In this document: positions 1 to 64,000 of the stretch, piece by piece | Layout of the letters: each line of letters starts with the position of its first letter | How positions within the stretch are numbered: position 1 is the first letter of the stretch | Assembly: GCF_004751985.1 (NCBI RefSeq) | Contig: NZ_CP038492.1 | Span: 1,550,001-1,614,000, forward strand | DNA: 64,000 bases | Source of the DNA: Rhodophyticola sp. CCM32 | GTDB taxonomy: Bacteria; Pseudomonadota; Alphaproteobacteria; Rhodobacterales; Rhodobacteraceae | Direction of reading: 5' to 3' | Program-made: the position numbers and the translations under genes | The notes under the pieces: model-generated | The model's database searches: none | Seen by the model: the letters and a program-made list of their open reading frames with translations, nothing else | What the model was told of the DNA's origin: nothing

Positions 1-1319
1 GTCCAGGCCCAGGCGGCCTCCACCTCATCGCCGCGCATGAACAGCGTCTGGTTGCCCCGGATCACATCCATGATCAGCCGTTCATAGGCATCGGGCACAT
101 CGGCGGCTTCCGGGCCAAGCGCCTCGGCAAAGCTCATATCCAGGGGCACATCGACCAGACGCATGCCCCCCGGCCCCGGCTCCTTGATCGTGACCCGCAG
201 ATCCATGCCTTCATCGGGTTGCAGGCGGATCGACAGAACATTGGCCTTGCTGCCCGCATCCGCATCAAAGATCGAATGCGGTGGCTGTTTGAAATGCACC
301 ACGATTTCAGAGTTCCGCGCATTCAGCCGTTTGCCCGTGCGCAGGTAAAACGGCGTTCTGTTCCAGCGCCAGTTGGCCACATGCAGCTTCATCGCGATGA
401 AGCTTTCCGTCCGGCTGTCCGGGTCTTCCACATCTTCCAGATAAGACGGTTCATCGCCCGCAGAATATTGCCCCCGCACGATATCCTCAGGGGGCAGCGG
501 TTCCAGCGCCCGGATCACTTTCAGCTTTTCATCGCGCACCGCATCGGGTTCGAACCGGCTTGGCGGTTCCATCGCAGTCAGGCACAAAAGCTGCATCAGG
601 TGGTTCTGCACCATATCCCGCATGGCGCCCGATTTGTCGTAATACCCGCCGCGCCCGCCAACGCCGACCTCCTCGGCCACGGTGATCTGCACATGATCCA
701 CATATTGCGCGTTCCACAGCGGCTCAAACAGCACATTGGCAAAGCGCACCGCCATCAGGTTCTGCACCGTTTCCTTGCCCAGATAATGGTCGATCCGGTA
801 AATCTGCTGTTCATCGAAATGCTGCGCCAGGGTTGCGTTCAATGTCTTGGCGCTGGCAAGATCGCGGCCAAAGGGTTTTTCCACAACGATTCTACAATCT
901 TCGCAGGCGACCTTGAAGCGATGCAACCGTTCCGCCAGATCACCGAACAGGCCCGGCCCGACCGAGAAATAGAAGGCTTGCGTCACCCCTTCCCGCATCA
1001 TGCCGGCCAGGTCTTTCCAGCCGCCATCGCCCCGCGCATCGACGGGGATGTAATGCAGTTGTTTCAGGAACGCATCAATCACATCCGGGTCATGTTTGGC
1101 CTCGGCCACGAATTCGATGATCGCCGCGCGCACGAAGACACGCCAGGCATCGCTGTCCTGCTCGGTGCGCGCGGCGCCGATGATACGGACACCGTCGGGC
1201 ACCTGCCCCGCCCAATAGCGCCGATACAGGCCGGGCAATATCTTGCGCCGGGCCAGATCACCGGTGCCGCCGAAAATCACCAGGTCAAACGGATCAACCG
1301 GTATTACGCGAGAGACCAT
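1..1319 (-). CDS. zwf: Glucose-6-phosphate 1-dehydrogenase (3' end outside window)
   Basis: Oxidises glucose-6-phosphate to 6-phosphogluconolactone with NAD(P)+, the entry step to the Entner-Doudoroff and pentose phosphate routes. The translation begins MVSRVIPVDPFDL and has the nucleotide-binding GGTGDLA motif near residue 17 and the family active-site signature RIDHYLGKE near residue 175, followed by the conserved FANxLFEPLWN segment. About 439 codons are present, so only roughly the last 40-50 residues are missing beyond base 1. The start is an ATG whose upstream region carries a perfect GTTAGCGCTAAC palindrome, shared with edd at 17.9 kb, so the two genes are probably co-regulated. The gene stands alone on its 5' side; agmatinase follows further upstream on the same strand. 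Identity is secure. Confidence 0.96.
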   Translation of the reverse strand, partial: MVSRVIPVDPFDLVIFGGTGDLARRKILPGLYRRYWAGQVPDGVRIIGAARTEQDSDAWRVFVRAAIIEFVAEAKHDPDVIDAFLKQLHYIPVDARGDGGWKDLAGMMREGVTQAFYFSVGPGLFGDLAERLHRFKVACEDCRIVVEKPFGRDLASAKTLNATLAQHFDEQQIYRIDHYLGKETVQNLMAVRFANVLFEPLWNAQYVDHVQITVAEEVGVGGRGGYYDKSGAMRDMVQNHLMQLLCLTAMEPPSRFEPDAVRDEKLKVIRALEPLPPEDIVRGQYSAGDEPSYLEDVEDPDSRTESFIAMKLHVANWRWNRTPFYLRTGKRLNARNSEIVVHFKQPPHSIFDADAGSKANVLSIRLQPDEGMDLRVTIKEPGPGGMRLVDVPLDMSFAEALGPEAADVPDAYERLIMDVIRGNQTLFMRGDEVEAAWAW

Positions 1320-1359
1320 GCCTTCTCCTCGTGGTCATAAGCCGAAATCGACAGACTAT

Positions 1360-1371
1360 GTTAGCGCTAAC
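1360..1371. promoter_or_regulatory. LacI-type operator upstream of zwf
   Basis: A perfect 12-bp palindrome, GTTAGCGCTAAC, lies about 40 bases upstream of the zwf start. The same core, extended to 14 bp, lies upstream of edd (17940-17953). The central CG with flanking symmetry is typical of LacI/GalR-family operators. Inference: a LacI-family regulator not encoded in this window controls both genes. Confidence 0.7.
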
Positions 1372-1513
1372 GATCACACAGGTTTCTGATATAGAGACCA
1401 TGGTCTGAAGTCTAGCAAACTCAAGCCGCATCACAATCCCGCGTGACCGGCCTGAGGCAAGTTTCCGCAGGTGGGCGAACAAAGAGCACGGCAACATCCC
1501 CATACAGGGCAGA

Positions 1514-2473
1514 TTATGTCGGCACCATCGCCGAAAGCAGTTCAAACAGGATCGAGGCGCCCAGCCATGCGGTGCCACCCGATGGGTCAAATGGTGGCGA
1601 GACTTCGACCAGATCGGCGCCGATCAGTGTCAGCCCCTGCAAGGCCCGCACGCATTGGATCGCCTGAAAGCTGGTTGGGCCACCCACTTCCGGCGTGCCG
1701 GTCCCCGGCGCATAGGCCGGGTCGATAAAGTCGATATCAAAGCTCAGATAGGTCGGGTCATGGCCCACCACCTCGCGCGCATCTGCCATCACCGCCTCAA
1801 ACCCACGGGCGAAACACGCCTCGATCGGGATGATCCGCACCCCATGGGCATGGCCAAAATCAAAATCCTCGGTGTCGTAAGAGGTGCCCCGCATGCCCAG
1901 CATCACCGTTCGGGTGGGATCGATCAGGCCTTCGGTCACAGCCTGACGAAACGGGTTGCCATGGGTCAGGGTTTGGCCCCCGAAATAGGGCGGGTACAGA
2001 TCTGTATGGCTGTCCAGCAGGATCAGACCAAACGGCGCGCCCTGCGCGGCTCTCAGCGCCCGCAATACGGGTAAGGTGCATAGATGGTCGCCGCCGACCA
2101 TCAGCGGGCGGATGGTCTGGGCCAGCATCCCGGTCACGAATGTTTCGGCATTGGCAAGCGCCTCATCCTGATCCACCGGGCTCATCGCCACATCGCCCAG
2201 ATCGGCACAGGCCGCCAGATCGAAAGGCCGCTGCCCCGTGGCCCGGTTCATCGCCCGGATCATGGTTGAGGCATCCCGCAGTGCGCGCGGCCCATGCCGC
2301 GCCCCCGGCCGGTTCGACGTCGCGCCATCCCAGGGCAATCCGAAAAACCCGATATCCACCTCAGCCCGGCGTGGGGCCTCGGGCGGCAGATACGGCAATC
2401 GCATGAAACTCGGCACACCCGCATAGCGCGGCAGATCAGTCCCCGAAGGCGGGGTGAAGAACGGATCAGGCAT
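1514..2473 (-). CDS. speB: Agmatinase-family ureohydrolase
   Basis: A 319-residue manganese-dependent ureohydrolase that splits urea from agmatine or a related guanidino compound. Metal-binding motifs are visible in order: GGDH (127-130), DSHTD (154-158) and SFDIDFIDPAYAPGTGTPE (244-262). The second motif has Ser where most family members have Ala (DAHxD), a mild variation that leaves the aspartates and histidine intact. A strong ribosome site (AAGGAGG) sits 4 bases before the ATG. Agmatinase, guanidinobutyrase and guanidinopropionase cannot be told apart from sequence alone, and the neighbours give no pathway context, so the speB symbol is provisional. Confidence 0.85.
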   Translation of the reverse strand: MPDPFFTPPSGTDLPRYAGVPSFMRLPYLPPEAPRRAEVDIGFFGLPWDGATSNRPGARHGPRALRDASTMIRAMNRATGQRPFDLAACADLGDVAMSPVDQDEALANAETFVTGMLAQTIRPLMVGGDHLCTLPVLRALRAAQGAPFGLILLDSHTDLYPPYFGGQTLTHGNPFRQAVTEGLIDPTRTVMLGMRGTSYDTEDFDFGHAHGVRIIPIEACFARGFEAVMADAREVVGHDPTYLSFDIDFIDPAYAPGTGTPEVGGPTSFQAIQCVRALQGLTLIGADLVEVSPPFDPSGGTAWLGASILFELLSAMVPT

Positions 2474-2569
2474 CAGGCCTCCTTATCAAACGGGCGCAAA
2501 AGCGGAGGACAGGCCCCGATGTTTCAACAGGCTCCGCACCAGAGACAGATAAATCCGGCCCCAAGCCTG

Positions 2570-3166
2570 TCACGCGTCCAGTTCGGCATCCCAATAAAGG
2601 AAATCAAGCCAGCTTTCATGCAGGTGATTGGGCGGAAATTTCCGGCCCATATTGCGCAACTCTTCCGCCCCTGGCTGGCGGGGCGGCTTGCGAAGCGCCA
2701 TGGCCGATTGGCGCAGACTTTTCGAGCCCTTTTTGAGGTTGCAGCGCGAACAGGCCGCAACCACATTTTCCCAGCTCGTGATCCCGCCACGGGCGCGCGG
2801 CACCACATGGTCAAAGGTCAGATCGCCGCGCGCGCCACAATACTGGCAGCTGAATTCATCCCTCAGAAACAAATTAAAGCGCGTGAAGGCCACGCGCTTT
2901 TGAGGTTTCACATAATCTTTCAGAACCACGACCGAGGGTATTCGGATCACCGTGGTCGGGCTGCGCACCACCTCGTCATATTCCGCGACAATCTGCACCC
3001 GGTCGAGATAGGAGGCCTTGATCGCATCCTGCCATGGCCAGAGCGACAGGGGATAATAGGATAAAGGCCGGTAATCCGCGTTCAGCACCAGCGCAGGGTG
3101 ATGTTTGAGGCCACCTGCCTCGCGCACAAAACTGGTTCTGAAATCGACATCGCTGACGAGGTTCAT
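2570..3166 (-). CDS. HNH endonuclease family protein
   Basis: A 198-residue protein with a C-terminal HNH nuclease module: a CQYC zinc pair at 107-110, the metal and catalytic segment FDHVVPRARGG at 118-128, and a second CSRC pair at 139-142. The first 90 residues form the conserved N-terminal part seen in this widespread housekeeping-like alphaproteobacterial HNH family, whose role is unknown. An in-frame ATG lies further upstream (3301), but the start at 3166 is preferred because a GGAGG sequence lies about 11 bases before it and the extra 45 residues look non-coding. It is a single gene with no evident partner. Confidence 0.85.
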   Translation of the reverse strand: MNLVSDVDFRTSFVREAGGLKHHPALVLNADYRPLSYYPLSLWPWQDAIKASYLDRVQIVAEYDEVVRSPTTVIRIPSVVVLKDYVKPQKRVAFTRFNLFLRDEFSCQYCGARGDLTFDHVVPRARGGITSWENVVAACSRCNLKKGSKSLRQSAMALRKPPRQPGAEELRNMGRKFPPNHLHESWLDFLYWDAELDA

Positions 3167-3372
3167 CCGTATATCCGCCTCCGTATTGCCTGCCCTCTTC
3201 CGGCAGCGGGGCGGGCACCGCGCCCCAAGCTTGAAATGACTATATATAGGCTTACGCCCCTGACAACCCCCGCAATATGCTGTGGGTGTCGGGGCTATCA
3301 CTAGCCTGCCCGCCTGACAGATTTATGACGTTATCCACAGGCCGTAGCGGTTTGAACAGACGCCCCCTGAGC

Positions 3373-4041
3373 TTAGCTGTCCAGCCCGAACCGCTCCCGC
3401 AGAAAGGCCAACGCGACGCTCAGGCCATCAGGGGCGATCCCATGGCCGGTGCCCTTCATGATATGGGCATAAACATCGAACCCGGCCCCTTGCAGGGCCT
3501 CCGCCGCCTCGGGCAGGCTTTGCGGCGGCACCACATCATCCGCATCCCCGTGAAGCAACAGAACCGGCGGCCGCATCTTCACCTCATCGGCCAGCGTTTC
3601 CGGGCTCAAGAGCCGCCCGGAAAATCCGACCACACCGGCAAATTCCGCCGCCCGGCGCGGGGCCACATGCAGGCTGATCATCGTGCCCTGGCTGAACCCG
3701 ACCAGGGCCACCCGGTCCGCCGCGATCCCCTCCTCGGCCATCACCGCATCCAGAAACGCGTTCAGATCCTCGACCGCCCGGATCATGCCCTCTTCCGCCT
3801 GCTCCTCGCTGGAGCCGTCGATCCAGGGGATCGGAAACCACTGAAACCCCATCGGGTTCATGGCGGAGCGTTCCGGCGCATCGGGGGCGACAAATGCCGT
3901 ATCCGGCAAATGCTCCGCCAGCGGGTCGGCAAGCCCCAACAGGTCTTTGCCATCGGCCCCATAGCCGTGCAGGAACACAACCAGACTGTCCGCCTGCCCC
4001 GACTGCGCCGCCTTGCGGCCAAACTCCAACACCCGTGTCAC
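3373..4041 (-). CDS. Alpha/beta hydrolase, phospholipase/carboxylesterase family
   Basis: A 222-residue serine esterase of the YpfH/carboxylesterase-2 type. The oxyanion segment FLHGYGADG is at 23-31, the nucleophile elbow GFSQG at 115-119 (Ser117), the acid residue in HGDADDVV at 164-171, and the base in GTGHGI (His200). There is no signal peptide, so it is cytoplasmic. The start is read as GTG at 4041 because its first bases overlap the stop of the upstream glycosylase gene (GTGA), which indicates translational coupling; longer readings would run into that gene. The physiological substrate is unknown. Confidence 0.85.
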   Translation of the reverse strand: MTRVLEFGRKAAQSGQADSLVVFLHGYGADGKDLLGLADPLAEHLPDTAFVAPDAPERSAMNPMGFQWFPIPWIDGSSEEQAEEGMIRAVEDLNAFLDAVMAEEGIAADRVALVGFSQGTMISLHVAPRRAAEFAGVVGFSGRLLSPETLADEVKMRPPVLLLHGDADDVVPPQSLPEAAEALQGAGFDVYAHIMKGTGHGIAPDGLSVALAFLRERFGLDS

Positions 4042-4658
4042 CTGATCCCCTCCCGGTTCTTGGCCACCCGGTAGTAGGCCCAAAGCGCGCGGGCGGCAAC
4101 CGCCCGCCAGGGCGCCCAGGCATCCGCCATCCGGCGCAGCTCTGCCTCACCCGGCCGCGCCTCCAGCTCAAAAACCAGCCGCGCACTTTCCTGCAGGGCC
4201 AGATCCCCGGCGGCAAACACATCCGCATGACCAAGGGAGAATTTGGCATAGATCTCCGCCGTCCAGCGCCCCACCCCCGGCAGTTTCATCAAGGTCTGCA
4301 CGACATCCTCAGGCTCTGCTTCACGCAGGCCCGCATAATCCAGATCAGCCTTGGCCAGCGCCCTTGCATAGCGCATTTTCGGACGGCTCAGCCCCACCGC
4401 TTTCAACGCCCGGTCATCGGCCTTGCAGACCGCCGCCGCCCCGACCAGCCCGGCGGCCTCCATCCGGGCCCAGATTGCGGCTGCCGAGGCGGTCGAAACC
4501 TGCTGGCTGACAATCGCACTCAAAAGCGCCGCAAACCCGTCCTCGCGCAAACGCAGCGGCAAACACCCCACAACCTCCAGAACCGGGCCGAAACGCGGCT
4601 CCAGCCCGACCAGTTCCACGGCCCCCCGTTCCAGATCACGCTCATCGCGAATACGCAA
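4038..4658 (-). CDS. alkA: DNA-3-methyladenine glycosylase II (AlkA-type)
   Basis: A base-excision glycosylase of the HhH-GPD superfamily that removes alkylated purines. It shows the IVSQQVSTASAAAI helix, the helix-hairpin-helix LPGVGRWTAE and, further on, AAGDLALQE, where the catalytic aspartate is expected. The start is uncertain. A TTG at 4658 has AAGAAGGGGG six bases upstream and gives the usual length of about 206 residues. An ATG at 4754 would add 32 residues of low-complexity sequence. The gene overlaps the downstream carboxylesterase by four bases. It lacks the Ada regulatory domain; a separate ada gene lies at 12.6 kb. Confidence 0.85.
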   Translation of the reverse strand: MRIRDERDLERGAVELVGLEPRFGPVLEVVGCLPLRLREDGFAALLSAIVSQQVSTASAAAIWARMEAAGLVGAAAVCKADDRALKAVGLSRPKMRYARALAKADLDYAGLREAEPEDVVQTLMKLPGVGRWTAEIYAKFSLGHADVFAAGDLALQESARLVFELEARPGEAELRRMADAWAPWRAVAARALWAYYRVAKNREGIR

Positions 4659-4816
4659 ACGGCACCCCCTTCTTCTTGTCTCAAATACGCCGGGGAGCAC
4701 GAGGGGCCGGCCCCTCGTTCCCCCCTTACGGCAAAGTTTCCCGCCTACGATCAAGTATCACCGGCTCATCTCATATGCCACTGGACCATCCCCAGCCGCT
4801 GCGATACCCCTGCCCC

Positions 4817-6052
4817 ATGACAGCAAAGGCCATCCCACCCGCCATTGATATCGACGACAGCCGCGCCATCCGCAATGTGGTGGTGCTTGTCGCCGCACAG
4901 GCGATTCTGGGCAGCCAGATCACCATGATTTTCGTGGTCGGCGGGCTGGCCGGGCTGATGATTGCGCCGACACCGATTCTGGCCACATTGCCGATCTCGA
5001 TGATCGTTTTCGGCTCGATGACAACCGCGCCCTGGCTCTCAGCGGTGATGCAGCGCTTTGGCCGCAGGACCGGGTTCTTTATCGGCGCCATCGGTGGCGG
5101 TCTGGGCTCTATGATTGCGGGCACCGGTCTTTATATCGACAGTTTCCCGATCCTGTTGATCGGTTCATACTTCACCGGTATCTACATGTCAGCGCAGGGG
5201 TTTTTCCGTTTCGCAGCCGCCGATACCGCGTCCGAGACGTTTCGCCCCAAGGCCATTTCCTATGTCATGGCAGGCGGGCTGATCTCGGCGCTGATCGGGC
5301 CGCAGCTTGTCAAGGTCACCGCCGATCTCACCATCATCCCCTTTGTGGGCACCTATGCGGTGGCGCTGCTGATCAATCTTCTTGGCATGGCGATGTTCCT
5401 GTTTCTTGATCTGCCGCCCCTGCCGCGGGCCAAACCCGGCGCTGCTCCAGCCCGCTCCCGGATGGAGTTGCTGAAAGACCCGCGCATCGCGGTCGCGGTG
5501 ATCTGCGGCATGGTCTCCTATGCGCTGATGAACCTGATGATGACCTCGACACCGCTGGCGGTTGTGGGCTGTGGTTTCACCACCGGCAACGCCGCCGATA
5601 TCGTCTCGACCCATGTGATCGCGATGTTTGCGCCGTCGTTTTTCACCGGTCATCTGATCGCGAAGTTCGGTGCGACCCGCATTGTTGCCATTGGCCTGTT
5701 CCTGCTGGCCGGCGCAGGGGTGATCGCCCTGACCGGAGTCGCGCTTTACCAGTTCTTCGGCGCCCTGTTCCTGCTGGGTGTCGGCTGGAATTTCGGCTTT
5801 ATCGGGGCGACGGCCATGTTGCAATCGGCCCATGCCCCGGAAGAACGCGGGCGGGTGCAGGGGATGAATGACTTTCTGGTCTTCGGCTGTGTGACCCTGG
5901 CCTCGCTCAGCTCGGGCATCCTGATGAATTCCGGCGGCGCGGATGTGGTGGCGGGCTGGACCGCGGTGAATATCGCCATGGTGCCGTTCCTGACCCTGGC
6001 CGGTGGCGCGCTGATCTGGCTGTCCCTGCGGCCAAGAGCAGCGCTGTCCTGA
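4817..6052 (+). CDS. MFS transporter
   Basis: A 411-residue inner-membrane carrier with about twelve hydrophobic segments in two halves and a cytoplasmic loop near residues 205-220 (PPLPRAKPGAAPARSRMELL). The second half includes HAPEERGRVQGMNDF, resembling the conserved MFS loop 8-9/10-11 region. The ATG at 4817 is chosen because the 47 codons upstream overlap the divergent glycosylase promoter and look non-coding. The substrate cannot be predicted. It is transcribed divergently from alkA and convergently with the phytoene-synthase-like gene, only 10 bases separating the latter stop codons. Confidence 0.85.
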   Translation: MTAKAIPPAIDIDDSRAIRNVVVLVAAQAILGSQITMIFVVGGLAGLMIAPTPILATLPISMIVFGSMTTAPWLSAVMQRFGRRTGFFIGAIGGGLGSMIAGTGLYIDSFPILLIGSYFTGIYMSAQGFFRFAAADTASETFRPKAISYVMAGGLISALIGPQLVKVTADLTIIPFVGTYAVALLINLLGMAMFLFLDLPPLPRAKPGAAPARSRMELLKDPRIAVAVICGMVSYALMNLMMTSTPLAVVGCGFTTGNAADIVSTHVIAMFAPSFFTGHLIAKFGATRIVAIGLFLLAGAGVIALTGVALYQFFGALFLLGVGWNFGFIGATAMLQSAHAPEERGRVQGMNDFLVFGCVTLASLSSGILMNSGGADVVAGWTAVNIAMVPFLTLAGGALIWLSLRPRAALS

Positions 6053-6062
6053 ACAGGCCCGC

Positions 6063-6833
6063 CTACCAGCGCCCGGTCAGTGACAGCCGGATCAACCGTA
6101 CACGCCGGGCAAATTCGCTTTCATCCAGTTTGCCCTCGATGACACGTTCGGGCACGTCCCGCGCGGCCTTCAACGCCGCCTCCGCCCGCCAGCCCGCATA
6201 AAGCGCCACGCCCGCATCTGCGGGGACGGATGCGCGCCCGGCCCGGGCCTCGGCCAGTTTCTCCAACCCGCGATTTGCCAGATCCCGCACCCCTTGCGGT
6301 GTGCCATCCAGCAAAGGCACCCGGCCACGCGCCTCCAGCTCCGGCACCGCGCGCAGGAACCCGGCAAGGCCGCTGGCAAACCCATGGGCGCGGAGCGCCG
6401 GTTCCGCCGCATCGGGCGCCCCAAGCGCGCGCGCCGCGACCCATATCAAATGGCCGCTGCTGGCGTCGATATAGCTGTCAAAATGGGCCTGATCCTCAAA
6501 CGCGTCCTTATAGATATCCCACCGCCGGGCGGCAATCATCGCATCCAGAAGCGGCGCATCCCCGGCCCGGATTGCCCCGTGCAGCGGGGCCACAACCTCA
6601 TGGGCGCGCGGCGGTTTCCCGGCGCCGATCTCTTCCATCACATCGCGCCAGAATTGCAGGCGCATCTCGGCAATCATCGGCTCTTCGGTCACCCAGGGCG
6701 CGCGGCTGACCTCCAGATTGAAGGCGTAAAGCGGGAACAAGACCTGTCTCGCGGCAGGCGGAGCGGCCATTGCGGCCAGAAACCGGTCCGGGTCCCCCCG
6801 TCTGACAATTTCGGCGCAGGCGGCCAGCGTCAT
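6063..6833 (-). CDS. Squalene/phytoene synthase family protein (probably non-catalytic)
   Basis: A 256-residue all-alpha prenyltransferase-fold protein. The N-terminal half (ARQVLFPLYAFNLEVSR, EMRLQFWRDVMEEI) matches the squalene/phytoene synthase family, but the first aspartate-rich motif (DDxxD, which binds Mg-diphosphate) is absent: the equivalent stretch reads EVSRAPWVTEEP. This resembles the mitochondrial NDUFAF6-type branch, implicated in complex I assembly, rather than true carotenoid or hopanoid synthases. There are no carotenoid genes nearby. It overlaps the upstream methyltransferase gene by four bases (ATGA), so the two form an operon. The complex I role is inference from the family. 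Confidence 0.75.
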   Translation of the reverse strand: MTLAACAEIVRRGDPDRFLAAMAAPPAARQVLFPLYAFNLEVSRAPWVTEEPMIAEMRLQFWRDVMEEIGAGKPPRAHEVVAPLHGAIRAGDAPLLDAMIAARRWDIYKDAFEDQAHFDSYIDASSGHLIWVAARALGAPDAAEPALRAHGFASGLAGFLRAVPELEARGRVPLLDGTPQGVRDLANRGLEKLAEARAGRASVPADAGVALYAGWRAEAALKAARDVPERVIEGKLDESEFARRVRLIRLSLTGRW

Positions 6834-7540
6834 ACGGGGCGGACCACAGACAGAAGATACCCGGTTTCCGCCCGGTGTTCGCGCCAGAGCGCAATCTCCC
6901 GCTCACCCTCCTCCAGCACCGCCTGCAATTCCGCATCGGCCCCGGGTCTCAGTGCGGCAATCCGCGCGGCCATCGGGCGGTAATAGCTTTCCCAGGCCAC
7001 ATCGGAAATCACCCGCGTCGCCAGTGTCTCATATCCCGCATCCGCCACCTGCGCGGCAATCCCCGCCGCATCGGTGACCTGCGCCCCGTCCCAGAAGGCC
7101 TGCGCCCCGTCAGACGGGGTGCCGGTAAAAAAACAGGGTTCCGAGAAGGCGACCGCACCGCCCGGGGCCAGAGCCTGCCGCCAGGTGTTCAGCGCGGTTT
7201 CGATGCCAAGGAAATAAACCGCGCCCGCGCACCAGATCAGATCATAGGCGCCTTTGATCTTGGCCATATCGCCGGTTTGCAGGGTCACGCGCGGATTGTC
7301 CTGAAACCGCAACCGGGCCGCCGCAATGAAATCCGCATGGGTGTCGATGCCGGTCACCCGGCCCCCGGGCGCCGACCTGAGCAGGGCACCGATATCGCCC
7401 CCCGGGCCGCAGGCCGCATCACAGATCACCGCATCCGGGCGCAGTTGCGCAATTCCGGCAGCCCAGGTGACATCCGCCGTTTCCCCCGGCCCTTCGCGCG
7501 GCAGATCCGCATGGAGTGTAAAGAATGCAGGGGTCATCAT
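6830..7540 (-). CDS. Class I SAM-dependent methyltransferase
   Basis: A 236-residue methyltransferase with motif I DAACGPGGDIGALL near residue 38, the acidic residue of motif II in GIDTHADF, and a later DLIWCAGAVYFLG segment matching motif IV. The substrate is unknown. The stop overlaps the start of the phytoene-synthase-like gene by four bases, so they are co-translated. Methyltransferases next to NDUFAF6-like genes would fit respiratory-complex biogenesis, but that is speculative. Confidence 0.85.
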   Translation of the reverse strand: MMTPAFFTLHADLPREGPGETADVTWAAGIAQLRPDAVICDAACGPGGDIGALLRSAPGGRVTGIDTHADFIAAARLRFQDNPRVTLQTGDMAKIKGAYDLIWCAGAVYFLGIETALNTWRQALAPGGAVAFSEPCFFTGTPSDGAQAFWDGAQVTDAAGIAAQVADAGYETLATRVISDVAWESYYRPMAARIAALRPGADAELQAVLEEGEREIALWREHRAETGYLLSVVRPV

Positions 7541-7607
7541 GGTATCCGCCTCCGTAAAATCAGGCCGGACCAGGCTGACAGTTCCGGGTTTCCTGAAACG
7601 CCCGCCC

Positions 7608-9230
7608 TCATATGCGTTGCACCCCGTCGCGGACCAGTTTCCATATCACCGCATCCAGCAATGCCTCAAACGAGGCATCGACGATATTGGGCGACACCCC
7701 CACGGTCGACCAGCGACGGCCCTTGTCATCCTCGCTGTCGATGATGACGCGGGTAATGGCCTCGGTGCCGCCCTGGGTGATGCGCACCTTGAAATCGACC
7801 AGACGGATATCGTCGATATAGCGCTGATACGGCCCCAGATCCTTGGCCAGCGCCTTGGAAAGCGCGTTGACCGGTCCCCGGTCGCTGCCGGTTTCATCCA
7901 TCGACTCGCTGACCGAGAACATTTTCCTGTCGCCGATCTTCAACACCACCACGGCCTCGGACAGGCTGACCATGCGGTTGTATTTGTTCTTTCGCCGTTC
8001 AACCGTGACCTTATAGCGTTTGACCTCGAAAAATTGCGGCAGAAGCCCAAGCGCGTCGCGGGCCAGAAGCTCAAAACTGGCCTGGGCGGTGTCATAGGAA
8101 TAGCCCTGATCCTCGCGCGTCTTGATCTCTTCCAGAATGCGCGGCAGGGCGGGATCACCCTTTTTCACGTCAAGTCCCGCCTCGGCCAGACGGCGGCGCA
8201 GGTTGGATTGCCCGGCCTGGTTCGACATCGGCACAATCCGGGTATTGCCAACCCGGGCCGGATCGACATGTTCATAGGTGCTGGGGTCTTTCAGGATCGC
8301 ACTGGCATGAAGCCCCGCCTTATGGGCAAAGGCCGAGGCCCCCACATAGGGCGCCTGCCGGTGCGGCACCCGGTTCAGGATGTCATCCAGCATCCGCGAG
8401 ATGCGCATCAGCCCCTCAAGCGCGGACAGGCTGACACCGGTCTCATACCGGCTGGCATAGGGCTCTTTCAGCAGCAGCGTCGGGATCAGGCTGGTCAGAT
8501 TGGCATTGCCGCAGCGTTCGCCCAACCCGTTCAGCGTGCCCTGTATCTGGCGTGCGCCTGCCTCCACCGCCGCCAGACTGCCGGCCAGGGCGGTTTCCGT
8601 ATCATTATGGGTGTGGATGCCCAGATGGGTGCCGGGGATACCTGCGGCGATCACCGCTTCGGTCACCCGGTGGATCTCATCGGGCAAGGTGCCGCCATTG
8701 GTGTCGCACAGCACCACCCAACGGGCGCCCGCATCCAGCGCCGCCTTCAGGCAGGACAGGGCATAGTCCGGGTTCGCCCGGTAGCCGTCAAAGAAATGTT
8801 CCGCATCGAAGATCGCCTCGCGGGACCGGGCGGTCAGATGGGAGAAGGATTTGGAAAGATTGTCGAGATTTTCCGCAAGCGTGATGCCAAGGGCGGTTTC
8901 CACATGGAACGGGTGCGATTTGCCCACCAGACAGACCGCAGGCGTGCCCGCGTTCAAGACGCCCGCCAGAACCGCGTCATTCTCGGCCGAGCGGCCGCTG
9001 CGTTTGGTCATGCCGAAGGCGGTCATGGTCGCCCGGGTCTTTGGGGCGGCCTCGAAAAATCCGCTATCGGTGGGGTTCGCCCCGGGCCAGCCGCCTTCGA
9101 TATAGTCCAGACCAAGCGTATCAAGCGCCTCGGCAATGCGGATTTTCTCGGGCGTCGCGAATTGCACGCCCTGGGTCTGCTGCCCGTCGCGCAGCGTGGT
9201 GTCGAAAAGGAACAGGCGCTCGCGGGTCAT
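7608..9230 (-). CDS. cimA: Citramalate synthase
   Basis: A 540-residue member of the 2-isopropylmalate/homocitrate/citramalate synthase family; it condenses acetyl-CoA with pyruvate to (R)-citramalate for threonine-independent isoleucine synthesis. The N-terminus LFDTTLRDGQQTQG carries the metal-binding aspartate and catalytic Arg; HTHNDTETA carries the metal histidines; GLGERCGNANL follows, as in the family. The C-terminal 150 residues form the LeuA dimerisation and allosteric domain. The start at 9230 is preferred over an ATG 12 codons upstream because of the AAGGGG ribosome site and agreement with the conserved N-terminus. cysS lies upstream on the same strand across a hairpin-rich gap. 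Confidence 0.9.
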   Translation of the reverse strand: MTRERLFLFDTTLRDGQQTQGVQFATPEKIRIAEALDTLGLDYIEGGWPGANPTDSGFFEAAPKTRATMTAFGMTKRSGRSAENDAVLAGVLNAGTPAVCLVGKSHPFHVETALGITLAENLDNLSKSFSHLTARSREAIFDAEHFFDGYRANPDYALSCLKAALDAGARWVVLCDTNGGTLPDEIHRVTEAVIAAGIPGTHLGIHTHNDTETALAGSLAAVEAGARQIQGTLNGLGERCGNANLTSLIPTLLLKEPYASRYETGVSLSALEGLMRISRMLDDILNRVPHRQAPYVGASAFAHKAGLHASAILKDPSTYEHVDPARVGNTRIVPMSNQAGQSNLRRRLAEAGLDVKKGDPALPRILEEIKTREDQGYSYDTAQASFELLARDALGLLPQFFEVKRYKVTVERRKNKYNRMVSLSEAVVVLKIGDRKMFSVSESMDETGSDRGPVNALSKALAKDLGPYQRYIDDIRLVDFKVRITQGGTEAITRVIIDSEDDKGRRWSTVGVSPNIVDASFEALLDAVIWKLVRDGVQRI

Positions 9231-9306
9231 GCTTTGCCCCTTTGTCTTGTCCGGGACGTTCTGCACACTGGCGTGTCCACCGAGCCGGGCCGCTTGTGGC
9301 CCGGCC

Positions 9307-9336
9307 AGCCCCCGACCGCCCCCATGGGCGGGGGCT
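9307..9336. terminator. GC-rich hairpin between cysS and cimA
   Basis: AGCCCCCG (9307-9314) pairs with CGGGGGCT (9329-9336), and the loop can form an alternative CCGCCC/GGGCGG stem. It lies 45 bases after the cysS stop on the minus strand. There is no clear T-run, so it could be a weak terminator or an mRNA-stabilising hairpin. Confidence 0.45.
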
Positions 9337-9381
9337 TCACCCCCACCCGCGGCCGTGGGCTGGCCTGTGTTGGATTGATGG

Positions 9382-10839
9382 TCATTGCAGGCTCTCTAGC
9401 ATCTCTTGCAGCCGTGCCTGCCGCCATTGCGACAGGCGCTTCACCCCATAGGCCATTAACTCGCCATTTTCCGGAAACATGCCCTGCGTAACAGCCCTGT
9501 GTGCGGGGCCGGTATCAATTTCAAAGGTAAACCCTTCGCTGGTGTCACGACCTATGATTCCTATCGCTTCAAGACCATCGCGAACTCTGTCTGATGTTTC
9601 AAAGTCCTTTACTGCTCGGGCTGAATTGCGAATATCAATGAGTTTGGAAATGAGTGCGTATTCATGCTGATCTTCATGCATCCAATCCTCCAGATCATCG
9701 TTCAAAATCCCGATCATATGTCCCGTGGCTTTCAGTGCAGCTAAACTATTCTGGTCAGAGAGACTGTGCATCCGCATGTAGACCTCAGAGATATTGAGAT
9801 CATCAGCAAGCGCATCGGTTGCGCATTCCTTGGATAAGTCCAATGGCACATCCTTGACCTGTTTACGCCATTTGCGAAGCGTCTTCTCGGCCTCTTCTCG
9901 TTTCTTTTCGGTCCAGTTCATCGGCTTGGAGTAATGGGTGCTGAGCAACACAAAGCGGATCACCTCGCCCGGCACACCCTGATCCAGCAGGTCGCGGACG
10001 GTGAAGAAATTGCCCAGGGATTTGGACATTTTCCTGCCCTCGACCTGCAACATCTCGTTATGCATCCAGATGCGCGCGAAATCGCCGCCCGGATGGGCGC
10101 AGGCCGATTGCGCGATCTCGTTTTCATGATGGGGAAAGGCCAGATCAATGCCGCCGCCATGGATATCGAAACTCTCCCCCAGCAATTCACGGGCCATGGC
10201 AGAGCATTCGATATGCCAGCCGGGCCGCCCGCGACCCCAGGGGCTGTCCCATCCCGGCAGATCGGGTGTGGAGGGTTTCCACAGCACGAAATCCATCGGG
10301 TCTTCCTTATAGGGGGCCACCTCCACCCGGGCACCGGCAATCATGTCATCCACCGACCGGCCCGACAATGTGCCGTAATCCCCATATGACCGGACCCGGA
10401 ACAGCACATGGCCCTCGGCCTCATAGGCATGACCCTTGGCCACCAGATCGGCGATCATCGCCACCATCTGCGGGATGAAATCGGTCGCGCGCGGCATTTC
10501 GGTCGGCTCCCGCGCGCCAAGGGCCGCCATATCCTCCAGATACCAGCCGATCGTCTCTTCGGTGATCTCGGAAATCGCGCGCCCTGTTTCCGCGGCGCGG
10601 GCGTTGATCTTGTCCTCCACATCCGTGAAGTTCCGCACATAGGTGACATGATCCGCCCCATAAACATGCCGCAGCAGGCGGAACAGCACATCAAACACCA
10701 CAACGGGCCGGGCATTGCCCAGATGGGCGCGGTCATAGACCGTGGGCCCGCAGACATACATGCGCAGGTTTTCGGGGTCGAGCGGTTCAAACCGCTCCAC
10801 CTGCCGGGTCCTGGTGTTTTTCAGACGAATCTCAACCAT
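9382..10839 (-). CDS. cysS: Cysteinyl-tRNA synthetase
   Basis: A 485-residue class I aminoacyl-tRNA synthetase that charges tRNA-Cys. The HIGH-equivalent HLGN is at 39-42 within [16 protein letters not shown], and KMSKS at 270-274. The zinc ligands are expected at Cys30, Cys212, His237 and Glu241 (in ECSAM and PHHENE), all present. The part coding for residues roughly 305-450 (about 9490-9925) is visibly poorer in GC (about 40-50% on lines I counted) than the catalytic part and the extreme 3' end, and its codon choice differs. This suggests recombination with a foreign allele in the tRNA-binding region. The reading frame is intact and the product looks functional. Confidence 0.95.
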
Positions 10840-11403
10840 CGAAACAAACCTTTCGCATCAGCGCGCGCGCCGGCGGGGATGTCGCTTCGTATTTCAAGGG
10901 AATACACAGAAGACCGGCCCGCCGACATATGTCAGGAGGGAATACAAATACCACAAATCTGGGTCATCATTCCGGTCATGGCCCCCTGATACGCCCAGGC
11001 CATCGCTGAATCAAGCCCATCGGCAGACGCAGTGCCAACACATGTGGTTTGGATATGTAATCGATTATACGCGGCCGCTTAGAACGGCCAATAGCTCCAA
11101 CGCATCTGCATAACTCGGAGGGCAGCGTCTGAGCCGAGGGGTGGGCGAGAAGCGCCCGCCCCGTGGGGTCGGATCGGGCGCTGCCCGGCGGTGCCGCCGG
11201 GCGGAACGACTTCACATGAACCAGAAACATATCTGAAACCCTGTGTTTTGAAATGTGCGGACTCTGGCCCCAATCCAACAACGGATCGAATTACCCGCCG
11301 GTTACACATCATCAGAAACGGATATATCCCGCAATCAGGGCTTGCCTTTGCCCTTGCCCCCATGCCCATCTGGCCGAAACGAGAGATCAGAGGGTTCCCG
11401 GAC
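10840..11403. other. Intergenic region between cysS and the aminotransferase
   Basis: This 564-base gap separates divergent genes. It holds a family A palindromic repeat (11118-11204) and a degenerate AT-rich stretch before it (11040-11110) with a short GTGGTTTGGATATG motif reminiscent of family B repeat ends. Two near-identical GGGAATACA words occur at about 10898 and 10939. I see no convincing coding sequence; longer frames here lack family support and ribosome sites. Confidence 0.5.
11118..11204 (+). repeat. Dispersed palindromic repeat, family A copy 1
   Basis: An approximately 87-bp element with three nested or adjacent stems: an outer arm GGGCAGCG...CGCTGCCC (degenerate here), an inner CCGCCCC/GGGG stem, and a terminal hairpin CCCGGCGG-tg-CCGCCGGG. 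Highly similar copies in the same orientation are at 28091-28178 and 49166-49254. All three are intergenic. This copy is the most diverged in its left arm. Confidence 0.8.
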
Positions 11404-12591
11404 ATGCAGGCCTCCACCCGTATCCGCACACTCACCGGCACCGGCGATGATGGCTGGGGCCTGTTCCACCGGGCACGCGCAATGAAAGACGCCGGTGCGC
11501 CGGTGCTGGAACTGACCATCGGAGAGCATGACATCCGCACCGATCCGCGCATTCTGGCGGCGATGGACCGGGCGGCGCAGGGCGGGCATACGGGCTATGC
11601 CATCGTGCCCGGTATCGCCCCATTGCGCGATGCGGTCGCCCGACGGCTGACAGAGCGGACCGGCGTGGCCACGGATCGTGACAATATCCTGATCACCCCG
11701 GGCGGTCAGGCAGCGCTTTTCGCGGCCCATCATGCCAGTTGCGACAATGGCGATCAGGCACTTTACATCGACCCGTATTACGCCACCTATCCCGGCACAA
11801 TCCGATCTGTAGGCGCGGTTCCCGTTGCGGTTCAGGCCGCGCCCGAGGATGGGTTTCAGCCGCATGCCCCGGCCCTGAACGCCGTTGCCGCGACGGCAAA
11901 ATCCCTTCTGATCAACTCCCCCAACAACCCCACGGGGGTGATCTATTCCCGGGAAACGCTGGAGGGGATCGCCGGTGTGGTCAGGAAAAACGATCTCTGG
12001 CTGATCTCGGATGAGGTCTATGACACCCAGGTCTGGCAGGGCAGCCATCTGTCCCCCCGCGCCCTGCCCGGCATGGCCGAGCGGACGCTGGTCATCGGGT
12101 CGCTGTCGAAAAGCCATGCGATGACCGGGTCCCGCCTGGGCTGGATCGCCGGGCCGAAAGAGGTGATTGCCCATCTGATCACCCTGGCCACCCATACCAC
12201 CTATGGCGTGCCGGGATATATTCAGGATGCCGCGCTTTACGCGCTGGCCATGGGCCCGGATTTCGAGGCCGGGATTGCCGCGCCCTTCATCCGGCGCCGC
12301 GATATGGTGATGGCTCTGCTGGCGCGTCAGCAGGTGGTCCGCGCCGTCCCGGCCCAGGGTGCGATGTATGCAATGCTGGACATCCGCGCCACGGGCCTGT
12401 CAGGCATGGCCTTTGCCGAACGCCTGCTGGAGGCCGAAAATATCGCCGTCATGCCCGGGGAAAGCTTTGGCGAGGCCGCCGTCGGCCATATCCGTGTCGC
12501 CCTGACCCTGCCTGACGATCAGTTTGCCGAGGCCGCCACCCGTCTGATCCGCTTTGCAGGCAGTCTGGCCGCCCGCCCGGTTGCGCAATAG
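11404..12591 (+). CDS. PLP-dependent aminotransferase (class I/II)
   Basis: A 395-residue fold-type I aminotransferase. Substrate and cofactor motifs are visible: GGQAAL (100-105), the NSPNNPTG loop (171-178), SDEVY (202-206), and the PLP lysine Lys236 in GSLSKSHAMTGSRLGW. It resembles aspartate and other aromatic/valine-pyruvate-type transaminases; the amino donor cannot be assigned. The ATG at 11404 gives a conventional N-terminus; an upstream ATG at 11362 would add 14 residues. It is a single gene, followed by ada after 56 bases. Confidence 0.88.
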   Translation: MQASTRIRTLTGTGDDGWGLFHRARAMKDAGAPVLELTIGEHDIRTDPRILAAMDRAAQGGHTGYAIVPGIAPLRDAVARRLTERTGVATDRDNILITPGGQAALFAAHHASCDNGDQALYIDPYYATYPGTIRSVGAVPVAVQAAPEDGFQPHAPALNAVAATAKSLLINSPNNPTGVIYSRETLEGIAGVVRKNDLWLISDEVYDTQVWQGSHLSPRALPGMAERTLVIGSLSKSHAMTGSRLGWIAGPKEVIAHLITLATHTTYGVPGYIQDAALYALAMGPDFEAGIAAPFIRRRDMVMALLARQQVVRAVPAQGAMYAMLDIRATGLSGMAFAERLLEAENIAVMPGESFGEAAVGHIRVALTLPDDQFAEAATRLIRFAGSLAARPVAQ

Positions 12592-12647
12592 AAATAAACG
12601 CCCGATTTCCGGGTCACCGGCTGTGCCCGACGCGCTAATGTTGCGCC

Positions 12648-13709
12648 ATGTTGATGACGATACCTGATTCTGACACACTTTATGCCGCCCTTCTGGCCCG
12701 CGATCCGGGATATGAGGGGCAGGTTTATGTGGGGGTCACCTCCACCGGTGTGTTCTGCCGCCTGACCTGCCCGGCCCGAAAGCCGAAACAGGCCAATTGC
12801 CGGTTCTTCGACAGCCCTGCCGCCTGTCTGGCTGCGGGGTTTCGCCCCTGCAAACGCTGCCATCCGCTGGCCCATAGCGACCCGATGGTGACCCGCTTGC
12901 TGGCCGCGCTGGATGCGGACCCCACCCGCCGCTGGTCCGAGACGCATATCCGCGCCCTGCAGATCGACCCCTCTACCGCGCGCCGGGCCTTCAAGCGCGC
13001 CTTCGGGTTGAGCTTTCTGGATATGGCCCGCCATCGCCGGCTGGCCGCCGGGTTCACCACGCTTGCCGGGGGCGGGCGGGTCATCGACGCCCAGATTGAC
13101 GCGGGATTTTCCTCCCCCGACGCGTTCCGGCAGGCGGTGATCCGGCTTCTGGGCCTGCCCCCCGGGCATCTGAAAAAATCGGCGGAACTGACCGCCGACT
13201 GGATCGCCACACCCCTTGGCCCGATGATCGCGGTGGCGGGCACACATGCCATTCACCTGCTGGAGTTTTTTGATCGCAAGGCCCTGCCAAAAGAATTGTG
13301 CCGCCTGCTGAAAGACAGCCATGGCGGGCTCAGCTTTGGGCGCACCCCGTTGATCGACCGGCTGGATCAGGCGCTGACCGCCTATTTCAATGGAAGCTTG
13401 CCCAAGTTCGATCTGCCGCTGCGCCAACCGGGCAGTGCCTTTCAGCAAGCGGTCTGGACCGCGTTGCAGAAGATCCCGCCCGGGACGCGCCTCAGCTACA
13501 GCCAGCTTGCCCAAAGCCTTGACCGCCCCGAGGCCGTGCGCGCCGTGGCCCGCGCCAACGGCGCCAATACGCTGGCCATTCTGGTGCCCTGTCACCGGAT
13601 CACCGGGGCGGATGGCGCGCTGACCGGCTATGGCGGCGGGTTGTGGCGCAAGGATCACCTCCTGACACTTGAACGCGGATATACAGATCAGAAAAGGACA
13701 TCCCCATGA
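12648..13709 (+). CDS. ada: Bifunctional methylated-DNA repair protein and regulator Ada
   Basis: A 353-residue protein with the full Ada architecture. The N-terminal zinc domain has four cysteines (Cys37, Cys41, Cys68, Cys71) that accept methyl groups from phosphotriesters. An AraC-type helix-turn-helix covers about 80-180, and a C-terminal O6-methylguanine methyltransferase has the acceptor in VPCHRI (Cys315). It repairs alkylated DNA and, once methylated, activates the adaptive response. Its stop overlaps the start of the PEP-mutase-family gene by four bases, so those two are co-translated. The ATG six bases downstream is an equally possible start. Confidence 0.93.
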   Translation: MLMTIPDSDTLYAALLARDPGYEGQVYVGVTSTGVFCRLTCPARKPKQANCRFFDSPAACLAAGFRPCKRCHPLAHSDPMVTRLLAALDADPTRRWSETHIRALQIDPSTARRAFKRAFGLSFLDMARHRRLAAGFTTLAGGGRVIDAQIDAGFSSPDAFRQAVIRLLGLPPGHLKKSAELTADWIATPLGPMIAVAGTHAIHLLEFFDRKALPKELCRLLKDSHGGLSFGRTPLIDRLDQALTAYFNGSLPKFDLPLRQPGSAFQQAVWTALQKIPPGTRLSYSQLAQSLDRPEAVRAVARANGANTLAILVPCHRITGADGALTGYGGGLWRKDHLLTLERGYTDQKRTSP

Positions 13710-14530
13710 CCCGTCATGACCCCGGCCCCGCCTTTCGCGCCCTGCACCGGCCCGGCAACCCATTTATCCTGGCCAATGCCTGGGATGCGGGCAGCGCCAG
13801 ACTGCTGGCAGGGCTGGGGGCCGAGGCCATCGGCACCTCATCGGCGGCCCATGCCTTTACCCTTGGCAGGCCCGATGGCGGCACCGTGACCCGGGATGAG
13901 GCCCTGGCCCATGGGGCCGATCTGGTGGCTGCCACGCCCCTGCCCGTCTCGGGCGATTTCGAGAACGGGTTTGGCGATGCGCCGGAAGACTGCGCTGAAA
14001 CCGTGCGCCTGTCGGTCGAGGCGGGGCTGGCCGGGATCTCGATCGAGGATACGGGTTTTCCCGCGAAAGCGCCCTACCCCTTTGCCGAGGCGGTGGAGCG
14101 TATCCGCGCCGCTGCCGCCGCCGCCCGCGCCGCGCCCCGTGATTTTGTGCTTTGCGCCCGGGCCGATGGGGTGATGATCGGCGCCTATGATATGGAGGAA
14201 GCCCTGCGCCGCTGTCTGGCCTATGCGGAGGCCGGGGCCGATTGCGTCTATACCCCGCTGCCGCCGGATATGTCCGATATCGTCCGGCTTTGCGCCGCAA
14301 GCCCGGTGCCGGTGAACGCACTGGCCGCCGGGCCTTATGCAAATATCCCCCGGGCGGATTATGCCAGCGCCGGGGTGGCGCGGATCTCGCTTGGCTCGGC
14401 GCTGGCGCGGGTCACCCACCGGGTCATCCATGATGCAGCGCAGGCGATGTTCGATCAGGGGGATTTCACGCCGCTGACGCATGGCATCGGCGGGGGCAGG
14501 ATTGACAGGCTGCTGGCCGTGCCAGAGTGA
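13706..14530 (+). CDS. Isocitrate lyase/PEP mutase family protein
   Basis: A 274-residue TIM-barrel enzyme of the PEP mutase/isocitrate lyase superfamily: ANAWDAGSARLLAGLGAEAIGT, GDFENGFGD (metal-binding loop) and SIEDTGFP are characteristic. The KKCGH catalytic loop of true isocitrate or methylisocitrate lyases is missing, so it is more likely an oxaloacetate/oxalo-acid hydrolase, carboxylase or phosphonopyruvate-type branch. It overlaps ada by ATGA; the pairing of a DNA-repair regulator with this enzyme recurs in alphaproteobacteria as far as I recall, but the reason is unclear. Confidence 0.82.
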   Translation: MTRHDPGPAFRALHRPGNPFILANAWDAGSARLLAGLGAEAIGTSSAAHAFTLGRPDGGTVTRDEALAHGADLVAATPLPVSGDFENGFGDAPEDCAETVRLSVEAGLAGISIEDTGFPAKAPYPFAEAVERIRAAAAAARAAPRDFVLCARADGVMIGAYDMEEALRRCLAYAEAGADCVYTPLPPDMSDIVRLCAASPVPVNALAAGPYANIPRADYASAGVARISLGSALARVTHRVIHDAAQAMFDQGDFTPLTHGIGGGRIDRLLAVPE

Positions 14531-14535
14531 TGAAA

Positions 14536-14562
14536 ACGGGCGCCGTATTGTATGGCGCCCGT
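14536..14562. terminator. Bidirectional terminator hairpin
   Basis: ACGGGCGCC (14536-14544) pairs with GGCGCCCGT (14554-14562) around a nine-base loop, followed by a T-rich GTTCGGTTTT on the plus strand and preceded by TGAAAA on the other. It lies between the convergent PEP-mutase-family and outer-membrane genes and can serve both. Confidence 0.75.
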
Positions 14563-14603
14563 CTGTTCGGTTTTAATGGATCAGGGTCTTCAGTGGATCA
14601 GGA

Positions 14604-15218
14604 TCAGAACCGGTAAGACACCCGGGCGCTCACGGTGGTCACATCCACGTCGATGCCGGTTGCGTCGAAATCCTCGAATTCATGATACAGAACCTCGCCG
14701 CCGACAACCCAGTTATTGCCCAGATCATAGGACAGGCCTGCGCCCGCCAACCAGCCGGTATCATCATAATCAACCCCGCCGATATTTGCCGAGGCCGCGG
14801 CCGTACCCACGGTTCCGTAATAGAGTATATTGCCCGCATCCCAACCGGCACGCAGTTTCAGCCGGGCAATATCGTCAATGCTGCCGGCACCCGCATCCAG
14901 CTCGATTTCCGAGGAATCATAGTCGATCTCGGCGCCGATCACGGCATTTCCGAAATCCCACATATAGCCGCCATGAAGACCGACAAACCCGCCATCTCCA
15001 TCCACAGTGGCCGCACCGCTGGTGCCAACATCGCCATAGCCAAGCTGACCACCGCCATAAAAGCCGGTCCAGTCATTGCCGACATAGGTCGGTGCCGGTT
15101 GGGCAACCACTACGGGCGGGCTTGCCGGGGCCGGGTCAAGATTGCCTGCCAGTGCCGGGCCTGTTCCGGCAGCTACGGTCAAAGCCAAGGGCAGAACGTA
15201 GAGAGATCGTTTATACAT
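14604..15218 (-). CDS. Outer-membrane beta-barrel protein (Omp25/opacity type)
   Basis: A 204-residue precursor with a signal peptide (MYKRSLYVLPLALTVAAG..., likely cleaved after ALA at about residue 24), a proline-rich linker, then the family signature DWTGFYGGGQLGYG and alternating beta strands ending in VSARVSYRF with a C-terminal Phe, as needed for outer-membrane assembly. It resembles the Omp25/Omp31 porin-like family of alphaproteobacteria; a structural or adhesin role is likely. It stands alone, closed by the hairpin at 14536. Confidence 0.85.
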   Translation of the reverse strand: MYKRSLYVLPLALTVAAGTGPALAGNLDPAPASPPVVVAQPAPTYVGNDWTGFYGGGQLGYGDVGTSGAATVDGDGGFVGLHGGYMWDFGNAVIGAEIDYDSSEIELDAGAGSIDDIARLKLRAGWDAGNILYYGTVGTAAASANIGGVDYDDTGWLAGAGLSYDLGNNWVVGGEVLYHEFEDFDATGIDVDVTTVSARVSYRF

Positions 15219-15373
15219 CGTGCGACTCCTTTTTGATGTCTTGCGCGATGCCCGGAAACTGGCGGTTTCCCCGGCATATTGCGATGCATATTGCGATCAT
15301 TTTTTTAAACGAAACCGTGTAAACCGCCTGTCTGGCAAAGGTTCGCCACCGATCTGGCCGGTTTCGGCAAGCC

Positions 15374-16015
15374 CTAGCCGAGCATGCTGGCCTCACGCGC
15401 AAGTGACGTGATTTGCCCCCAATCCCCCCTTGAAACAGCCTCAGCCGGGGCGACCCAGCTTCCACCGGCGCAGATCACGTTGGGCAGAGACAGGTAATCA
15501 GGGGCATTGCGCAGGGAGACACCGCCCGTGGGGCAGAAACTGACCTGTGGCATCGGGGCGCCGATGGCTTTCAGCGCGGGGGCGCCGCCCGAGGCTTCGG
15601 CGGGAAAGAATTTCAGCATGTCATAGCCCCGTTCGTAAAGCGCCATCACCTCGCTGGCGGTTGCGGCCCCGGGCAGAAGCGGCAGATCGGCCTCTTCACA
15701 GGCGGACAGGAGCCGGTCAGTGGCGCCGGGGGACACACCGAATGTCGCGCCTGCATCTTTTGCGGCTGTGACATCACCGGGGGTCAGCAAGGTGCCCACA
15801 CCCACCGCACCGCCCGGGACCTGTGCCATCTCGGCGATCACCTCAAGTGCTGCGGGTGTGCGCAACGTGACCTCCAGCGCGGGAAGGCCACCGGCAACCA
15901 GAGCCTCGGCCAGAGGACGGGCATGGGCCGCATCCTCGACCACCAGAACGGGAACAATCGGGGCCAGTCGGCAAATCTTCCGGGCCGCCTGGCTGGCTTG
16001 CTGCGGGGTCATCAT
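15374..16015 (-). CDS. eda: 2-keto-3-deoxy-6-phosphogluconate aldolase
   Basis: A 213-residue class I aldolase that splits KDPG into pyruvate and glyceraldehyde-3-phosphate, the last Entner-Doudoroff step. The catalytic Glu48 (ALEVTLRT) and Schiff-base Lys135 (MLKFFPAE) are present, with the phosphate-binding GGV and GGSWV segments near the C-terminus. It follows edd by about 80 bases on the same strand, so the pair is likely an operon under the edd operator. It may also receive KDPG from the uronate route that UxuA (41.8 kb) would feed, although no KDG kinase is seen here. Confidence 0.95.
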   Translation of the reverse strand: MMTPQQASQAARKICRLAPIVPVLVVEDAAHARPLAEALVAGGLPALEVTLRTPAALEVIAEMAQVPGGAVGVGTLLTPGDVTAAKDAGATFGVSPGATDRLLSACEEADLPLLPGAATASEVMALYERGYDMLKFFPAEASGGAPALKAIGAPMPQVSFCPTGGVSLRNAPDYLSLPNVICAGGSWVAPAEAVSRGDWGQITSLAREASMLG

Positions 16016-16096
16016 TTTGTCCTTTTGCGGTCGGTCTGTTTCGGGTCGGGCCGGATGCCTCCGGCGGGGATATTTATGAAGCAGAGAAGCCGGGAG

Positions 16097-17902
16097 TTAA
16101 ACCACGACGCCGGCCCCATCCGTGGCGGAGCCGGCGGATTGGCGGAAAATCTCGAACATCTCGCGGCCGATACCGTGGCTGTTTGAGCTGAGATCAGGTT
16201 GCGCGGCGGGGCGGGTCTCAACCCCTTCGGTCAGCACATCAAGGCTGCCTTTGACGGCATCGACGCGCAGCAGATCGCCATCCTGCAATTTGCCGATCAG
16301 GCCGCCATCCAGCGCCTCGGGCGCCACATGGATCGCCGAGGGCACCTTGCCCGATGCGCCCGACATCCGCCCATCGGTGACCAGCGCAACCTTATACCCG
16401 CGATCCTGAAGCACCGCGAGGATCGGGGTCAGCCCGTGCAGTTCCGGCATGCCGTTGGCTTTGGGTCCCTGGAACCGGACCACCACGATCACATCGCGGT
16501 TCAGTTCATTGGCGCGAAAGGCGGTTTTGACGTCCTGCTGGGTCTGAAAGACGGCCACCGGGGCCTCGACCACATGGCGTTCGGGGGCAACGGCAGAGGC
16601 TTTCATGATGCCGCGCCCCAGATTGCCGCTGAGTTCCACCAGCCCGCCTGTGGCCTGGAACGGGTCATTGGCGGGGCGCAGGATCTTGCTGTTCAGGCTT
16701 TCGCCGGCGCCATCATCATAGACCAGCGCCCCGTCTTTCAGTTTCGGCTCCTGCGTGTAGTGTTTCAGGCCGGTGCCCGCGACGGTTTCCGTATCGGGGT
16801 GCAACAGCCCCGCTTCCAGCAAGTCGCCGATCATATAGCCCAGCCCGCCCGCGGCGTGGAAATGGTTCACATCGGCCAGCCCGTTGGGATAGACCCGTGC
16901 CATCAGCGGGGTGATCGCCGAGATATCAGAGAAATCCGTGCAATCGAGGATAACCCCTGCGGCGCGGGCCATGGCCACCAGATGGATCACCAGATTGGTC
17001 GAGCCGCCCGTGGCCATCAACCCGACAATACCATTCACAAACGCCTTTTCATCGAGAATGTCGCAAACCGGCGTATAGGCATTGCCAAGGGCGGTGATCG
17101 AAATGGCGCGTTCGGCGGCGGCCACGGTCAGCGCATCCCGCAAGGGCGTACCGGGGTTGACGAAACTGGCGCCGGGCAGATGCAGACCCATGAATTCCAT
17201 CAGCATCTGGTTGGAATTTGCCGTGCCATAGAAAGTGCAGGTGCCCGGGCCGTGATAGCTGTCCATCTCGGCCTTCATCAGCAGGTCGCGGCCAATCTCA
17301 CCGGCAGCGAATTGTTGCCGAACCTTGGATTTCTCGTCATTGGGCAGGCCCGAGACCATGGGACCGGCGGGAATGAACAGGCCCGGCAGGTAGCCGAAAG
17401 TGGCCGCCGCGATGACCAGACCGGGCACGATCTTGTCACAGACCCCCAGATAGACCGCCGCATCAAATGTGTTGTGGCTGAGCGCGACACCGGTGGCCAG
17501 CGCGATCACGTCGCGGGAAAACAGGCTCAGCTCCATCCCCACCTGGCCCTGGGTCACCCCGTCACACATGGCCGGCACGCCACCGGCAACCTGCGCTGTG
17601 GCGCCTGCGGCGCGGGCGGCCTGTTTGATCTGTTGCGGATAGGTTTCAAAAGGCTGATGGGCGCTCAACATATCATTATAGGCGGTCACAATGCCCAGAT
17701 TGGGCACCCGCGCTGCGACCAGCGCCTCTTTGTCACCGGCCATGGCTGCATAGGCATGGGCCTGATTGCCGCAGGTCAGATGGGCCCGGCGCGGCCCCTC
17801 CTCTGCGGCGCGGCGCATACGATCAAGATAGGTCTGCCGCGTCTTGCGGGAGCGGGTTTTGATACGGGCGGTGATCTGGGCAATGCGATCATCGAGCGGC
17901 AT
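16097..17902 (-). CDS. edd: 6-Phosphogluconate dehydratase
   Basis: A 601-residue Fe-S dehydratase of the IlvD/Edd family converting 6-phosphogluconate to KDPG. Cluster-ligand cysteines occur in [14 protein letters not shown] and VCDKIVPG, and the C-terminal [11 protein letters not shown] motif is intact. Full family length. Of three candidate ATGs, the one at 17902 is chosen because AGGAG lies seven bases before it. A perfect 14-bp operator lies 38 bases upstream. With eda it forms the Entner-Doudoroff pair adjacent to the agl transporter. Confidence 0.96.
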
Positions 17903-17939
17903 TAGCATTCTCCTGGCGGCGGCTGCGGGCTGCATATCA

Positions 17940-17953
17940 TGTTAGCGCTAACA
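17940..17953. promoter_or_regulatory. LacI-type operator upstream of edd-eda
   Basis: A perfect 14-bp palindrome, TGTTAGCGCTAACA, with the same core as the zwf site at 1360-1371. It differs from the AAAGCGCTTT sites flanking the agl genes, so two LacI-family regulators are probably involved. Confidence 0.75.
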
Positions 17954-18009
17954 GTTCCAGAGGGCTTTTGCCCGCGCCCGAGGAGAATATGGTCGGGTAA
18001 AGACGATCC

Positions 18010-19140
18010 TTAATGCGGCGCCACGCCCGGCACCATCACCTTCTGGTCGAGATAGCGCAGCGAGACACCGTTTTTGAACACATGCACTTTCGACGGTTCC
18101 GCGGTCAGTCTCACATCGGTGCCGCGCATATTGGAATGGATGCCCGGCAGTTTGCCGATCACCGGGTCATGCTGCGGCTGCGCCTTCTTGAAATACAGCA
18201 GCGTCACCTCGCCAAGCGCTTCGGTGATATCCACCGTGCCGTGATAGGCGAAATCCTCACCCTCGGTGGCGATCATATCCTCGGGCCGGATGCCGATATT
18301 GACGGAGGCTCCCATATCTTCAGGGCGCGACGGATAGTCAGAGGTGATGGTGCCCCCGCCCTGGTGCAGTTTCAGGGTGGTCACCTCACCGGTGCCGGTG
18401 ATTTCGCCGCCCAGAAGGTTCATCGCGGGTGAGCCGATGAACTGGGCCACAAATTCGCTGTTCGGGGTCTCGTAAAGCTCCAGAGGTGTGCCGACCTGGG
18501 CAATGCCGCCACCTGCCAGAACCACGATCCGCGAGGCCAGGGTCATCGCCTCCACCTGGTCATGGGTCACGTAGATCATCGTCGAATCGGGCATCTGTTC
18601 TTTCAGTTGCGCAATCTCCAGCCGGGTGGCGACGCGCAGGGCCGCATCAAGGTTCGAGAGCGGTTCATCAAACAGATAGACCTTGGGGTCGCGCACGATG
18701 GACCGCCCGATTGCCACTCTCTGTCGCTGCCCGCCGGACAGGGCCTTGGGCAGCCGGCCCAGATATTGGGTCAGTTGCAGCTTTTCCGCCGCGGCGCTGA
18801 CCGACTGGTCAATCTCTGCCTTGGTCTTACCCGCGATTTTCAGGGCAAAGGCCATGTTGTCGCGCACGGTCATATGCGGGTAAAGCGCGTAGGACTGGAA
18901 CACCATGGCAATGCCCCGTTCCGAGGGGGGCACATCATTGACCACCTGACCGTCGATTTCCAGGGAACCGCCGGTGATCCTCTCCAGCCCTGCCACCATG
19001 CGCAGAAGGGTGGATTTGCCGCAGCCGGAAGGGCCGACAAAGACGATCAGCTCACCGGTGTCGATCTCCAGGTTGATGTCACTCAGCACCTGCACGTCGC
19101 CATAGGCTTTGGCGACATCTGTCATCCTCAGTTCGGCCAT
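18010..19140 (-). CDS. aglK: Alpha-glucoside ABC transporter ATP-binding protein
   Basis: A 376-residue MalK-type ATPase energising the AglEFG importer. Walker [10 protein letters not shown] is at 36-44, the signature LSGGQRQR from 134, Walker B VYLFDEP at 154-160 and the switch His193 in THDQ. The C-terminal TOBE/MOI region from about 240 includes NIGIRPED. It is the last gene of the aglE-F-G-A-K run on the minus strand, 35 bases after aglA. Such ATPases can be shared by several importers, but a second one is present in the 37-43 kb cassette. Confidence 0.92.
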
Positions 19141-19175
19141 GGTTGGTTTCTCCCTTTACTGGTCTTCGCGGGGGG

Positions 19176-20840
19176 TCAGGACGTGCTGTCATGAACCCCG
19201 AAATAGGCTTGATAGGGCGGCAGCGTGACCTCCCTCTCGGTATTTGCGATGGGTGTGAATGGGCTGCCCATATCCTGGCGCCACTCTCCTTCAGGCATTT
19301 TGACGGGCTGCGCCATATTGGTCAGGTTGAACGCGCAGAACAGGCGCAGGCCCTCATATTCGCGGATGAATGACACCACGCCGTCATCTGACTGGACCAT
19401 GGCGAAATCGCCCTTGGCCAAAGCCGGGTAAGAGGCCCGGAACCGGATCATCTGGGTATAGAAGGCCAGCGTGCTGTCCTCTGCCCCGCCCTGATTGGCG
19501 ACCGAACGGTTGAGATGTTCGACCGCCATGGGCAGCCAGGGTTTGGCATCGGAAAACCCGCCATTCTGGTTGTCGCTGATCCAGGGCATGGGCGTGCGGC
19601 ACCCGTCGCGGCCCTTGAATTTGGGCCAGAATCGGATGCCGTAAGGGTCCTGCAGGTCCTCATAGGAGACATACGCCTCGGTCAGGCCCAGTTCTTCCCC
19701 CTGATACAGGCAGACCGAACCGCGCAGACATAACAGCATCGCGGCATAGAGACGCCGGGCCTCCTCGCCCAGGTTCCAGCGCGACGGATGGCGCACCACA
19801 TCATGGTTGGAAAAGGCCCAACAGGCCCAGCCATCCCCAATCGCCGTCTCATAATCCGTGATCACCTGACCGACACGCTCCGGGGTGGGCACGATGCCTG
19901 ACAGGAACTCGAAACTGTAGCACATATGCACCTTGTCGCCGCCCGACGTGTATTCGGCCTGAAGCTCAAGACCATACTGGCCATCGCCCACCTCACCCAC
20001 GGCGGTGGCGGCGGGATATTCCTCCATCAGGCGGCGCAGGCGGCGCAGGAAATCGAGATTTTCGGGCTGGTTCTTGTCATGCAGGTGATCCTGCCAGTTA
20101 TAGGGGTTCACCTCGGGGGCGATGGTGGCATTGCGGTTTTCGGGCGCCAGCGCCGGGTTGTCGCGCAATTGCGTGTCGTGGAAATAGAAATTGATCGTAT
20201 CCAGGCGGAACCCGTCCACCCCGCGATCCAGCCAGAACCGCGCCACATCCAGCAATTCCTGCTGCACATCCGGGGCGTGCAGGTTCAGATCGGGCTGCTC
20301 TTTCAGGAAGTTGTGCAGGTAATACTGCATCCTTTCCCCATCCCATTCCCAGGCCGAGCCGCCAAAGATCGACAGCCAGTTATTCGGCGGGCTGCCATCG
20401 GGTTTGGCATCGGCCCAGACATACCAGTCGGCCTTGGGGTTGTCGCGGGAGGACCGGGATTGCTGGAACCAGGCATGTTGATCCGAGGTGTGGCTGAGCA
20501 CCAGGTCAATCAGAACTTTCAGCCCCAGATCATGGGCCCGCCCGATCAGCGCATCGAAATCCCCAAGCGAGCCGAACATCGGGTCCACATCGCGGTAATC
20601 GCTGACATCATAGCCGAAATCCAGCATCGGCGAGCGGAAGAACGGGCTGATCCAGATCGCATCGACCCCAAGCTCTGCAATATGCTGCAGGCGGTGGATG
20701 ATACCGGCCAGATCGCCGATACCGTCATGGTTGCTGTCCTGATAGCTGCGCGGATAGATCTGATAGATCACCGCCCCACGCCACCAATCCTTGTCATGCG
20801 CCATCACGGTTTCGGGCGCGAGATCCTGCATCAGGTTCAT
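19176..20840 (-). CDS. aglA: Alpha-glucosidase (GH13)
   Basis: A 554-residue cytoplasmic GH13 enzyme that hydrolyses imported alpha-glucosides (maltose, sucrose, trehalose-type sugars) to glucose. The catalytic residues are visible: nucleophile Asp214 in DGFRLDTINF, acid/base Glu283 in AVGEVGD and stabiliser Asp347 in FSNHDVVR. DLVLSHTSDQH is the first conserved region. The QxDLN segment (EQPDLNLHAP) is typical of the oligo-1,6-glucosidase/alpha-glucosidase subfamily. It sits inside the transporter operon between aglG and aglK, as in the Sinorhizobium agl locus. No signal peptide. Confidence 0.93.
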   Translation of the reverse strand: MNLMQDLAPETVMAHDKDWWRGAVIYQIYPRSYQDSNHDGIGDLAGIIHRLQHIAELGVDAIWISPFFRSPMLDFGYDVSDYRDVDPMFGSLGDFDALIGRAHDLGLKVLIDLVLSHTSDQHAWFQQSRSSRDNPKADWYVWADAKPDGSPPNNWLSIFGGSAWEWDGERMQYYLHNFLKEQPDLNLHAPDVQQELLDVARFWLDRGVDGFRLDTINFYFHDTQLRDNPALAPENRNATIAPEVNPYNWQDHLHDKNQPENLDFLRRLRRLMEEYPAATAVGEVGDGQYGLELQAEYTSGGDKVHMCYSFEFLSGIVPTPERVGQVITDYETAIGDGWACWAFSNHDVVRHPSRWNLGEEARRLYAAMLLCLRGSVCLYQGEELGLTEAYVSYEDLQDPYGIRFWPKFKGRDGCRTPMPWISDNQNGGFSDAKPWLPMAVEHLNRSVANQGGAEDSTLAFYTQMIRFRASYPALAKGDFAMVQSDDGVVSFIREYEGLRLFCAFNLTNMAQPVKMPEGEWRQDMGSPFTPIANTEREVTLPPYQAYFGVHDSTS

Positions 20841-20858
20841 AGGGGTCGTCTTACCTTG

Positions 20859-22016
20859 TTATTTTACGGAACCGGCCAGAAGGCCACGTACCAGATAACG
20901 CTGCATTGAGAAGAACACCAAGAGGGGAACTGCAATTGAAACAAATGCGGCGGCCGCCAGTATCCCCCAGTCGCCGCCGCGTGAGCCCAGAAGATCATCG
21001 GCAATGCGCACTGTCATCACCCAGCTTTCATCGGAGGATGGCAGGAACACCTTGGCCACCAGCAGGTCATTCCAGGTCCACAGGAACTGAAAGATCGCAA
21101 AACTGGCCAGCGCCGGAAAGCTGAGCGGCAGGATGATCTTGATGAAAATCTGGAAATCGGTCGCGCCATCCACCTTGGCGCTTTCGATGATGTCGCGCGG
21201 CAGGCCAACCATGTAATTGCGCAACAGATAGATCGCGAGCGGCAGGCCAAACCCGGTATGGGCCAGCCAGATGCCCACAAAGCTTTGCCCGATGCCGATC
21301 TGCTGATGCAGGCTGAGCAATGGCACAAGCGCCAGTTGCAGGGGCACCACCAGAAGCCCCACCACCGCCGCGATCAAAAGACCCCTGCCGGGGAAATCCA
21401 TCCAGGCCAGCGCATAGGCGGCAAAGGCCGCGATCAGGATCGGGATGATGGTGGCCGGGATTGTCACGGTCAGGGTGTTGATGAAGGCCTGCATCATCCC
21501 ATCGCCGGTCAGCACCGTGTCATAATTGCCGGTGGTGAATTCCGGCGGGGTTTCGGCCACCACATAAATCCGGGGCGGGCGCTCGCCCGGGTCTTCATTG
21601 GTGGTGAAGACATAGGAGCCATCGGCATTGACCACCAGGGTGCCGCCATCGCGGTTTTCAACCTCTTCGCCAGCGGCAATCGCACCCGGGTCGCGCCCGG
21701 TCAGCCCGAAGGAGGAAACCGGCGGCCTGTCCGCGCTGTCGGGAAAGCTTGACGAAAGTTCCGAGGCGTCAAAGACATTGCCCTCGATGATCCAGAGCCC
21801 GGCCTGCTGCCGCACCTCCCCCTCGGCGCGCAGGCGATAGGCCTGTTCGACCGGCAACGGGGCCTGCCACCAGGCCGATACCGAGATCTGGTCCCGATCC
21901 CGGAAAGAGGAGACCAGAAGCCCGATGGTCGGGATCAGCCATAAAACCACCAGAAACACGACCGAGATATTCACCGCCCAGGTCAGCGACGATTTGGTAC
22001 CGGCGATACTGTCCAT
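20859..22016 (-). CDS. aglG: Alpha-glucoside ABC transporter permease AglG
   Basis: A 385-residue MalG-type inner-membrane permease. After the first membrane segment (about 14-36) there is a periplasmic insertion of roughly 120 residues before the remaining five helices. The cytoplasmic EAA loop reads ESAKVDGATDFQIFIKIILP. The insertion contains DGGTLVVNADGSYVFT, a stretch resembling VCBS/cadherin-like beta repeats. AglG of rhizobia is similarly enlarged as far as I recall. It is separated from aglF by 14 bases and from aglA by 18, so translation is probably coupled. Confidence 0.9.
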   Translation of the reverse strand: MDSIAGTKSSLTWAVNISVVFLVVLWLIPTIGLLVSSFRDRDQISVSAWWQAPLPVEQAYRLRAEGEVRQQAGLWIIEGNVFDASELSSSFPDSADRPPVSSFGLTGRDPGAIAAGEEVENRDGGTLVVNADGSYVFTTNEDPGERPPRIYVVAETPPEFTTGNYDTVLTGDGMMQAFINTLTVTIPATIIPILIAAFAAYALAWMDFPGRGLLIAAVVGLLVVPLQLALVPLLSLHQQIGIGQSFVGIWLAHTGFGLPLAIYLLRNYMVGLPRDIIESAKVDGATDFQIFIKIILPLSFPALASFAIFQFLWTWNDLLVAKVFLPSSDESWVMTVRIADDLLGSRGGDWGILAAAAFVSIAVPLLVFFSMQRYLVRGLLAGSVK

Positions 22017-22030
22017 TTTCCGTCCCCTTC

Positions 22031-23008
22031 TCAGCGCATTTCTTTGCGGGCTTGCATGATGTTCCAGATCATCACCGGCAAAACCACCAGCATGATCACA
22101 AAGGCCACGGCGGTCGCCCGCCCGTCATCGCGGAACATGAAGCTCATCATGTAACTGGGCAGAATTTGCGTGCCGAAATTGCCGCCTGTCATCGTGTAGA
22201 CAATGTCGAACACTTTCAGCACCAGAATGGTGATCGTGGTCCAGACCACCACGATGGTGCCCATGATCTGCGGCACCTTGATCTTGAAGAACACCTGAAA
22301 CGGGTTTGCCCCGTCGATGATCGCCGCCTCAACCGTTTCCTCGGGGATGCCGCGCAGGGCGGCGCTGAGGATCACCATGGCAAACCCGGTCTGAATCCAG
22401 ATCAGGATCACCATCAGGAAGAAATTATTCCAGAACGGCAGTTGCAGCGGATCCAGGCTGCCCATCCCCATCGTGGCACGAATGGCATTGATGATCCCGA
22501 TATCCGGGTCATTGGCATAGACGAATTTCCAGATCAGCGAGGCGCCCACGAAAGAGATCGCCATCGGCATGAAGATCAGCGATTTGGCGATATTGCCCCA
22601 CCGCAGCCGGTCGGTCAACTGTGCCACAAGCAGGCCCAGAAAGGTGGCCATCGCGGGCACAATCAGAACCCAGAGGAAATTGTTGAAAAACGCGATGCGG
22701 AATGCCTCATCCGCGATCAGGCTCCGGTAATTGCCCAGACCGATAAAATCACTGCCCGCACGATTGTAGAGCGAGCGGATGAAACTGCCCACCACCGGGT
22801 AGACCAGATAAAGGCCAAGCGCGAAAATCGCCGGAAACAGAAACAGCCAGGGCCGCACCGCATTGGCCCGGTTGATATTGCGCCCGGCATCATTGCCACG
22901 GGCCGGAAAGATCGCTTTGTCGAGGATCAGATTGGCAAGATAGAAATAGCCGATACACCCGCCGACACCGACCACGATGGTGATCGCCCCCTGCAGCATT
23001 GGTGACAT
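22031..23008 (-). CDS. aglF: Alpha-glucoside ABC transporter permease AglF
   Basis: A 325-residue MalF-type permease with about eight hydrophobic segments, the first two near 10-30 and 50-75. The cytoplasmic EAA loop is EAAIIDGANPFQVFFKIKVP, which docks AglK. It pairs with AglG. The binding-protein gene aglE lies upstream across a 99-base gap with a strong hairpin. Confidence 0.9.
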   Translation of the reverse strand: MSPMLQGAITIVVGVGGCIGYFYLANLILDKAIFPARGNDAGRNINRANAVRPWLFLFPAIFALGLYLVYPVVGSFIRSLYNRAGSDFIGLGNYRSLIADEAFRIAFFNNFLWVLIVPAMATFLGLLVAQLTDRLRWGNIAKSLIFMPMAISFVGASLIWKFVYANDPDIGIINAIRATMGMGSLDPLQLPFWNNFFLMVILIWIQTGFAMVILSAALRGIPEETVEAAIIDGANPFQVFFKIKVPQIMGTIVVVWTTITILVLKVFDIVYTMTGGNFGTQILPSYMMSFMFRDDGRATAVAFVIMLVVLPVMIWNIMQARKEMR

Positions 23009-23051
23009 AAGATCCTCCCTTTCAGCCCGGTTTACGGCCTGTTCCTGATGG

Positions 23052-23085
23052 CCCCGGCCCGGATGCCTGATGGCCCGGACCGGGG
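23052..23085. terminator. Intercistronic hairpin between aglE and aglF
   Basis: CCCCGGCCCGG (23052-23062) pairs with CCGGACCGGGG (23075-23085) with one mismatch. It lies just after the aglE stop. In ABC operons such hairpins commonly protect or attenuate so that the binding protein is made in excess. A similar hairpin follows the second binding-protein gene (38689-38708). Confidence 0.55.
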
Positions 23086-23107
23086 GGTCATGTGGTGTCG
23101 GACGCGG

Positions 23108-24451
23108 TTACTGAATCGAGTCCCACCGTTCCTGGATCATGGTGGCCACATCCATGGCATCGGTGCCGGTGACATAATCCACCATGCCGGACCAGAACAC
23201 GCCCTGCCCGATCTCGCCCGGCATCAGGTCGGATGCGTCAAAGCGGAAGGTCGTGGCATTCAGCAGGATGTCATTCATCTGCCGGGCCGCATCGGTGCCG
23301 AAAAGATCGGTATTGACGCTGTTATGCGGGGTCAGGAACCCGGTCTGCGCCATCCAGACCTCATGGGCGATGGGTGTTTTCACAAACTCGATCCAGGCAT
23401 GGGCCGCAGGTGAATCATCGGTGATGGCCATCAGCGTACCGGCGCCCAGAACCGGGTTGCCCAGATCTGCCCCGGCATAGGCCGGGAAGTAGAAGAAATC
23501 ACTATCCGCGCCTTCGGGGAAGAAGGTCGGGATGAACGAAGCCTGATGATGCATGTAGCATTCCGGCGGGAAGTCGAAGAGACCCGCAGGGCTGTCGCGA
23601 AAATCGGTGGAGGCCACCGCCGCCACGCCGCCGCTGACATAATCCGCGTTCCGGGCGAAATTGCCGAATTCCTCGATCGCCGCGACGATCCGGTCATCAT
23701 TGAACGGGATCTCGTTGCTGACCCAGGCGTCATAGATCTCGGGCGGTTGGGTGCGCAGCATCATGTCTTCCACCCAATCGGTGGCGGGCCAGCCGGTGGC
23801 CGCGCCGGACCCCAGACCGATGCACCAGGGCGTGCCGCCATCGTCCACGATCTGATCGGTCAGGGCGCGCAGATCCTCCATGCTTTCGGGAATGTCATAC
23901 CCCGCCTCATCAAAGGCCTCCGGCGAATACCAGACCAGCGATTTCACATCGACCTTGTAGAAAAAGCCGTAAAGCGCGTCCGCCCCGTCTTCCCCCGCAT
24001 AGGTGCCCAGATCGACCCAGGACTGCCCGGCGGCATAATTGTCGCGCACCCAGTCGGCGGTGCCATCGGCCAGCGGGGTCAGGAACCCGCGCGCGGCCAT
24101 ATCAGCCGCCAGCCCCGGTTGCGGGAAGACCGCCACATTCGGGGCGGAATTCGCCTGCGCCGCGATCACGATATCCTGTTCAAAACTGTCAGACCCGGAA
24201 TATTGCACCGTGGCGCCCGTGGCCTCGCTGAAATAGGCGGCCACGCTTTCCACAAGCTCCGCATCCAGCCCCGTCCACGGGCCGGTCATCGTCAGCGTCT
24301 GGCCAGACAGGTCATAGGCATCGGCAAAGGCGCTATAGCTGTCCCAGTCGAAATCGCCCTCGCCAATGGGAAAGACCATATGGCCATCCGCATGGGCCAT
24401 GCCCGCACTCAGCGCAAGAAGCGCCACACCGGTATAAAGTGAATGTTTCAT
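23108..24451 (-). CDS. aglE: Alpha-glucoside-binding periplasmic protein
   Basis: A 447-residue family 1 solute-binding protein. The signal peptide MKHSLYTGVALLALSAGMAHA ends near residue 21. The ligand-binding body includes SLVWYSPEAFDEAGYDIP and WCIGLGSGAATGWPATDW, typical of sugar-binding proteins of this cluster. It is the first gene of the agl operon; the AAAGCGCTTT operator is 70 bases upstream of its start. It would capture alpha-glucosides in the periplasm for AglFG. Confidence 0.93.
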   Translation of the reverse strand: MKHSLYTGVALLALSAGMAHADGHMVFPIGEGDFDWDSYSAFADAYDLSGQTLTMTGPWTGLDAELVESVAAYFSEATGATVQYSGSDSFEQDIVIAAQANSAPNVAVFPQPGLAADMAARGFLTPLADGTADWVRDNYAAGQSWVDLGTYAGEDGADALYGFFYKVDVKSLVWYSPEAFDEAGYDIPESMEDLRALTDQIVDDGGTPWCIGLGSGAATGWPATDWVEDMMLRTQPPEIYDAWVSNEIPFNDDRIVAAIEEFGNFARNADYVSGGVAAVASTDFRDSPAGLFDFPPECYMHHQASFIPTFFPEGADSDFFYFPAYAGADLGNPVLGAGTLMAITDDSPAAHAWIEFVKTPIAHEVWMAQTGFLTPHNSVNTDLFGTDAARQMNDILLNATTFRFDASDLMPGEIGQGVFWSGMVDYVTGTDAMDVATMIQERWDSIQ

Positions 24452-24520
24452 TTGTTACCTCCCAGATAATGCGCCGCTGTTGCGGTCGCGTGGCGTTTTT
24501 GATCGTCCAAAACATCCCTC

Positions 24521-24530
24521 AAAGCGCTTT
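24521..24530. promoter_or_regulatory. AglR operator upstream of aglE
   Basis: A perfect palindrome AAAGCGCTTT in the divergent aglE/aglR region. The same AAGCGCTT core recurs at 24689-24696 before aglR, suggesting that the LacI-family AglR controls both directions. Confidence 0.7.
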
Positions 24531-24644
24531 GGTATTGTTTCACCCTCAATCAAGCAGTCCTTCAAGTCAATCCGCCTTGTGACATATCCCTGAAAAATAA
24601 TGGGTTATTTCGCAGGTGCAGAAAAAACAGACGGTTTTGAATCT

Positions 24645-24696
24645 TTGACAAAGCGTCTTCCGCATGGCTAGGTTATCTTCTCTTTCCGAAGCGCTT
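24645..24696 (+). promoter_or_regulatory. aglR promoter with overlapping operator
   Basis: A perfect -35 hexamer TTGACA (24645-24650) is followed after 18 bases by TAGGTT (24669-24674), a weak -10. The operator core AAGCGCTT (24689-24696) falls in the expected early transcribed region, 17 bases before the start codon, consistent with autorepression. Confidence 0.5.
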
Positions 24697-24712
24697 TGGG
24701 GCAAAATTGGCA

Positions 24713-27067
24713 ATGAATCTCAAACAATTGGCCGAGTCTCTGGACCTGTCTCAAACCACGGTCAGCCGGGCTTTGAACGGGTACCCGGAAGTGCGCGAAG
24801 AGACCCGCAGCCGGGTGCTGGCGGCGGCCGAGGCGGCAAATTATCAACCGAATTCACGCGCCCGCCGCCTGGCCACAGGCCGTGCCATGACCATCGGGCA
24901 TGTCATCACCCTGACCGGCAAGACCGAGATGGTGAACCCGATTTTCGCCGATTTTCTGGCCGGCGCGGGGGAGATTTATGCCCGTGACGGCTATGACCTG
25001 CTGCTGTCGATCGTCAGTGATGGAGAGGCAGAGCGCGCCTATCGGCAGATGGCCACCAATGGTTCGGTCGATGGGGTGATCGTGCAGTCGCCACAGACGG
25101 ATGATCCGCGGATCGCCCTTTTGCGCGAGATCGGCATGCCGTTTCTGGTCCATGGCCGCGCGCAGGACCCCGAAGGCTATAGCTGGCTGGATGTGGCCAA
25201 TATTTCGGCCTTTCGCAAGGCCACGCAGTTCCTTCTGGATCTGGGGCACAAACGCATCGCGCTGATCAACGGGCAGGAAAATCTCGATTTCGCCGCGCGG
25301 CGCCGCACCGGCTTTGCCGAGGCGATGTGGAACCGGGGTCTGGCGCCCAATCCGGGCTGGATGCGCGCCGATGTGATGACCGAAGGCTATGGCTATCTGG
25401 CGGCATCTGAAATGCTGGACCAGGCAGATCGCCCGACCGCGTTTCTGGTCTCCTCGGTCATTCCCGCGATTGGTGTGCGCCGGGCGGTTGTGGAACGCGG
25501 GCTGGTCCTGGGCCGCGATATCTCGCTGATCACCCATGACGATGTGCTGTCTTACATGACCAATGATACGGATGGGCCCGCCTTCACCGCCACCCGGTCC
25601 TCTATCCGTGCGGCGGGGCAACGCTGCGCCGAGATCCTGATCGACCTGATCCGCGACCCCGATCAACCCTTTGTGCAGGAATTATGGGAGCCGGAACTGA
25701 CCGTTGGCCGGTCCACCGGCCCGCCCCGTCTTCGTGATTTATCAAAGGTATCCACGATGAACTTCACCCGTGCCGATTTCCCCGAAGGCTTTGTTTTCGG
25801 CACTGCCACCTCCGCCTATCAGATTGAAGGGCACAGGTTTGGCGGTGCAGGCAAAACCCATTGGGACAGTTTTGCCGCCACGCCGGGCAATGTGGTGCGC
25901 GCCGAGAACGGGGCCGTGGCCTGCGACCATTACCACAGGATGGAGGAGGATCTGGACCTGCTGGCCGATCTGGGCGCGGATGCCTATCGGTTTTCCACCT
26001 CATGGGCGCGGGTGCTGCCCGAAGGGCGCGGGCCGGTGAACGAGGCGGGTCTTGATTTCTATGACCGGCTGGTGGACGGGTTGCTGGCGCGCGGCATCAA
26101 ACCCGCCGCCACCCTCTATCACTGGGAACTGCCAAGCCCGCTGGCCGATCTGGGCGGCTGGCGCAACCGCGACATTGCCGGCTGGTTTGCCGATTTCACC
26201 GCCACCATCATGGACCGGATCGGCGACAGGCTTTGGTCTGTCGCGCCGATCAACGAACCCTGGTGCGTGGGCTGGCTCAGCCATTTTGACGGGTATCACG
26301 CGCCGGGCCTGCGCGATATCAGGGCCACCGCGCGGGCCATGCATCACGTGCTGCTGGCCCATGGCCGGGCCACACAGGTGATGCGCGGGCTTGGCATGCA
26401 GAACCTGGGCGCGGTCTGCAATATGGAATGGAGCCAGCCCGCCGATGACAGCCCCGAAACACATGCGGCGGCCACCGCCTATGATGCGCTCTATAACCGG
26501 TTTTTCCTGGGCGGTCTGTTCCACCGCGCCTATCCCGCCGAGGTTCTGGCCGGGCTTGAACCGCATTTGCCCGAAAGCTGGCAGGAGGATTTCGGCATCA
26601 TCGCGGAACCGCTGGATTGGCTGGGCGTGAATTACTACACCCGCAAGCTGATCACCCATGCCCCCGGCCCCTGGCCGAATTACCGCGAGGTGGACGGCCC
26701 GCTTGAGAAAACCCAGATGGGCTGGGAAATCTACCCCGACGGGTTGCGCGACTTCCTGATCCGCACCGCCCGGGATTATACCGGCAACCTGCCGCTTTAC
26801 GTGACCGAAAACGGCATGGCCCATGCGGACAGCCCGGATCTCCCCGATACGGCGCGGATCGACTATCTGACCCGCCATCTGAACGCCGCCCGCGCCGCGA
26901 TTGCCGAAGGCGTGCCCCTGAAAGGCTATTTCACCTGGTCGCTGATGGATAATTATGAATGGACCCTGGGCTATGAAAAACGCTTTGGTCTGGTCCATGT
27001 GGATTTCGACAGCTTGCAGCGCACACCAAAAGCGTCTTATCAGGCGCTCTCCAAGTGGTGGCGCTGA
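24713..27067 (+). CDS. aglR: LacI-family regulator AglR fused in frame to GH1 beta-glucosidase
   Basis: One uninterrupted 784-residue frame joins two proteins normally encoded separately. Residues 1-345 are a LacI regulator: the helix-turn-helix MNLKQLAESLDLSQTTVSRAL, then a periplasmic-binding-like sensor ending in ELTVGRSTG. Residues 349-784 are a GH1 beta-glucosidase (DFPEGFVFGTATSAYQIEG; acid/base Glu515 in INEPW; nucleophile Glu699 in VTENGM). No stop codon lies between the domains. However, an AAAGG site sits eight bases before an internal ATG (25757) that starts the enzyme at its usual N-terminus, so free enzyme can probably be made as well. A sequencing error that removed a stop cannot be excluded. 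A TTG six bases upstream is an alternative start. Confidence 0.88.
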   Translation: MNLKQLAESLDLSQTTVSRALNGYPEVREETRSRVLAAAEAANYQPNSRARRLATGRAMTIGHVITLTGKTEMVNPIFADFLAGAGEIYARDGYDLLLSIVSDGEAERAYRQMATNGSVDGVIVQSPQTDDPRIALLREIGMPFLVHGRAQDPEGYSWLDVANISAFRKATQFLLDLGHKRIALINGQENLDFAARRRTGFAEAMWNRGLAPNPGWMRADVMTEGYGYLAASEMLDQADRPTAFLVSSVIPAIGVRRAVVERGLVLGRDISLITHDDVLSYMTNDTDGPAFTATRSSIRAAGQRCAEILIDLIRDPDQPFVQELWEPELTVGRSTGPPRLRDLSKVSTMNFTRADFPEGFVFGTATSAYQIEGHRFGGAGKTHWDSFAATPGNVVRAENGAVACDHYHRMEEDLDLLADLGADAYRFSTSWARVLPEGRGPVNEAGLDFYDRLVDGLLARGIKPAATLYHWELPSPLADLGGWRNRDIAGWFADFTATIMDRIGDRLWSVAPINEPWCVGWLSHFDGYHAPGLRDIRATARAMHHVLLAHGRATQVMRGLGMQNLGAVCNMEWSQPADDSPETHAAATAYDALYNRFFLGGLFHRAYPAEVLAGLEPHLPESWQEDFGIIAEPLDWLGVNYYTRKLITHAPGPWPNYREVDGPLEKTQMGWEIYPDGLRDFLIRTARDYTGNLPLYVTENGMAHADSPDLPDTARIDYLTRHLNAARAAIAEGVPLKGYFTWSLMDNYEWTLGYEKRFGLVHVDFDSLQRTPKASYQALSKWWR
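25744..25759 (+). promoter_or_regulatory. Internal ribosome binding site and start of the beta-glucosidase part
   Basis: AAAGG (25744-25748) precedes ATG (25757-25759) by eight bases, in frame with the upstream regulator. The following MNFTRADFPEGFVFG is the normal N-terminus of GH1 enzymes, so this looks like the original start of an independent gene. Confidence 0.6.
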
Positions 27068-27093
27068 CCCCGAAAGCTTAAAGGACCCTGCCC

Positions 27094-28038
27094 ATGTCCC
27101 CTGCCCTGTCGCTTGTGGCCGATATCGGCGGCACCAATACCCGCGTGGCCCTGGCCCATGGCAAGGCCGTGGATGGCAGCAGCGTGCGCCGCTATGCCAA
27201 TCGCGAGGCCAGCGGACTGGATGAGGTGCTGCACCGCTATCTCAGTGATACCGACACTGATCGCGGGCAGATCACCGGGGCCTGCGTGGCCGCCGCCGGG
27301 CCGGTCCATGACGGGGTGGCAGAACTGACCAACCTGCCCTGGCGGATCGACCGGAACATGCTGACCGAAATTCTGAGCGCCGATAAGGTTGCGGTGCTGA
27401 ATGATCTGCAGGCCCAGGGCCATGCCATCGGTCATCTGGCCCCCGATATGATCACCCAGATCCTGCCCCAGCCAAAGGTCAGCCCCCGGGCCGCCAAGCT
27501 GGTGGTGGGGGTCGGCACCGGCTTTAACGCCGCCCCGATCTATGACACCGCACAGGGCCGGTTTGTGCCGCCTTCCGAATGCGGCCATATGAGCCTGCCG
27601 CCCTGCGGCCCTGACAGTGCCGTTCTGACCGCGCGCCTGCGCGACACCCATGGGTTTGCAGCGGTGGAAGAGGCGTTGTCAGGCCGCGGGATCGAGGCGA
27701 TCCATACCTATCTGCATGATGAAAACCGCCCCGCTGCCGAGATCATGGCCGCGCTGGAAGCGGGCAATTCACAGGCCGAGGGCACGGCGCGCCTGTTTGT
27801 GCGTGTGCTGGGCACGGTGATCGGCGATCTGGCCCTGATCCATCTGCCCTTTGGCGGCATCCATCTGGTTGGCGGCGTCAACCGGGCCTTCGCCCCCTAT
27901 CTGCACCGGTTCGGATTTGCCGCAGCGATGCATGATAAAGGCAGGTTCGGGCCGTTCCTGGAGCAGTTTGGCGTGGCCGTGGTGTCAGATGACTACGCCG
28001 CGCTGACCGGCTGCGCCTCGCATCTGGTGCATCTTTAG
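27094..28038 (+). CDS. glk: Glucokinase
   Basis: A 314-residue hexokinase-fold enzyme phosphorylating glucose with ATP. The phosphate-1 motif VADIGGTNTRVAL is at the N-terminus; the sugar-binding LNDLQAQGHAI and ATP-binding VGVGTGFNA follow, and the C-terminal LVGGVNRAF is as in the bacterial Glk family. It begins 26 bases after the beta-glucosidase stop, so it is co-transcribed: glucose released by AglA and the GH1 enzyme would be converted to glucose-6-phosphate for Zwf/Edd/Eda. Confidence 0.93.
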   Translation: MSPALSLVADIGGTNTRVALAHGKAVDGSSVRRYANREASGLDEVLHRYLSDTDTDRGQITGACVAAAGPVHDGVAELTNLPWRIDRNMLTEILSADKVAVLNDLQAQGHAIGHLAPDMITQILPQPKVSPRAAKLVVGVGTGFNAAPIYDTAQGRFVPPSECGHMSLPPCGPDSAVLTARLRDTHGFAAVEEALSGRGIEAIHTYLHDENRPAAEIMAALEAGNSQAEGTARLFVRVLGTVIGDLALIHLPFGGIHLVGGVNRAFAPYLHRFGFAAAMHDKGRFGPFLEQFGVAVVSDDYAALTGCASHLVHL

Positions 28039-28090
28039 AACGCGCTTCTATAGTTTCGTCCTAAAATTCTGAATTATATATGCCTTGTGC

Positions 28091-28178
28091 AGAGGGCAGC
28101 GCCCGAACCGAGGGGTGGGCGAGAAGCGCCCGCCCCGTGGGGGCGGTACGGGCGCTGCCCGGCGGTGCCGCCGGGCGG
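28091..28178 (+). repeat. Dispersed palindromic repeat, family A copy 2
   Basis: The best-preserved copy: outer arms GGGCAGCGCCCG (28094-28105) and CGGGCGCTGCCC (28149-28160) are perfectly complementary. Inside lies CCGCCCC-gtg-GGGGCGG, and after it the hairpin CCCGGCGG-tg-CCGCCGGG. Located after glk, where it could act as a terminator. Confidence 0.85.
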
Positions 28179-28322
28179 AAGGGTGATGCGGGGTGGTACA
28201 GAATTTCAGGCCGGAGCTATACTACACCCGCCCTTACCCTCAGCCATGACGTATCGCCAATACCCCGAAAGTGCCGCAGGCGTGGCAGGGTAATGGCGAT
28301 ACAGGTTCAAGGATGGGCACGT

Positions 28323-28793
28323 CTAGAACGCGCTGTCCTTCACCGCCTCCATCGACACATGGGTGGAGCTTGAGGCCACATGGGGCAGTGCTGAAATCAC
28401 CTCTCCCAGCACCCGGCGATAGCTGCGCATATCGCGGGTGCGCACCTTCAGCAGATAATCGAACGCCCCGGCGATCATATGGCATTGCTCGATCTCGGGC
28501 ACTTTATGGACGGCTGCGTTGAAGGCGCCAAGCGCGGCCTCGGTGGTTTCGGCCAGCCGCAGCTCGACAAAGGCCACATGATCGCGGTTCAGCTTGGCCG
28601 GGTTCAGCACCGCGCGGAACCCCAGAATATAGCCCTGCGCCTGAAGCCGTTTGACCCGCACCTGACAGGGGCTTTTCGACAGGCCCACCTTGCGCGCCAG
28701 ATCGGTGATCGGAATGCGGCCTTCGGTTGAGAGAAGCTGGAGGATTTTCATGTCAAATCCATCCAGTGGACTGGTATCGGGCTGATCCATCAT
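28323..28793 (-). CDS. putR: Lrp/AsnC-family regulator, probable PutR
   Basis: A 156-residue Lrp-type regulator with an N-terminal helix-turn-helix (LLSTEGRIPITDLARKVGLSKSP) and a C-terminal RAM ligand-binding domain (VPEIEQCHMIAGAFDYLLKVRTRD). It is divergent from putA with only 119 bases between start codons, the usual arrangement for PutR, which activates proline catabolism in alphaproteobacteria. A 9-bp inverted repeat lies directly before its start. Confidence 0.88.
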   Translation of the reverse strand: MMDQPDTSPLDGFDMKILQLLSTEGRIPITDLARKVGLSKSPCQVRVKRLQAQGYILGFRAVLNPAKLNRDHVAFVELRLAETTEAALGAFNAAVHKVPEIEQCHMIAGAFDYLLKVRTRDMRSYRRVLGEVISALPHVASSSTHVSMEAVKDSAF

Positions 28794-28795
28794 CT

Positions 28796-28829
28796 TTTGT
28801 CCTGTCTATGCGTCTCAATTCAGGACAAA
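28796..28829. promoter_or_regulatory. Candidate PutR operator
   Basis: A perfect inverted repeat TTTGTCCTG (28796-28804) / CAGGACAAA (28821-28829) with a 16-base spacer in the putR-putA intergenic region. The half-sites are about 2.5 helical turns apart, centre to centre, which suits an Lrp-type multimer. Confidence 0.55.
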
Positions 28830-28912
28830 CGCCTGTCATATGGCAAAGTCAAGGCACACCGCCCTGCATGGCTGCGCTAATCTGGGGCCAGTTGAGCATG
28901 AGGAAGCCGCCG

Positions 28913-31900
28913 ATGACGTCGCTTGCAGCATTGCGTGAGCATATCCGCACCCTGACCCACACGCCCGAAACCGAGGTGCTGGCCAACCTGATCGCCGAGG
29001 CCGCACCCGACGCAGCCACCCGGGCCGCGGCCTCGGCCCGGGGTGCGGCGCTGGTCCAAAGCCTGCGCGACGGGGATGACCCGGGATTGATGGAGGTGTT
29101 TCTGGCGGAATACGGGTTATCGACCCGGGAAGGCATTGCCCTGATGTGTCTGGCCGAGGCGCTGTTGCGGGTGCCCGATGCAGACACCATGGACGCCCTG
29201 ATCGAAGACAAGATCGCACCATCGGAATGGGGCGCGCATCTGGGAAAATCCTCATCCTCGCTGGTCAATGCCTCCACCTGGGCGCTGATGCTGACCGGCA
29301 AGGTGTTGCAGGACGGGGATGGCATGGCCAGCGTGTTGCGCGGGGCCATGCGGCGTTTGGGGGAACCGGTGATCCGCCTGGCCGTGGGCCGCGCCATGCG
29401 TGAGATGGGGCAGCAATTCGTGCTGGGCCAGACCATGGAGGAGGCCCTGAAACGCGGCGCGAAAATGCAGATGAAAGGCTATAGCTATTCCTTTGATATG
29501 CTTGGAGAAGCGGCGCTGACGCAGGCGGATGCCGATCAGTTCTGCGCCGCCTATCAGGCCGCCATCGCCCGGCTGGCGACAGAGGCCCGTTCAGACCATG
29601 TTCATGACAATCCCGGTATCTCGATCAAACTCTCGGCGCTTCACCCGCGCTATGAGACCGGGCAACGTGACCGGGTGATGCATGAGCTGGTGGCGCGCAT
29701 AACCGCGCTGGCCCGGCAGGCCCGTGCGGCCCATATCGGTCTGAATATCGACGCGGAAGAGGCTGACCGGCTGGATCTGTCACTGGATGTGATCGAAGCC
29801 GTGCTGCGGGACGACGCGCTGGCGGGCTGGGACGGGTTCGGCATTGTGGTGCAGGCCTATGGCAAACGTGCGGCCGCAGTGATCGACTGGGTCCATGCGC
29901 TGGCCCGGGGGCTGGACCGCAAAATCATGCTGCGGCTGGTCAAGGGCGCCTATTGGGACAGTGAGATCAAACGCGCCCAGGTCGAAGGGCTGGAAAGCTT
30001 TCCGGTTTTCACCCGCAAACCTGCCACTGATGCCGCCTATCTGTGCTGCGCGCGCAAGCTTCTGGGTATGAGTGACCGGATCTACCCGCAATTCGCCACC
30101 CATAACGCCCATACGGTCGCCGCGATCATCGAGATGAGCGGTGATGCGCAAGGCTTTGAATTTCAAAGGCTTCACGGAATGGGTGAGGCCCTGCATCAGC
30201 AGGTGATGGATGGTTGCGGCACCCGCTGCCGGATTTACGCGCCGGTTGGGGCGCATCGGGATTTGCTGGCCTATCTGGTCCGGCGTCTGCTGGAAAACGG
30301 GGCCAATTCCTCTTTCGTGCATCAGATTCTGGATCAGGCCGTCCCGGCAGAGGATGTGGCCGCCGACCCGTTCACCCGGCTTGAAGGTCTGGGGGAGAAT
30401 GCGGCGGCTGTGGCGCCCGCCGATCTTTACCAGCCGGAGCGGGTGAATTCCAAAGGCCGGGATCTGCGCGATACGGTCGATCTGGCGGCCATCGAGGCTG
30501 CACGCACTCCGTTCCGCACCCATCTGTGGCAGGCCGCGCCGCTGATCGCGACCGATCTGCCGGGCGGAACCGGCCACAAGGTGCAAAACCCCGCAGACCC
30601 GTCAGAGCCTGTGGGCAAGGTGCAGGAGGCCACGGCGGCGGATCTGGAAGCGGCCCTGACCGCCGCCCGCCCCTGGTCCGCGCCGGTGGAGGAGCGTCAG
30701 GCGGCGCTGACCCGCGCCGCCGATCTGTATGAACACCATTTCGGGGAGCTTTTTGCCCTGCTTGCCCGTGAGGCCGGCAAAACCCAGGCCGATGCGGTGG
30801 CCGAACTGCGCGAAGCGGTTGATTTCCTGCGCTATTATGCAGCGCAGGTCAGCGGCCTGACCGCCCCCGCCCGGGGTGTTTTCGCCTGTATCTCCCCCTG
30901 GAATTTCCCGCTGGCGATCTTTACCGGGCAGATCGCGGCAGCCCTGGCCGCAGGCAATGGGGTGATCGCAAAACCGGCGGAGGCAACCAGCCTGATCGCC
31001 GCCCTTGCCACCGGGCTGCTGCATCAGGCCGGGGTGCCGCGCGCGGTGCTGCAATTGCTTCCCGGTGCCGGGTCGGTGATCGGCGCGGGCCTGTCGGCGG
31101 ATCCGCGCATAGCGGGGCTGTGTTTCACCGGTTCAACCGCCACGGCGCAGCATATCAACCGGGCGATGGCGGCGGCCCTGCCCCCAACGGCGCCGCTGAT
31201 TGCGGAAACCGGCGGGTTGAACGCAATGATCGTTGATTCCACCGCCCTGCCGGAACAGGCGATCCGCGATATCCTCACCTCCGCCTTTCAATCCGCCGGA
31301 CAACGCTGCTCAGCGCTCAGAATGCTGTATGTGCAGGAGGATATCGCCGACCCTTTCCTCAACATGCTCTATGGCGCGATGGAGGAACTGGTGACGGGCA
31401 AGCCATGGGCGCTGAAAACCGATATCGGTCCGGTGATTTCCGAACAGGCCCGCAGTGATATTCAGGCCCATATCGCGCAAGCGGCGGCAGAAGGCCGGGT
31501 GCTGAAAACCCTCCCGGTCCCGGATCAGGGTTATTTCGTGCCGCCCACGGTGATCGACCTGCCGGGGGGGATTGCGGCGCTGGAGCGGGAAATCTTTGGT
31601 CCGGTCCTGCATGTGGCGCGGTTTGCCGCCAATCAGATCGACGCGGTGGTCGATGCGGTGAATGCCCGTGGCTATGGGTTGACCTTCGGCATGCACAGCC
31701 GGATTGACGACCGGGTGCAGGCGGTCTGCGCCCGGCTGAAGACCGGCAACACTTATGTGAACCGCAACCAGATCGGGGCGATTGTCGGCTCCCAACCCTT
31801 TGGAGGTGAAGGGCTTTCCGGCACCGGGCCAAAGGCGGGCGGGCCGCAATACCTGCCACGTTTCACGCAGGCCAAAACGCGGGAGGAGCCGGTGCAGGCC

Positions 31901-32200
31901 GGACAGGTGCTTGACCTGATCCCTCTGCAAACCGCAATTGATGCCCTTCCGCCCCCCGAACCACCGCGCTTTCGGTGGAGGATTTGCCCGGCCCGACAGG
32001 CGAATCGAACCGGTTGTCAACCTATGCGCGCGGTCGGGTTCTTTGCCTTGGCCCCACCGCACAGGCCGCCGCCACACAGGCGAAACTCGCCCGCGATCTT
32101 GGCTGTGCGGCGCTGGCGGTGGCCCCGGGGGTGGAGGACGGGCTGGACGGGATTGTCCTGCCGGAACATCTTGGCACCCTCACCGGTTTTGACGCGGTGA
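28913..32200 (+). CDS. putA: Bifunctional proline dehydrogenase / P5C dehydrogenase (frameshifted near 3' end)
   Basis: Oxidises proline to glutamate in two steps. Residues about 60-480 form the FAD-dependent proline dehydrogenase barrel (NPGISIKLSALHPRY, LRLVKGAYWDSEIK, FATHNAHT). Residues about 540-1020 form the NAD-dependent aldehyde dehydrogenase (SPWNFPLAIFTGQ, Glu765 in ETGG, Cys799 in GQRCS). The start at 28913 has AGGAAG six bases upstream. As read, the frame diverges from the family after about residue 1017 (LPPPEPPRFRWR...) and stops at 32200. The true C-terminus continues in another frame to 32382, so one base is missing near 31966. Both active sites precede the shift, so partial function is possible. 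Confidence 0.93.
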   Translation: MTSLAALREHIRTLTHTPETEVLANLIAEAAPDAATRAAASARGAALVQSLRDGDDPGLMEVFLAEYGLSTREGIALMCLAEALLRVPDADTMDALIEDKIAPSEWGAHLGKSSSSLVNASTWALMLTGKVLQDGDGMASVLRGAMRRLGEPVIRLAVGRAMREMGQQFVLGQTMEEALKRGAKMQMKGYSYSFDMLGEAALTQADADQFCAAYQAAIARLATEARSDHVHDNPGISIKLSALHPRYETGQRDRVMHELVARITALARQARAAHIGLNIDAEEADRLDLSLDVIEAVLRDDALAGWDGFGIVVQAYGKRAAAVIDWVHALARGLDRKIMLRLVKGAYWDSEIKRAQVEGLESFPVFTRKPATDAAYLCCARKLLGMSDRIYPQFATHNAHTVAAIIEMSGDAQGFEFQRLHGMGEALHQQVMDGCGTRCRIYAPVGAHRDLLAYLVRRLLENGANSSFVHQILDQAVPAEDVAADPFTRLEGLGENAAAVAPADLYQPERVNSKGRDLRDTVDLAAIEAARTPFRTHLWQAAPLIATDLPGGTGHKVQNPADPSEPVGKVQEATAADLEAALTAARPWSAPVEERQAALTRAADLYEHHFGELFALLAREAGKTQADAVAELREAVDFLRYYAAQVSGLTAPARGVFACISPWNFPLAIFTGQIAAALAAGNGVIAKPAEATSLIAALATGLLHQAGVPRAVLQLLPGAGSVIGAGLSADPRIAGLCFTGSTATAQHINRAMAAALPPTAPLIAETGGLNAMIVDSTALPEQAIRDILTSAFQSAGQRCSALRMLYVQEDIADPFLNMLYGAMEELVTGKPWALKTDIGPVISEQARSDIQAHIAQAAAEGRVLKTLPVPDQGYFVPPTVIDLPGGIAALEREIFGPVLHVARFAANQIDAVVDAVNARGYGLTFGMHSRIDDRVQAVCARLKTGNTYVNRNQIGAIVGSQPFGGEGLSGTGPKAGGPQYLPRFTQAKTREEPVQAGQVLDLIPLQTAIDALPPPEPPRFRWRICPARQANRTGCQPMRAVGFFALAPPHRPPPHRRNSPAILAVRRWRWPRGWRTGWTGLSCRNILAPSPVLTR

Positions 32201-32382
32201 TGATCTGGGCCGTCCCGGACATCACCCGACCGCTGCGCCATGCGCTTGCCGCCCGGAATGGCCCGCTGATCCCCCTGATCACCGAGGCAGACCCGGCCCC
32301 GCGCCTGGTGCTGGAACGACATATCTGCATCGACACAACCGCTGCGGGCGGCAATGCCAGCCTGCTGGCCCGGTCCGGGTAA
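31966..32382 (+). pseudogene. putA: Displaced C-terminal part of PutA after frameshift
   Basis: In the +1-shifted frame the sequence reads ALSVEDLPGPTGESN... through to GGNASLLARSG and a stop at 32380-32382, which matches the conserved C-terminal tail of PutA (ending in the typical AGGNASLLA). Adding one C in the CCACCGCGC context near 31966 restores a continuous protein of about 1156 residues. A real mutation or a homopolymer sequencing error would look the same. Confidence 0.82.
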
Positions 32383-32430
32383 CACCCCGCAAGCCTTGCC
32401 AAGGCGCGCCCTTTGCGCCTTAGCTGCCCC

Positions 32431-33333
32431 ATGGCCCGAGTTGACCGGAACAGTTTGAACGCGCTTCTCGGCCATCAGATCGGCACGGTCGAGATTGTCG
32501 AGGCGCGGCGCACGGCCCGGTCTGATCTGGCGGGCTGGCATCTGGATGATCTGCATCTGATCTCGGCCGATGGCACCGATATTCCGGCCTATTTCCTGCA
32601 TCCGCCCGCAGGCGCCGCCCCTTGTCGCGCGGTGCTGTATTGCCACGCCCATGGCAACGCCTATACCACCGGCCGCGATGAGCTGGTGCAGGGCCGCCCG
32701 GCCTTTCAATCGCCTTATGCCGCCGATCTTGTGGCCCTGAATACCGCCGCGCTGTGTCTGGAAATGCCCTGTTTCGGGCAACGCGCCGATCCGCCGGAAA
32801 GCCCGCTGGCCAAGGCCGGGCTTTGGGCCGGGCGTCCCCTGTTCGGGCGTATGCTGGCGGAACTGTCTGCCGGGCTGCACTGGCTGGCCGCACAGCCGGG
32901 GATTGATGGCAACCGGCTTGGCACGATGGGTCTGTCCATGGGCGGTACCCATGCCTGGTGGCTGGCCGCGCTGGAGCCGCGGATCCGCGCCGTGATCCAT
33001 ATGTGTTGTTTCGCTGATCTGGAAACACTTGTGGGGTTGGGCGCCCATGACGGGCACGGGATGTACATGATGGTACCGGGGCTGCTGCCGCTGGCGCGAT
33101 CCGGGCAGATTGCCGGGCTGACCGCCCCGCGCGCGCAGCTGGTCTGCGCAGGCTTGCAGGATTGGAGCACACCGGACCCCGCCCTGCGGCTTGGGCTGAA
33201 GGATCTGACAGAGGCTTATGAGGTGGCGGGCGCCCCGGATGCCCTGCAAACCCATATGGAAGAGGATTTGGGCCATGCGGAAAGCGCCGCGATGCGCCAG
33301 AATGTTCTGGCCTTTCTCGACCGGCATTTGTGA
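32431..33333 (+). CDS. Alpha/beta hydrolase (dienelactone/acyl-peptidase-like)
   Basis: A 300-residue hydrolase with the oxyanion region LYCHAHGNAY (69-78), nucleophile elbow GLSMGG (167-172, Ser169) and a plausible catalytic His near the C-terminus (EEDLGHAES). No signal peptide. Substrate unknown. The ATG at 32431 is used; a TTG 18 bases upstream is possible but neither has a strong ribosome site. It follows putA by about 50 bases past the true PutA end and may be co-transcribed with it. Confidence 0.78.
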   Translation: MARVDRNSLNALLGHQIGTVEIVEARRTARSDLAGWHLDDLHLISADGTDIPAYFLHPPAGAAPCRAVLYCHAHGNAYTTGRDELVQGRPAFQSPYAADLVALNTAALCLEMPCFGQRADPPESPLAKAGLWAGRPLFGRMLAELSAGLHWLAAQPGIDGNRLGTMGLSMGGTHAWWLAALEPRIRAVIHMCCFADLETLVGLGAHDGHGMYMMVPGLLPLARSGQIAGLTAPRAQLVCAGLQDWSTPDPALRLGLKDLTEAYEVAGAPDALQTHMEEDLGHAESAAMRQNVLAFLDRHL

Positions 33334-33390
33334 CCCGGCAGGCTTATGGACTGTCGCGCAGATCATCCCATCAGAGGCGGGATGCGCGGC

Positions 33391-34107
33391 TTACTCAAAA
33401 TAATCCCCATGGGTGGTCTGCAACCCCGCAATGACATCAAGGACCGAGCGAAGATGCATCCGGGTTGCGGCCTCGGCCATCGCCATATCTCCTGCGCGGA
33501 CCGCGTTGAGAATATCGCGATGTTCCGACAAAAGCCGGGCCTTGTGACCCCGGTCGCTCAGCGACAGAACCCGCAACCGGTCAAGCGCGGTTTTTTCCTG
33601 CTCCAGCAGCAGCGCCGTTCTGGAATACCCCGTCGCCTCGGCCAGAAGGGCGTGGAACTGATCATCATATCCCTGAAACGCAATATCATTATCATCTGCA
33701 ATTGCAGTGGCTTGCCGGGTCAGGTTGAGTTTGATTTTCTGAAGGTATTCGGCTTCAAGCCCGATCTGGCACAGCCGCCGGATCACCGCCATCTCGATCG
33801 CTTCGCGCAGAAATTGCGCCTCACGCAATCTGGGTTCTGACAGGCGGGTGACGAAATTGCCCCGGCTTGGGCGGGTCACGATCAGACCGGTCGCGCGCAG
33901 GCGGGTGAACGCATCGCGCACCGGTGTCCGGCTGGCTCCGAAACGCAGCCCAAGCTCGGTTTCCGACAGCAAGGTTCCCGGCGGGATATACATACACAGA
34001 ATTGCACTGCGCACCTGATCATAGATCTGATCGGCGGGCGGTTCTGTCGGCGCGATCGCATCAAACTGGATCAACGACAGATCAAAAGGGGTGGTCTGGG
34101 CCGGCAT
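33391..34107 (-). CDS. GntR-family (FadR/FCD) transcriptional regulator
   Basis: A 238-residue regulator with a winged helix (DQIYDQVRSAILCMYIPPGTLLSETELGLRFGASRTPVRDAF) and an all-helical FCD effector domain (LREAIEMAVIRRL, EHRDILNAVRAGDMAMAEAATRMHL) with metal-ligand histidines. It is divergent from the oxidoreductase/ABC/uxuA operon, and FadR-type regulators commonly sense uronates or sugar acids, so it is probably that operon's repressor. The ATG at 34107 is the only sensible start; the frame open further upstream overlaps the divergent operon. Confidence 0.87.
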   Translation of the reverse strand: MPAQTTPFDLSLIQFDAIAPTEPPADQIYDQVRSAILCMYIPPGTLLSETELGLRFGASRTPVRDAFTRLRATGLIVTRPSRGNFVTRLSEPRLREAQFLREAIEMAVIRRLCQIGLEAEYLQKIKLNLTRQATAIADDNDIAFQGYDDQFHALLAEATGYSRTALLLEQEKTALDRLRVLSLSDRGHKARLLSEHRDILNAVRAGDMAMAEAATRMHLRSVLDVIAGLQTTHGDYFE

Positions 34108-34130
34108 CGGGAAAGCAGTCTCCTGATGGC

Positions 34131-34148
34131 CTGCATACCGGTATACAG
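34131..34148. promoter_or_regulatory. Candidate GntR operator
   Basis: CTGCATACCGGTATACAG is a palindrome with one mismatched pair around a perfect ATACCGGTAT core. It sits 24 bases upstream of the GntR start and before the divergent operon, the expected position for shared and auto-regulation. Confidence 0.65.
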
Positions 34149-34216
34149 GTTTATTGACAACGGATTTTGGACATGCAGAGATGCCAATGGGATACCGAGG
34201 GGGGAGATTGCGATTT

Positions 34217-35268
34217 ATGGCGTCAGCACTGCTGAACCTTGCCTTGATTGGCACCGGAATGGTCGCAACGACCCATCTTCTGGCCATTCGCGACGCCCGC
34301 CCTGTCCTGAGACTGGCCGGTATCTGTAGCCGACAACGCAAGAATGCCGAGGATTTCGCCGACAGGGCAGAGGCGGAGCTGGGATATCGCCCGGAAATAT
34401 ATGAAACCGCTGAGGCGATTGCCGCCGATGACCGTATCGACATGGCGCTGATCGTCACCCCCCGAATGCGCGGGCCGGGTTGATCACCCCGCTGGCCCGC
34501 GCGGGCAAGGCCATTCTGCTGGAAAAGCCCATTGCCCGCACCGGTGCCGAGGCCGAAACGGTGGTGGAGATTTGCGAAACTGCCGGGGTGCCCCTTGGGA
34601 TCGTGTTTCAACACCGGATGCGCGCCGCCTCGATCAAGGCGGCCAACCTGACCGCCTCGGGCCAGCTTGGCGCGCTTGGTCTGGCGGATATCACCGTGCC
34701 CTGGTGGCGGGACCAATCCTATTACGACGCGCCGGGCCGTGGCACCTATGCCCGCGATGGCGGCGGTGTTCTGATCTCGCAGGCGATCCATACCATTGAC
34801 CTCGCGCTCAGCCTGACCGGGCCGGTGGCCTCGGTGCAGGCGATGACCGCCACAACACGGTTCCACCGGATGGAGGCGGAGGATTTCGCCAGTGCCGGGT
34901 TGCGGTTTGAAAACGGCGCGGTGGGCACGCTGACCGCCTCAACCGCCAGCTTTCCCGGCGGGGCGGAAACCATCACACTTCATTTCGACAAGGCCAGCCT
35001 GCATCTGGGCGAAGGCGTGCTGACCCTGACCTGGCGCGATGGCCGGGTTGAGACATTCGGCGCCGTGGCGGGCACCGGCGGCGGTGCCGACCCGATGGCC
35101 TTCACCCATGACTGGCATCAGGGCATTCTGGAAGATTTCACCGCCGCCCTGCGTGACCGGCGCGCGCCTTGTGTCACCGGGCGGCAGGGGCTGGACAGTC
35201 ATCGGCTGATCGACGCCATCACCCTGTCTGCACATGAGGGTCGCACCGTAACCCTAAAGGATATATGA
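34217..35268 (+). pseudogene. Gfo/Idh/MocA oxidoreductase, frameshifted
   Basis: An NAD(P)-dependent sugar oxidoreductase of about 350 residues split by one frameshift. The first part (from ATG 34217) has the Rossmann motif LALIGTGMVATTH and runs to LIVTPRMRGPG with a stop at 34481-34483. The remainder reads on from about 34465 in another frame (LITPLARAGKAILLEKPIAR, the conserved EKP motif) to 35268. Inserting one C in the six-C run at 34458-34463 restores the family sequence IVTPPNARAGLITP. The downstream gene overlaps its stop (ATGA). Real decay or a homopolymer error are both possible. Confidence 0.85.
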
Positions 35269-36275
35269 TGAGTCTACGTTTCGCGGCACTTGGTATTGAT
35301 CACCGCCACATCTTTGGGATGGCGGGCAATATGATGGATGCCGGGGGTGAATTTACCGGCTGGTGGACCGAAGGCAGCCCCGACACGCAAGACGGGTTTG
35401 TCAAACGTTTCCCCGATATCCCCCATGTGGCGGATAAGGCGGGTCTGCTGGAAGATCCGTCGATTGACCTGATCCTGATCTCGTCTGTCCCGCGCGACCG
35501 GGCGGCGCTGGCCATCGCCGCAATGGAGGCGGGCAAGGATGTGATGGTGGACAAACCGGGCTGCACCACCCTGGAACAACTGGAAGAGATAAAGGCCTGC
35601 GTGGCCAGAACCGGGCGCATCTGGTCGATTGATTTCTCGGAACGGTTCGAGGTGCCCTGCGTCACCAAGGCCACGCAACTGGTGGCCGAGGGGGCGATTG
35701 GCAAAGTGGTGCAGACCATGGGCACCGGGCCGCATCGGCTGAACCGGCCCCTGCGCCCGGACTGGTTTTTCGAACGGGAGGCCTATGGCGGCATTCTCAC
35801 CGATATTGCCAGCCACCAGATCGACCAGTTCCTGTTTTTCACCGGCTCCACCGATGCCGAGATCACCATGGCCTCGGTCGGGAATTATGCCAATCCCGGC
35901 GACCCCGGCTTGCAGGATTTCGGTGAAATCGCGCTCCGCTCCCCGCAGGGGCATGGTTATATCCGCGTGGACTGGTACACGCCCGATGCCCTGCCCAACT
36001 GGGGCGATGGCCGTCTGACCATTCTGGGCACCGAAGGCTATATCGAGCTGCGCAAATATGTGGATGTGGGCGGGCGCGACGGCACCGACCATCTGGTGCT
36101 GGTCAATGGGGATCGCTGCGAAAACATCGACGCCTCGGATGCGGGGATACCCTATTTCGCGCGGCTGGCTGCGGATATCCGCGACCGGACCGAAACCGCC
36201 ATGCCCCAGGCCCATGCGTTCAAGGTGATGGAACTGGGCCTGAAGGCGCAGGCGCTGGCCGAGGCGCGCGGATGA
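35265..36275 (+). CDS. Gfo/Idh/MocA family oxidoreductase
   Basis: A 336-residue dehydrogenase with an N-terminal Rossmann domain (FAALGIDHRHIFGMAG, slightly atypical glycine motif), a DKPG motif (MVDKPGCTTLEQLEE) in place of EKP, and a C-terminal alpha/beta domain with DIASHQIDQFLFF, which carries the catalytic His. It overlaps both neighbours by four bases. It is the second of three consecutive paralogues and probably acts on a sugar or cyclitol imported by the ABC transporter downstream. Confidence 0.85.
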   Translation: MMSLRFAALGIDHRHIFGMAGNMMDAGGEFTGWWTEGSPDTQDGFVKRFPDIPHVADKAGLLEDPSIDLILISSVPRDRAALAIAAMEAGKDVMVDKPGCTTLEQLEEIKACVARTGRIWSIDFSERFEVPCVTKATQLVAEGAIGKVVQTMGTGPHRLNRPLRPDWFFEREAYGGILTDIASHQIDQFLFFTGSTDAEITMASVGNYANPGDPGLQDFGEIALRSPQGHGYIRVDWYTPDALPNWGDGRLTILGTEGYIELRKYVDVGGRDGTDHLVLVNGDRCENIDASDAGIPYFARLAADIRDRTETAMPQAHAFKVMELGLKAQALAEARG

Positions 36276-37342
36276 TCCGGGTTGCGATCATCGGGGCCGG
36301 GATCGGCGCGGAACATCTGGCTGGGTATCGCGCCCTGCCCGATCTGTTTCAGGTCGATATGCTCTGCGATCTGAACGAGGCGCGGGCAAGGGACGTGGCC
36401 GGGGACACCCTGGCGGTGACCGCTGATCTTGACGCGGTGCTGTCCAGTGCAGAGATCGACCTGATTGATGTCTGCCTGCCGCCGCATCTGCATTTCGAGG
36501 TGTCCGCCGCTGCCCTGAACGCAGGCAAACATGTGGTCTGCGAAAAGCCCATGGTCCGGTCCCTGGCCGAGGCGGATGCACTTGCAAGGATCGCGGCAGA
36601 AGCCGGGCGTGTGGTCTGCCCGGTGTTTCAGTACCGCTATGGCCCGGCCACGGCGCAGCTGGATGCGCTGATTGCGGCGGGGCTGGCCGGGGCGCCGCAG
36701 GTGGCCAGTGTGGAAACCCACTGGAACCGCGATGCGGCCTATTACACGGTGCCCTGGCGGGGCACATGGGCTGGTGAATCCGGTGGGGCGGTTCTGGGCC
36801 ATGCGATCCATAATCACGATCTTCTCGGGCGCTATTTCGGCCCGGTGACGGGGTTGAGCGCCAAGGTCGCAACCCGGGTAAATAACATTGAAACAGAGGA
36901 TTGCGCCGCGATCCTGATGCAGTTTGATACTGGCGCGCTTGCCACCAGTTCGGTGACGCTTGGCGCGGCAACCGACACCTCAAGGCTGCGTCTGGTGTTT
37001 GAAACCCTCACCGCGACCAGCGGCACCGCGCCCTACGCCCCGGCCGAGGATATCTGGGTGTTCGAGGCCCGCGACCCGGTCCCTCAGGCCCGGATTGATG
37101 CGGTTCTGGCGGATGTGCCGCCGGTCAAATCCGGCTTTGCAGGTTTTTTCGAGGCGCTGGCCGCCGCGATTGACGGCCAGCCCGGGCGGGAGGTGACGCT
37201 GGAAGATGGCCGCCGGTCCATCGAACTGGTCACCGCGATCTATGACGCCGCGCGTTCGGGCAAAAGGATTTCTTTACCGCTCGACGCAAACACGGCACTC
37301 TATCAAAGCTGGCTGCCCGGGGCAGACGGCCAAAAGCAATGA
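36272..37342 (+). CDS. Gfo/Idh/MocA family oxidoreductase
   Basis: A 356-residue dehydrogenase: VAIIGAGIGAEHLAGY is the NAD-binding motif, VCEKPMVRSLAEAD the conserved lysine motif, and GHAIHNHDLLGRYFG holds the likely catalytic His pair. Start overlaps the preceding stop (ATGA). Three unlike paralogues in a row suggest successive oxidation/reduction of one sugar or of several related sugars; 3-keto-glycoside chemistry is one known theme in this family. Confidence 0.87.
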   Translation: MIRVAIIGAGIGAEHLAGYRALPDLFQVDMLCDLNEARARDVAGDTLAVTADLDAVLSSAEIDLIDVCLPPHLHFEVSAAALNAGKHVVCEKPMVRSLAEADALARIAAEAGRVVCPVFQYRYGPATAQLDALIAAGLAGAPQVASVETHWNRDAAYYTVPWRGTWAGESGGAVLGHAIHNHDLLGRYFGPVTGLSAKVATRVNNIETEDCAAILMQFDTGALATSSVTLGAATDTSRLRLVFETLTATSGTAPYAPAEDIWVFEARDPVPQARIDAVLADVPPVKSGFAGFFEALAAAIDGQPGREVTLEDGRRSIELVTAIYDAARSGKRISLPLDANTALYQSWLPGADGQKQ

Positions 37343-37394
37343 GAGCAATGAAGGACATATAAATCCACGACAGTTCCAAAGGGAGGACGACATT

Positions 37395-38663
37395 ATGAAA
37401 AAGACGATACTGACAACAACCATGCTGGCATCTGCGATGCTGGTCGGTGCCGGGGCCGTTTCGGCCCAGGAGATTCGATTCATGTGCTCGACAGATGGCA
37501 ATGAATGCGACGTGATCGGCGAGATTCTGGATGGGTTCGAGGCCGAAAACCCCGGTGTCACCGTCGCCGTCGACGTGGTGCCCTATCAGGCCATTCTGGA
37601 AAACCTGCCGGTGCAGCTGGCCGCCGGAACCGGCCCGGATATCGCCAAGGTGACCGATCTGGGTGGGCTGCACGAATATTATCTGGACCTCGCCCCCTAT
37701 GTCGATCGCGACTATTGGCAGGCGAGCTTTGGCGACACGCTGGACTGGTATCGCGGCGGGCCCGATGATGACGGTATCTATGGCATGCACAGCCAATTGA
37801 CGATCACCGGCGCCTATATAAACCGGACGCTGTTTGATCAGGCCGGGATCGAGGTGCCGCCGCTGGAGGCAGACTGGGCCACCTGGGCCGAAGCCGCCCG
37901 CGCGGTGGCCGAAGCCACCGACACCCCCTTCCCGATGGCGATGGACCGGTCCGGTCACCGGATTGCGGGGCCCGCCATTTCCTATGGCGCGATGCTGTTC
38001 AATGCCGATGGCACGCCGCTTCTGGTCGATGAAGGCTTCACCGCCTATGTGCAGCAATTCGTGGACTGGCATGAAGACGGCACCATGGCGCGCGATGTCT
38101 GGGCCGGTCAGGGTGGGTCCACCTATCAGGATGCGGCGCAGGAATTCATCAATGGCGATCTGGTCTATTACTATTCCGGCAGCTGGCAGGTGGGCCGGTT
38201 CGACGAACAGATCGGCGATTTCTTCGACTGGCAGGTTGTCGGTTCCCCCTGTGGCACGGGCGGTTGCACCGGCATGCCGGGCGGTGCGGGCATCGTCGGG
38301 TTTGAACAGACCGAGCATCCTGAGATTGTGGCAGCCGTGATCGACTATCTGGCGCAGGAGGAGAACTATGCCCGCCTGACCGCCGAAACCCGGAACATCC
38401 CGGCCCATATTGCCGTGGCCGAGGCCGGGGTTGAGTATGTGGGGGCCTCGGACGCTGCGGCGGCCGCGCTGAACGCATGGGCGGCACAGGTGCCCACCAT
38501 CTCTCCGATTGCGTTCCAGTATCAGGGCTATGTGAACAACCGCGCCATGTTCGGCATCACGGTTGAACGCGTATCCCAGGCGATTGTGGGCGAACTGACG
38601 GTTGAGCAGGCCATGGACCGCGCCGTGTCGGATCTGGCCGCCGTGATGGCCGAAACCCAGTAA
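37395..38663 (+). CDS. Sugar ABC transporter substrate-binding protein
   Basis: A 422-residue family 1 binding protein. Signal peptide MKKTILTTTMLASAMLVGAGAVSAQ (cleavage after residue 24 or so); the mature part begins EIRFMCSTDGNECDVIGEIL, with LPVQLAAGTGPDIAKV and YYYSGSWQVG typical of sugar binders. A good ribosome site (GGGAGG) precedes the ATG at 37395. Two cysteines near CGTGGCTG could form a disulfide. It is first of the transporter set; the ligand is probably a uronide or oligosaccharide given uxuA downstream. Confidence 0.9.
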   Translation: MKKTILTTTMLASAMLVGAGAVSAQEIRFMCSTDGNECDVIGEILDGFEAENPGVTVAVDVVPYQAILENLPVQLAAGTGPDIAKVTDLGGLHEYYLDLAPYVDRDYWQASFGDTLDWYRGGPDDDGIYGMHSQLTITGAYINRTLFDQAGIEVPPLEADWATWAEAARAVAEATDTPFPMAMDRSGHRIAGPAISYGAMLFNADGTPLLVDEGFTAYVQQFVDWHEDGTMARDVWAGQGGSTYQDAAQEFINGDLVYYYSGSWQVGRFDEQIGDFFDWQVVGSPCGTGGCTGMPGGAGIVGFEQTEHPEIVAAVIDYLAQEENYARLTAETRNIPAHIAVAEAGVEYVGASDAAAAALNAWAAQVPTISPIAFQYQGYVNNRAMFGITVERVSQAIVGELTVEQAMDRAVSDLAAVMAETQ

Positions 38664-38688
38664 ACCCTGTCTGAAGAGGAAACGGCCT

Positions 38689-38708
38689 GGCCCCCGACTG
38701 CGGGGGCC
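38689..38708 (+). terminator. Intercistronic hairpin after the binding-protein gene
   Basis: GGCCCCCG (38689-38696) and CGGGGGCC (38701-38708) form a perfect 8-bp stem with an ACTG loop. No T-run follows. As in the agl operon, it sits between the binding-protein and permease genes, where it would favour higher binding-protein output. Confidence 0.6.
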
Positions 38709-38744
38709 GGGCCCACCCGGCCGATCCCTGGGAGGGGGGACCCC

Positions 38745-39713
38745 ATGCTGAAAATCATTTCACCGATCATGCGGATCATCGAGATCCCGATGCTGTTTGC
38801 CCAACGCAGGCTTGGCATCCAGCGGCTTGCATGGTTGTTTCTTCTGCCCAATCTGCTGCTTTTCGGCCTGTTCGCCTTTCTGCCCGTCTTTCTGAACTTC
38901 GCCTATGCCCTGACCGGGGGGGATGGCATTCTGCTGGAAGACCGGCCCTATGTCGGCGGACAGAATTTCGCGACCCTGACCGATTGCGAAAACTATCTTG
39001 ATCCGAACAGCTGCAACCGGGATTTCTTTTGGCGGGCGGTCCATAACACGGTCTGGTTTGTCACCCTTCAGGTGGGGTTCATGGTCGGGTTCTCCCTGCT
39101 GACCGCGCTGATCCTGAACCGGGATATCCGCGCCCGCGGCTTTTTTCGCAGCGTGTTTTTCTTTCCGGTTCTGCTGTCACCGGTTGTGGTGGCGCTGATC
39201 TGGAAATGGATCCTGCAACGCAACGGCCTGCTGAACTCCACCCTGGAAGGCATCGGGCTTGAGGGGTTTGTCTGGCTGCTGGATCGCGGATGGGCCTTTG
39301 CCTGGTCGGTCTTCCTGACGGTCTGGGCGCATATGGGGTTTTACACGCTGATCCTTCTGGCCGGCCTTCAGGCGATCCCGCGCGATGTGTATGAGGCCGC
39401 GCTGATGGATCGGGCCTCGCCCTGGCGGACCTTCCGCAAGATCACCCTGCCGCTTCTGGCGCCGACCATGCTGGTGGTGCTGGTGCTGGCCCTGATCCGC
39501 AGTGTGCAGACCTTTGACGAGGTCTTTGCCTTCACCGGTGGCGGGCCCGGCTCGGCCACCACCTTCATTATCCAGTATATCTATCAGACCGGCTTTGCCG
39601 GGGCGCCGCGCCTGTTCGGGCTGGCCTCTGCCGCATCGCTGATGCTGGCCCTGATCCTGGTGATCCTGACCGGCCTGCAACTTTGGGCCAACCGGAGGAA
39701 TGTCGATGGGTAA
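38745..39713 (+). CDS. Sugar ABC transporter permease (MalF type)
   Basis: A 322-residue inner-membrane permease with six to seven hydrophobic segments and the EAA loop EAALMDRASPWRTFRKITLP. A short periplasmic loop with two cysteines (LTDCENYLDPNSCNRD) follows the first helix. The ribosome site GGAGGGGGG lies shortly before the ATG. It overlaps the next permease start. Confidence 0.9.
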   Translation: MLKIISPIMRIIEIPMLFAQRRLGIQRLAWLFLLPNLLLFGLFAFLPVFLNFAYALTGGDGILLEDRPYVGGQNFATLTDCENYLDPNSCNRDFFWRAVHNTVWFVTLQVGFMVGFSLLTALILNRDIRARGFFRSVFFFPVLLSPVVVALIWKWILQRNGLLNSTLEGIGLEGFVWLLDRGWAFAWSVFLTVWAHMGFYTLILLAGLQAIPRDVYEAALMDRASPWRTFRKITLPLLAPTMLVVLVLALIRSVQTFDEVFAFTGGGPGSATTFIIQYIYQTGFAGAPRLFGLASAASLMLALILVILTGLQLWANRRNVDG

Positions 39714-40758
39714 GGTGCTGGATTTCATGACCCGCACACGCGGCGGGGCAAAGATGGATTGGACCGATTGGGTCACCTATGGCTATCTGGGTCTGGGCAT
39801 TTTTCTGATGTTCTTCCCGGTGATCTGGCTGATCATGTCGTCTTTCAAGACCGAGGCCGACCTGCAACGCTACCCGCCGACTTTTCTGCCCTATCAGCAG
39901 GAAACCATGATGGTCGACGGTTATGACGACCCCCTGCCCCTGTTCCTGATGACCGGCGGCGAATATGAAGGGCAAGTGCTGGCGCAGGTCCGCCGCGTGG
40001 GTCTTCAGGCGCAGATGGTCGACCCCGCCGCCCCGCAAGAGCGTCTGCGCGTCAGCATCGAAAACCGCGAACCGGTGGATCGGGTGTCGCTGGCCTTTGA
40101 GAACTATACCGGCCTGTTCGAGCGGTTCAATTTCCTGCGCTTCCTGTGGAATTCCACCTTCATCACGGTCATTGCCACCGCGATCATGCTGCTGGTCAAT
40201 TCCATGGCGGCCTTTGCCCTGTCGAAATACCAGTTTCGCGGGCGGACAACGGTGTTGCTTCTGGTCATCGGCACGCTGATGATCCCGCAAACGGTGGTTC
40301 TGGTGCCGCTGTTCCTGATCACCCGCGAGCTTGGCATGCTCAACAGCCTTTGGGGGGTGATCATTCCCGGCGCGGCCACACCCACGGGGGTGTTTCTGCT
40401 GAGACAATATATGGTGACGATCCCCGATGAGATACTGGATGCCGCACGTATGGACAAAGCCAGCGAATGGAAGATTTTCTGGCGGATCATCGTGCCGCTT
40501 TCGGCGCCCGCGATTGCGGTTCTGGCGATCCTTGCGATCATGTGGCGCTGGAATGATTTCCTCTGGCCGCTGATTGTTCTCTCGGAATCCGAGAATTTCA
40601 CCCTGCAACTGGCGCTGAACGCCTTTCAGGGCGAAATGCAGACCGAATGGAGCAGTCTTCTGGCGATGACGGTTCTGACCCTGCTGCCTGTGGCCGTTGT
40701 CTTCATGTTCCTGCAAAAATACATCGCCACCGGCATCGCCTCAACAGGAGGGAAATGA
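39706..40758 (+). CDS. Sugar ABC transporter permease (MalG type) with periplasmic insert
   Basis: A 350-residue permease whose first helix (about 28-48) is followed by a periplasmic insert of about 85 residues (FLPYQQETMMVDGYDDP...) before the remaining helices, as in AglG but unrelated at sequence level. EAA loop: DAARMDKASEWKIFWRIIVP. The ATG at 39706 is favoured over one six bases upstream because GGAGG is seven bases away. It overlaps the upstream permease by eight bases and the ATPase gene by four. Confidence 0.9.
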   Translation: MGKVLDFMTRTRGGAKMDWTDWVTYGYLGLGIFLMFFPVIWLIMSSFKTEADLQRYPPTFLPYQQETMMVDGYDDPLPLFLMTGGEYEGQVLAQVRRVGLQAQMVDPAAPQERLRVSIENREPVDRVSLAFENYTGLFERFNFLRFLWNSTFITVIATAIMLLVNSMAAFALSKYQFRGRTTVLLLVIGTLMIPQTVVLVPLFLITRELGMLNSLWGVIIPGAATPTGVFLLRQYMVTIPDEILDAARMDKASEWKIFWRIIVPLSAPAIAVLAILAIMWRWNDFLWPLIVLSESENFTLQLALNAFQGEMQTEWSSLLAMTVLTLLPVAVVFMFLQKYIATGIASTGGK

Positions 40759-41840
40759 TGGCTTCGATCGAGTTGAAAGATTTGCGCAAATCCTATGGCG
40801 CGGCAGAGGTCATCAAAGGTGTGGACCTGTCGATTGAACATGGGGAGTTCTGCGTGTTCGTCGGCCCCTCGGGCTGCGGAAAATCCACCCTGCTCAGGAT
40901 GATTTCGGGGCTGGAAAGCATCACTTCGGGCGATATCGAGATTGCCGGGGATGTGGTGAACAAAATCCCCGCCGCCGATCGCGGGCTGGCCATGGTGTTC
41001 CAGTCCTACGCGCTGTACCCGCATATGACCGTGCGCCAGAATCTCAGTTTCGGGCTGGAGAATATCCAGACCCCGAAAGCCGAGATCGACGCCAAGATCA
41101 CCGATGTGGCCACCATGTTGCAGATCGACATGCTGCTGGACCGGCGGCCCAAGGACCTGTCCGGCGGTCAGCGGCAGCGGGTTGCCATTGGCCGCGCCGT
41201 GGTGCGCGAACCGAAAGTGTTCCTGTTCGATGAACCGCTGTCTAATCTGGATGCGGAATTGCGGGTGGATATGCGGGGCGAGATATCCGCGCTTCATAAA
41301 CGCCTTGGCAACACGATGATCTATGTCACCCATGATCAGGTCGAGGCGATGACCATGGCCGACAAGATCGCCGTCCTGCGCCTGGGAGAGCTGGAACAGT
41401 TCGGCCGCCCGCTGGACCTGTTCAACAACCCGCGCAATCTGTTTGTGGCGGGTTTCATCGGCAGCCCGAAAATGAATTTCATGGAAGGCACGGTCCACGC
41501 TGCCGACCGCTCGCTGCTGACCCTGGATACCGGGGAAGAGGTCAACCTGCCGGTGGACGGATTTTCCCATCGCGCGGGCGAAAAGGTGACGCTTGGCGTC
41601 CGCCCCAATGATCTGCGCCCCAGTGATCGGGGGGCCATTCATACGGATGTGCGCAGTGTCGAACAGCTTGGCAGCGACAGTTATCTTTATGGCCAGTTGA
41701 CCAATGGCACCCGGCTGACAGTCCATAATCCGGGCCAGACCCGGGTGGCGGCGGGGGATCGTGTGGGGCTGGCTTTCGCGCCCGAGGCGGTCCATCTCTT
41801 CGACACCGAAACCGGACTGACCCTGCGGGAGCAGGTATGA
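40755..41840 (+). CDS. Sugar ABC transporter ATP-binding protein (UgpC/MsmK type)
   Basis: A 361-residue MalK-like ATPase: Walker [11 protein letters not shown] near residue 37, [12 protein letters not shown] (Q-loop), [14 protein letters not shown], Walker [16 protein letters not shown] and the switch [10 protein letters not shown]-terminal TOBE domain with LGVRPNDLRPS. Start codon overlaps the permease stop (ATGATG), stop overlaps uxuA, so the whole cassette is translationally coupled. Confidence 0.92.
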   Translation: MMASIELKDLRKSYGAAEVIKGVDLSIEHGEFCVFVGPSGCGKSTLLRMISGLESITSGDIEIAGDVVNKIPAADRGLAMVFQSYALYPHMTVRQNLSFGLENIQTPKAEIDAKITDVATMLQIDMLLDRRPKDLSGGQRQRVAIGRAVVREPKVFLFDEPLSNLDAELRVDMRGEISALHKRLGNTMIYVTHDQVEAMTMADKIAVLRLGELEQFGRPLDLFNNPRNLFVAGFIGSPKMNFMEGTVHAADRSLLTLDTGEEVNLPVDGFSHRAGEKVTLGVRPNDLRPSDRGAIHTDVRSVEQLGSDSYLYGQLTNGTRLTVHNPGQTRVAAGDRVGLAFAPEAVHLFDTETGLTLREQV

Positions 41841-43033
41841 AGCAAACCTGGCGCTGGTTCGGGCCCGCTGACACGATCTCGATCCCGGATATCCGCCAGA
41901 CCGGGGCCGCAGGCATCGTCTCGGCCCTGCACCACATTCCGCCGGGCGCGGTCTGGCCGGTGGATGAGATCACGCGGCGCAAGACCCAAATCGCACAGCC
42001 CGGCGGCACATCATCGGGCCTGAGCTGGGATGTGGTGGAAAGCCTGCCGGTCAGCGAGGCGATCAAGACCCGGACCGGCCCCTGGCGGGACCATATCGCG
42101 GCCTATAAGACCAGCCTGCAAAATCTGGCCGCAGCTGGCCCCAAGATCATCTGCTACAATTTCATGCCGATTCTGGACTGGACCCGCACCGATCTGCATT
42201 TTCCCCTGCCCAATGGCGGCACGGCGATGCGCTTTGACCTGACCGATTTCGCGCTCTTCGATATCCATCTGCTGTCCCGTGCGGGGGCCGGGGATGATTA
42301 CCCCGCCGAAATCCGGGAACAGGCGGCGGCGCGGCTGGTCGCGATGACCAGCGAAGATAAAACCCGGTTGCTCAACACTATCGTCGCGGGCCTGCCCGGG
42401 GCCAATGACAGCTGGACATTGGAGGATATGCGCACCCAACTTGCCACCTATGCCGGGATCGATGCTGCGCGCCTGCGCCAGCATCTGGTGGATTTTCTGA
42501 CCGAGGTTGCGCCGCTGGCCGAAAGCTTGGGTCTGCGGCTTTGCTGCCACCCGGATGATCCGCCCTTCCCGCTTCTGGGTCTGCCGCGGGTGATGTCAAA
42601 TCTTGAGAATTACCGGATGATCATGGATGCGGTGGACACCCCCGCCAATGGCATCACGCTTTGCACCGGGTCGCTTGGGGTCCGCGCAGGTTTTGACCCG
42701 GTGCGGTTTATCAAGGCGCTTGGCTCGCGCATCCATTTTGCCCATCTGCGCAATACATGCCGCGATGGAGATGCGGCCCATGACCGGGTCAGCTTCACCG
42801 AAAGCGATCATCTGGAGGGGGATACCGATATGGTGGCCACGATCCGCGCCCTGCTGGCCGAGGAAAGCCGCCGCAAGGCAGAGGGCCGCGAGGATTTCTG
42901 CCTGCCCTTCCGCCCCGATCACGGCCATGACCTGCTGGATGATCAGACCCGCGCGTCACAACCGGGCTATCCGCTGATCGGCCGCCTGAAAGGTCTTGCG
43001 GAATTGCGCGGCGTCATGGCGGCGCTGTCCTGA
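41837..43033 (+). CDS. uxuA: Mannonate dehydratase
   Basis: A 398-residue TIM-barrel dehydratase that converts D-mannonate to 2-keto-3-deoxygluconate in hexuronate catabolism. Family signatures: MKQTWRWFGPADTISI, LHHIPPGAVWP, CYNFMPILDWTRTDL and the metal-binding CCHPDDPP, LCTGSLG, FAHLRN and FRPDHGHDLLDD. It closes the cassette. The regulator, oxidoreductases and transporter upstream therefore probably handle a glucuronide or similar acid; uxaC and uxuB are not in the window, though one Gfo-like enzyme might replace UxuB. Confidence 0.94.
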   Translation: MKQTWRWFGPADTISIPDIRQTGAAGIVSALHHIPPGAVWPVDEITRRKTQIAQPGGTSSGLSWDVVESLPVSEAIKTRTGPWRDHIAAYKTSLQNLAAAGPKIICYNFMPILDWTRTDLHFPLPNGGTAMRFDLTDFALFDIHLLSRAGAGDDYPAEIREQAAARLVAMTSEDKTRLLNTIVAGLPGANDSWTLEDMRTQLATYAGIDAARLRQHLVDFLTEVAPLAESLGLRLCCHPDDPPFPLLGLPRVMSNLENYRMIMDAVDTPANGITLCTGSLGVRAGFDPVRFIKALGSRIHFAHLRNTCRDGDAAHDRVSFTESDHLEGDTDMVATIRALLAEESRRKAEGREDFCLPFRPDHGHDLLDDQTRASQPGYPLIGRLKGLAELRGVMAALS

Positions 43034-43054
43034 GGTCGTTTGTGGTTTATATAG

Positions 43055-43120
43055 CGTTTTCCTCGAGGAAAACGGCAGGGAAAACTGGAGTTTTCCCGTT
43101 CGGAATTCTGCAGAATTCCG
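43055..43120. repeat. Triple palindrome cluster, repeat family C copy 1
   Basis: Three consecutive near-perfect palindromes: CGTTTTCCTCGAGGAAAACG (43055-43074, perfect 20 bp), GGGAAAACT-gg-AGTTTTCCC (43078-43097), CGGAATTCTGCAGAATTCCG (43101-43120, perfect 20 bp). The last two modules recur at 51408-51449. The preceding GTTTGTGGTTTATATAG resembles the end of family B elements. It lies between the convergent uxuA and aldo/keto reductase genes and could terminate both. Confidence 0.75.
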
Positions 43121-43152
43121 GCAATCACGCTTCACGGCACATCCAGCCTGCC

Positions 43153-44049
43153 CTACGGCACCTCATGCCCCAGGGCCGCAGTATAAATCTCAAACCAGGT
43201 CTCACGATCCAGAACCACCCTTGCGGCCTCGCCGATCTTGCGAATCCGGTCCAGATTATTGGTGCCCAGCACCGGCATGATCCGCGCCGGGTGGGCCAGT
43301 AGCCAGGCCACGGCCACCGCATCCTCACCCACGCCCTGCGCCTCGGCGATGCGCGCCAGAACCGCGCGGACCGCGCCCGCATCCGGCCCGAACAGCGCAC
43401 CGCCGGCCAGGGGCGACCAGGCCATGGGCGGAATGCCGCGCTCCTGCATCCAGGCAATATCGCCATTGGTGAAAGGTGCATGGCACAGCACACTGGCCTC
43501 GATCTGATTGGTCACCAGCGGGGTGGACATCACCGATTGCAGCAATGTCCAGTCATGAAGCCTGAAATTCGACACCCCCACCGCGCGGACCTTGCCGGAG
43601 GCCACCAGATCATCCAGACATGCGCCGGTTTCCCGCGCATCCATCAGCGGATCGGGCCGGTGGATCAGCAGCAGATCAATCCGGTCGGTCTGCATCAGCG
43701 CCAGCGAGGTCTCGACCGAGGCGGTGATATGCGCCGGTGATGTATCGTAATATTTCACCCGTCTGGTGGCATATTTCCCGATCGGCGCGATAATATCGCA
43801 TTTGGTGACCAGTTCGACCTTGTCGCGCAGGCCGGGCGCGGCGCGAAACGCATCGCCCAGAATCTCCTCGGCGCCATAATCCCCATAGATATCCGCCTGA
43901 TCCAGGGTGGTGATCCCCTGGGCCAGGCAGGCCTCGACCTTGGCCTGTACATGGGCGGGGGAGGTATCGGCATCATCGCCGATCCGCCACATCCCATAGA
44001 TCAGGCGCGACAGGCTGAGCTGGTCGGAAAGGTCAATACGGTCCATCAT
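43153..44049 (-). CDS. Aldo/keto reductase
   Basis: A 298-residue NADPH-dependent reductase of the YdhF-like AKR branch. The tetrad is visible: Asp and Tyr in LDQADIYGDYGAEE, Lys in ELVTKCDI and His in DLLLIHRPDP. Substrate unknown, probably a sugar or aldehyde. Its ATG overlaps the stop of the flavin monooxygenase gene, so the two are co-translated. Confidence 0.88.
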   Translation of the reverse strand: MMDRIDLSDQLSLSRLIYGMWRIGDDADTSPAHVQAKVEACLAQGITTLDQADIYGDYGAEEILGDAFRAAPGLRDKVELVTKCDIIAPIGKYATRRVKYYDTSPAHITASVETSLALMQTDRIDLLLIHRPDPLMDARETGACLDDLVASGKVRAVGVSNFRLHDWTLLQSVMSTPLVTNQIEASVLCHAPFTNGDIAWMQERGIPPMAWSPLAGGALFGPDAGAVRAVLARIAEAQGVGEDAVAVAWLLAHPARIMPVLGTNNLDRIRKIGEAARVVLDRETWFEIYTAALGHEVP

Positions 44050-45200
44050 CGTCTTTCCCCCGCGCCCAGGGCTGTCATCGGTGTTTCCGCCGGAACCCGG
44101 CCATAGGCCTCGGGCAGTGAACAGGTTTTCAGATGTGGGATCACTTTCTCTCCGAAATGCCGGCATTCATCCAGATGCGGATAGCCTGAGAAGATAAAGG
44201 CGCGAATGCCCATTTTCTGATAGGCTTCGATCTCGCTGAGGATCTGATCAGTAGAGCCCACCAGCGCCGCGCCGCAGCCTGACCGCGCACGCCCCACCCC
44301 GGTCCACAGATGCGGTTCCACATAGCCGAATTTATCGGCCAGGTCCCGGGCCTTGGCCTGATGGGCGACGCCAAGCGAAATGCTGTCATGGGCCCGGTCC
44401 CGGATCAGCTTGCCATATTCGTCATCCAGCTTGCTGGTCAGATAGTCCGCATACTCCCGTGCCTCGGCCTCGGTGTCGCGCACAATCACATGCACGCGCA
44501 ACCCGTAATCCAGTGTTCTGTCATATGTTTCAGCCACTTGGTTGACGGCCTTCATGCGCTCTGCAATCTGGTCTTTCGGCTCGGGCCACATCAGATAGAC
44601 ATCGCAATGCTGACCGCAAAGATCCAGCGCCGCCGGGCTGTAACCGCCGAAATAGAGCAGCGGCCCGCCGGTCTGGTAAGGCTGCACCGGATCGGTCACC
44701 AGCCCTTTGAAATCATAGACCTGCCCCTGATAGTTGATCTCACCCCGGGTCCAGGCCTGTTTCAGTATCTCCACCACCTCGCGGGAGCGTTGATAGCGCA
44801 GCGCGCTTTCGGCCACCTCCCCCGGGAAGTCCGAGGAAATGATGTTCACCGTCAACCGGCCCTTCAGCATATGGTCCAGCGTGGCAATGGTGCGCGCCAG
44901 CATGATCGGCTGCATTTCACCACAACGGACTGCCGCCAGCATATTGATCCGCTCGGTGATCGGCGCGCAGCCCGCCACAAAGCTGAGCGTATCCTGCCCG
45001 ACCTGATAGGAACTGGGGCAGAGGATATTTCTGAACCCCTGCTGTTCGGCCTCTTTCAGAATGGTCGAGCAATGATCCCAGCTTGAACGCAGATCGCCAT
45101 CGGGCACGCCCAGAAACTGGTAATCATCAGAACAAAGGGCGGCGAACCACGAAACCTCGGCTGCGTCCAGATCGGCGGATGTCACGGGTACAACTGTCAT
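44046..45200 (-). CDS. LLM-class flavin-dependent monooxygenase (SsuD-like)
   Basis: A 384-residue bacterial-luciferase-family oxygenase using reduced FMN. It resembles alkanesulfonate monooxygenases: LCPSSYQVGQDTLSFVAG, GRLTVNIISSDFPGEV and LLYFGGYSPAALDL are typical. It lacks nearby sulfonate transport genes, so the substrate is open. A GGAGGAAAGAG ribosome site supports the ATG at 45200; the frame open upstream enters the divergent promoter. Confidence 0.85.
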   Translation of the reverse strand: MTVVPVTSADLDAAEVSWFAALCSDDYQFLGVPDGDLRSSWDHCSTILKEAEQQGFRNILCPSSYQVGQDTLSFVAGCAPITERINMLAAVRCGEMQPIMLARTIATLDHMLKGRLTVNIISSDFPGEVAESALRYQRSREVVEILKQAWTRGEINYQGQVYDFKGLVTDPVQPYQTGGPLLYFGGYSPAALDLCGQHCDVYLMWPEPKDQIAERMKAVNQVAETYDRTLDYGLRVHVIVRDTEAEAREYADYLTSKLDDEYGKLIRDRAHDSISLGVAHQAKARDLADKFGYVEPHLWTGVGRARSGCGAALVGSTDQILSEIEAYQKMGIRAFIFSGYPHLDECRHFGEKVIPHLKTCSLPEAYGRVPAETPMTALGAGERR

Positions 45201-45250
45201 CTCTTTCCTCCCCGGATGTGCAGTTTCGACTTGCGTAGCATCGTGTCTGA

Positions 45251-45271
45251 TGTAGATCAATGGTATATCAA
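45251..45271. promoter_or_regulatory. Candidate operator between the monooxygenase and GntR genes
   Basis: Two direct half-sites, TGTAGATCAA (45251-45260) and GGTATATCAA (45262-45271), lie in the 94-base divergent region just before the GntR gene. Direct rather than inverted repeats make the assignment tentative. Confidence 0.3.
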
Positions 45272-45294
45272 TTTCCGCGCGGGAGGGCGCCGAG

Positions 45295-45999
45295 ATGACC
45301 GAACCCGGCGCTTTACCGGCCTATTTGCAGATCAGCGAGTTGCTGATCCGCGACATCGCCGCCGGGCGTCTGGCCGAGGGGCAGCGCCTGCCGCCGGAAC
45401 GGCAGATGGCGGCGGATCAGGGCGTTTCGGTTGTGACCCTGCGCAAGGCCCTGGCCGAATTGGAACGGCGCGACCTGCTGGAACGGCGGCAGGGTTCAGG
45501 CAACACGATCCGCATGGGGCAGGATGCGCGGGGGCTTTACGCATTGTTCCGGCTGGAATTGCTGACCGGTGGCGGGCTGCCCAGGGCAAAACTGCTTGAT
45601 CTGGCGAAAACCCCGAAACCCGAAGATATCCCCGATATCGGCAGCAAGGCGGATTTCGCCTGGCGGATCAGACGCCTGCGATCCCTCAACGCGCAGCCGG
45701 TCGCGGTTGAGGAAATCTGGCTTGACGGGCGCTTTGCCACTGACATCCGGGCCGAGGAATTGAGCCAGTCGCTTTATCTTTACTACCGCGAAAACCTGCG
45801 CCTGACGGTGCTGCGCGCCGAAGACCGGGTGGGCATCGGCCCCATGCCCGGTTGGGTGCCCGCAGATCTGGGCCTGCCGCCGGGAACACCCGCCGGGCTG
45901 GTGGAGCGCCGGGCCTGGAGCCAGCAGAATGACCCGGCAGAGTTTTCCCGCACCTGGTTTAACACATCCCATGCGCGCTATGTCGCGCGGATCAGCTAA
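45295..45999 (+). CDS. GntR/HutC-family regulator with UTRA domain
   Basis: A 234-residue regulator: winged helix at 8-75 (ISELLIRDIAAGRLAEGQRLPPERQMAADQ, VSVVTLRKALAEL) and a C-terminal UTRA ligand domain. In the HutC group, members next to nagA sense GlcNAc-6-phosphate or glucosamine-6-phosphate, and this gene heads the oxidoreductase-kinase-nagA operon, so an NagR-like role is the best guess. Confidence 0.85.
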   Translation: MTEPGALPAYLQISELLIRDIAAGRLAEGQRLPPERQMAADQGVSVVTLRKALAELERRDLLERRQGSGNTIRMGQDARGLYALFRLELLTGGGLPRAKLLDLAKTPKPEDIPDIGSKADFAWRIRRLRSLNAQPVAVEEIWLDGRFATDIRAEELSQSLYLYYRENLRLTVLRAEDRVGIGPMPGWVPADLGLPPGTPAGLVERRAWSQQNDPAEFSRTWFNTSHARYVARIS

Positions 46000-46013
46000 A
46001 AGAAAGACATCCC

Positions 46014-47093
46014 ATGCGATACGGTATCATCGGCTGCGGCATGATGGGGCAGGAACATATCCGCAATATCCGGCTTCTGGGCGGGGCGGAGGTCACCGCG
46101 ATACTTGAACCCGATGCGGGTATGCGCGCCGAGGCTCAAGGCCTGGCGCCCGATGCGGTGATATATAACAGCCTGACGGATCTGGTTGCCAACCCGGATC
46201 TGGACGCGGTGGTGATTGCCTCGCCGAACCATCAGCATCTGCCGCAGCTTGAAAAGATTGCCGCCACCCGCGCCCTGCCCGTCCTGCTGGAAAAACCGGC
46301 CTTTACGGACCCTGATGATCTGCCCCGTTTGCAGCATCTGCACAGTGCCTATCCGGCGCTGATCTGGGTGGCGATGGAATATCGCTATATGCCGCCGATT
46401 GCCCGGTTTCTTGATCTGGCGGCGGCGGAAACCGGCGGCATCCGCCTGCTCAGCATCCGCGAACACCGCTTTCCGTTTTTGCAGAAAATCGGCGACTGGA
46501 ACCGGTTCAACCGCAATACCGGCGGGACGATGGTCGAAAAATGCTGCCATTTCTTCGATCTGATGCGGCTGGCCATCGGGGCGGACCCGGTGCGGGTGAT
46601 CGCCAGCGCGGGCCAGGCGGTGAACCATCTGGAGGAACGCTATGGCGGCGAGGCCCCGGATATCTGGGACAATGGCTATGTCATCGTTGATTTCGCCAAT
46701 GGGGCCCGCGCGATGCTGGAGCTTTGCATGTTCGCCGAAGGATCCCGCTATCAGGAGGAACTCTCTGCCGTGGGCCCGACCGGCAAACTGGAAGCGCTGG
46801 TGCCCGGCCCGATGCGGATGTGGCCCGATCATCTGGGCACGCCGCCGGTGCCCCGCGTGGTGGTCAGCCCGCGCGCCCCGCAGGGCCCGGTCGAGATCGA
46901 CGTGCCGGTGGACCCGACCCTGCTGGAGGCGGGCGACCATAACGGCGCCACCTATTACCAGCACAAGTTGTTTCTGGAGGCGTTGCAGACCGGCACAGCC
47001 CCCGAAGTCAGCCTGGAAGACGGGATTGCGGCGGTCCGCATGGGGCTGGCCGCGCAGCAATCGGCGCGTGAGGGTGTTATCGTGCCTCTCTGA
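46014..47093 (+). CDS. Gfo/Idh/MocA family oxidoreductase
   Basis: A 359-residue dehydrogenase with GIIGCGMMGQEHIRNI (NAD-binding) and LLEKPAFTDPDDL (EKP motif); MVEKCCHFFDLMRL provides the catalytic-His region. It begins 14 bases after the GntR stop. In the amino-sugar context it could oxidise an N-acetylated sugar or anhydro-sugar before phosphorylation. Confidence 0.87.
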   Translation: MRYGIIGCGMMGQEHIRNIRLLGGAEVTAILEPDAGMRAEAQGLAPDAVIYNSLTDLVANPDLDAVVIASPNHQHLPQLEKIAATRALPVLLEKPAFTDPDDLPRLQHLHSAYPALIWVAMEYRYMPPIARFLDLAAAETGGIRLLSIREHRFPFLQKIGDWNRFNRNTGGTMVEKCCHFFDLMRLAIGADPVRVIASAGQAVNHLEERYGGEAPDIWDNGYVIVDFANGARAMLELCMFAEGSRYQEELSAVGPTGKLEALVPGPMRMWPDHLGTPPVPRVVVSPRAPQGPVEIDVPVDPTLLEAGDHNGATYYQHKLFLEALQTGTAPEVSLEDGIAAVRMGLAAQQSAREGVIVPL

Positions 47094-47133
47094 CGGGCTG
47101 GCGGGCGCGGCCCGGCTTCCGTAGATTGGCCCC

Positions 47134-47976
47134 ATGACAGGGCGCCTGACAATTGGAATCGATGGGGGCGGCAGCGGCTGCCGGGTGGCGCTTCGACTGC
47201 CGGATGGCGCGGTGACCCGTGCCCGGGGCGGTCCCGCCAACGCCTTCACCGATGCGGGCCGTGCAGCGGCAGAGATCACCGAAACCCTGACCCGCATGCT
47301 GGACAAGGCCGGACAGCCCCTTGCAGCCTTGCAGGATGCCCGGATCTGCGCCGGGATCGCGGGCTGCCGCCTGCCGGTTCTTGCGAAAACCCTGACCGAT
47401 CGGCTGCCCTTTCCCGCGAGGATTGTCGATGACAGCGTCACCGCGCTTTACGGGGCCTTTGACGGCGGCGATGGCAGTCTGGTCAGTCTGGGCACCGGGT
47501 CGTTTTTCATCCGCAAGGCCGGGGATGAGGTGACCCATCTGGGCGGATGGGGCTTTGATCTGGGCGATGAAGCCTCGGGCGCCTGGCTGGGCCGCCGGGC
47601 GGTGACGCTCAGCCTGCAGGCGGCAGAGGGGCGGTTTGCCGAGGATGGGTTGACCAGGGCGGTGATGGCGCATTTGCCGCCCCATCCGCTGATCGACCTG
47701 AAAGATGCGGAACCTGCGGATTACGCCGCGCTGGCGCCTTTGGTCCTGCTACATAAAGACAGCCCTTTGGGAGAACGGCTTTTGTCCGAGACCCTGGCCG
47801 AGCTGCACCGGGGGTTGCACGATCTGGGTCATGTGGCCAGCGCGCCGCTGGTGCTGGGCGGCGGTTTCGGTGTGGCGCTAGCGCCCCATCTTCCCCCTGA
47901 GATGCAGGCGGGGCTGGTGCCCCCGCTTGGCACCGCCCTTGACGGCGCGCTGGCACTGGCTGAGGCGCTGCCATGA
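47134..47976 (+). CDS. N-acetylglucosamine kinase-like ATPase (BadF/BadG family)
   Basis: A 280-residue actin-fold kinase: IGIDGGGSGCRVAL is the phosphate-1 loop, DDSVTALYGAF the second acidic motif and SLGTGSFF the phosphate-2 loop; LGGGFGVALAPHL is near the C-terminus. BadF-type kinases of this kind phosphorylate GlcNAc or glucosamine. Stop overlaps the nagA start by four bases, which fits GlcNAc-6-phosphate being passed to NagA. Confidence 0.86.
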   Translation: MTGRLTIGIDGGGSGCRVALRLPDGAVTRARGGPANAFTDAGRAAAEITETLTRMLDKAGQPLAALQDARICAGIAGCRLPVLAKTLTDRLPFPARIVDDSVTALYGAFDGGDGSLVSLGTGSFFIRKAGDEVTHLGGWGFDLGDEASGAWLGRRAVTLSLQAAEGRFAEDGLTRAVMAHLPPHPLIDLKDAEPADYAALAPLVLLHKDSPLGERLLSETLAELHRGLHDLGHVASAPLVLGGGFGVALAPHLPPEMQAGLVPPLGTALDGALALAEALP

Positions 47977-49100
47977 CCCTGTTCAGGAACGTGGATATTC
48001 TGGATGGCGATGGCTGGCGGCGCGGTGTGGATATCACCGTCGACGATGGCCGGATTGCCGATATTCGCGATAGCATGGCCATCCCGGGCGCCCGGGTGAT
48101 CTCTCCCGGTCTGGTTGATTTGCAGGTCAATGGCGGGGGCGGGCTGATGCTGGGCGACTGCCGGACCCCGGAGGATATCGGACAGATTGTGCTGGCCCAT
48201 CGCCGGTTGGGCACAACCCATATCCTGCCCACCCTGATCTCGGACAGTTTTGCGGCGACCGCGCGGGTGATTGAGCTTCTGGCCAAGGCCCGGCTTTCGG
48301 TGCCGGGTCTTTCGGGTCTGCATCTGGAAGGGCCGCATCTGGCGATACCGGGGGCCCATGATCCGGGCCTGCTGCGCCCGATGAATGCGGAAGACCTGGC
48401 GCTTTATCTGAAGGCGAAAACCCGGCTTGGGACGCTGATGATCACGCTTGCCCCGGAACAGGTAAGCCTTGAGCAGATATCGACGCTGGCCGAGGCCGGG
48501 GTGATTGTTGCGCTTGGGCACGGCGCCTGCACCTATGACGACGCGATTGCCGCGTTTGAGGCCGGCGCGCGGATGGCCACACATCTGTTCAACGCCATGT
48601 CCGGCCTGCATCACCGGGCGCCGGGGCTGGCGGGCGCGGCGCTGGACCGGGCCGAAGCCTTCGGGCTGATCGCCGATGGGCATCATCTGCATGATGCGGG
48701 CCTGCGGCTGGCCGCCCGCGCCCGGCCCGATGCGGTTCTGCTGGTCAGCGATGCGATGGCCGTGGCAGGCACCGGGGCCAAGGGTTTCGCCCTGAACGGG
48801 CGGCAGATCACCCGCAAGGGCGGGCAATTGACCTTGAGCGACGGCACTTTGGCGGGCGCCGATACCAGCCTGCTGCACTGCGCCCTCTATCTGGCGAAAG
48901 TGCTGGATGTTCCCCCGGTCGAGACCCTGCCCTATGCGTTTGATGCCCCCTGGCGACTGCTGACCGGCAGCCCGAACCGGATTGCCGAGGGGGACGCGGC
49001 GGCGTTTTTCATCGGCGACAGAAATGGCCTGACCCTGTTCGATCTCGACACGCTGCACCATGTCGCGTTACCCGAACATATCGTCCGGCCCGATGACTAG
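47973..49100 (+). CDS. nagA: N-acetylglucosamine-6-phosphate deacetylase
   Basis: A 375-residue amidohydrolase-superfamily enzyme that deacetylates GlcNAc-6-phosphate. Signatures: PGLVDLQVNGGGGLML, the metal ligand Glu in HLEGPHLA, histidines in LGHGACTYDDA and HLFNAMSGLHHR, and the catalytic Asp in LVSDAMAV. Full length. It ends the operon; nagB and a GlcNAc transporter are not in the window. The stop codon is immediately followed by a truncated family B repeat. Confidence 0.94.
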   Translation: MTLFRNVDILDGDGWRRGVDITVDDGRIADIRDSMAIPGARVISPGLVDLQVNGGGGLMLGDCRTPEDIGQIVLAHRRLGTTHILPTLISDSFAATARVIELLAKARLSVPGLSGLHLEGPHLAIPGAHDPGLLRPMNAEDLALYLKAKTRLGTLMITLAPEQVSLEQISTLAEAGVIVALGHGACTYDDAIAAFEAGARMATHLFNAMSGLHHRAPGLAGAALDRAEAFGLIADGHHLHDAGLRLAARARPDAVLLVSDAMAVAGTGAKGFALNGRQITRKGGQLTLSDGTLAGADTSLLHCALYLAKVLDVPPVETLPYAFDAPWRLLTGSPNRIAEGDAAAFFIGDRNGLTLFDLDTLHHVALPEHIVRPDD

Positions 49101-49155
49101 GGCGGTTTGCGTTTTATATGAGGTAGATCCATCGAAAACGCGTTCGGCCCGAAGA
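49101..49155 (+). repeat. Half copy of family B palindromic element
   Basis: GCGGTTTGCGTTTTATATGAGG, interrupted only by small changes, followed by CCATCGAAAACGCGTTCG and CCGAAG, matches the left half of the element inserted in the IS5-type transposase at 52112-52207. The right half is absent; a family A repeat follows after about 10 bases. Confidence 0.75.
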
Positions 49156-49165
49156 GGATTTGCGC

Positions 49166-49254
49166 AGAGGGCATCGCCCGAACCGAGGGGCAGGAAGCGA
49201 AGCGCCCGCCCCGTGGGGGCGGTTCGGGCGCTGCCCGGCGGTGCCGCCGGGCGG
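49166..49254 (+). repeat. Dispersed palindromic repeat, family A copy 3
   Basis: The outer arms (49169-49184 and 49221-49236) pair over 16 positions with one mismatch; the inner CCGCCCC/GGGGCGG stem and terminal CCCGGCGG-tg-CCGCCGGG hairpin (49234-49251) are intact. Same orientation as the other two copies. It follows nagA and could terminate that operon. Confidence 0.85.
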
Positions 49255-49292
49255 GAGGCTGGTATAGATGTTTCAGGCAGTCGAGACGTGTT

Positions 49293-49450
49293 TTAATGCA
49301 CCTGCCCCGTCGCAACACCGGCAATCAGCGATGCGGTGGACAGGATGCCGTCATTGGCCCCCATCACCGCCGCGCAAAGCCATCCCGCGCGACCGGATAG
49401 ATGCGGTTCCTTATGGGCTGGGAAAGAAGGGGCGTCCTGCGTGCTGGCTC
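49293..49450 (-). pseudogene. N-terminal remnant of a VIT1/CCC1-family transporter
   Basis: Read on the minus strand, about 50 codons give ...HKEPHLSGRAGWLCAAV followed by MGANDGILSTASLIAGVA and a stop at 49293-49295. This matches the N-terminus and first helix of VIT1/CCC1 iron/manganese transporters (GANDGI-type signature). No start codon is seen and the remaining four helices are absent, so it is a gene fragment left by deletion, probably linked to the repeats beside it. Confidence 0.65.
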
Positions 49451-49489
49451 AGTAATTTTTTCTGTGGCTGACGCCGGGATCGGGACATG

Positions 49490-50902
49490 TCAGGGGGATG
49501 GCAGGCCGGTCTTGCCGGGGTTCAGGATATTCAGCGGGTCAAGCGCGGATTTGATCGCCGCCATGGCCGTCATCGCGGGATCGCCCAACTCGCGCACCAG
49601 ATACTGCGCCTTGCCCTGACCGATGCCATGTTCCCCGGTACAGGTGCCATCCATGGAAATCGCCAGATCATTCAGCCAGCCGATATAGGTTTCAGAGCGC
49701 GCAACCTCGGCGCTGTCCTCGATGTCGATCAGCAGCAAGACATGGAAATTGCCATCCCCCACATGGCCGACAACCGGGGCGGTGATCCCCATTTCAGCGG
49801 CCTTTTCCTGTGCTGCGGTCACACAATCGGCCAGCCGCGAGACAGGCACACAGACATCGGTCGAGATCGCCTTGGCCCCCGGGCGCAGGGCCAGAGACGC
49901 CCAATACGCATCATGACGCGCCTGCCAGAGACGATTGCGGTCTTCCTCCCGCGCGGTGGCCTGAAAATCATGCCCGCCGAACTCTTCCGCGATCTCGCCG
50001 AATGCGTCGGCCTGTTCCTGCACACCCCTGGGGGAGCCATGGAATTCCAGCAACAGCAACGGGGTTTCCGGCAGGGTCAGCTTGGAATAGGCGTTGACGG
50101 CCTGCACGGTCAGCGCATCCAGCAACTCGATCCGCGCCACGGGCAGCCCGTATTGAATGGTGGCGATGACCGTGTTGCACGCCGCCTCGACCGACCCGAA
50201 GGAACAGGTGGCCGCCGAGGTCGCCTCGGGGATGCCCTGCAGGCGCAGCGTGATCTCGGTGATCAGCCCAAGCGTGCCTTCCGAACCCACCATCAGGCGG
50301 GTCAGGTCATACCCGGCGGAGGTTTTGCGCGCCCGGGCCGCGGTTTTCAGCACCTCGCCCGAGGCAAGCACGGCTTTCAGCGCCAGCACATTATCCTTCA
50401 TCGTGCCATAACGCACCGCATTGGTGCCCGAGGCATTGGTGGCCGCCATCCCGCCAAGCGAGGCATCGGCGCCGGGATCGATCGGGAAGAACAGCCCGGT
50501 ATCGCGCAGATAGGTGTTCAGCGCCTTGCGCGTCACCCCGGGCTGGATCACCACATCCATATCCTCGGGATGGACCGCAAGAATGCTGTTCATCTGGCTG
50601 AGATCAATGCAGATCCCGCCTGCGGGCGCGTTCACATGGCCTTCCAGCGAAGTGCCGGTGCCAAACGGGATCACCGGGACCTGATGGGTGGCGCAGATGC
50701 GCATGATCTCCTGCACCTCTTCGGTGGATTGGGCGAAAATCACCGCATCGGGGGGCTGGTTCCGCAACCAGGTGGTGGTGTGCCCATGCTGTTCGCGCAG
50801 GGCCTGCCCGGTCTCAAGCCGTGCACCAAAACGTTGGGTCAGAATGCCAAGCGCAGTGGCAATGCCATCTTCATTACGGGGCAGATCGGCCAACAGGGCC
50901 AT
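49490..50902 (-). CDS. FAD-linked oxidase, D-lactate/glycolate dehydrogenase type
   Basis: A 470-residue flavoprotein of the GlcD/Dld family. The FAD-binding PCMH domain has VPFGTGTSLEGHV, NASGTNAVRYGTMKDN and GSEGTLGLI; the C-terminal domain has the active-site segment VVGHVGDGNFH and GEHGIGQGK. It probably passes electrons from D-lactate or another 2-hydroxy acid to the quinone or cytochrome pool. It is a single gene with repeats on both sides. Confidence 0.88.
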   Translation of the reverse strand: MALLADLPRNEDGIATALGILTQRFGARLETGQALREQHGHTTTWLRNQPPDAVIFAQSTEEVQEIMRICATHQVPVIPFGTGTSLEGHVNAPAGGICIDLSQMNSILAVHPEDMDVVIQPGVTRKALNTYLRDTGLFFPIDPGADASLGGMAATNASGTNAVRYGTMKDNVLALKAVLASGEVLKTAARARKTSAGYDLTRLMVGSEGTLGLITEITLRLQGIPEATSAATCSFGSVEAACNTVIATIQYGLPVARIELLDALTVQAVNAYSKLTLPETPLLLLEFHGSPRGVQEQADAFGEIAEEFGGHDFQATAREEDRNRLWQARHDAYWASLALRPGAKAISTDVCVPVSRLADCVTAAQEKAAEMGITAPVVGHVGDGNFHVLLLIDIEDSAEVARSETYIGWLNDLAISMDGTCTGEHGIGQGKAQYLVRELGDPAMTAMAAIKSALDPLNILNPGKTGLPSP

Positions 50903-50964
50903 GGGCGGGACTCCCTTCAGGTTCGGTATGGGGCGCAGCCTAAAGCACCCTGCCTGAAACTTGA

Positions 50965-51010
50965 ATCACAAATACCCTGCCACGCTTCGCGTTCACAGGG
51001 TATTTGTGAT
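50965..51010. repeat. 15-bp perfect inverted repeat
   Basis: ATCACAAATACCCTG (50965-50979) and CAGGGTATTTGTGAT (50996-51010) pair perfectly around a 16-base loop. It is just upstream of the flavoprotein gene start, so it could be a regulatory stem or operator rather than a terminator. Confidence 0.6.
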
Positions 51011-51213
51011 GCGCGATGTCTCAGGTTTAAGGCAGCATGCTATATCTGCCGGGCTCCGGGGTGGCAATCGGCGGGTCATCCACAGGTTTTCGGGCCAAAG
51101 ACCGGATCGTTATATAAATGTCATCAACGCTTTACCTGATTGACATATCGGCAGGCCAGCGTCAGCGGCATCTGCCTCACCTGTTTGAGCCTGGCAGTCT
51201 GCCCCGCCCGGGA

Positions 51214-51243
51214 ACCGGCGCCTTGCCCCCCAAAGGCGCCGGT
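51214..51243. terminator. GC-rich hairpin
   Basis: ACCGGCGCCTT (51214-51224) pairs with AAGGCGCCGGT (51233-51243) around an eight-base C-rich loop. No poly-T tail follows. Confidence 0.45.
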
Positions 51244-51379
51244 CACGGGATCCCGCAGAATGCGCGGCCCAAAACTCTGTCCCATGAGGCCCTGCGGGAA
51301 TTTCACCCGCGCAATATGTGCATTTCATCATGATCGGGGTGGCCCAAGGGGCTGCCCCTTTTTCTTGGCCCTTTTCAGT

Positions 51380-51449
51380 CCAGATCAAACGCACACCGCT
51401 TTCAGGCGGAATTCTCCAGAATTCCCCGTGGAAAACTGGAGTTTTCCAC
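51380..51449. repeat. Repeat family C copy 2 with a family B-like end
   Basis: CAGATCAAACGCACACCGC resembles the right end of the family B element (52189-52207). It is followed by GGAATTCT-cc-AGAATTCC (51408-51425) and GTGGAAAACT-gg-AGTTTTCCAC (51428-51449), the same two modules seen at 43078-43120 but in the reverse order, that is, on the opposite strand. Confidence 0.7.
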
Positions 51450-51564
51450 CCCTCTCGACGCATCCGGCAGCGTGGCGTTTCGACTAGGGTTCGTACTCAA
51501 TTGGGGGATTTCGCTTGAGTGTTTGATCTGCTTCACTCCTGTTCCAAACAGGCGGGAGATTTTG

Positions 51565-51993
51565 ATGGCACCGAACCTTTATTGGCTCAGCGACGAGGAA
51601 TGGGCATCGATCCAGCCGCATTTGCCGACCGGACGGTGTGGGGCGCGGCGGGTGGATGACAGGCGGGTTATCTCCGGCATCCTGCACATGCTCCGGACAG
51701 GTGCCCGCTGGCGCGACTGTCCGACCGATTATGGCCCCTACACCACGATCTACAATCGCTTCAACCGGTGGTCCAAGCAGGGGGTCTGGGAGGATGTTTT
51801 CTATGTCTTATCAGGCTCCTCTGGCGTGATCGGCACGACCAGCGCTGACAGCACATCGATCAAGGCACACCGTTCGGCCTCGGGCGGAAAAGGGGGGAGT
51901 ATGCACAAGCCATCGGACGATCTCGCGGTGGACGGGCGACCAAGATTCATGCCGTCACCGACGAGGCGGGGAGGCCGGTTGCGCTGTGCCTGA
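51565..51993 (+). CDS. IS5-family transposase, OrfA
   Basis: A 142-residue first frame with the DUF4096-type N-terminal region (LYWLSDEEWASIQPHLP, RRVDDRRVISGILHMLRTGARWRDCP, YGPYTTIYNRFNRW) and the first catalytic Asp in SADSTSIKAHRSA. As in other two-frame IS5 relatives, the catalytic domain continues in a -1 frame after the AAAAGGGGGG run near 51888, so OrfA alone is probably not the full enzyme. Ribosome site GGGAG precedes the ATG. Confidence 0.82.
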   Translation: MAPNLYWLSDEEWASIQPHLPTGRCGARRVDDRRVISGILHMLRTGARWRDCPTDYGPYTTIYNRFNRWSKQGVWEDVFYVLSGSSGVIGTTSADSTSIKAHRSASGGKGGSMHKPSDDLAVDGRPRFMPSPTRRGGRLRCA

Positions 51994-52427
51994 CACCGGG
52001 CCAAGCGCATGATCTGAACGGCATTGCGGAGCTTTTGACACGCATCCCGACCCCGCGCCGTCTCCTCGCAGACCGCGCCTACGACGCGCGGCGGTTGCGT
52101 GACTGGCTAAAGCGGTTTGCGTTTTAGATGAGGCAACCCCATCGAAAACCGCGTTCGAGCCGAAGGCGAGAGGCAGCGGTTTTCGATTCAGATCAAACGC
52201 AAACCGCCATCGCCGAACGCGGATGCGAATCTGTGATCCCGCCAAATCCCACGCGAAAACACCCACATTCCTATGACAGGCACGCGTATCGCGGGCGCAA
52301 TGTGGTTGAGCGCATGTTCTGTCGCCTCAAGGATTTCCGCAGAATAGCAACACGTTACGATAAGCGTGCCGATGTATTCCTGTCCGCAGTCTTTCTCGTA
52401 GCCGCAATCGTTTGGTGGACCAATTGA
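51900..52427 (+). pseudogene. IS5-family transposase, OrfB, split by a palindromic insertion
   Basis: The second frame reads AIGRSRGGRTTKIHAVTDEA..., carries LLADRAYDARRLRDWL (second catalytic Asp) and is then broken: the inserted element introduces a TAG at 52125-52127. After the insertion the original frame resumes (GCESVIPPNPTRK, YRGRNVVERMFCRLKDFRR with the catalytic Glu) to a stop at 52425-52427. The insertion is 102 bases, a multiple of three, but the internal stop inactivates the transposase. Confidence 0.8.
52112..52207. repeat. Palindromic mini-element, family B, inserted in a transposase gene
   Basis: Outer arms GCGGTTTGCGTTT (52112-52124) / AAACGCAAACCGC (52195-52207) are perfect, and nested inner arms ATCGAAAACCGC (52141-52152) / GCGGTTTTCGAT (52176-52187) are also perfect, so the whole element folds as one interrupted hairpin. 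Half copies occur at 49101-49155 and 51380-51399. Its presence inside a coding sequence shows that it moves. Confidence 0.85.
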
Positions 52428-52439
52428 GTCCTGACCCTA

Positions 52440-53602
52440 GTCACCTGGAACTGTAATTCGTATCATTGTTTGAACTGAGCTTCAGGAGGTGATGCGATGG
52501 TTGGACGGGTTGCGGATGCGGTGGTGCTGAGCGATGAAGAGCGCCGCTTTCTCGAAGGTCAGGTTCGGCAGCACAAGACGCCCCGGTCTTTGTCGGATCG
52601 CTGTCGGATGATCCTGTTGTGCGCCGAGGGGCTGCCCAGCAAGGAAGTGGCTGCACAGCTTGGCGTGCACGAGCACACGGTGGGCAAATGGCGCAGGCGT
52701 TTTGCACAGGATCGGATCGAAGGCCTCACCGACGAATACCGCCCCGGTCGCCCGCGCACGGTGTCGGATGAACAGGTGGCCGAGGTGATCGAGCGCACGC
52801 TGAACACCATGCCAAAGGACGCAACCCACTGGTCGATCCGCTCAATGGCTGCCGCGACGGGGCTGTCTCACACAACAATTCGGCGGATTTGGAACGCATT
52901 CGGGCTACAGCCACACCGCAGCGAGACTTTCAAACTCTCAACCGATCCGCTGTTCGTGGACAAGGTGCAGGATATTGTCGGGTTGTACCTGTCGCCGCCG
53001 AACCGGGCTATCGTGTTGTGCGTAGACGAGAAATCCCAGATTCAAGCGCTGGATCGGGAACAGCCGGTCCTGCCCATGGCGCCCGGCGTGGCTGAGCGGA
53101 GAACTCACACTTACATCCGCCACGGTACGACCTCGCTCTTTGCCGCTCTGGATATTGCCACCGGTGCCGTGATCGGAAAGTGCTACAAACGGCATCGTGC
53201 AACAGAGTTTCCGGACTTTCTCAAAAAGATCGACCGGCACGTGCCCGCAGGCCCCGACGTGCATATCGTCATGGACAATTATGCCACCCACAAGACGCCG
53301 AGGGTCAAGGCTTGGCTGGCGCGCCGCCCGCATTGGCACGTCCACTTCACGCCTACGTCAGCGTCATGGATCAACCAGGTGGACCGCTGGTTCGCCGAAT
53401 TGACCCGCAAGCAGCTACAGCGGGGCGTGCACCGATCAACCGTAGAGTTGGAGGCCGACATTGTGGCATTCATCGAGGCCCACAACGAGAACCCAACGCC
53501 GTACAAGTGGGTCAAATCCGCAGACGAAATCCTCGCATCCGTCAAACGGTTCTGCCAGCAAACTCAGCAAACCTTATGCCGCGAACTTTAGATACAGGTG
53601 AC
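52440..53602 (+). mobile_element. IS630-family insertion sequence
   Basis: Terminal repeats begin GTCACCTG (left) and, reversed, GTCACCTG (right), each bordered by TA (52438-52439 and 53603-53604), the TA target duplication of IS630. 1163 bp with one intact transposase gene. Both TA borders are shared with neighbouring IS5-type elements. Confidence 0.88.
52497..53591 (+). CDS. IS630-family transposase
   Basis: A 364-residue DDE transposase. The N-terminal helix-turn-helix region ([24 protein letters not shown]) is followed by the DDE domain with Asp in [15 protein letters not shown], Asp in [11 protein letters not shown] and Glu in [16 protein letters not shown]. Full length with an AGGAGGT ribosome site; probably active. 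Confidence 0.92.
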
Positions 53603-53614
53603 TAGGGCGTAGAC

Positions 53615-54050
53615 TCATAAGAACCAAATCACTGTAGCGGCGATGTGGGCGGCCGCGAGGAAGGTGTTGGGGCATCGGAATGTGCGCAGGCTGAGTTGTC
53701 GCCAGTCTTTCAGGCGATTGAACATGCGCTCTACGATATTGCGGGTTTTGTAGAGATCTGCGTCATATTCAAACTGCACCTTGCGGTTTTTGCGGGGCGG
53801 GATGCAGGCTGTTGCCTCTGCCTTGGTCAGCCAGTCACGCAGGTGATTGGCGTCATAGCCACGGTCCGCGATGACGGTGCAGCCTTTGGCGACATAGGGT
53901 TCAAGGCACTGGCGTGCTTGGGAAATATCGGCCCGATTTCCCGCAGTCAGCCCCAAGTGAACCGGGCAACCGCCACCGTCGCAAACCAGATGCAGCTTCG
54001 AATTCAGCCCGCCTTTGGTCTTGCCGATGCTCCGTCCGCCCGGGCTGTTT
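53615..54050 (-). CDS. IS5-family transposase, OrfB
   Basis: The second frame, entered by -1 slippage on seven consecutive A residues (T7 on the plus strand, 54048-54054). It contains HLGLTAGNRADISQARQ, VIADRGYDANHLRDWL (catalytic Asp) and NIVERMFNRLKDWRQLSLR (catalytic Glu), ending at 53615. The first internal ATG is at 53956, but independent translation is unlikely. Confidence 0.8.
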
Positions 54051-54378
54051 TTTTGACACCGTTCGCTGCGATCCGATGCGTTTTGACATGGCTCGCATCG
54101 ATCATGAGTGTCGACAGGTCGGCCGTCTCGCGCGCCAGCGCGTCAAAGACACGTTCGAAAACGCCTGCCTCGGACCAACGTTTCCAGCGGTTGTAGAGCG
54201 TCTTTGCCGGGCCATATTCGGGCGGCACATCGGACCAGCGATAGCCTCGCTGGATACAGAAAATGATCCCGGACAAGACACGACGATCATCCACCCGTGG
54301 CACGCCTCGGGGCTTGTTTGGCAGCAAAGGACTGATTTTATTGAACTGTTCTTCGGTGAGCCGGAAATTCGACGACAT
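54004..54378 (-). CDS. IS5-family transposase, OrfA
   Basis: A 124-residue first frame: FRLTEEQFNKISPLLP, RVDDRRVLSGIIFCIQRGYRWSDVP and the first catalytic Asp in LMIDASHVKTHR. It runs past the A7 slip site and ends in an unrelated tail. Fusion with OrfB by frameshifting makes the active transposase. Confidence 0.85.
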   Translation of the reverse strand: MSSNFRLTEEQFNKISPLLPNKPRGVPRVDDRRVLSGIIFCIQRGYRWSDVPPEYGPAKTLYNRWKRWSEAGVFERVFDALARETADLSTLMIDASHVKTHRIAANGVKKTARADGASARPKAG

Positions 54379-54435
54379 GAAACCTCCCAGATTTCACATC
54401 TTGAAGCACATCGCCATTTATAGGTCTACGCCCTA

Positions 54436-54811
54436 GGGTCAGGCCCCCTTAAATCCATGCCATCAGTTTGGCAGATTTTTTCGCGTGACGAGGCGCAGGG
54501 CTGCCGGAATAGAGCAGAAATCGTTTAATCTGAATCAAAATTCGCTGCCTTTCGATCAGCAAGCGCTGATCTCAAACGCGAATTTTGATGAGCGATGGTG
54601 CAGAATAAAACGATTTCGCTTTAGTGGTTCTATTTCAAAGGCCTGCAACGATGCTCACGCGGGACATCCGCCAAACCCGAAGGGCGCCGATTTCACATCA
54701 TCTCAGCGGCGTGCGCCGCTTGACCGTAGAACACCTATGGCCGGCGCGCCGCAAACCACTGATATGTCGTGAAATCGGCGCTGACGGTATGGATTTAAGG
54801 GGGCCTGACCC
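54436..54811. mobile_element. 376-bp non-autonomous element with 26-bp terminal inverted repeats
   Basis: The first and last 26 bases (54436-54461 and 54786-54811; beginning GGGTCAGGCCCCCTTAAATC) are inverted copies with one mismatch, flanked by TA on each side. The interior is strongly palindromic: AAATCGTTT/AAACGATTT, ATCAAAATTCGC/GCGAATTTTGAT (54534-54545, 54578-54589) and GCGCCGATTTCAC/GTGAAATCGGCGC (54684-54696, 54769-54781). No transposase is encoded; a 95-codon frame inside has no recognisable domain. Confidence 0.8.
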
Positions 54812-54826
54812 TAAAGCATCCGACTT

Positions 54827-54985
54827 TTAACTTGAGACATATCCGGCAGCCTTAAAGTAGTTCCAGCATTCGTCTGGCGTGTAGAGGTCACAGATTTCTG
54901 TGAGAGCGTGGAACGTGTCAGTGAAGGTTCGAGCGCCGATCCTGCGTAGGTGTGCTTTGAGTTTCGAGAACGCCATCTCAATTGA
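54827..54985 (-). pseudogene. IS630-type transposase, C-terminal remnant
   Basis: About 53 codons read IEMAFSKLKAHLRR..., then ALTEICDLYTPDECWNYF and a stop at 54827, the typical end of a different IS630-like DDE transposase (…NPIE-MAFSKLKA…). The upstream part is missing at the junction with the IS110-type element. Confidence 0.75.
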
Positions 54986-55062
54986 TGGTGTGGATGGCTC
55001 CTGCTCCCGGCGTCGCGATGCGCCATGATGGGGTGTCATTGTCCCAACTTGAGGAGCCATCC

Positions 55063-56262
55063 ATGAATGAAGTTAGCACAGTCGGCGTCGACCTCGCCAA
55101 GAATGTCATACAGATCCATGGCGTTGATTGCGACGGGAATGTTGTGGTTCGGCGTCAGCTGCGGAGAGGTCAGTTTCTCACGTTCTTCGAAGAGCGCCCA
55201 GCATGCCTGATCGGCATCGAGGCGTGTTCGGGATCCCATCACTGGGGACGACAACGACAAGAGATGGGCCACGCGGTCCGACTGATGCCGCCGTCCTATG
55301 TGAAGCCCTACGTCAAGCGGAACAAGACAGATGCGGCCGATGCGGAGGCAATCTGCGAAGCGGTCACCCGGCCTTCGATGCGGTTTGTTCCCGTGAAGAG
55401 CGAGGCGGACTCCGCGGCGCTTGTCCTGCACCGGGCGCGGGATTTTCTCGTCGGTCAGGTCACGCAAACCGGCAACGCGATCCGCGCTCACATGGCTGAG
55501 TTTGGTATCGTTACGGCGAAGGGATCAAAGCGCGTCGCGAGCCTGGCAGAGGAGTTGGACGCCTTGCCCGAGGCCGCGCGCCTTCCGCTCCGGGTGTTGT
55601 TCGATCAACTGGCAGAGACGCAATCGCGAATCGAGCAGCTGACCGACGAGATCAAGGAGGTTCACCGGCACAACGAAGTGAGCCGCCGTCTGGCATCGAT
55701 CCCAGGCGTCGGCGTGCTGACCGCAACCGCGATTGCCGCAACGACACCGGATGTCAGCAATTTCGGCTCGGCGCGGGACTATGCTGCCTGGCTCGGCCTG
55801 ACGCCGAAGCAGCACTCGACCGGCGGGAAGCCCCGAAGCGGTGGCATCTCGAAGATGGGCAACCGTTATATCCGGCGCCTGCTTTACCTTGGGGCCATGG
55901 CGCAGATCATGGTCCGGCGCAGAAGTCGCCACATGGGCACCGACTGGCTGTCGCGAAAGCTGGCGACAAAGGAGACAAGGGTCGTTGCGATCGCCTTGGC
56001 GATAGGCAAGTTGATTGAGATTGCTGGCAATCCGCGATTGCCCCAGCAGAGCCAATGCCTCAGCCGCTGCCTTCTTTTCCTCAACCTGATCCGCTGGACG
56101 GGTCTTTCTCAGCTTGGCATCCTCAGCAAAGACACAAGCCCGCACATAAGCACTGAGTGTCATGCCCGCCGCGAGCTCTTCCAACCGTGCCCGTTCATGG
56201 GGCGTCAGGCGCAGGGTGAGCGGCGACAATGTGGTACGCGCCTTTTGCTTGGACGCTTTTGA
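55063..56262 (+). CDS. IS110-family transposase, C-terminus replaced
   Basis: A 399-codon frame. Residues 1 to about 312 are an IS110 DEDD transposase: VSTVGVDLAKNVIQIHG (catalytic Asp), NKTDAADAEAICEA, and the C-terminal transposase_20 region RLASIPGVGVLTATAIAA and KPRSGGISKMGNRYIRRLL. After ETRVVAIALA (about base 55999) the normal short tail is lost and the frame continues antisense through a mobC fragment, adding about 88 meaningless residues. The first 312 residues hold the catalytic motifs, but element ends are not evident, so mobility is doubtful. Confidence 0.82.
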   Translation: MNEVSTVGVDLAKNVIQIHGVDCDGNVVVRRQLRRGQFLTFFEERPACLIGIEACSGSHHWGRQRQEMGHAVRLMPPSYVKPYVKRNKTDAADAEAICEAVTRPSMRFVPVKSEADSAALVLHRARDFLVGQVTQTGNAIRAHMAEFGIVTAKGSKRVASLAEELDALPEAARLPLRVLFDQLAETQSRIEQLTDEIKEVHRHNEVSRRLASIPGVGVLTATAIAATTPDVSNFGSARDYAAWLGLTPKQHSTGGKPRSGGISKMGNRYIRRLLYLGAMAQIMVRRRSRHMGTDWLSRKLATKETRVVAIALAIGKLIEIAGNPRLPQQSQCLSRCLLFLNLIRWTGLSQLGILSKDTSPHISTECHARRELFQPCPFMGRQAQGERRQCGTRLLLGRF

Positions 56263-56310
56263 GAACACAGGCGCGACGTTGGGATCTTTCGATGATGCAA
56301 GACGGGTCAT
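55998..56310 (-). pseudogene. mobC: Relaxosome protein MobC, 3'-truncated
   Basis: From ATG 56310 the minus strand encodes about 104 residues: TLSPLTLRLTPHERARLEEL, MTLSAYVRACVFAED (ribbon-helix-helix type) and LLGQSRIASNLNQLAY, typical of MobC accessory proteins of mobilisable plasmids. The frame then runs into the IS110 gene, so the C-terminus is lost. The relaxase is absent. It indicates that part of this region derives from a mobilisable plasmid or element. Confidence 0.75.
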
Positions 56311-56510
56311 GGCGCAGGCTCCTCAAATGAAGAAGCCAGCCCCGGATCGTCCTCACCTTGATCTGGAGCATCTTTCGCCGCCTCAGCAAACGCCGCCAAC
56401 CTGTGGATAACTTCCGGCTCAGTCCGAAGAATGCTTGTCCATTCCTCCAATTCTGTCAGGATCTGATCGCACTCAGAAGGTTCTAGGTTTGTCTTCTCCG
56501 GTGCACCATT
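56307..56510 (-). other. Short open frame coupled to mobC
   Basis: Minus-strand frame of 67 codons ending in ...SSFEEPAP with its TGA overlapping the mobC ATG (ATGA). It reads NLEPSECDQILTELEEWTS, RTEPEVIHRLAAF and so on, an acidic sequence I do not recognise. There is no ATG; TTG near 56455 is a possible start. The overlap suggests a real gene preceding mobC that has lost its 5' end at the recombinase junction. Confidence 0.4.
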
Positions 56511-56874
56511 TCACATTTTGATGTGAAATCCGCGAAAACTCAAACATTACAGATACTTGTGGAGTTCGAAGTCCGGTTTTTCGATCATACACCAAAGGCG
56601 CTTTGAAGGCCGTTTTCAGGATGGTTTTGCGCACGGTCAGTGAGCCGTTTTCATAGATATTCCAAGGGCTTGACAGGAAGTCGCGCAAAAGTTCGAACAC
56701 GTCGCCCATCTTTGCTTTTGGTTTCGATTCATGCGCCATTTTATCGTTCATCAGCAGCTTTTCCTCTTCCAGCGTTTCGATTTTTCCTTCAAGCGCCGCT
56801 ATGACCTTTGGGTTTGAGGTTTCGACCAACCGTTCGAGTAAGCCATCTTGTTGCTTGTCGAACGGTTGGCTCAA
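56473..56874 (-). pseudogene. Serine site-specific recombinase, C-terminal remnant
   Basis: About 130 codons: LLERLVETSNPKVIAALEGKI, then a coiled-coil-like EEEKLLMNDKMAH and DFLSSPWNIYENGSLTVRKTIL, the C-terminal region of large serine recombinases. The resolvase catalytic domain is absent, and a stop lies in frame just upstream (56887-56889). The only start is a TTG inside the domain. It is the probable relic of the enzyme that integrated or mobilised the island. Confidence 0.65.
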
Positions 56875-56894
56875 GCTCAGGTGGCGTCAATATC

Positions 56895-56975
56895 GATAGT
56901 TCAAAACTATCACGAATCCTAAAGAAATCATATTCTGGCCACACCGGTGCCAAACGCAGCGGAGAAACCGTCTCC
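56895..56975 (+). promoter_or_regulatory. Leader region of the Roadblock-GTPase operon
   Basis: Three palindromic features precede the Roadblock gene: GATAGTT-caa-AACTATC (56895-56911), CACCGGTG (56942-56949) and GGAGA-aaccg-TCTCC (56961-56975). They may be operators or leader hairpins. No clear sigma-70 hexamers can be assigned. Confidence 0.35.
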
Positions 56976-57006
56976 ACTGACACACATGAACTCTATGGAG
57001 ACTAAA

Positions 57007-57375
57007 ATGGCTAACTCTAGCAACACTGACCTCAGCCCGCTCGCAGATATCAGCGGATTCATCGCAGCATGCCTCGTCGATGGCGAATCCGGCCTCATGC
57101 TGGCGCAGCAGACGTCTGGAACGAAATTCGACATCGAAGCGGCCGGCGCGGCCAATACTGAAGTTGTCCGTGCCAAGAACGAAGCGATGGCAGCACTGGA
57201 CCTGAACGACTCAATTGAGGACATTCTCATTTCGCTCGGGACGCAACTGCATTTGATCCGTCCTTTGGAGTCAAATCCAATGGTGTTTGTCTATGTCGCG
57301 TTGGATCGCAAGAAGGCGAATCTTGGCATGGCGCGTATGACTGTGAAGAAAGTCGAAGGCGAACTGAAAGTCTGA
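57007..57375 (+). CDS. Roadblock/LC7-family protein
   Basis: A 122-residue single-domain protein with the Roadblock/LC7 pattern: beta hairpin ISGFIAACLVDGESGLMLAQ (15-34), helix DIEAAGAANTEVVRAKNEAMAAL (42-64), strands SIEDILISLGTQLHLIRPL (69-87) and PMVFVYVALDR (91-101), and helix KANLGMARMTVKKVE (103-117). In MglB and relatives this fold dimerises and serves as a GAP or platform for small GTPases. It stands directly before four GTPase genes on the same strand, so it is probably their regulator. GGAG seven bases upstream supports ATG 57007 over one at 56986. Confidence 0.82.
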   Translation: MANSSNTDLSPLADISGFIAACLVDGESGLMLAQQTSGTKFDIEAAGAANTEVVRAKNEAMAALDLNDSIEDILISLGTQLHLIRPLESNPMVFVYVALDRKKANLGMARMTVKKVEGELKV

Positions 57376-57387
57376 TGCACTTTCCCT

Positions 57388-57424
57388 TGTGACACGCTCC
57401 GTTGGGAACATCGGGCGTGTCACA
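57388..57424 (+). terminator. Hairpin between the Roadblock gene and the first GTPase gene
   Basis: TGTGACACGC (57388-57397) and GCGTGTCACA (57415-57424) are a perfect 10-bp inverted repeat with a 17-base loop, 13 bases after the Roadblock stop. There is no T-run. It could attenuate read-through so that the small protein exceeds the GTPases, or be an operator. Confidence 0.55.
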
Positions 57425-57487
57425 GTTGCGCCAACGATCTCATCTGAACAGCCACCGAGAAGGTGGATTGAGTAGAAGGGCCGTCAA

Positions 57488-59449
57488 ATGTCGGATCGAC
57501 TAGATTTTATGAAACAGTACCGCGATGGCTTCGAAAAGTTGAATGCCTTCTGGGAAGAGCTTGATACAATCGAAGAAGCCATCAATCGCTTCGCCGGGGA
57601 CGCACTTTCCTTCGCCCAAGATCCACTTGAAGACGTATTGGACGGCATTAACGCGTTCGAGCCATCAGTAAGTGTCATCGGACAAATTAAGGCCGGCAAG
57701 AGCACCCTCTTGAACGCCATTATCGGCAAAGAGGACTTGTTGCCCTCAGATGTGAATCCCTGGACCTCCGTTATCACAGCACTCCATCTCAACAACCGCA
57801 ACCAGCCCCCGAATGCCAAGGCCGTCTTCCAGTTTTTCGATCAGGACGAATGGGATCGATTGGTTGCGACAGGCGGCCGGCTTGGCCAGATGGCGGAGCG
57901 CGCCGGTTTCGAAGGCGAAGCCGACGAAGTCCGCGAGCAAATTGCCGAAATGAAGCGATCGACGCAAGAACGGCTAGGAGATGAGTTTCATCAGCTTCTA
58001 GGCAGCTCTCGCGCCTTCCCGACCTTGGATAAAGACACAATCGACCGCTACATTTGCTACGGTGATGTCGATGAAGTCGAGGCGGGGTCAACCGAAGGGG
58101 TCTATGCAGACATCACCAAGACCGCAGATCTCTACTTGAATCTTCCGCATCTGCCCAAGGGATTGTGTGTACGCGATACGCCCGGAGTGAACGATACGTT
58201 CATGATGCGCGAGCAGATTACCTTAAACGCGATCAGCGATAGTCGCGTTTGCGTTGTCGTTCTTTCCGCGCACCAAGCCCTTTCCAACATGGACCTAGCT
58301 CTGCTCAGGATCATTTGCAGTATCGACGCCCGCGAAGTGCTTATCTTTGTAAACCGCATCGATGAACTGGAGGATCCGGCTACGGAGCAGGAGAACATCG
58401 AGAAATCCATCAAGGCCACCTTGAACCGCCTTGGTATCGGAAGCGGCATCGAAATCATTTTCGGATCAGGGTATTGGGCGAACTTTGCCAATTCGGACAA
58501 GGTACAGATGCTTCCCGCCAGCCGGGCGGCCCTAGCCAAGTTGTACAACGGCGACACCGAAGACCTAGAAGAATTGCGCCAACGGGCCATGGTCTCCTCG
58601 GGCATCGTGCGCTTGCTAGAAGCCATTTCTATCCGTGTGGTTGAAGGCCCCGGCCGTGCCTTTCTCAACGACATCCGCAAGGAGCTCAACTCGATGATCG
58701 AGATGAGTGAGACCGTCGAAAATATAGGGGTCAAAAGCCCTCTAAGCTTATCCAATATCAAGATGACGTCCGAGGAGATGTCACGACAAGTCGCAAATAT
58801 CCGTGACAAGAGCCTGAGCAATTTTGACGCCAAAGCCAACGAACTGCAGGCGGGCTTGCGCGAACGTCTAGAACGCGCGCAAGAAGCTTTCGTCGAATCC
58901 GCTCTACTTGCCTTGCAATCGCACTTGGAACTATCGAGCGAGGTTGGGTCATGGTCGCACGACCCGAGCAGTCTGCGGATGATGATGAAGACCGGTTACA
59001 CCTCGTATTGTGCGAAACTGCGCCGCGTCGGCGAAACCGCCTTCGACGATGTCCTTGATGGTATTCAGGACATCCTGGAGAACGATTTGGGCGTATTCCG
59101 CGAAGGAGATTCCATCGAATTCCCGGAACAGGCACAGCACAAACCTCCGACGGTCATTGCACGAACCATGACCCTTGATCTGCAGGGTTCGTGGTGGCGA
59201 AAATACTGGCGCATCGGGCGAAAGAGCGCAGCTGAAAAGCGTTACAGAACAGTCATCGAGGCAGAGACCAATCCACTTATCGAGGACCTCATTTCCAGTT
59301 TTTTCGAGCCGACCGTGCAACGTACTCGCGCCATCGTAGAGGAGTTTTCCGACCAACAAGGCGCCTTCTGCCATGCGATTGTAGAACACTTCGATCGCAA
59401 CCGCTCGGAAAGTGAAGAACGAGCATCACAACGGAGGCTTTCGGCATGA
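57488..59449 (+). CDS. Dynamin-like GTPase, long type, copy 1
   Basis: A 653-residue dynamin-superfamily GTPase. G1 is GQIKAGKST (65-73), the G2/switch I region LLPSDVNPWTSVIT (84-97), G3 DTPG (230-233) and G4 NRID (289-292). Long helical segments follow (about 380-560), then a tryptophan/basic patch SWWRKYWR around 568-575 that could be a membrane-contacting tip, then more helix. There is no signal peptide. It is closely related in layout and motifs to the 60729 gene. Its stop overlaps the next start by ATGA. Bacterial dynamin-like proteins tubulate or fuse membranes after GTP-driven assembly; that this one does so is inferred from the family. Confidence 0.85.
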   Translation: MSDRLDFMKQYRDGFEKLNAFWEELDTIEEAINRFAGDALSFAQDPLEDVLDGINAFEPSVSVIGQIKAGKSTLLNAIIGKEDLLPSDVNPWTSVITALHLNNRNQPPNAKAVFQFFDQDEWDRLVATGGRLGQMAERAGFEGEADEVREQIAEMKRSTQERLGDEFHQLLGSSRAFPTLDKDTIDRYICYGDVDEVEAGSTEGVYADITKTADLYLNLPHLPKGLCVRDTPGVNDTFMMREQITLNAISDSRVCVVVLSAHQALSNMDLALLRIICSIDAREVLIFVNRIDELEDPATEQENIEKSIKATLNRLGIGSGIEIIFGSGYWANFANSDKVQMLPASRAALAKLYNGDTEDLEELRQRAMVSSGIVRLLEAISIRVVEGPGRAFLNDIRKELNSMIEMSETVENIGVKSPLSLSNIKMTSEEMSRQVANIRDKSLSNFDAKANELQAGLRERLERAQEAFVESALLALQSHLELSSEVGSWSHDPSSLRMMMKTGYTSYCAKLRRVGETAFDDVLDGIQDILENDLGVFREGDSIEFPEQAQHKPPTVIARTMTLDLQGSWWRKYWRIGRKSAAEKRYRTVIEAETNPLIEDLISSFFEPTVQRTRAIVEEFSDQQGAFCHAIVEHFDRNRSESEERASQRRLSA

Positions 59450-60732
59450 AACGCTACAAGCAAGACCAACGTCCTACAGTGGTTGCAATCGCGAAAAGTG
59501 TTTCGGATGAAGAGGCGGAAGTCAGCTCCGGGCGCCGCAAGCCCAGGATTTTGATTGCCGGAGAATTCAGTGCAGGCAAGACTCGCCTGATTACGGGATT
59601 GCTGCATGATGACGTTCTGCCATCGAACGTGACCGCGACGGCGTTGCCGCCGGTTTGGATCGTTGGCGGAGCGCCCGCCATGGCGGCGGTCACGCTGTCC
59701 AACACTGTGAAAGCGATCAAGTCCTATGACGAGGTTTCGTTGAAGGACACCCGCTTCATCATCGTGTCGCACCCAGCGGAGATCTTGAAGGCGATCGATA
59801 TCATCGACACCCCAGGAAGCTCCGACCCCAATATCTCGACCGAAAGCTGGGAAGAGATGCTAAGCTACGCCGACAGCGTCATTTGGTGCACCAATGCGAC
59901 GCAGGCCTGGCGACAAAGCGAAAAAGCCTTCTGGAAGGAGCTACCAGACCAACTTGTCGGTGACGCGACGCTTCTGGTGACCCATGCGGACCGAATGCCG
60001 GACACACAGATGGCCGACCGTGTCCTTCGACGGGTCCAGCGCGAGGCGAGGCCTTTCTTCAGCACGTTCAAGATGGCTGCATTGATCGACCCACGCGATG
60101 TTGCCGGCGTCTCCGAGATGGTGATCAGGGATATCGCGCCGAGGGCGGGGCAACTGGGCCAAAGCAACGCGATGGTCGCATCCTTTGCGGCGAAACAGGA
60201 GAAAGCTGCTGACGACCAGGGACTTCGCGGTCAATCCCAGCCAGCTATCATTCCGCGTCGCGTAAAGCCATTTGATAAATCCTGTAGTCTACAGTTCCCG
60301 GACAAGCGTGACACCGTAGGTCAAATCGAAGATGATCCAACACCTGCAAAGGACGACGAATTCAATGCGGAATCGGGTGCTGACGAAGCCCTCAATGACG
60401 TTGCGCACTCAAAGGACGACAAGAAAATGCGTCCGGAGGCAGAGTTCAGCTTGCCTGCTGAGGACGCTCCTCCACTTTTCGATGATGTGGAGTCAGAGGA
60501 CACACAGCAGAGGACGGTGCCTTCGTTGTCTGCAAAGGAACTCTGGCGACGTGTCTTGAAGGACATCGACCGTTCAGACCCGGAAGCGATCCTGGGCGGT
60601 GTGGACATTCTCATCTCTTATGTCGAGCAACAAGCCCATGCCGGACCAAAGCATGTGCTCCAGGAGAACACTGACAATAGCGAACAGGGCGAACTCTTGA
60701 CCATTCGCGAATTCATGGAGGCCGAAGCATGA
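59446..60732 (+). CDS. Short dynamin-like GTPase with acidic tail, copy 1
   Basis: A 428-residue GTPase: G1 GEFSAGKT (39-46), G2 LPSNVTATALPP, G3 DTPG (121-124), G4 THAD (179-182). The segment SVIWCTNATQAWRQSEKAF (144-162) matches IFIWVTIASQAWRLTEKSI in the 62876 gene, showing that the two short GTPases are paralogues. Residues about 270-370 are acidic and probably disordered, followed by a helical end (ELWRRVLKDIDRSDPEAIL, TIREFMEAEA). No long stalk is present, so it may work as partner of a long dynamin-like protein. It overlaps both neighbours by four bases. Confidence 0.8.
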   Translation: MKRYKQDQRPTVVAIAKSVSDEEAEVSSGRRKPRILIAGEFSAGKTRLITGLLHDDVLPSNVTATALPPVWIVGGAPAMAAVTLSNTVKAIKSYDEVSLKDTRFIIVSHPAEILKAIDIIDTPGSSDPNISTESWEEMLSYADSVIWCTNATQAWRQSEKAFWKELPDQLVGDATLLVTHADRMPDTQMADRVLRRVQREARPFFSTFKMAALIDPRDVAGVSEMVIRDIAPRAGQLGQSNAMVASFAAKQEKAADDQGLRGQSQPAIIPRRVKPFDKSCSLQFPDKRDTVGQIEDDPTPAKDDEFNAESGADEALNDVAHSKDDKKMRPEAEFSLPAEDAPPLFDDVESEDTQQRTVPSLSAKELWRRVLKDIDRSDPEAILGGVDILISYVEQQAHAGPKHVLQENTDNSEQGELLTIREFMEAEA

Positions 60733-62852
60733 AAATCGCACCACAACTCAAATCCGAACTTGATTTCTTGCAAGATGCACTCGGTCAAATCGACAAAACG
60801 GTTGATCGGAAGGCACGTGGGAATTTCAGGGAAATCCAAACTGCACTCAACGATTGGGCCGTGAAGGTCGCCGTTATCGGTCAGGTCAAGGCCGGCAAAT
60901 CTACATTCCTCAATGCGTTTCTTCGACAGGACAATCTGCTGCCCTCGGATGTGAACCCCTGGACCTCTGTGGTCACGAATATTCGCATCAATATCCCGGG
61001 CGATCCCATTGCAGGTGCAAGGTTCGATTTCTTCGATGAAAACGACTGGCAAGAGATCGTTGATGGCGGGTCGCGCATCCGTAAGCTGACCGAGCAGCTT
61101 TTGCCCGGCTTCGACACAGAGCTTTTACGCAAACAATCGGAAACCATGAAGGCGCAAGCAAAGCAGCGCCTCGGTTCGCACTACGAAACCCTTCTGGGCA
61201 AAAGCCACGAATATGATTTCCTGACGCCCGATCTGCTGCAGCGCTATGTTTGCGCCGGTCCGGCTGACGATGAAAAATCCGATAAATCAGCGTTGGGGCG
61301 CTACGCGACCCTGACGAAGGTAGCAAATGCAAGCATGCGTATGCCCGAGTTTCAGGTTCCCACAATTGTCACCGACACGCCGGGTGTGAACGACCCGTTT
61401 CTCGTGCGCGACGAGTTCACCTGTCGCAGCCTCGATAACTCGGACGTCTTTATCGTCGCGCTTTCAGCGCACCAGCCATTGACGGATGTCGACATCGCCC
61501 TCATCCGGATTCTTGCCAAGCAGGACAACAAGGATGTTCTTGTCTTCCTCAACCGGATCGATGAACTGGACGACTACAGTGTCGAAGTTCCGCGAGTTGT
61601 TGCCGATGTTGAACATCGTCTGCGGCTTGCCATCCCCAACATAGACTTCGCCGTCGTCGTCGGCAGTGCATTCATGGCGAACATTGCGATGCGTGTTGAT
61701 GACGAAGCCGCAATGTTGCGCGATACGCTCGATACCCCGGAATTGTCCGAATACCTGCAGAGGAAATATTCGCACGTTCCCAAGAACCCGATTGACCGAC
61801 TGTTGCTTGGTTCCGGGCTCGACGACGTCCGAACTGCCCTGTCCCGCGTAATCGACAATGGCGTCGGCCGCGGCCAGCTTGCCAAGATTCTCGGTGACGT
61901 TCGGGCAGAGATCAGTGCAACCCAATTTGTGACAAAGCAAGAGAGGCTTTCGATCCATAGTCAGGTCGAAAGCATCCAAGGCACCGTGGCGGAGGCCGCT
62001 GCAAACGAGATTGCCGGTGAAATCGGCAAGCTTTCGGAGATCCAATCCCGGATCAGCGAATTGGTCGACAACGCCGAAGAGCAGATAGAATCCCTGGTCT
62101 CGAAATCGTGGTCGAAGCTGGAAACCAAGTTGGTCGAGCAGGTTCAGACGTTCCTGGGAAAGCAAGACAGTCTCGTCGATGATCGAGTGCTTCGTACAAG
62201 CCTCTCCAGCGACAAGCCAAGGCCACTGGAAATCGATCTGGGTCCGCTTCAGCGCATTATCGAAACAGATGTGACCAGGGCCTTCGAAAAATCACGGGCC
62301 ACGACGGATGTCACGTTGAACAATTGTCTGCACGCCTGCCGGAACCTCATCAGTGATACATTCGACGAATCCGTTGCGGACATTGATCTCAGCGGCATCC
62401 CATTCGATGATTTCGCATCTACCGTACTGCTCGTAAAGAAGAAAATCACTTTGGAAGTCGTCATGGATCGCGGCTGGAAGTTCTGGGCCAGAGATGCAAC
62501 ACCGAACTGGCCCAAAACAATCGCCGCACTTCGGACCATTGCCACTGAAGAAATGCACCAGCCAATTCAAAAGGTTCTGCTGGCCTTCAACGATGCCCAG
62601 GTTGAGCGTGCCAGCGCCGGCATGTCGCGCATTCGGGTTATGCTGAGAATGGTAGATGCGGCGATCAGCGACGAGACCCACCGCCTCAAGCGGGATCGGA
62701 CCGCCTTGGCAAAGCTTGCCGGAGACCCAGAAGAACAGAGGGCAATGGCGCATAGGTTGCAAAGCAAGATCAACATTCTCGACCGACGCATGGTAAACTT
62801 GTCCGCTCTTGAAGCCGGGTTACAGAAGCCAGACCTTTCGAGCGCCGCGTAA
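60729..62852 (+). CDS. Dynamin-like GTPase, long type, copy 2
   Basis: A 707-residue dynamin-superfamily GTPase: G1 GQVKAGKST (51-59), LLPSDVNPWTSVVT (70-83), G3 DTPG (216-219) and G4 NRID (275-278). The stalk region (about 370-560) is helical with strong coiled-coil character (EIQSRISELVDNAEEQIESL). A GWKFWARD patch near 582-589 occupies the same place as the tryptophan patch of copy 1. The shared G2 sequence and spacing show that the two long proteins arose by duplication, but they have diverged widely elsewhere. ATGA overlap with the preceding gene; 23 bases to the next. Confidence 0.85.
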   Translation: MKIAPQLKSELDFLQDALGQIDKTVDRKARGNFREIQTALNDWAVKVAVIGQVKAGKSTFLNAFLRQDNLLPSDVNPWTSVVTNIRINIPGDPIAGARFDFFDENDWQEIVDGGSRIRKLTEQLLPGFDTELLRKQSETMKAQAKQRLGSHYETLLGKSHEYDFLTPDLLQRYVCAGPADDEKSDKSALGRYATLTKVANASMRMPEFQVPTIVTDTPGVNDPFLVRDEFTCRSLDNSDVFIVALSAHQPLTDVDIALIRILAKQDNKDVLVFLNRIDELDDYSVEVPRVVADVEHRLRLAIPNIDFAVVVGSAFMANIAMRVDDEAAMLRDTLDTPELSEYLQRKYSHVPKNPIDRLLLGSGLDDVRTALSRVIDNGVGRGQLAKILGDVRAEISATQFVTKQERLSIHSQVESIQGTVAEAAANEIAGEIGKLSEIQSRISELVDNAEEQIESLVSKSWSKLETKLVEQVQTFLGKQDSLVDDRVLRTSLSSDKPRPLEIDLGPLQRIIETDVTRAFEKSRATTDVTLNNCLHACRNLISDTFDESVADIDLSGIPFDDFASTVLLVKKKITLEVVMDRGWKFWARDATPNWPKTIAALRTIATEEMHQPIQKVLLAFNDAQVERASAGMSRIRVMLRMVDAAISDETHRLKRDRTALAKLAGDPEEQRAMAHRLQSKINILDRRMVNLSALEAGLQKPDLSSAA

Positions 62853-62875
62853 GGGCAGAATGGGAAGACCGAGAC

Positions 62876-64000
62876 ATGTTAGACTGCCATGAACAGAATA
62901 CTCATTCGCAACAAGGGTCGCGCGTTCTTCGTGTCGCTGTGTGCGGCGAAGTTCGGTCCGGTAAATCGGCTTTGCTCAATGCGCTTTTCAGCACAAACCT
63001 GTTGAACGACAATATGGGGCAGGTTCAACGGCCGACGATCTACGCCGAGTGGGGCGAAGAAACTATGGTGGAATATTACGATGCCATGGGCAACAGCGTT
63101 GATGTGAAAGCAGCAAAGAGCCGCGCGCAATCCTGCATCGCCGAAAGTGCCAAGGCTATGTTCGTTTGCCCTGCGATTTCCAGGTTCGAGTTTGTTGAGG
63201 TTCCGCTCTCGAACGCCGAGGACTTGTCGGAAGAGCACAAGGCTCTTGTCCAGTCGTCCGATATCTTCATATGGGTAACGATCGCGTCGCAGGCATGGCG
63301 CCTAACAGAGAAATCAATCTTTGATGCGCTCAGTGCCTCCCGACCAAAGGACTGCATTCTCGTTGTTTCCCGAGCCGATAAATTGCGTCGGAGAGACGAC
63401 CTTCTCAAAATCCGAGACCGAATGGAGCGCGAAACGAGACGCTCTTTCCAGCGTATTCTATTCATGTCGAACTCCCGCCAGAACGTAGAAGCCAAAGGCC
63501 CAAAAAACGATGCGTGGACGGATTCGGGCGCAGATGCTCTAGCAATGGAACTCAATGAAATCGCAGACCGCATTGCTCTCATACGTTCCGAAAACGAAGC
63601 TGCTGTATTGCCCAATACTATTCCTCGCGATTCATTCGAACTCACAAAGCACATGCCCACAGAAGCGACCCCCGTTCAAATTGGGTCGGATGGGATAATT
63701 TTCGGCTCCTGCGATACCGCTAACGGTGCTTCTTGCATTTCCATATTGGGAGACGACGCAGAGTGCCGAAGGCTTGGAGAGGTCAGTCGAATTCTTGCTG
63801 CCAGCTGGCTCCAGAATTGGTCGATAGAGGAAAAGTCCGAGACACTCAACGTTGAGATGGTCCTAAAAACCGCGACTCACAGCATCCACATTCAGCTCAG
63901 ATCTGACGGGCAGATTCTATTCATGTGTGCTATTCTGTCAGGGCTCAACCATGGGATGGCGTACAAGAGATTCTCTGAATTGTGCTCGTCCGTTGTATAA
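62876..64000 (+). CDS. Short GTPase fused to a Roadblock-like domain, copy 2
   Basis: A 374-residue protein complete at the window edge. G1 is GEVRSGKS (24-31) and G4 SRAD (165-168), but the G3 DxxG is missing: the equivalent strand reads FEFVEVPLSNAED (105-115), so hydrolysis may be impaired. Residues about 272-374 match the Roadblock pattern of the 57007 protein: beta hairpin GIIFGSCDTANGASCISILG, helix ECRRLGEVSRILAASWLQ, strand VEMVLKTATHSIHIQ (compare IEDILISLGTQLHLI), strand GQILFMCAIL and helix HGMAYKRFSEL. The fusion ties the Roadblock protein to this GTPase set. The operon may continue beyond base 64000. Confidence 0.75.
   Translation: MLDCHEQNTHSQQGSRVLRVAVCGEVRSGKSALLNALFSTNLLNDNMGQVQRPTIYAEWGEETMVEYYDAMGNSVDVKAAKSRAQSCIAESAKAMFVCPAISRFEFVEVPLSNAEDLSEEHKALVQSSDIFIWVTIASQAWRLTEKSIFDALSASRPKDCILVVSRADKLRRRDDLLKIRDRMERETRRSFQRILFMSNSRQNVEAKGPKNDAWTDSGADALAMELNEIADRIALIRSENEAAVLPNTIPRDSFELTKHMPTEATPVQIGSDGIIFGSCDTANGASCISILGDDAECRRLGEVSRILAASWLQNWSIEEKSETLNVEMVLKTATHSIHIQLRSDGQILFMCAILSGLNHGMAYKRFSELCSSVV

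Follow-up and report, generated by a model that had tools for sequence, protein, structure and literature searches.

A Roadblock protein encoded with four dynamin-family GTPases: a candidate membrane-remodelling module of Rhodophyticola sp. CCM32

The activation of bacterial dynamins is, to our knowledge, largely an open question, and it is raised in compact form by a gene cluster at the end of the window, the whole stretch of 64,000 nucleotides of Rhodophyticola sp. CCM32 DNA that was analysed. Between 57007 and 64000, five ORFs follow one another on the + strand in the order RB, DLP1, GTP1, DLP2 and GTP2, and the features of this segment are as follows.

57007..57375, + strand: RB, protein of predicted Roadblock/LC7 fold, 122 aa
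57388..57424, + strand: stem-loop between RB and DLP1, MFE -26.2, z -3.47, without a T-run
57488..59449, + strand: DLP1, BDLP/mitofusin-type dynamin-like protein, 653 aa, G1/G3/G4 intact
59446..60732, + strand: GTP1, short dynamin-family GTPase, 428 aa, DTPG intact, linker long and variable
60729..62852, + strand: DLP2, BDLP/mitofusin-type dynamin-like protein, 707 aa, G1/G3/G4 intact
62876..64000, + strand: GTP2, short GTPase, 374 aa, P-loop present, no DxxG at the G3 position
63698..63994, + strand: putative Roadblock-like C-terminal domain of GTP2 (residues 275-373), from predicted secondary structure and profiles

The tight junctions that a sequence-only reading of this DNA had reported for the five same-strand genes are there, namely ATGA overlaps between DLP1 and GTP1 and between GTP1 and DLP2, and a gap of 23 bases between DLP2 and GTP2; 112 bases separate RB from DLP1. 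Its list of five genes stands but is incomplete: directly past the window edge, downstream of GTP2 (a complete ORF, the stop codon of which is the window's last codon), lies a sixth small gene that is present in 10 of the 13 loci read. All four GTPases match Dynamin_N in Pfam above the cut-off of 27 bits (DLP1 59.1, GTP1 36.8, DLP2 50.1 and GTP2 29.7 bits), and their Pfam and NCBIfam rows contain no Ras/MglA family, save for the generic small_GTP below its cut-off. The description as four dynamin-like GTPases needs sharpening, since the set consists of two long DLPs and two short GTPases, of which one lacks the G3 motif.

The order RB-DLP1-GTP1-DLP2-GTP2 is kept, between unrelated flanks, in 12 of the 13 loci read (seven genera within the order that was sampled are represented, plus two named genomes), a shared neighbourhood rather than a scatter of homologues; the 13th locus has the four GTPases only. 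RB is missing from the L050 locus and from its relative on a Rhodobacter plasmid, and in L043 a stop falls inside the RB frame. When the RB and dynamin lists for the 390 sampled genomes were compared by eye, every RB-bearing genome had the dynamin family (27/27, against 132/390 overall; hypergeometric p 3e-14), as did every RB-bearing genus (13/13 vs 49/139; p 4e-7); among the 132 genomes with the dynamin family, 105 gave no match to RB. Pairwise identities, taken over nine of the 13 loci and with shared descent not removed, are correlated between DLP1 and DLP2 (r 0.93) and between RB and DLP1 or DLP2 (r 0.73 and 0.75, respectively). The identities of GTP2 are weakly correlated with those of the other module proteins (r 0.27-0.31).

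The sequence-only reading stood or fell with the Roadblock fold of the small protein, and structure prediction returned this fold with confidence (pLDDT 91), the closest solved structures being MglB and Ragulator. It was structure prediction that led RB to be accepted as a Roadblock protein, because it settled what sequence searches had left blank or marginal: nothing in Pfam matches RB itself at E<=0.1, so that it stays short of the PF03259 cut-off, only two of 29 relatives match PF03259 at E<=1 (best E 0.011, which is marginal) and no Roadblock protein was found among PDB sequences. RB belongs to a diverged family, with the Roadblock fold in its predicted structure. Its link with GTPases is strengthened by natural fusions: in 35 of the 120 longer RB proteins listed (of 596 found), RB is fused to a short GTPase and is C-terminal in all 35, and two of these fusion proteins, P0262 and P0265, are G3-less like GTP2; RB is also fused to short GTPases in the loci L097 and L098. 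RB-type domains also occur on kinases and response regulators, with a Ser/Thr kinase domain in 35/120 of the listed proteins and DUF4388 in 34/120 (30 of the 34 with a receiver domain), and of the 33 RB genes, 11 stand alone at a distance from any DLP (eight of the 11 were inspected); RB therefore also has roles beyond the module.

The two long proteins look like a dynamin couple with intact G-domain motifs. GQ(V/I)K(A/S)GKS, DTPG and N-R-x-D are present in 13/13 of each, DLP1s and DLP2s form two separate clades (support 100/100 each), and the nearest solved relatives of both by sequence are BDLP (2j68), the dynamin pair 5owv and Fzo1. Their long C-terminal halves contain invariant Trp in 10/10 aligned proteins, with a conserved WWxxxW segment in DLP1 (residues 569-574) and invariant W583, F585 and W586 in DLP2. 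Such aromatic-rich segments in the helical half of both proteins are what would be expected of membrane-inserting tips. No obvious transmembrane helix is apparent in either DLP (best 19-residue hydropathy 1.8).

The short GTPases differ from each other in a way that the sequence-only reading had overlooked, along with a second Roadblock-like part at the C-terminus of GTP2. GTP1 has DTPG in 13/13 loci, while GTP2 has the P-loop in 13/13 and lacks DxxG at the G3 position in 13/13; although G3-less, it probably binds GTP, and it may be a mere scaffold. The best structural matches of GTP2 are IniA, BDLP and mitofusin, with Rag lower. Its C-terminus has the predicted secondary-structure order EE-H-EEE-H, and when a profile of 24 GTP2 C-termini was run against 785 proteins, RB proteins were the top non-self matches (E 2.5e-6). 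Without L050, the E-value was 5.1e-4, with 22 RB rows (some of them near-copies) before the first decoy at 0.3, and RB was absent from the top four in a reversed control. One profile comparison of RB and GTP2, with a low-diversity RB profile, gave a probability of 9.9%, and a broader comparison gave 59%. GTP2 is therefore predicted to end in a diverged Roadblock-like domain, homologous to RB. This assignment rests on the predicted topology, the profiles and the two-domain Foldseek rows, because VIA-align, which returned no Rag or Roadblock row among 50 for GTP2, tested chiefly the N-terminal domain. In Foldseek, GTP2 aligned with RagA/RagC (6s6a_B) over 382 columns (E 2.6e-7, rmsd 18.5).

On balance, we favour an accessory, horizontally moved membrane-remodelling module, in which a BDLP/mitofusin-type dynamin pair is gated by a GTPase switch built on Roadblock domains. 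In the mechanism that we infer (RB dimerisation, contacts, order of events and membrane action alike), DLP1 and DLP2 would be the executing pair, a heterotypic couple, while RB, probably as a dimer, would form the control switch with the motif-complete GTP1 and the G3-less GTP2 with its own Roadblock-like domain. The Roadblock domains would join GTP1 to GTP2, as those at the C-termini of Rag/Gtr GTPases do or as an MglB dimer grips MglA, and the nucleotide state of GTP1/GTP2 would license the dynamin pair to assemble on the membrane. Possible inputs come from sister loci, which have additional kinase/FHA/PP2C genes or else PAS (LOV-like) proteins. A more tentative extension, which we hold to be somewhat doubtful, would make the module a bacterial counterpart of Rag-Ragulator: active GTP1 and G3-less GTP2 would pair via Roadblock domains, free in some loci and fused in others, and the two heterotypic dynamins would be gated by this heterodimer. 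Depending on lineage, kinases, PAS/LOV proteins or response regulators would feed into the Roadblock part.

Parts of this arrangement have precedents. Like MglA-MglB and the conservon pair CvnD-CvnB, the module encodes a dedicated Roadblock protein with GTPases, and the RB model is nearest to MglB; its partners, however, are Dynamin_N GTPases rather than Ras-like MglA, and unlike conservons it has paired long DLPs and no histidine kinase/CvnC. The word 'dynamin' is absent from the text of a survey of prokaryotic Ras-like GTPases (PMC4316618). With the heterotypic bacterial dynamin pairs the module shares two DLP genes per operon, Dynamin_N and a BDLP-type sequence relation, but it adds two short GTPases and the Roadblock parts. 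The pairs compared are Campylobacter DLP1/DLP2 and LeoABC, alongside Nostoc BDLP. GTP2 and the GTP1::RB fusions resemble Rag/Gtr in having an N-terminal GTPase followed by a C-terminal Roadblock, whereas the G domain of GTP2 appears nearer to IniA/BDLP/mitofusin than to Rag and the domain arrangement differs, as the high rmsd indicates; the likeness is probably convergent. A Roadblock switch combined with two small and two dynamin-like GTPases was not found described in the open-access literature searched, to which our claim of novelty is limited. The interest of this compact conserved unit is that it links a pair of dynamins with a GTPase switch built from Roadblock parts, resembling the GTPase-plus-Roadblock switches that act on membranes of our own cells, and natural fusions name likely partners, so that regulator-to-dynamin coupling becomes approachable with five or six genes. 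If true, it would also mean that bacteria evolved, independently of the MglA family, a eukaryotic-looking layout in which a GTPase with a Roadblock domain works on membranes.

The genomic setting bears on what else the cluster could be. GC content is 0.52-0.55 in 2-kb windows over 56-64 kb vs 0.58-0.66 in the others, in line with the lower-GC segment first proposed, and the module lies among IS elements on an island at a tRNA-Ser site. Of the relics reported beside it, the plasmid one was recovered (a NikA-like mobilisation fragment) and the recombinase one was not confirmed, having no Pfam match. No tRNA-derived attachment repeat was found in the window, and the sequence that adjoins this tRNA in two congeners had no match in the genome of Rhodophyticola sp. 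CCM32 itself, in a search without a positive control. The surrounding IS elements could suggest separate genes that share an island without joint function, but the order kept in 12/13 loci over several genera, the ATGA overlaps, the fusions and the co-occurrence in genomes make such a chance or selfish neighbourhood highly improbable. Patchy distribution, low GC and the tRNA-Ser island would also suit anti-phage or membrane-damage defence, in which the DLP pair would seal or sacrifice membranes after attack; DynA of B. subtilis confers phage resistance (PMC8844932). The module GTPases match the PADLOC LeoA/LeoBC models, weakly, partially and short of full length (best E 1.9e-9, 35 bits). However, the 77 flanking proteins scanned (of 95 listed) give no specific signal: 11 PADLOC families were matched at E<=1e-6, and when 10 likely sources were checked, all five mad3/mad8 matches and those of the AriA, AbiLi, PtuA and Toprim types led to five ABC-type ATPases and the CARF-model matches to one protein of L009; a single Csa3-model protein is also among the matches, its source lying outside those traced. 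ABC transporters are the commonest Pfam families in the flanks, RB has no match in 50,697 phage records, and its identity of 65-89% between loci (nine loci) would be slow for an arms-race part. There is no positive evidence for a defence role, which we regard as quite unlikely, and this part of the proposal of a Roadblock-controlled multi-GTPase machine found no support, while the predicted fold and the shared neighbourhood agreed with it and the RB-GTPase fusions strengthen the link between its Roadblock and GTPase parts.

A signalling switch, in which dynamin-family GTPases and RB would respond to GTP or to a partner and bind a target that is not part of the cluster, is unlikely too, if less so than defence. 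Its model is RdcA/RdcB (YjdA/YjcZ) of E. coli, where, according to PMC6510439, a soluble dynamin-like GTPase shares one operon with a small partner and acts through the diguanylate cyclase DgcE; that system has a single GTPase, and the word 'Roadblock' is absent from the paper. The kinase, DUF4388 and receiver domains on longer RB proteins and the lack of a visible transmembrane segment in the DLPs agree with such a role, but the flanks of the loci share no signalling output gene, and both DLPs resemble BDLP and the 5owv pair in sequence and have the aromatic-rich segments that would fit membrane-inserting tips.

A scan of 56500-58000 found no consensus promoter or terminator, and for the window copy the idea that RB is followed by an intrinsic terminator was given up, the T-run being absent. 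The stem-loop after RB is not universal by z (L045 +0.7, L043 -1.6); it reaches z <= -3 in seven of 11 loci, with a sequence that differs between them, and is a possible RNA-stabilising or stoichiometry-setting element.

The last 7 kb of the window carry five genes, all on the + strand, encoding a Roadblock/LC7-fold protein (RB), two long dynamin-like proteins (DLP1 and DLP2) and two short GTPases (GTP1 and GTP2):

57007-57375, + strand, RB open reading frame
57488-59449, + strand, DLP1 open reading frame
59446-60732, + strand, GTP1 open reading frame
60729-62852, + strand, DLP2 open reading frame
62876-64000, + strand, GTP2 open reading frame, its end coinciding exactly with the window end

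Two junctions are ATGA overlaps and one is a 23-base gap, all four GTPases exceed the Pfam Dynamin_N cut-off, and the GC content of the segment (0.52-0.55) is below that of the rest of the window. The sequence-only reading of these genes as one system is supported by gene order conserved across genomes. With DLP2 as query, matches at E<=1e-10 were found in 132 of 390 genomes of the order, and those spanning most or all of its length with at least 44% identity came from 11 genomes in seven genera, own included. Thirteen loci were read, from these 11 genomes, Rhodobacterales bacterium HKCCE2091 and Tropicibacter naphthalenivorans, and 12 of them, from several genera, display RB-DLP1-GTP1-DLP2-GTP2 on a single strand. 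The RB frame of one locus (L043) contains a stop codon, and the thirteenth (L050) has the four GTPases only, with no RB match. A related copy of the latter, with DNA about 79% identical, lies on a plasmid (860 kb) of Rhodobacter sp. CZR27; it likewise has no RB match, and its four genes are annotated as dynamin family proteins. Same-genus pairs aside, the flanks have little in common: transporter-like paralogues (24-41% identity) and one other family (52-75%), that of the sixth gene described below. In a tree of 47 sequences, DLP1s and DLP2s form two clades, each with support 100/100.

In the 12 five-gene loci, the 69-133 bases between the RB stop codon and the next gene are predicted to fold into a stable stem whose sequence varies; of the 11 non-copy loci, 7 reach z <= -3, compared with 16% of 222 other same-strand gaps. 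The window's own hairpin (57388-57424, z -3.47) has no T-run; such hairpins may stabilise the RNA or set stoichiometry.

The G3 motif DTPG is present in 13/13 DLP1, 13/13 DLP2 and 13/13 GTP1 (11 of the last by script, two from translations). In GTP2 this position reads E-[VIL]-[PA] in all 13 and the P-loop is retained in as many; among 67 GTP2 relatives, DxPG is absent from the searched stretch in 62 and the P-loop retained in 66. Residues 275-373 of GTP2 are predicted to form an EE-H-EEE-H arrangement (whole-protein model, pLDDT 81.5, pTM 0.63). A profile of this C-terminus, built from 24 sequences with RB left out and searched against 785 proteins, had RB proteins as its best non-self matches (E 2.5e-6; first unrelated protein 0.18). 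Without L050 the value was 5.1e-4, and a decoy first appeared (at 0.3) after 22 RB rows, some of them near-copies; with reversed sequences as a control, no RB was among the top four. Profile-profile comparison gave 59% probability, or 9.9% with a narrower RB alignment. Foldseek pairs GTP2 with RagA/RagC across both domains (382 columns, E 2.6e-7); however, the domain placement differs (rmsd 18.5) and GTP2 scores higher against dynamin-family G domains.

RB itself was found at 33 places in 27 of the 390 genomes: 10 five-gene loci, nine three-gene loci in which RB neighbours a DLP (L097 and L098 being GTP1::RB fusions), three kinase-length frames and 11 solo genes, eight of these inspected (G076, G240 and G033 left out). 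Two of the kinase-length frames were read and encode a Ser/Thr kinase that ends in RB as its C-terminal domain (L104:8353-9813; L105:9180-10658), and the third, in G155, was inferred from frame length. The dynamin family is present in 27/27 RB genomes versus 132/390 overall (p 3e-14) and, by genus, in 13/13 versus 49/139 (p 4e-7), relatedness not being fully removed from either comparison; 105 of the 132 dynamin-family genomes have no RB match. At class level, 3 of 289 genomes, own included, match the RB profile. A search for longer RB proteins found 596, and among the 120 matches listed, counted by hand, 35 carry Dynamin_N, 35 a protein kinase, 34 DUF4388 (30 also with a receiver domain), three TPR and 13 no named domain. 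RB is the C-terminal part in all 35 listed GTPase fusions; DxPG is present in 32, two (P0262, P0265) are G3-less like GTP2 and P0211 is ambiguous. The matches listed also place RB-type domains in other phyla and architectures (Labilithrix, Acidobacteriota). Solo RB genes in one genus (L092, L093, L094, L107) lie in fixed order between MgsA-type AAA ATPase and CrcB/pseudouridine synthase genes, that of L101 precedes a response regulator-histidine kinase pair, and L106 is a further locus with a solo RB gene.

The arrangement in the eight three-gene loci read (L091, L096-L100, L102, L103) is essentially DLP-GTP1-RB. In five (L091, L096, L099, L100, L102), RB is directly followed by a ~180 aa PAS protein (L091:11796-12338, PAS_9 by Pfam) with a GxNCRFxQ motif, which we take to be LOV-like, hinting at light or redox input. 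A wider Rhodobacterales family (L055-L057, L059, L060, L114, L115; variants L052-L054) comprises, not completely in each locus, genes for a kinase, FHA, PP2C, a GTPase, a DLP and GTP1, together with a Roadblock-like protein that has diverged and a protein of ~275 aa without Pfam match; L058 has a DLP and a GTPase only. Five of 10 of the small proteins found there weakly match the RB profile (E 0.0035-0.047; profile probability 80%). The genome to which L104 belongs (G171) contains an FHA-PP2C-GTPase-DLP cluster as well (L060), next to which no kinase was called.

Most likely, RB and the GTP2 Roadblock domain would together make up a dimeric platform carrying GTP1, and the GTP state of GTP1 would license DLP1/DLP2 assembly on the membrane. 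The analysis establishes the component proteins, their fusions and their co-occurrence in genomes; contacts, direction of control and membrane effect are put forward as a model. Since the closest PDB sequence relatives of DLP1 and DLP2 are BDLP and the 5owv bacterial dynamin pair, analogy supports a role in tethering or fusion/fission. Roadblock proteins alongside small GTPases are treated in PMC4316618, which does not contain the word 'dynamin', and RdcA/RdcB in PMC6510439; further papers in the field are PMC6104087, PMC8844932, PMC11016934 and PMC10933270. No Roadblock-dynamin system was found in the open-access papers searched. Judged by its sequences, the module is real, conserved and absent from the literature searched, joining two known kinds, a dynamin pair and a putative Roadblock-GTPase switch.

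Stacked transposase remnants (DDE, IS4/5 and IS110 types) lie 5' of the module at 52128-56310, where a NikA-like mobilisation fragment overlaps the IS110 gene on the opposite strand. On its 3' side, beyond the window, are HTH and DDE transposase pieces and a tRNA-Ser (GGA) gene (L008:11845-11934, L008 being the own-genome stretch that continues past the window). In the stretches compared, DNA similarity between the own genome and two of three congeners (G373, G296) reaches the tRNA-Ser end and goes no further, and DLP2 has no match in any of the three, so the module is probably borne on an island at this tRNA. The far border of the island was not found, either as a tRNA-derived repeat in the window or by comparing congener tRNA-side DNA with the own genome. 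The own genome, G373 and G296 differ in their DNA beyond tRNA-Ser, so this may be a hotspot for insertions.

A sixth gene, encoding about 90-112 aa that in most copies include a W-G-P-W motif, lies 3' of GTP2 in 10 of the 13 loci, in reversed orientation in L047; the own copy is just beyond the window end (L008:10120-10416, about G000:C1:1614119-1614415). It has no Pfam match; two relatives weakly match the phage family phrog_9174, of unknown function (best E 9e-7), whereas the own copy does not. The gene also adjoins twin solo RB genes in L095.
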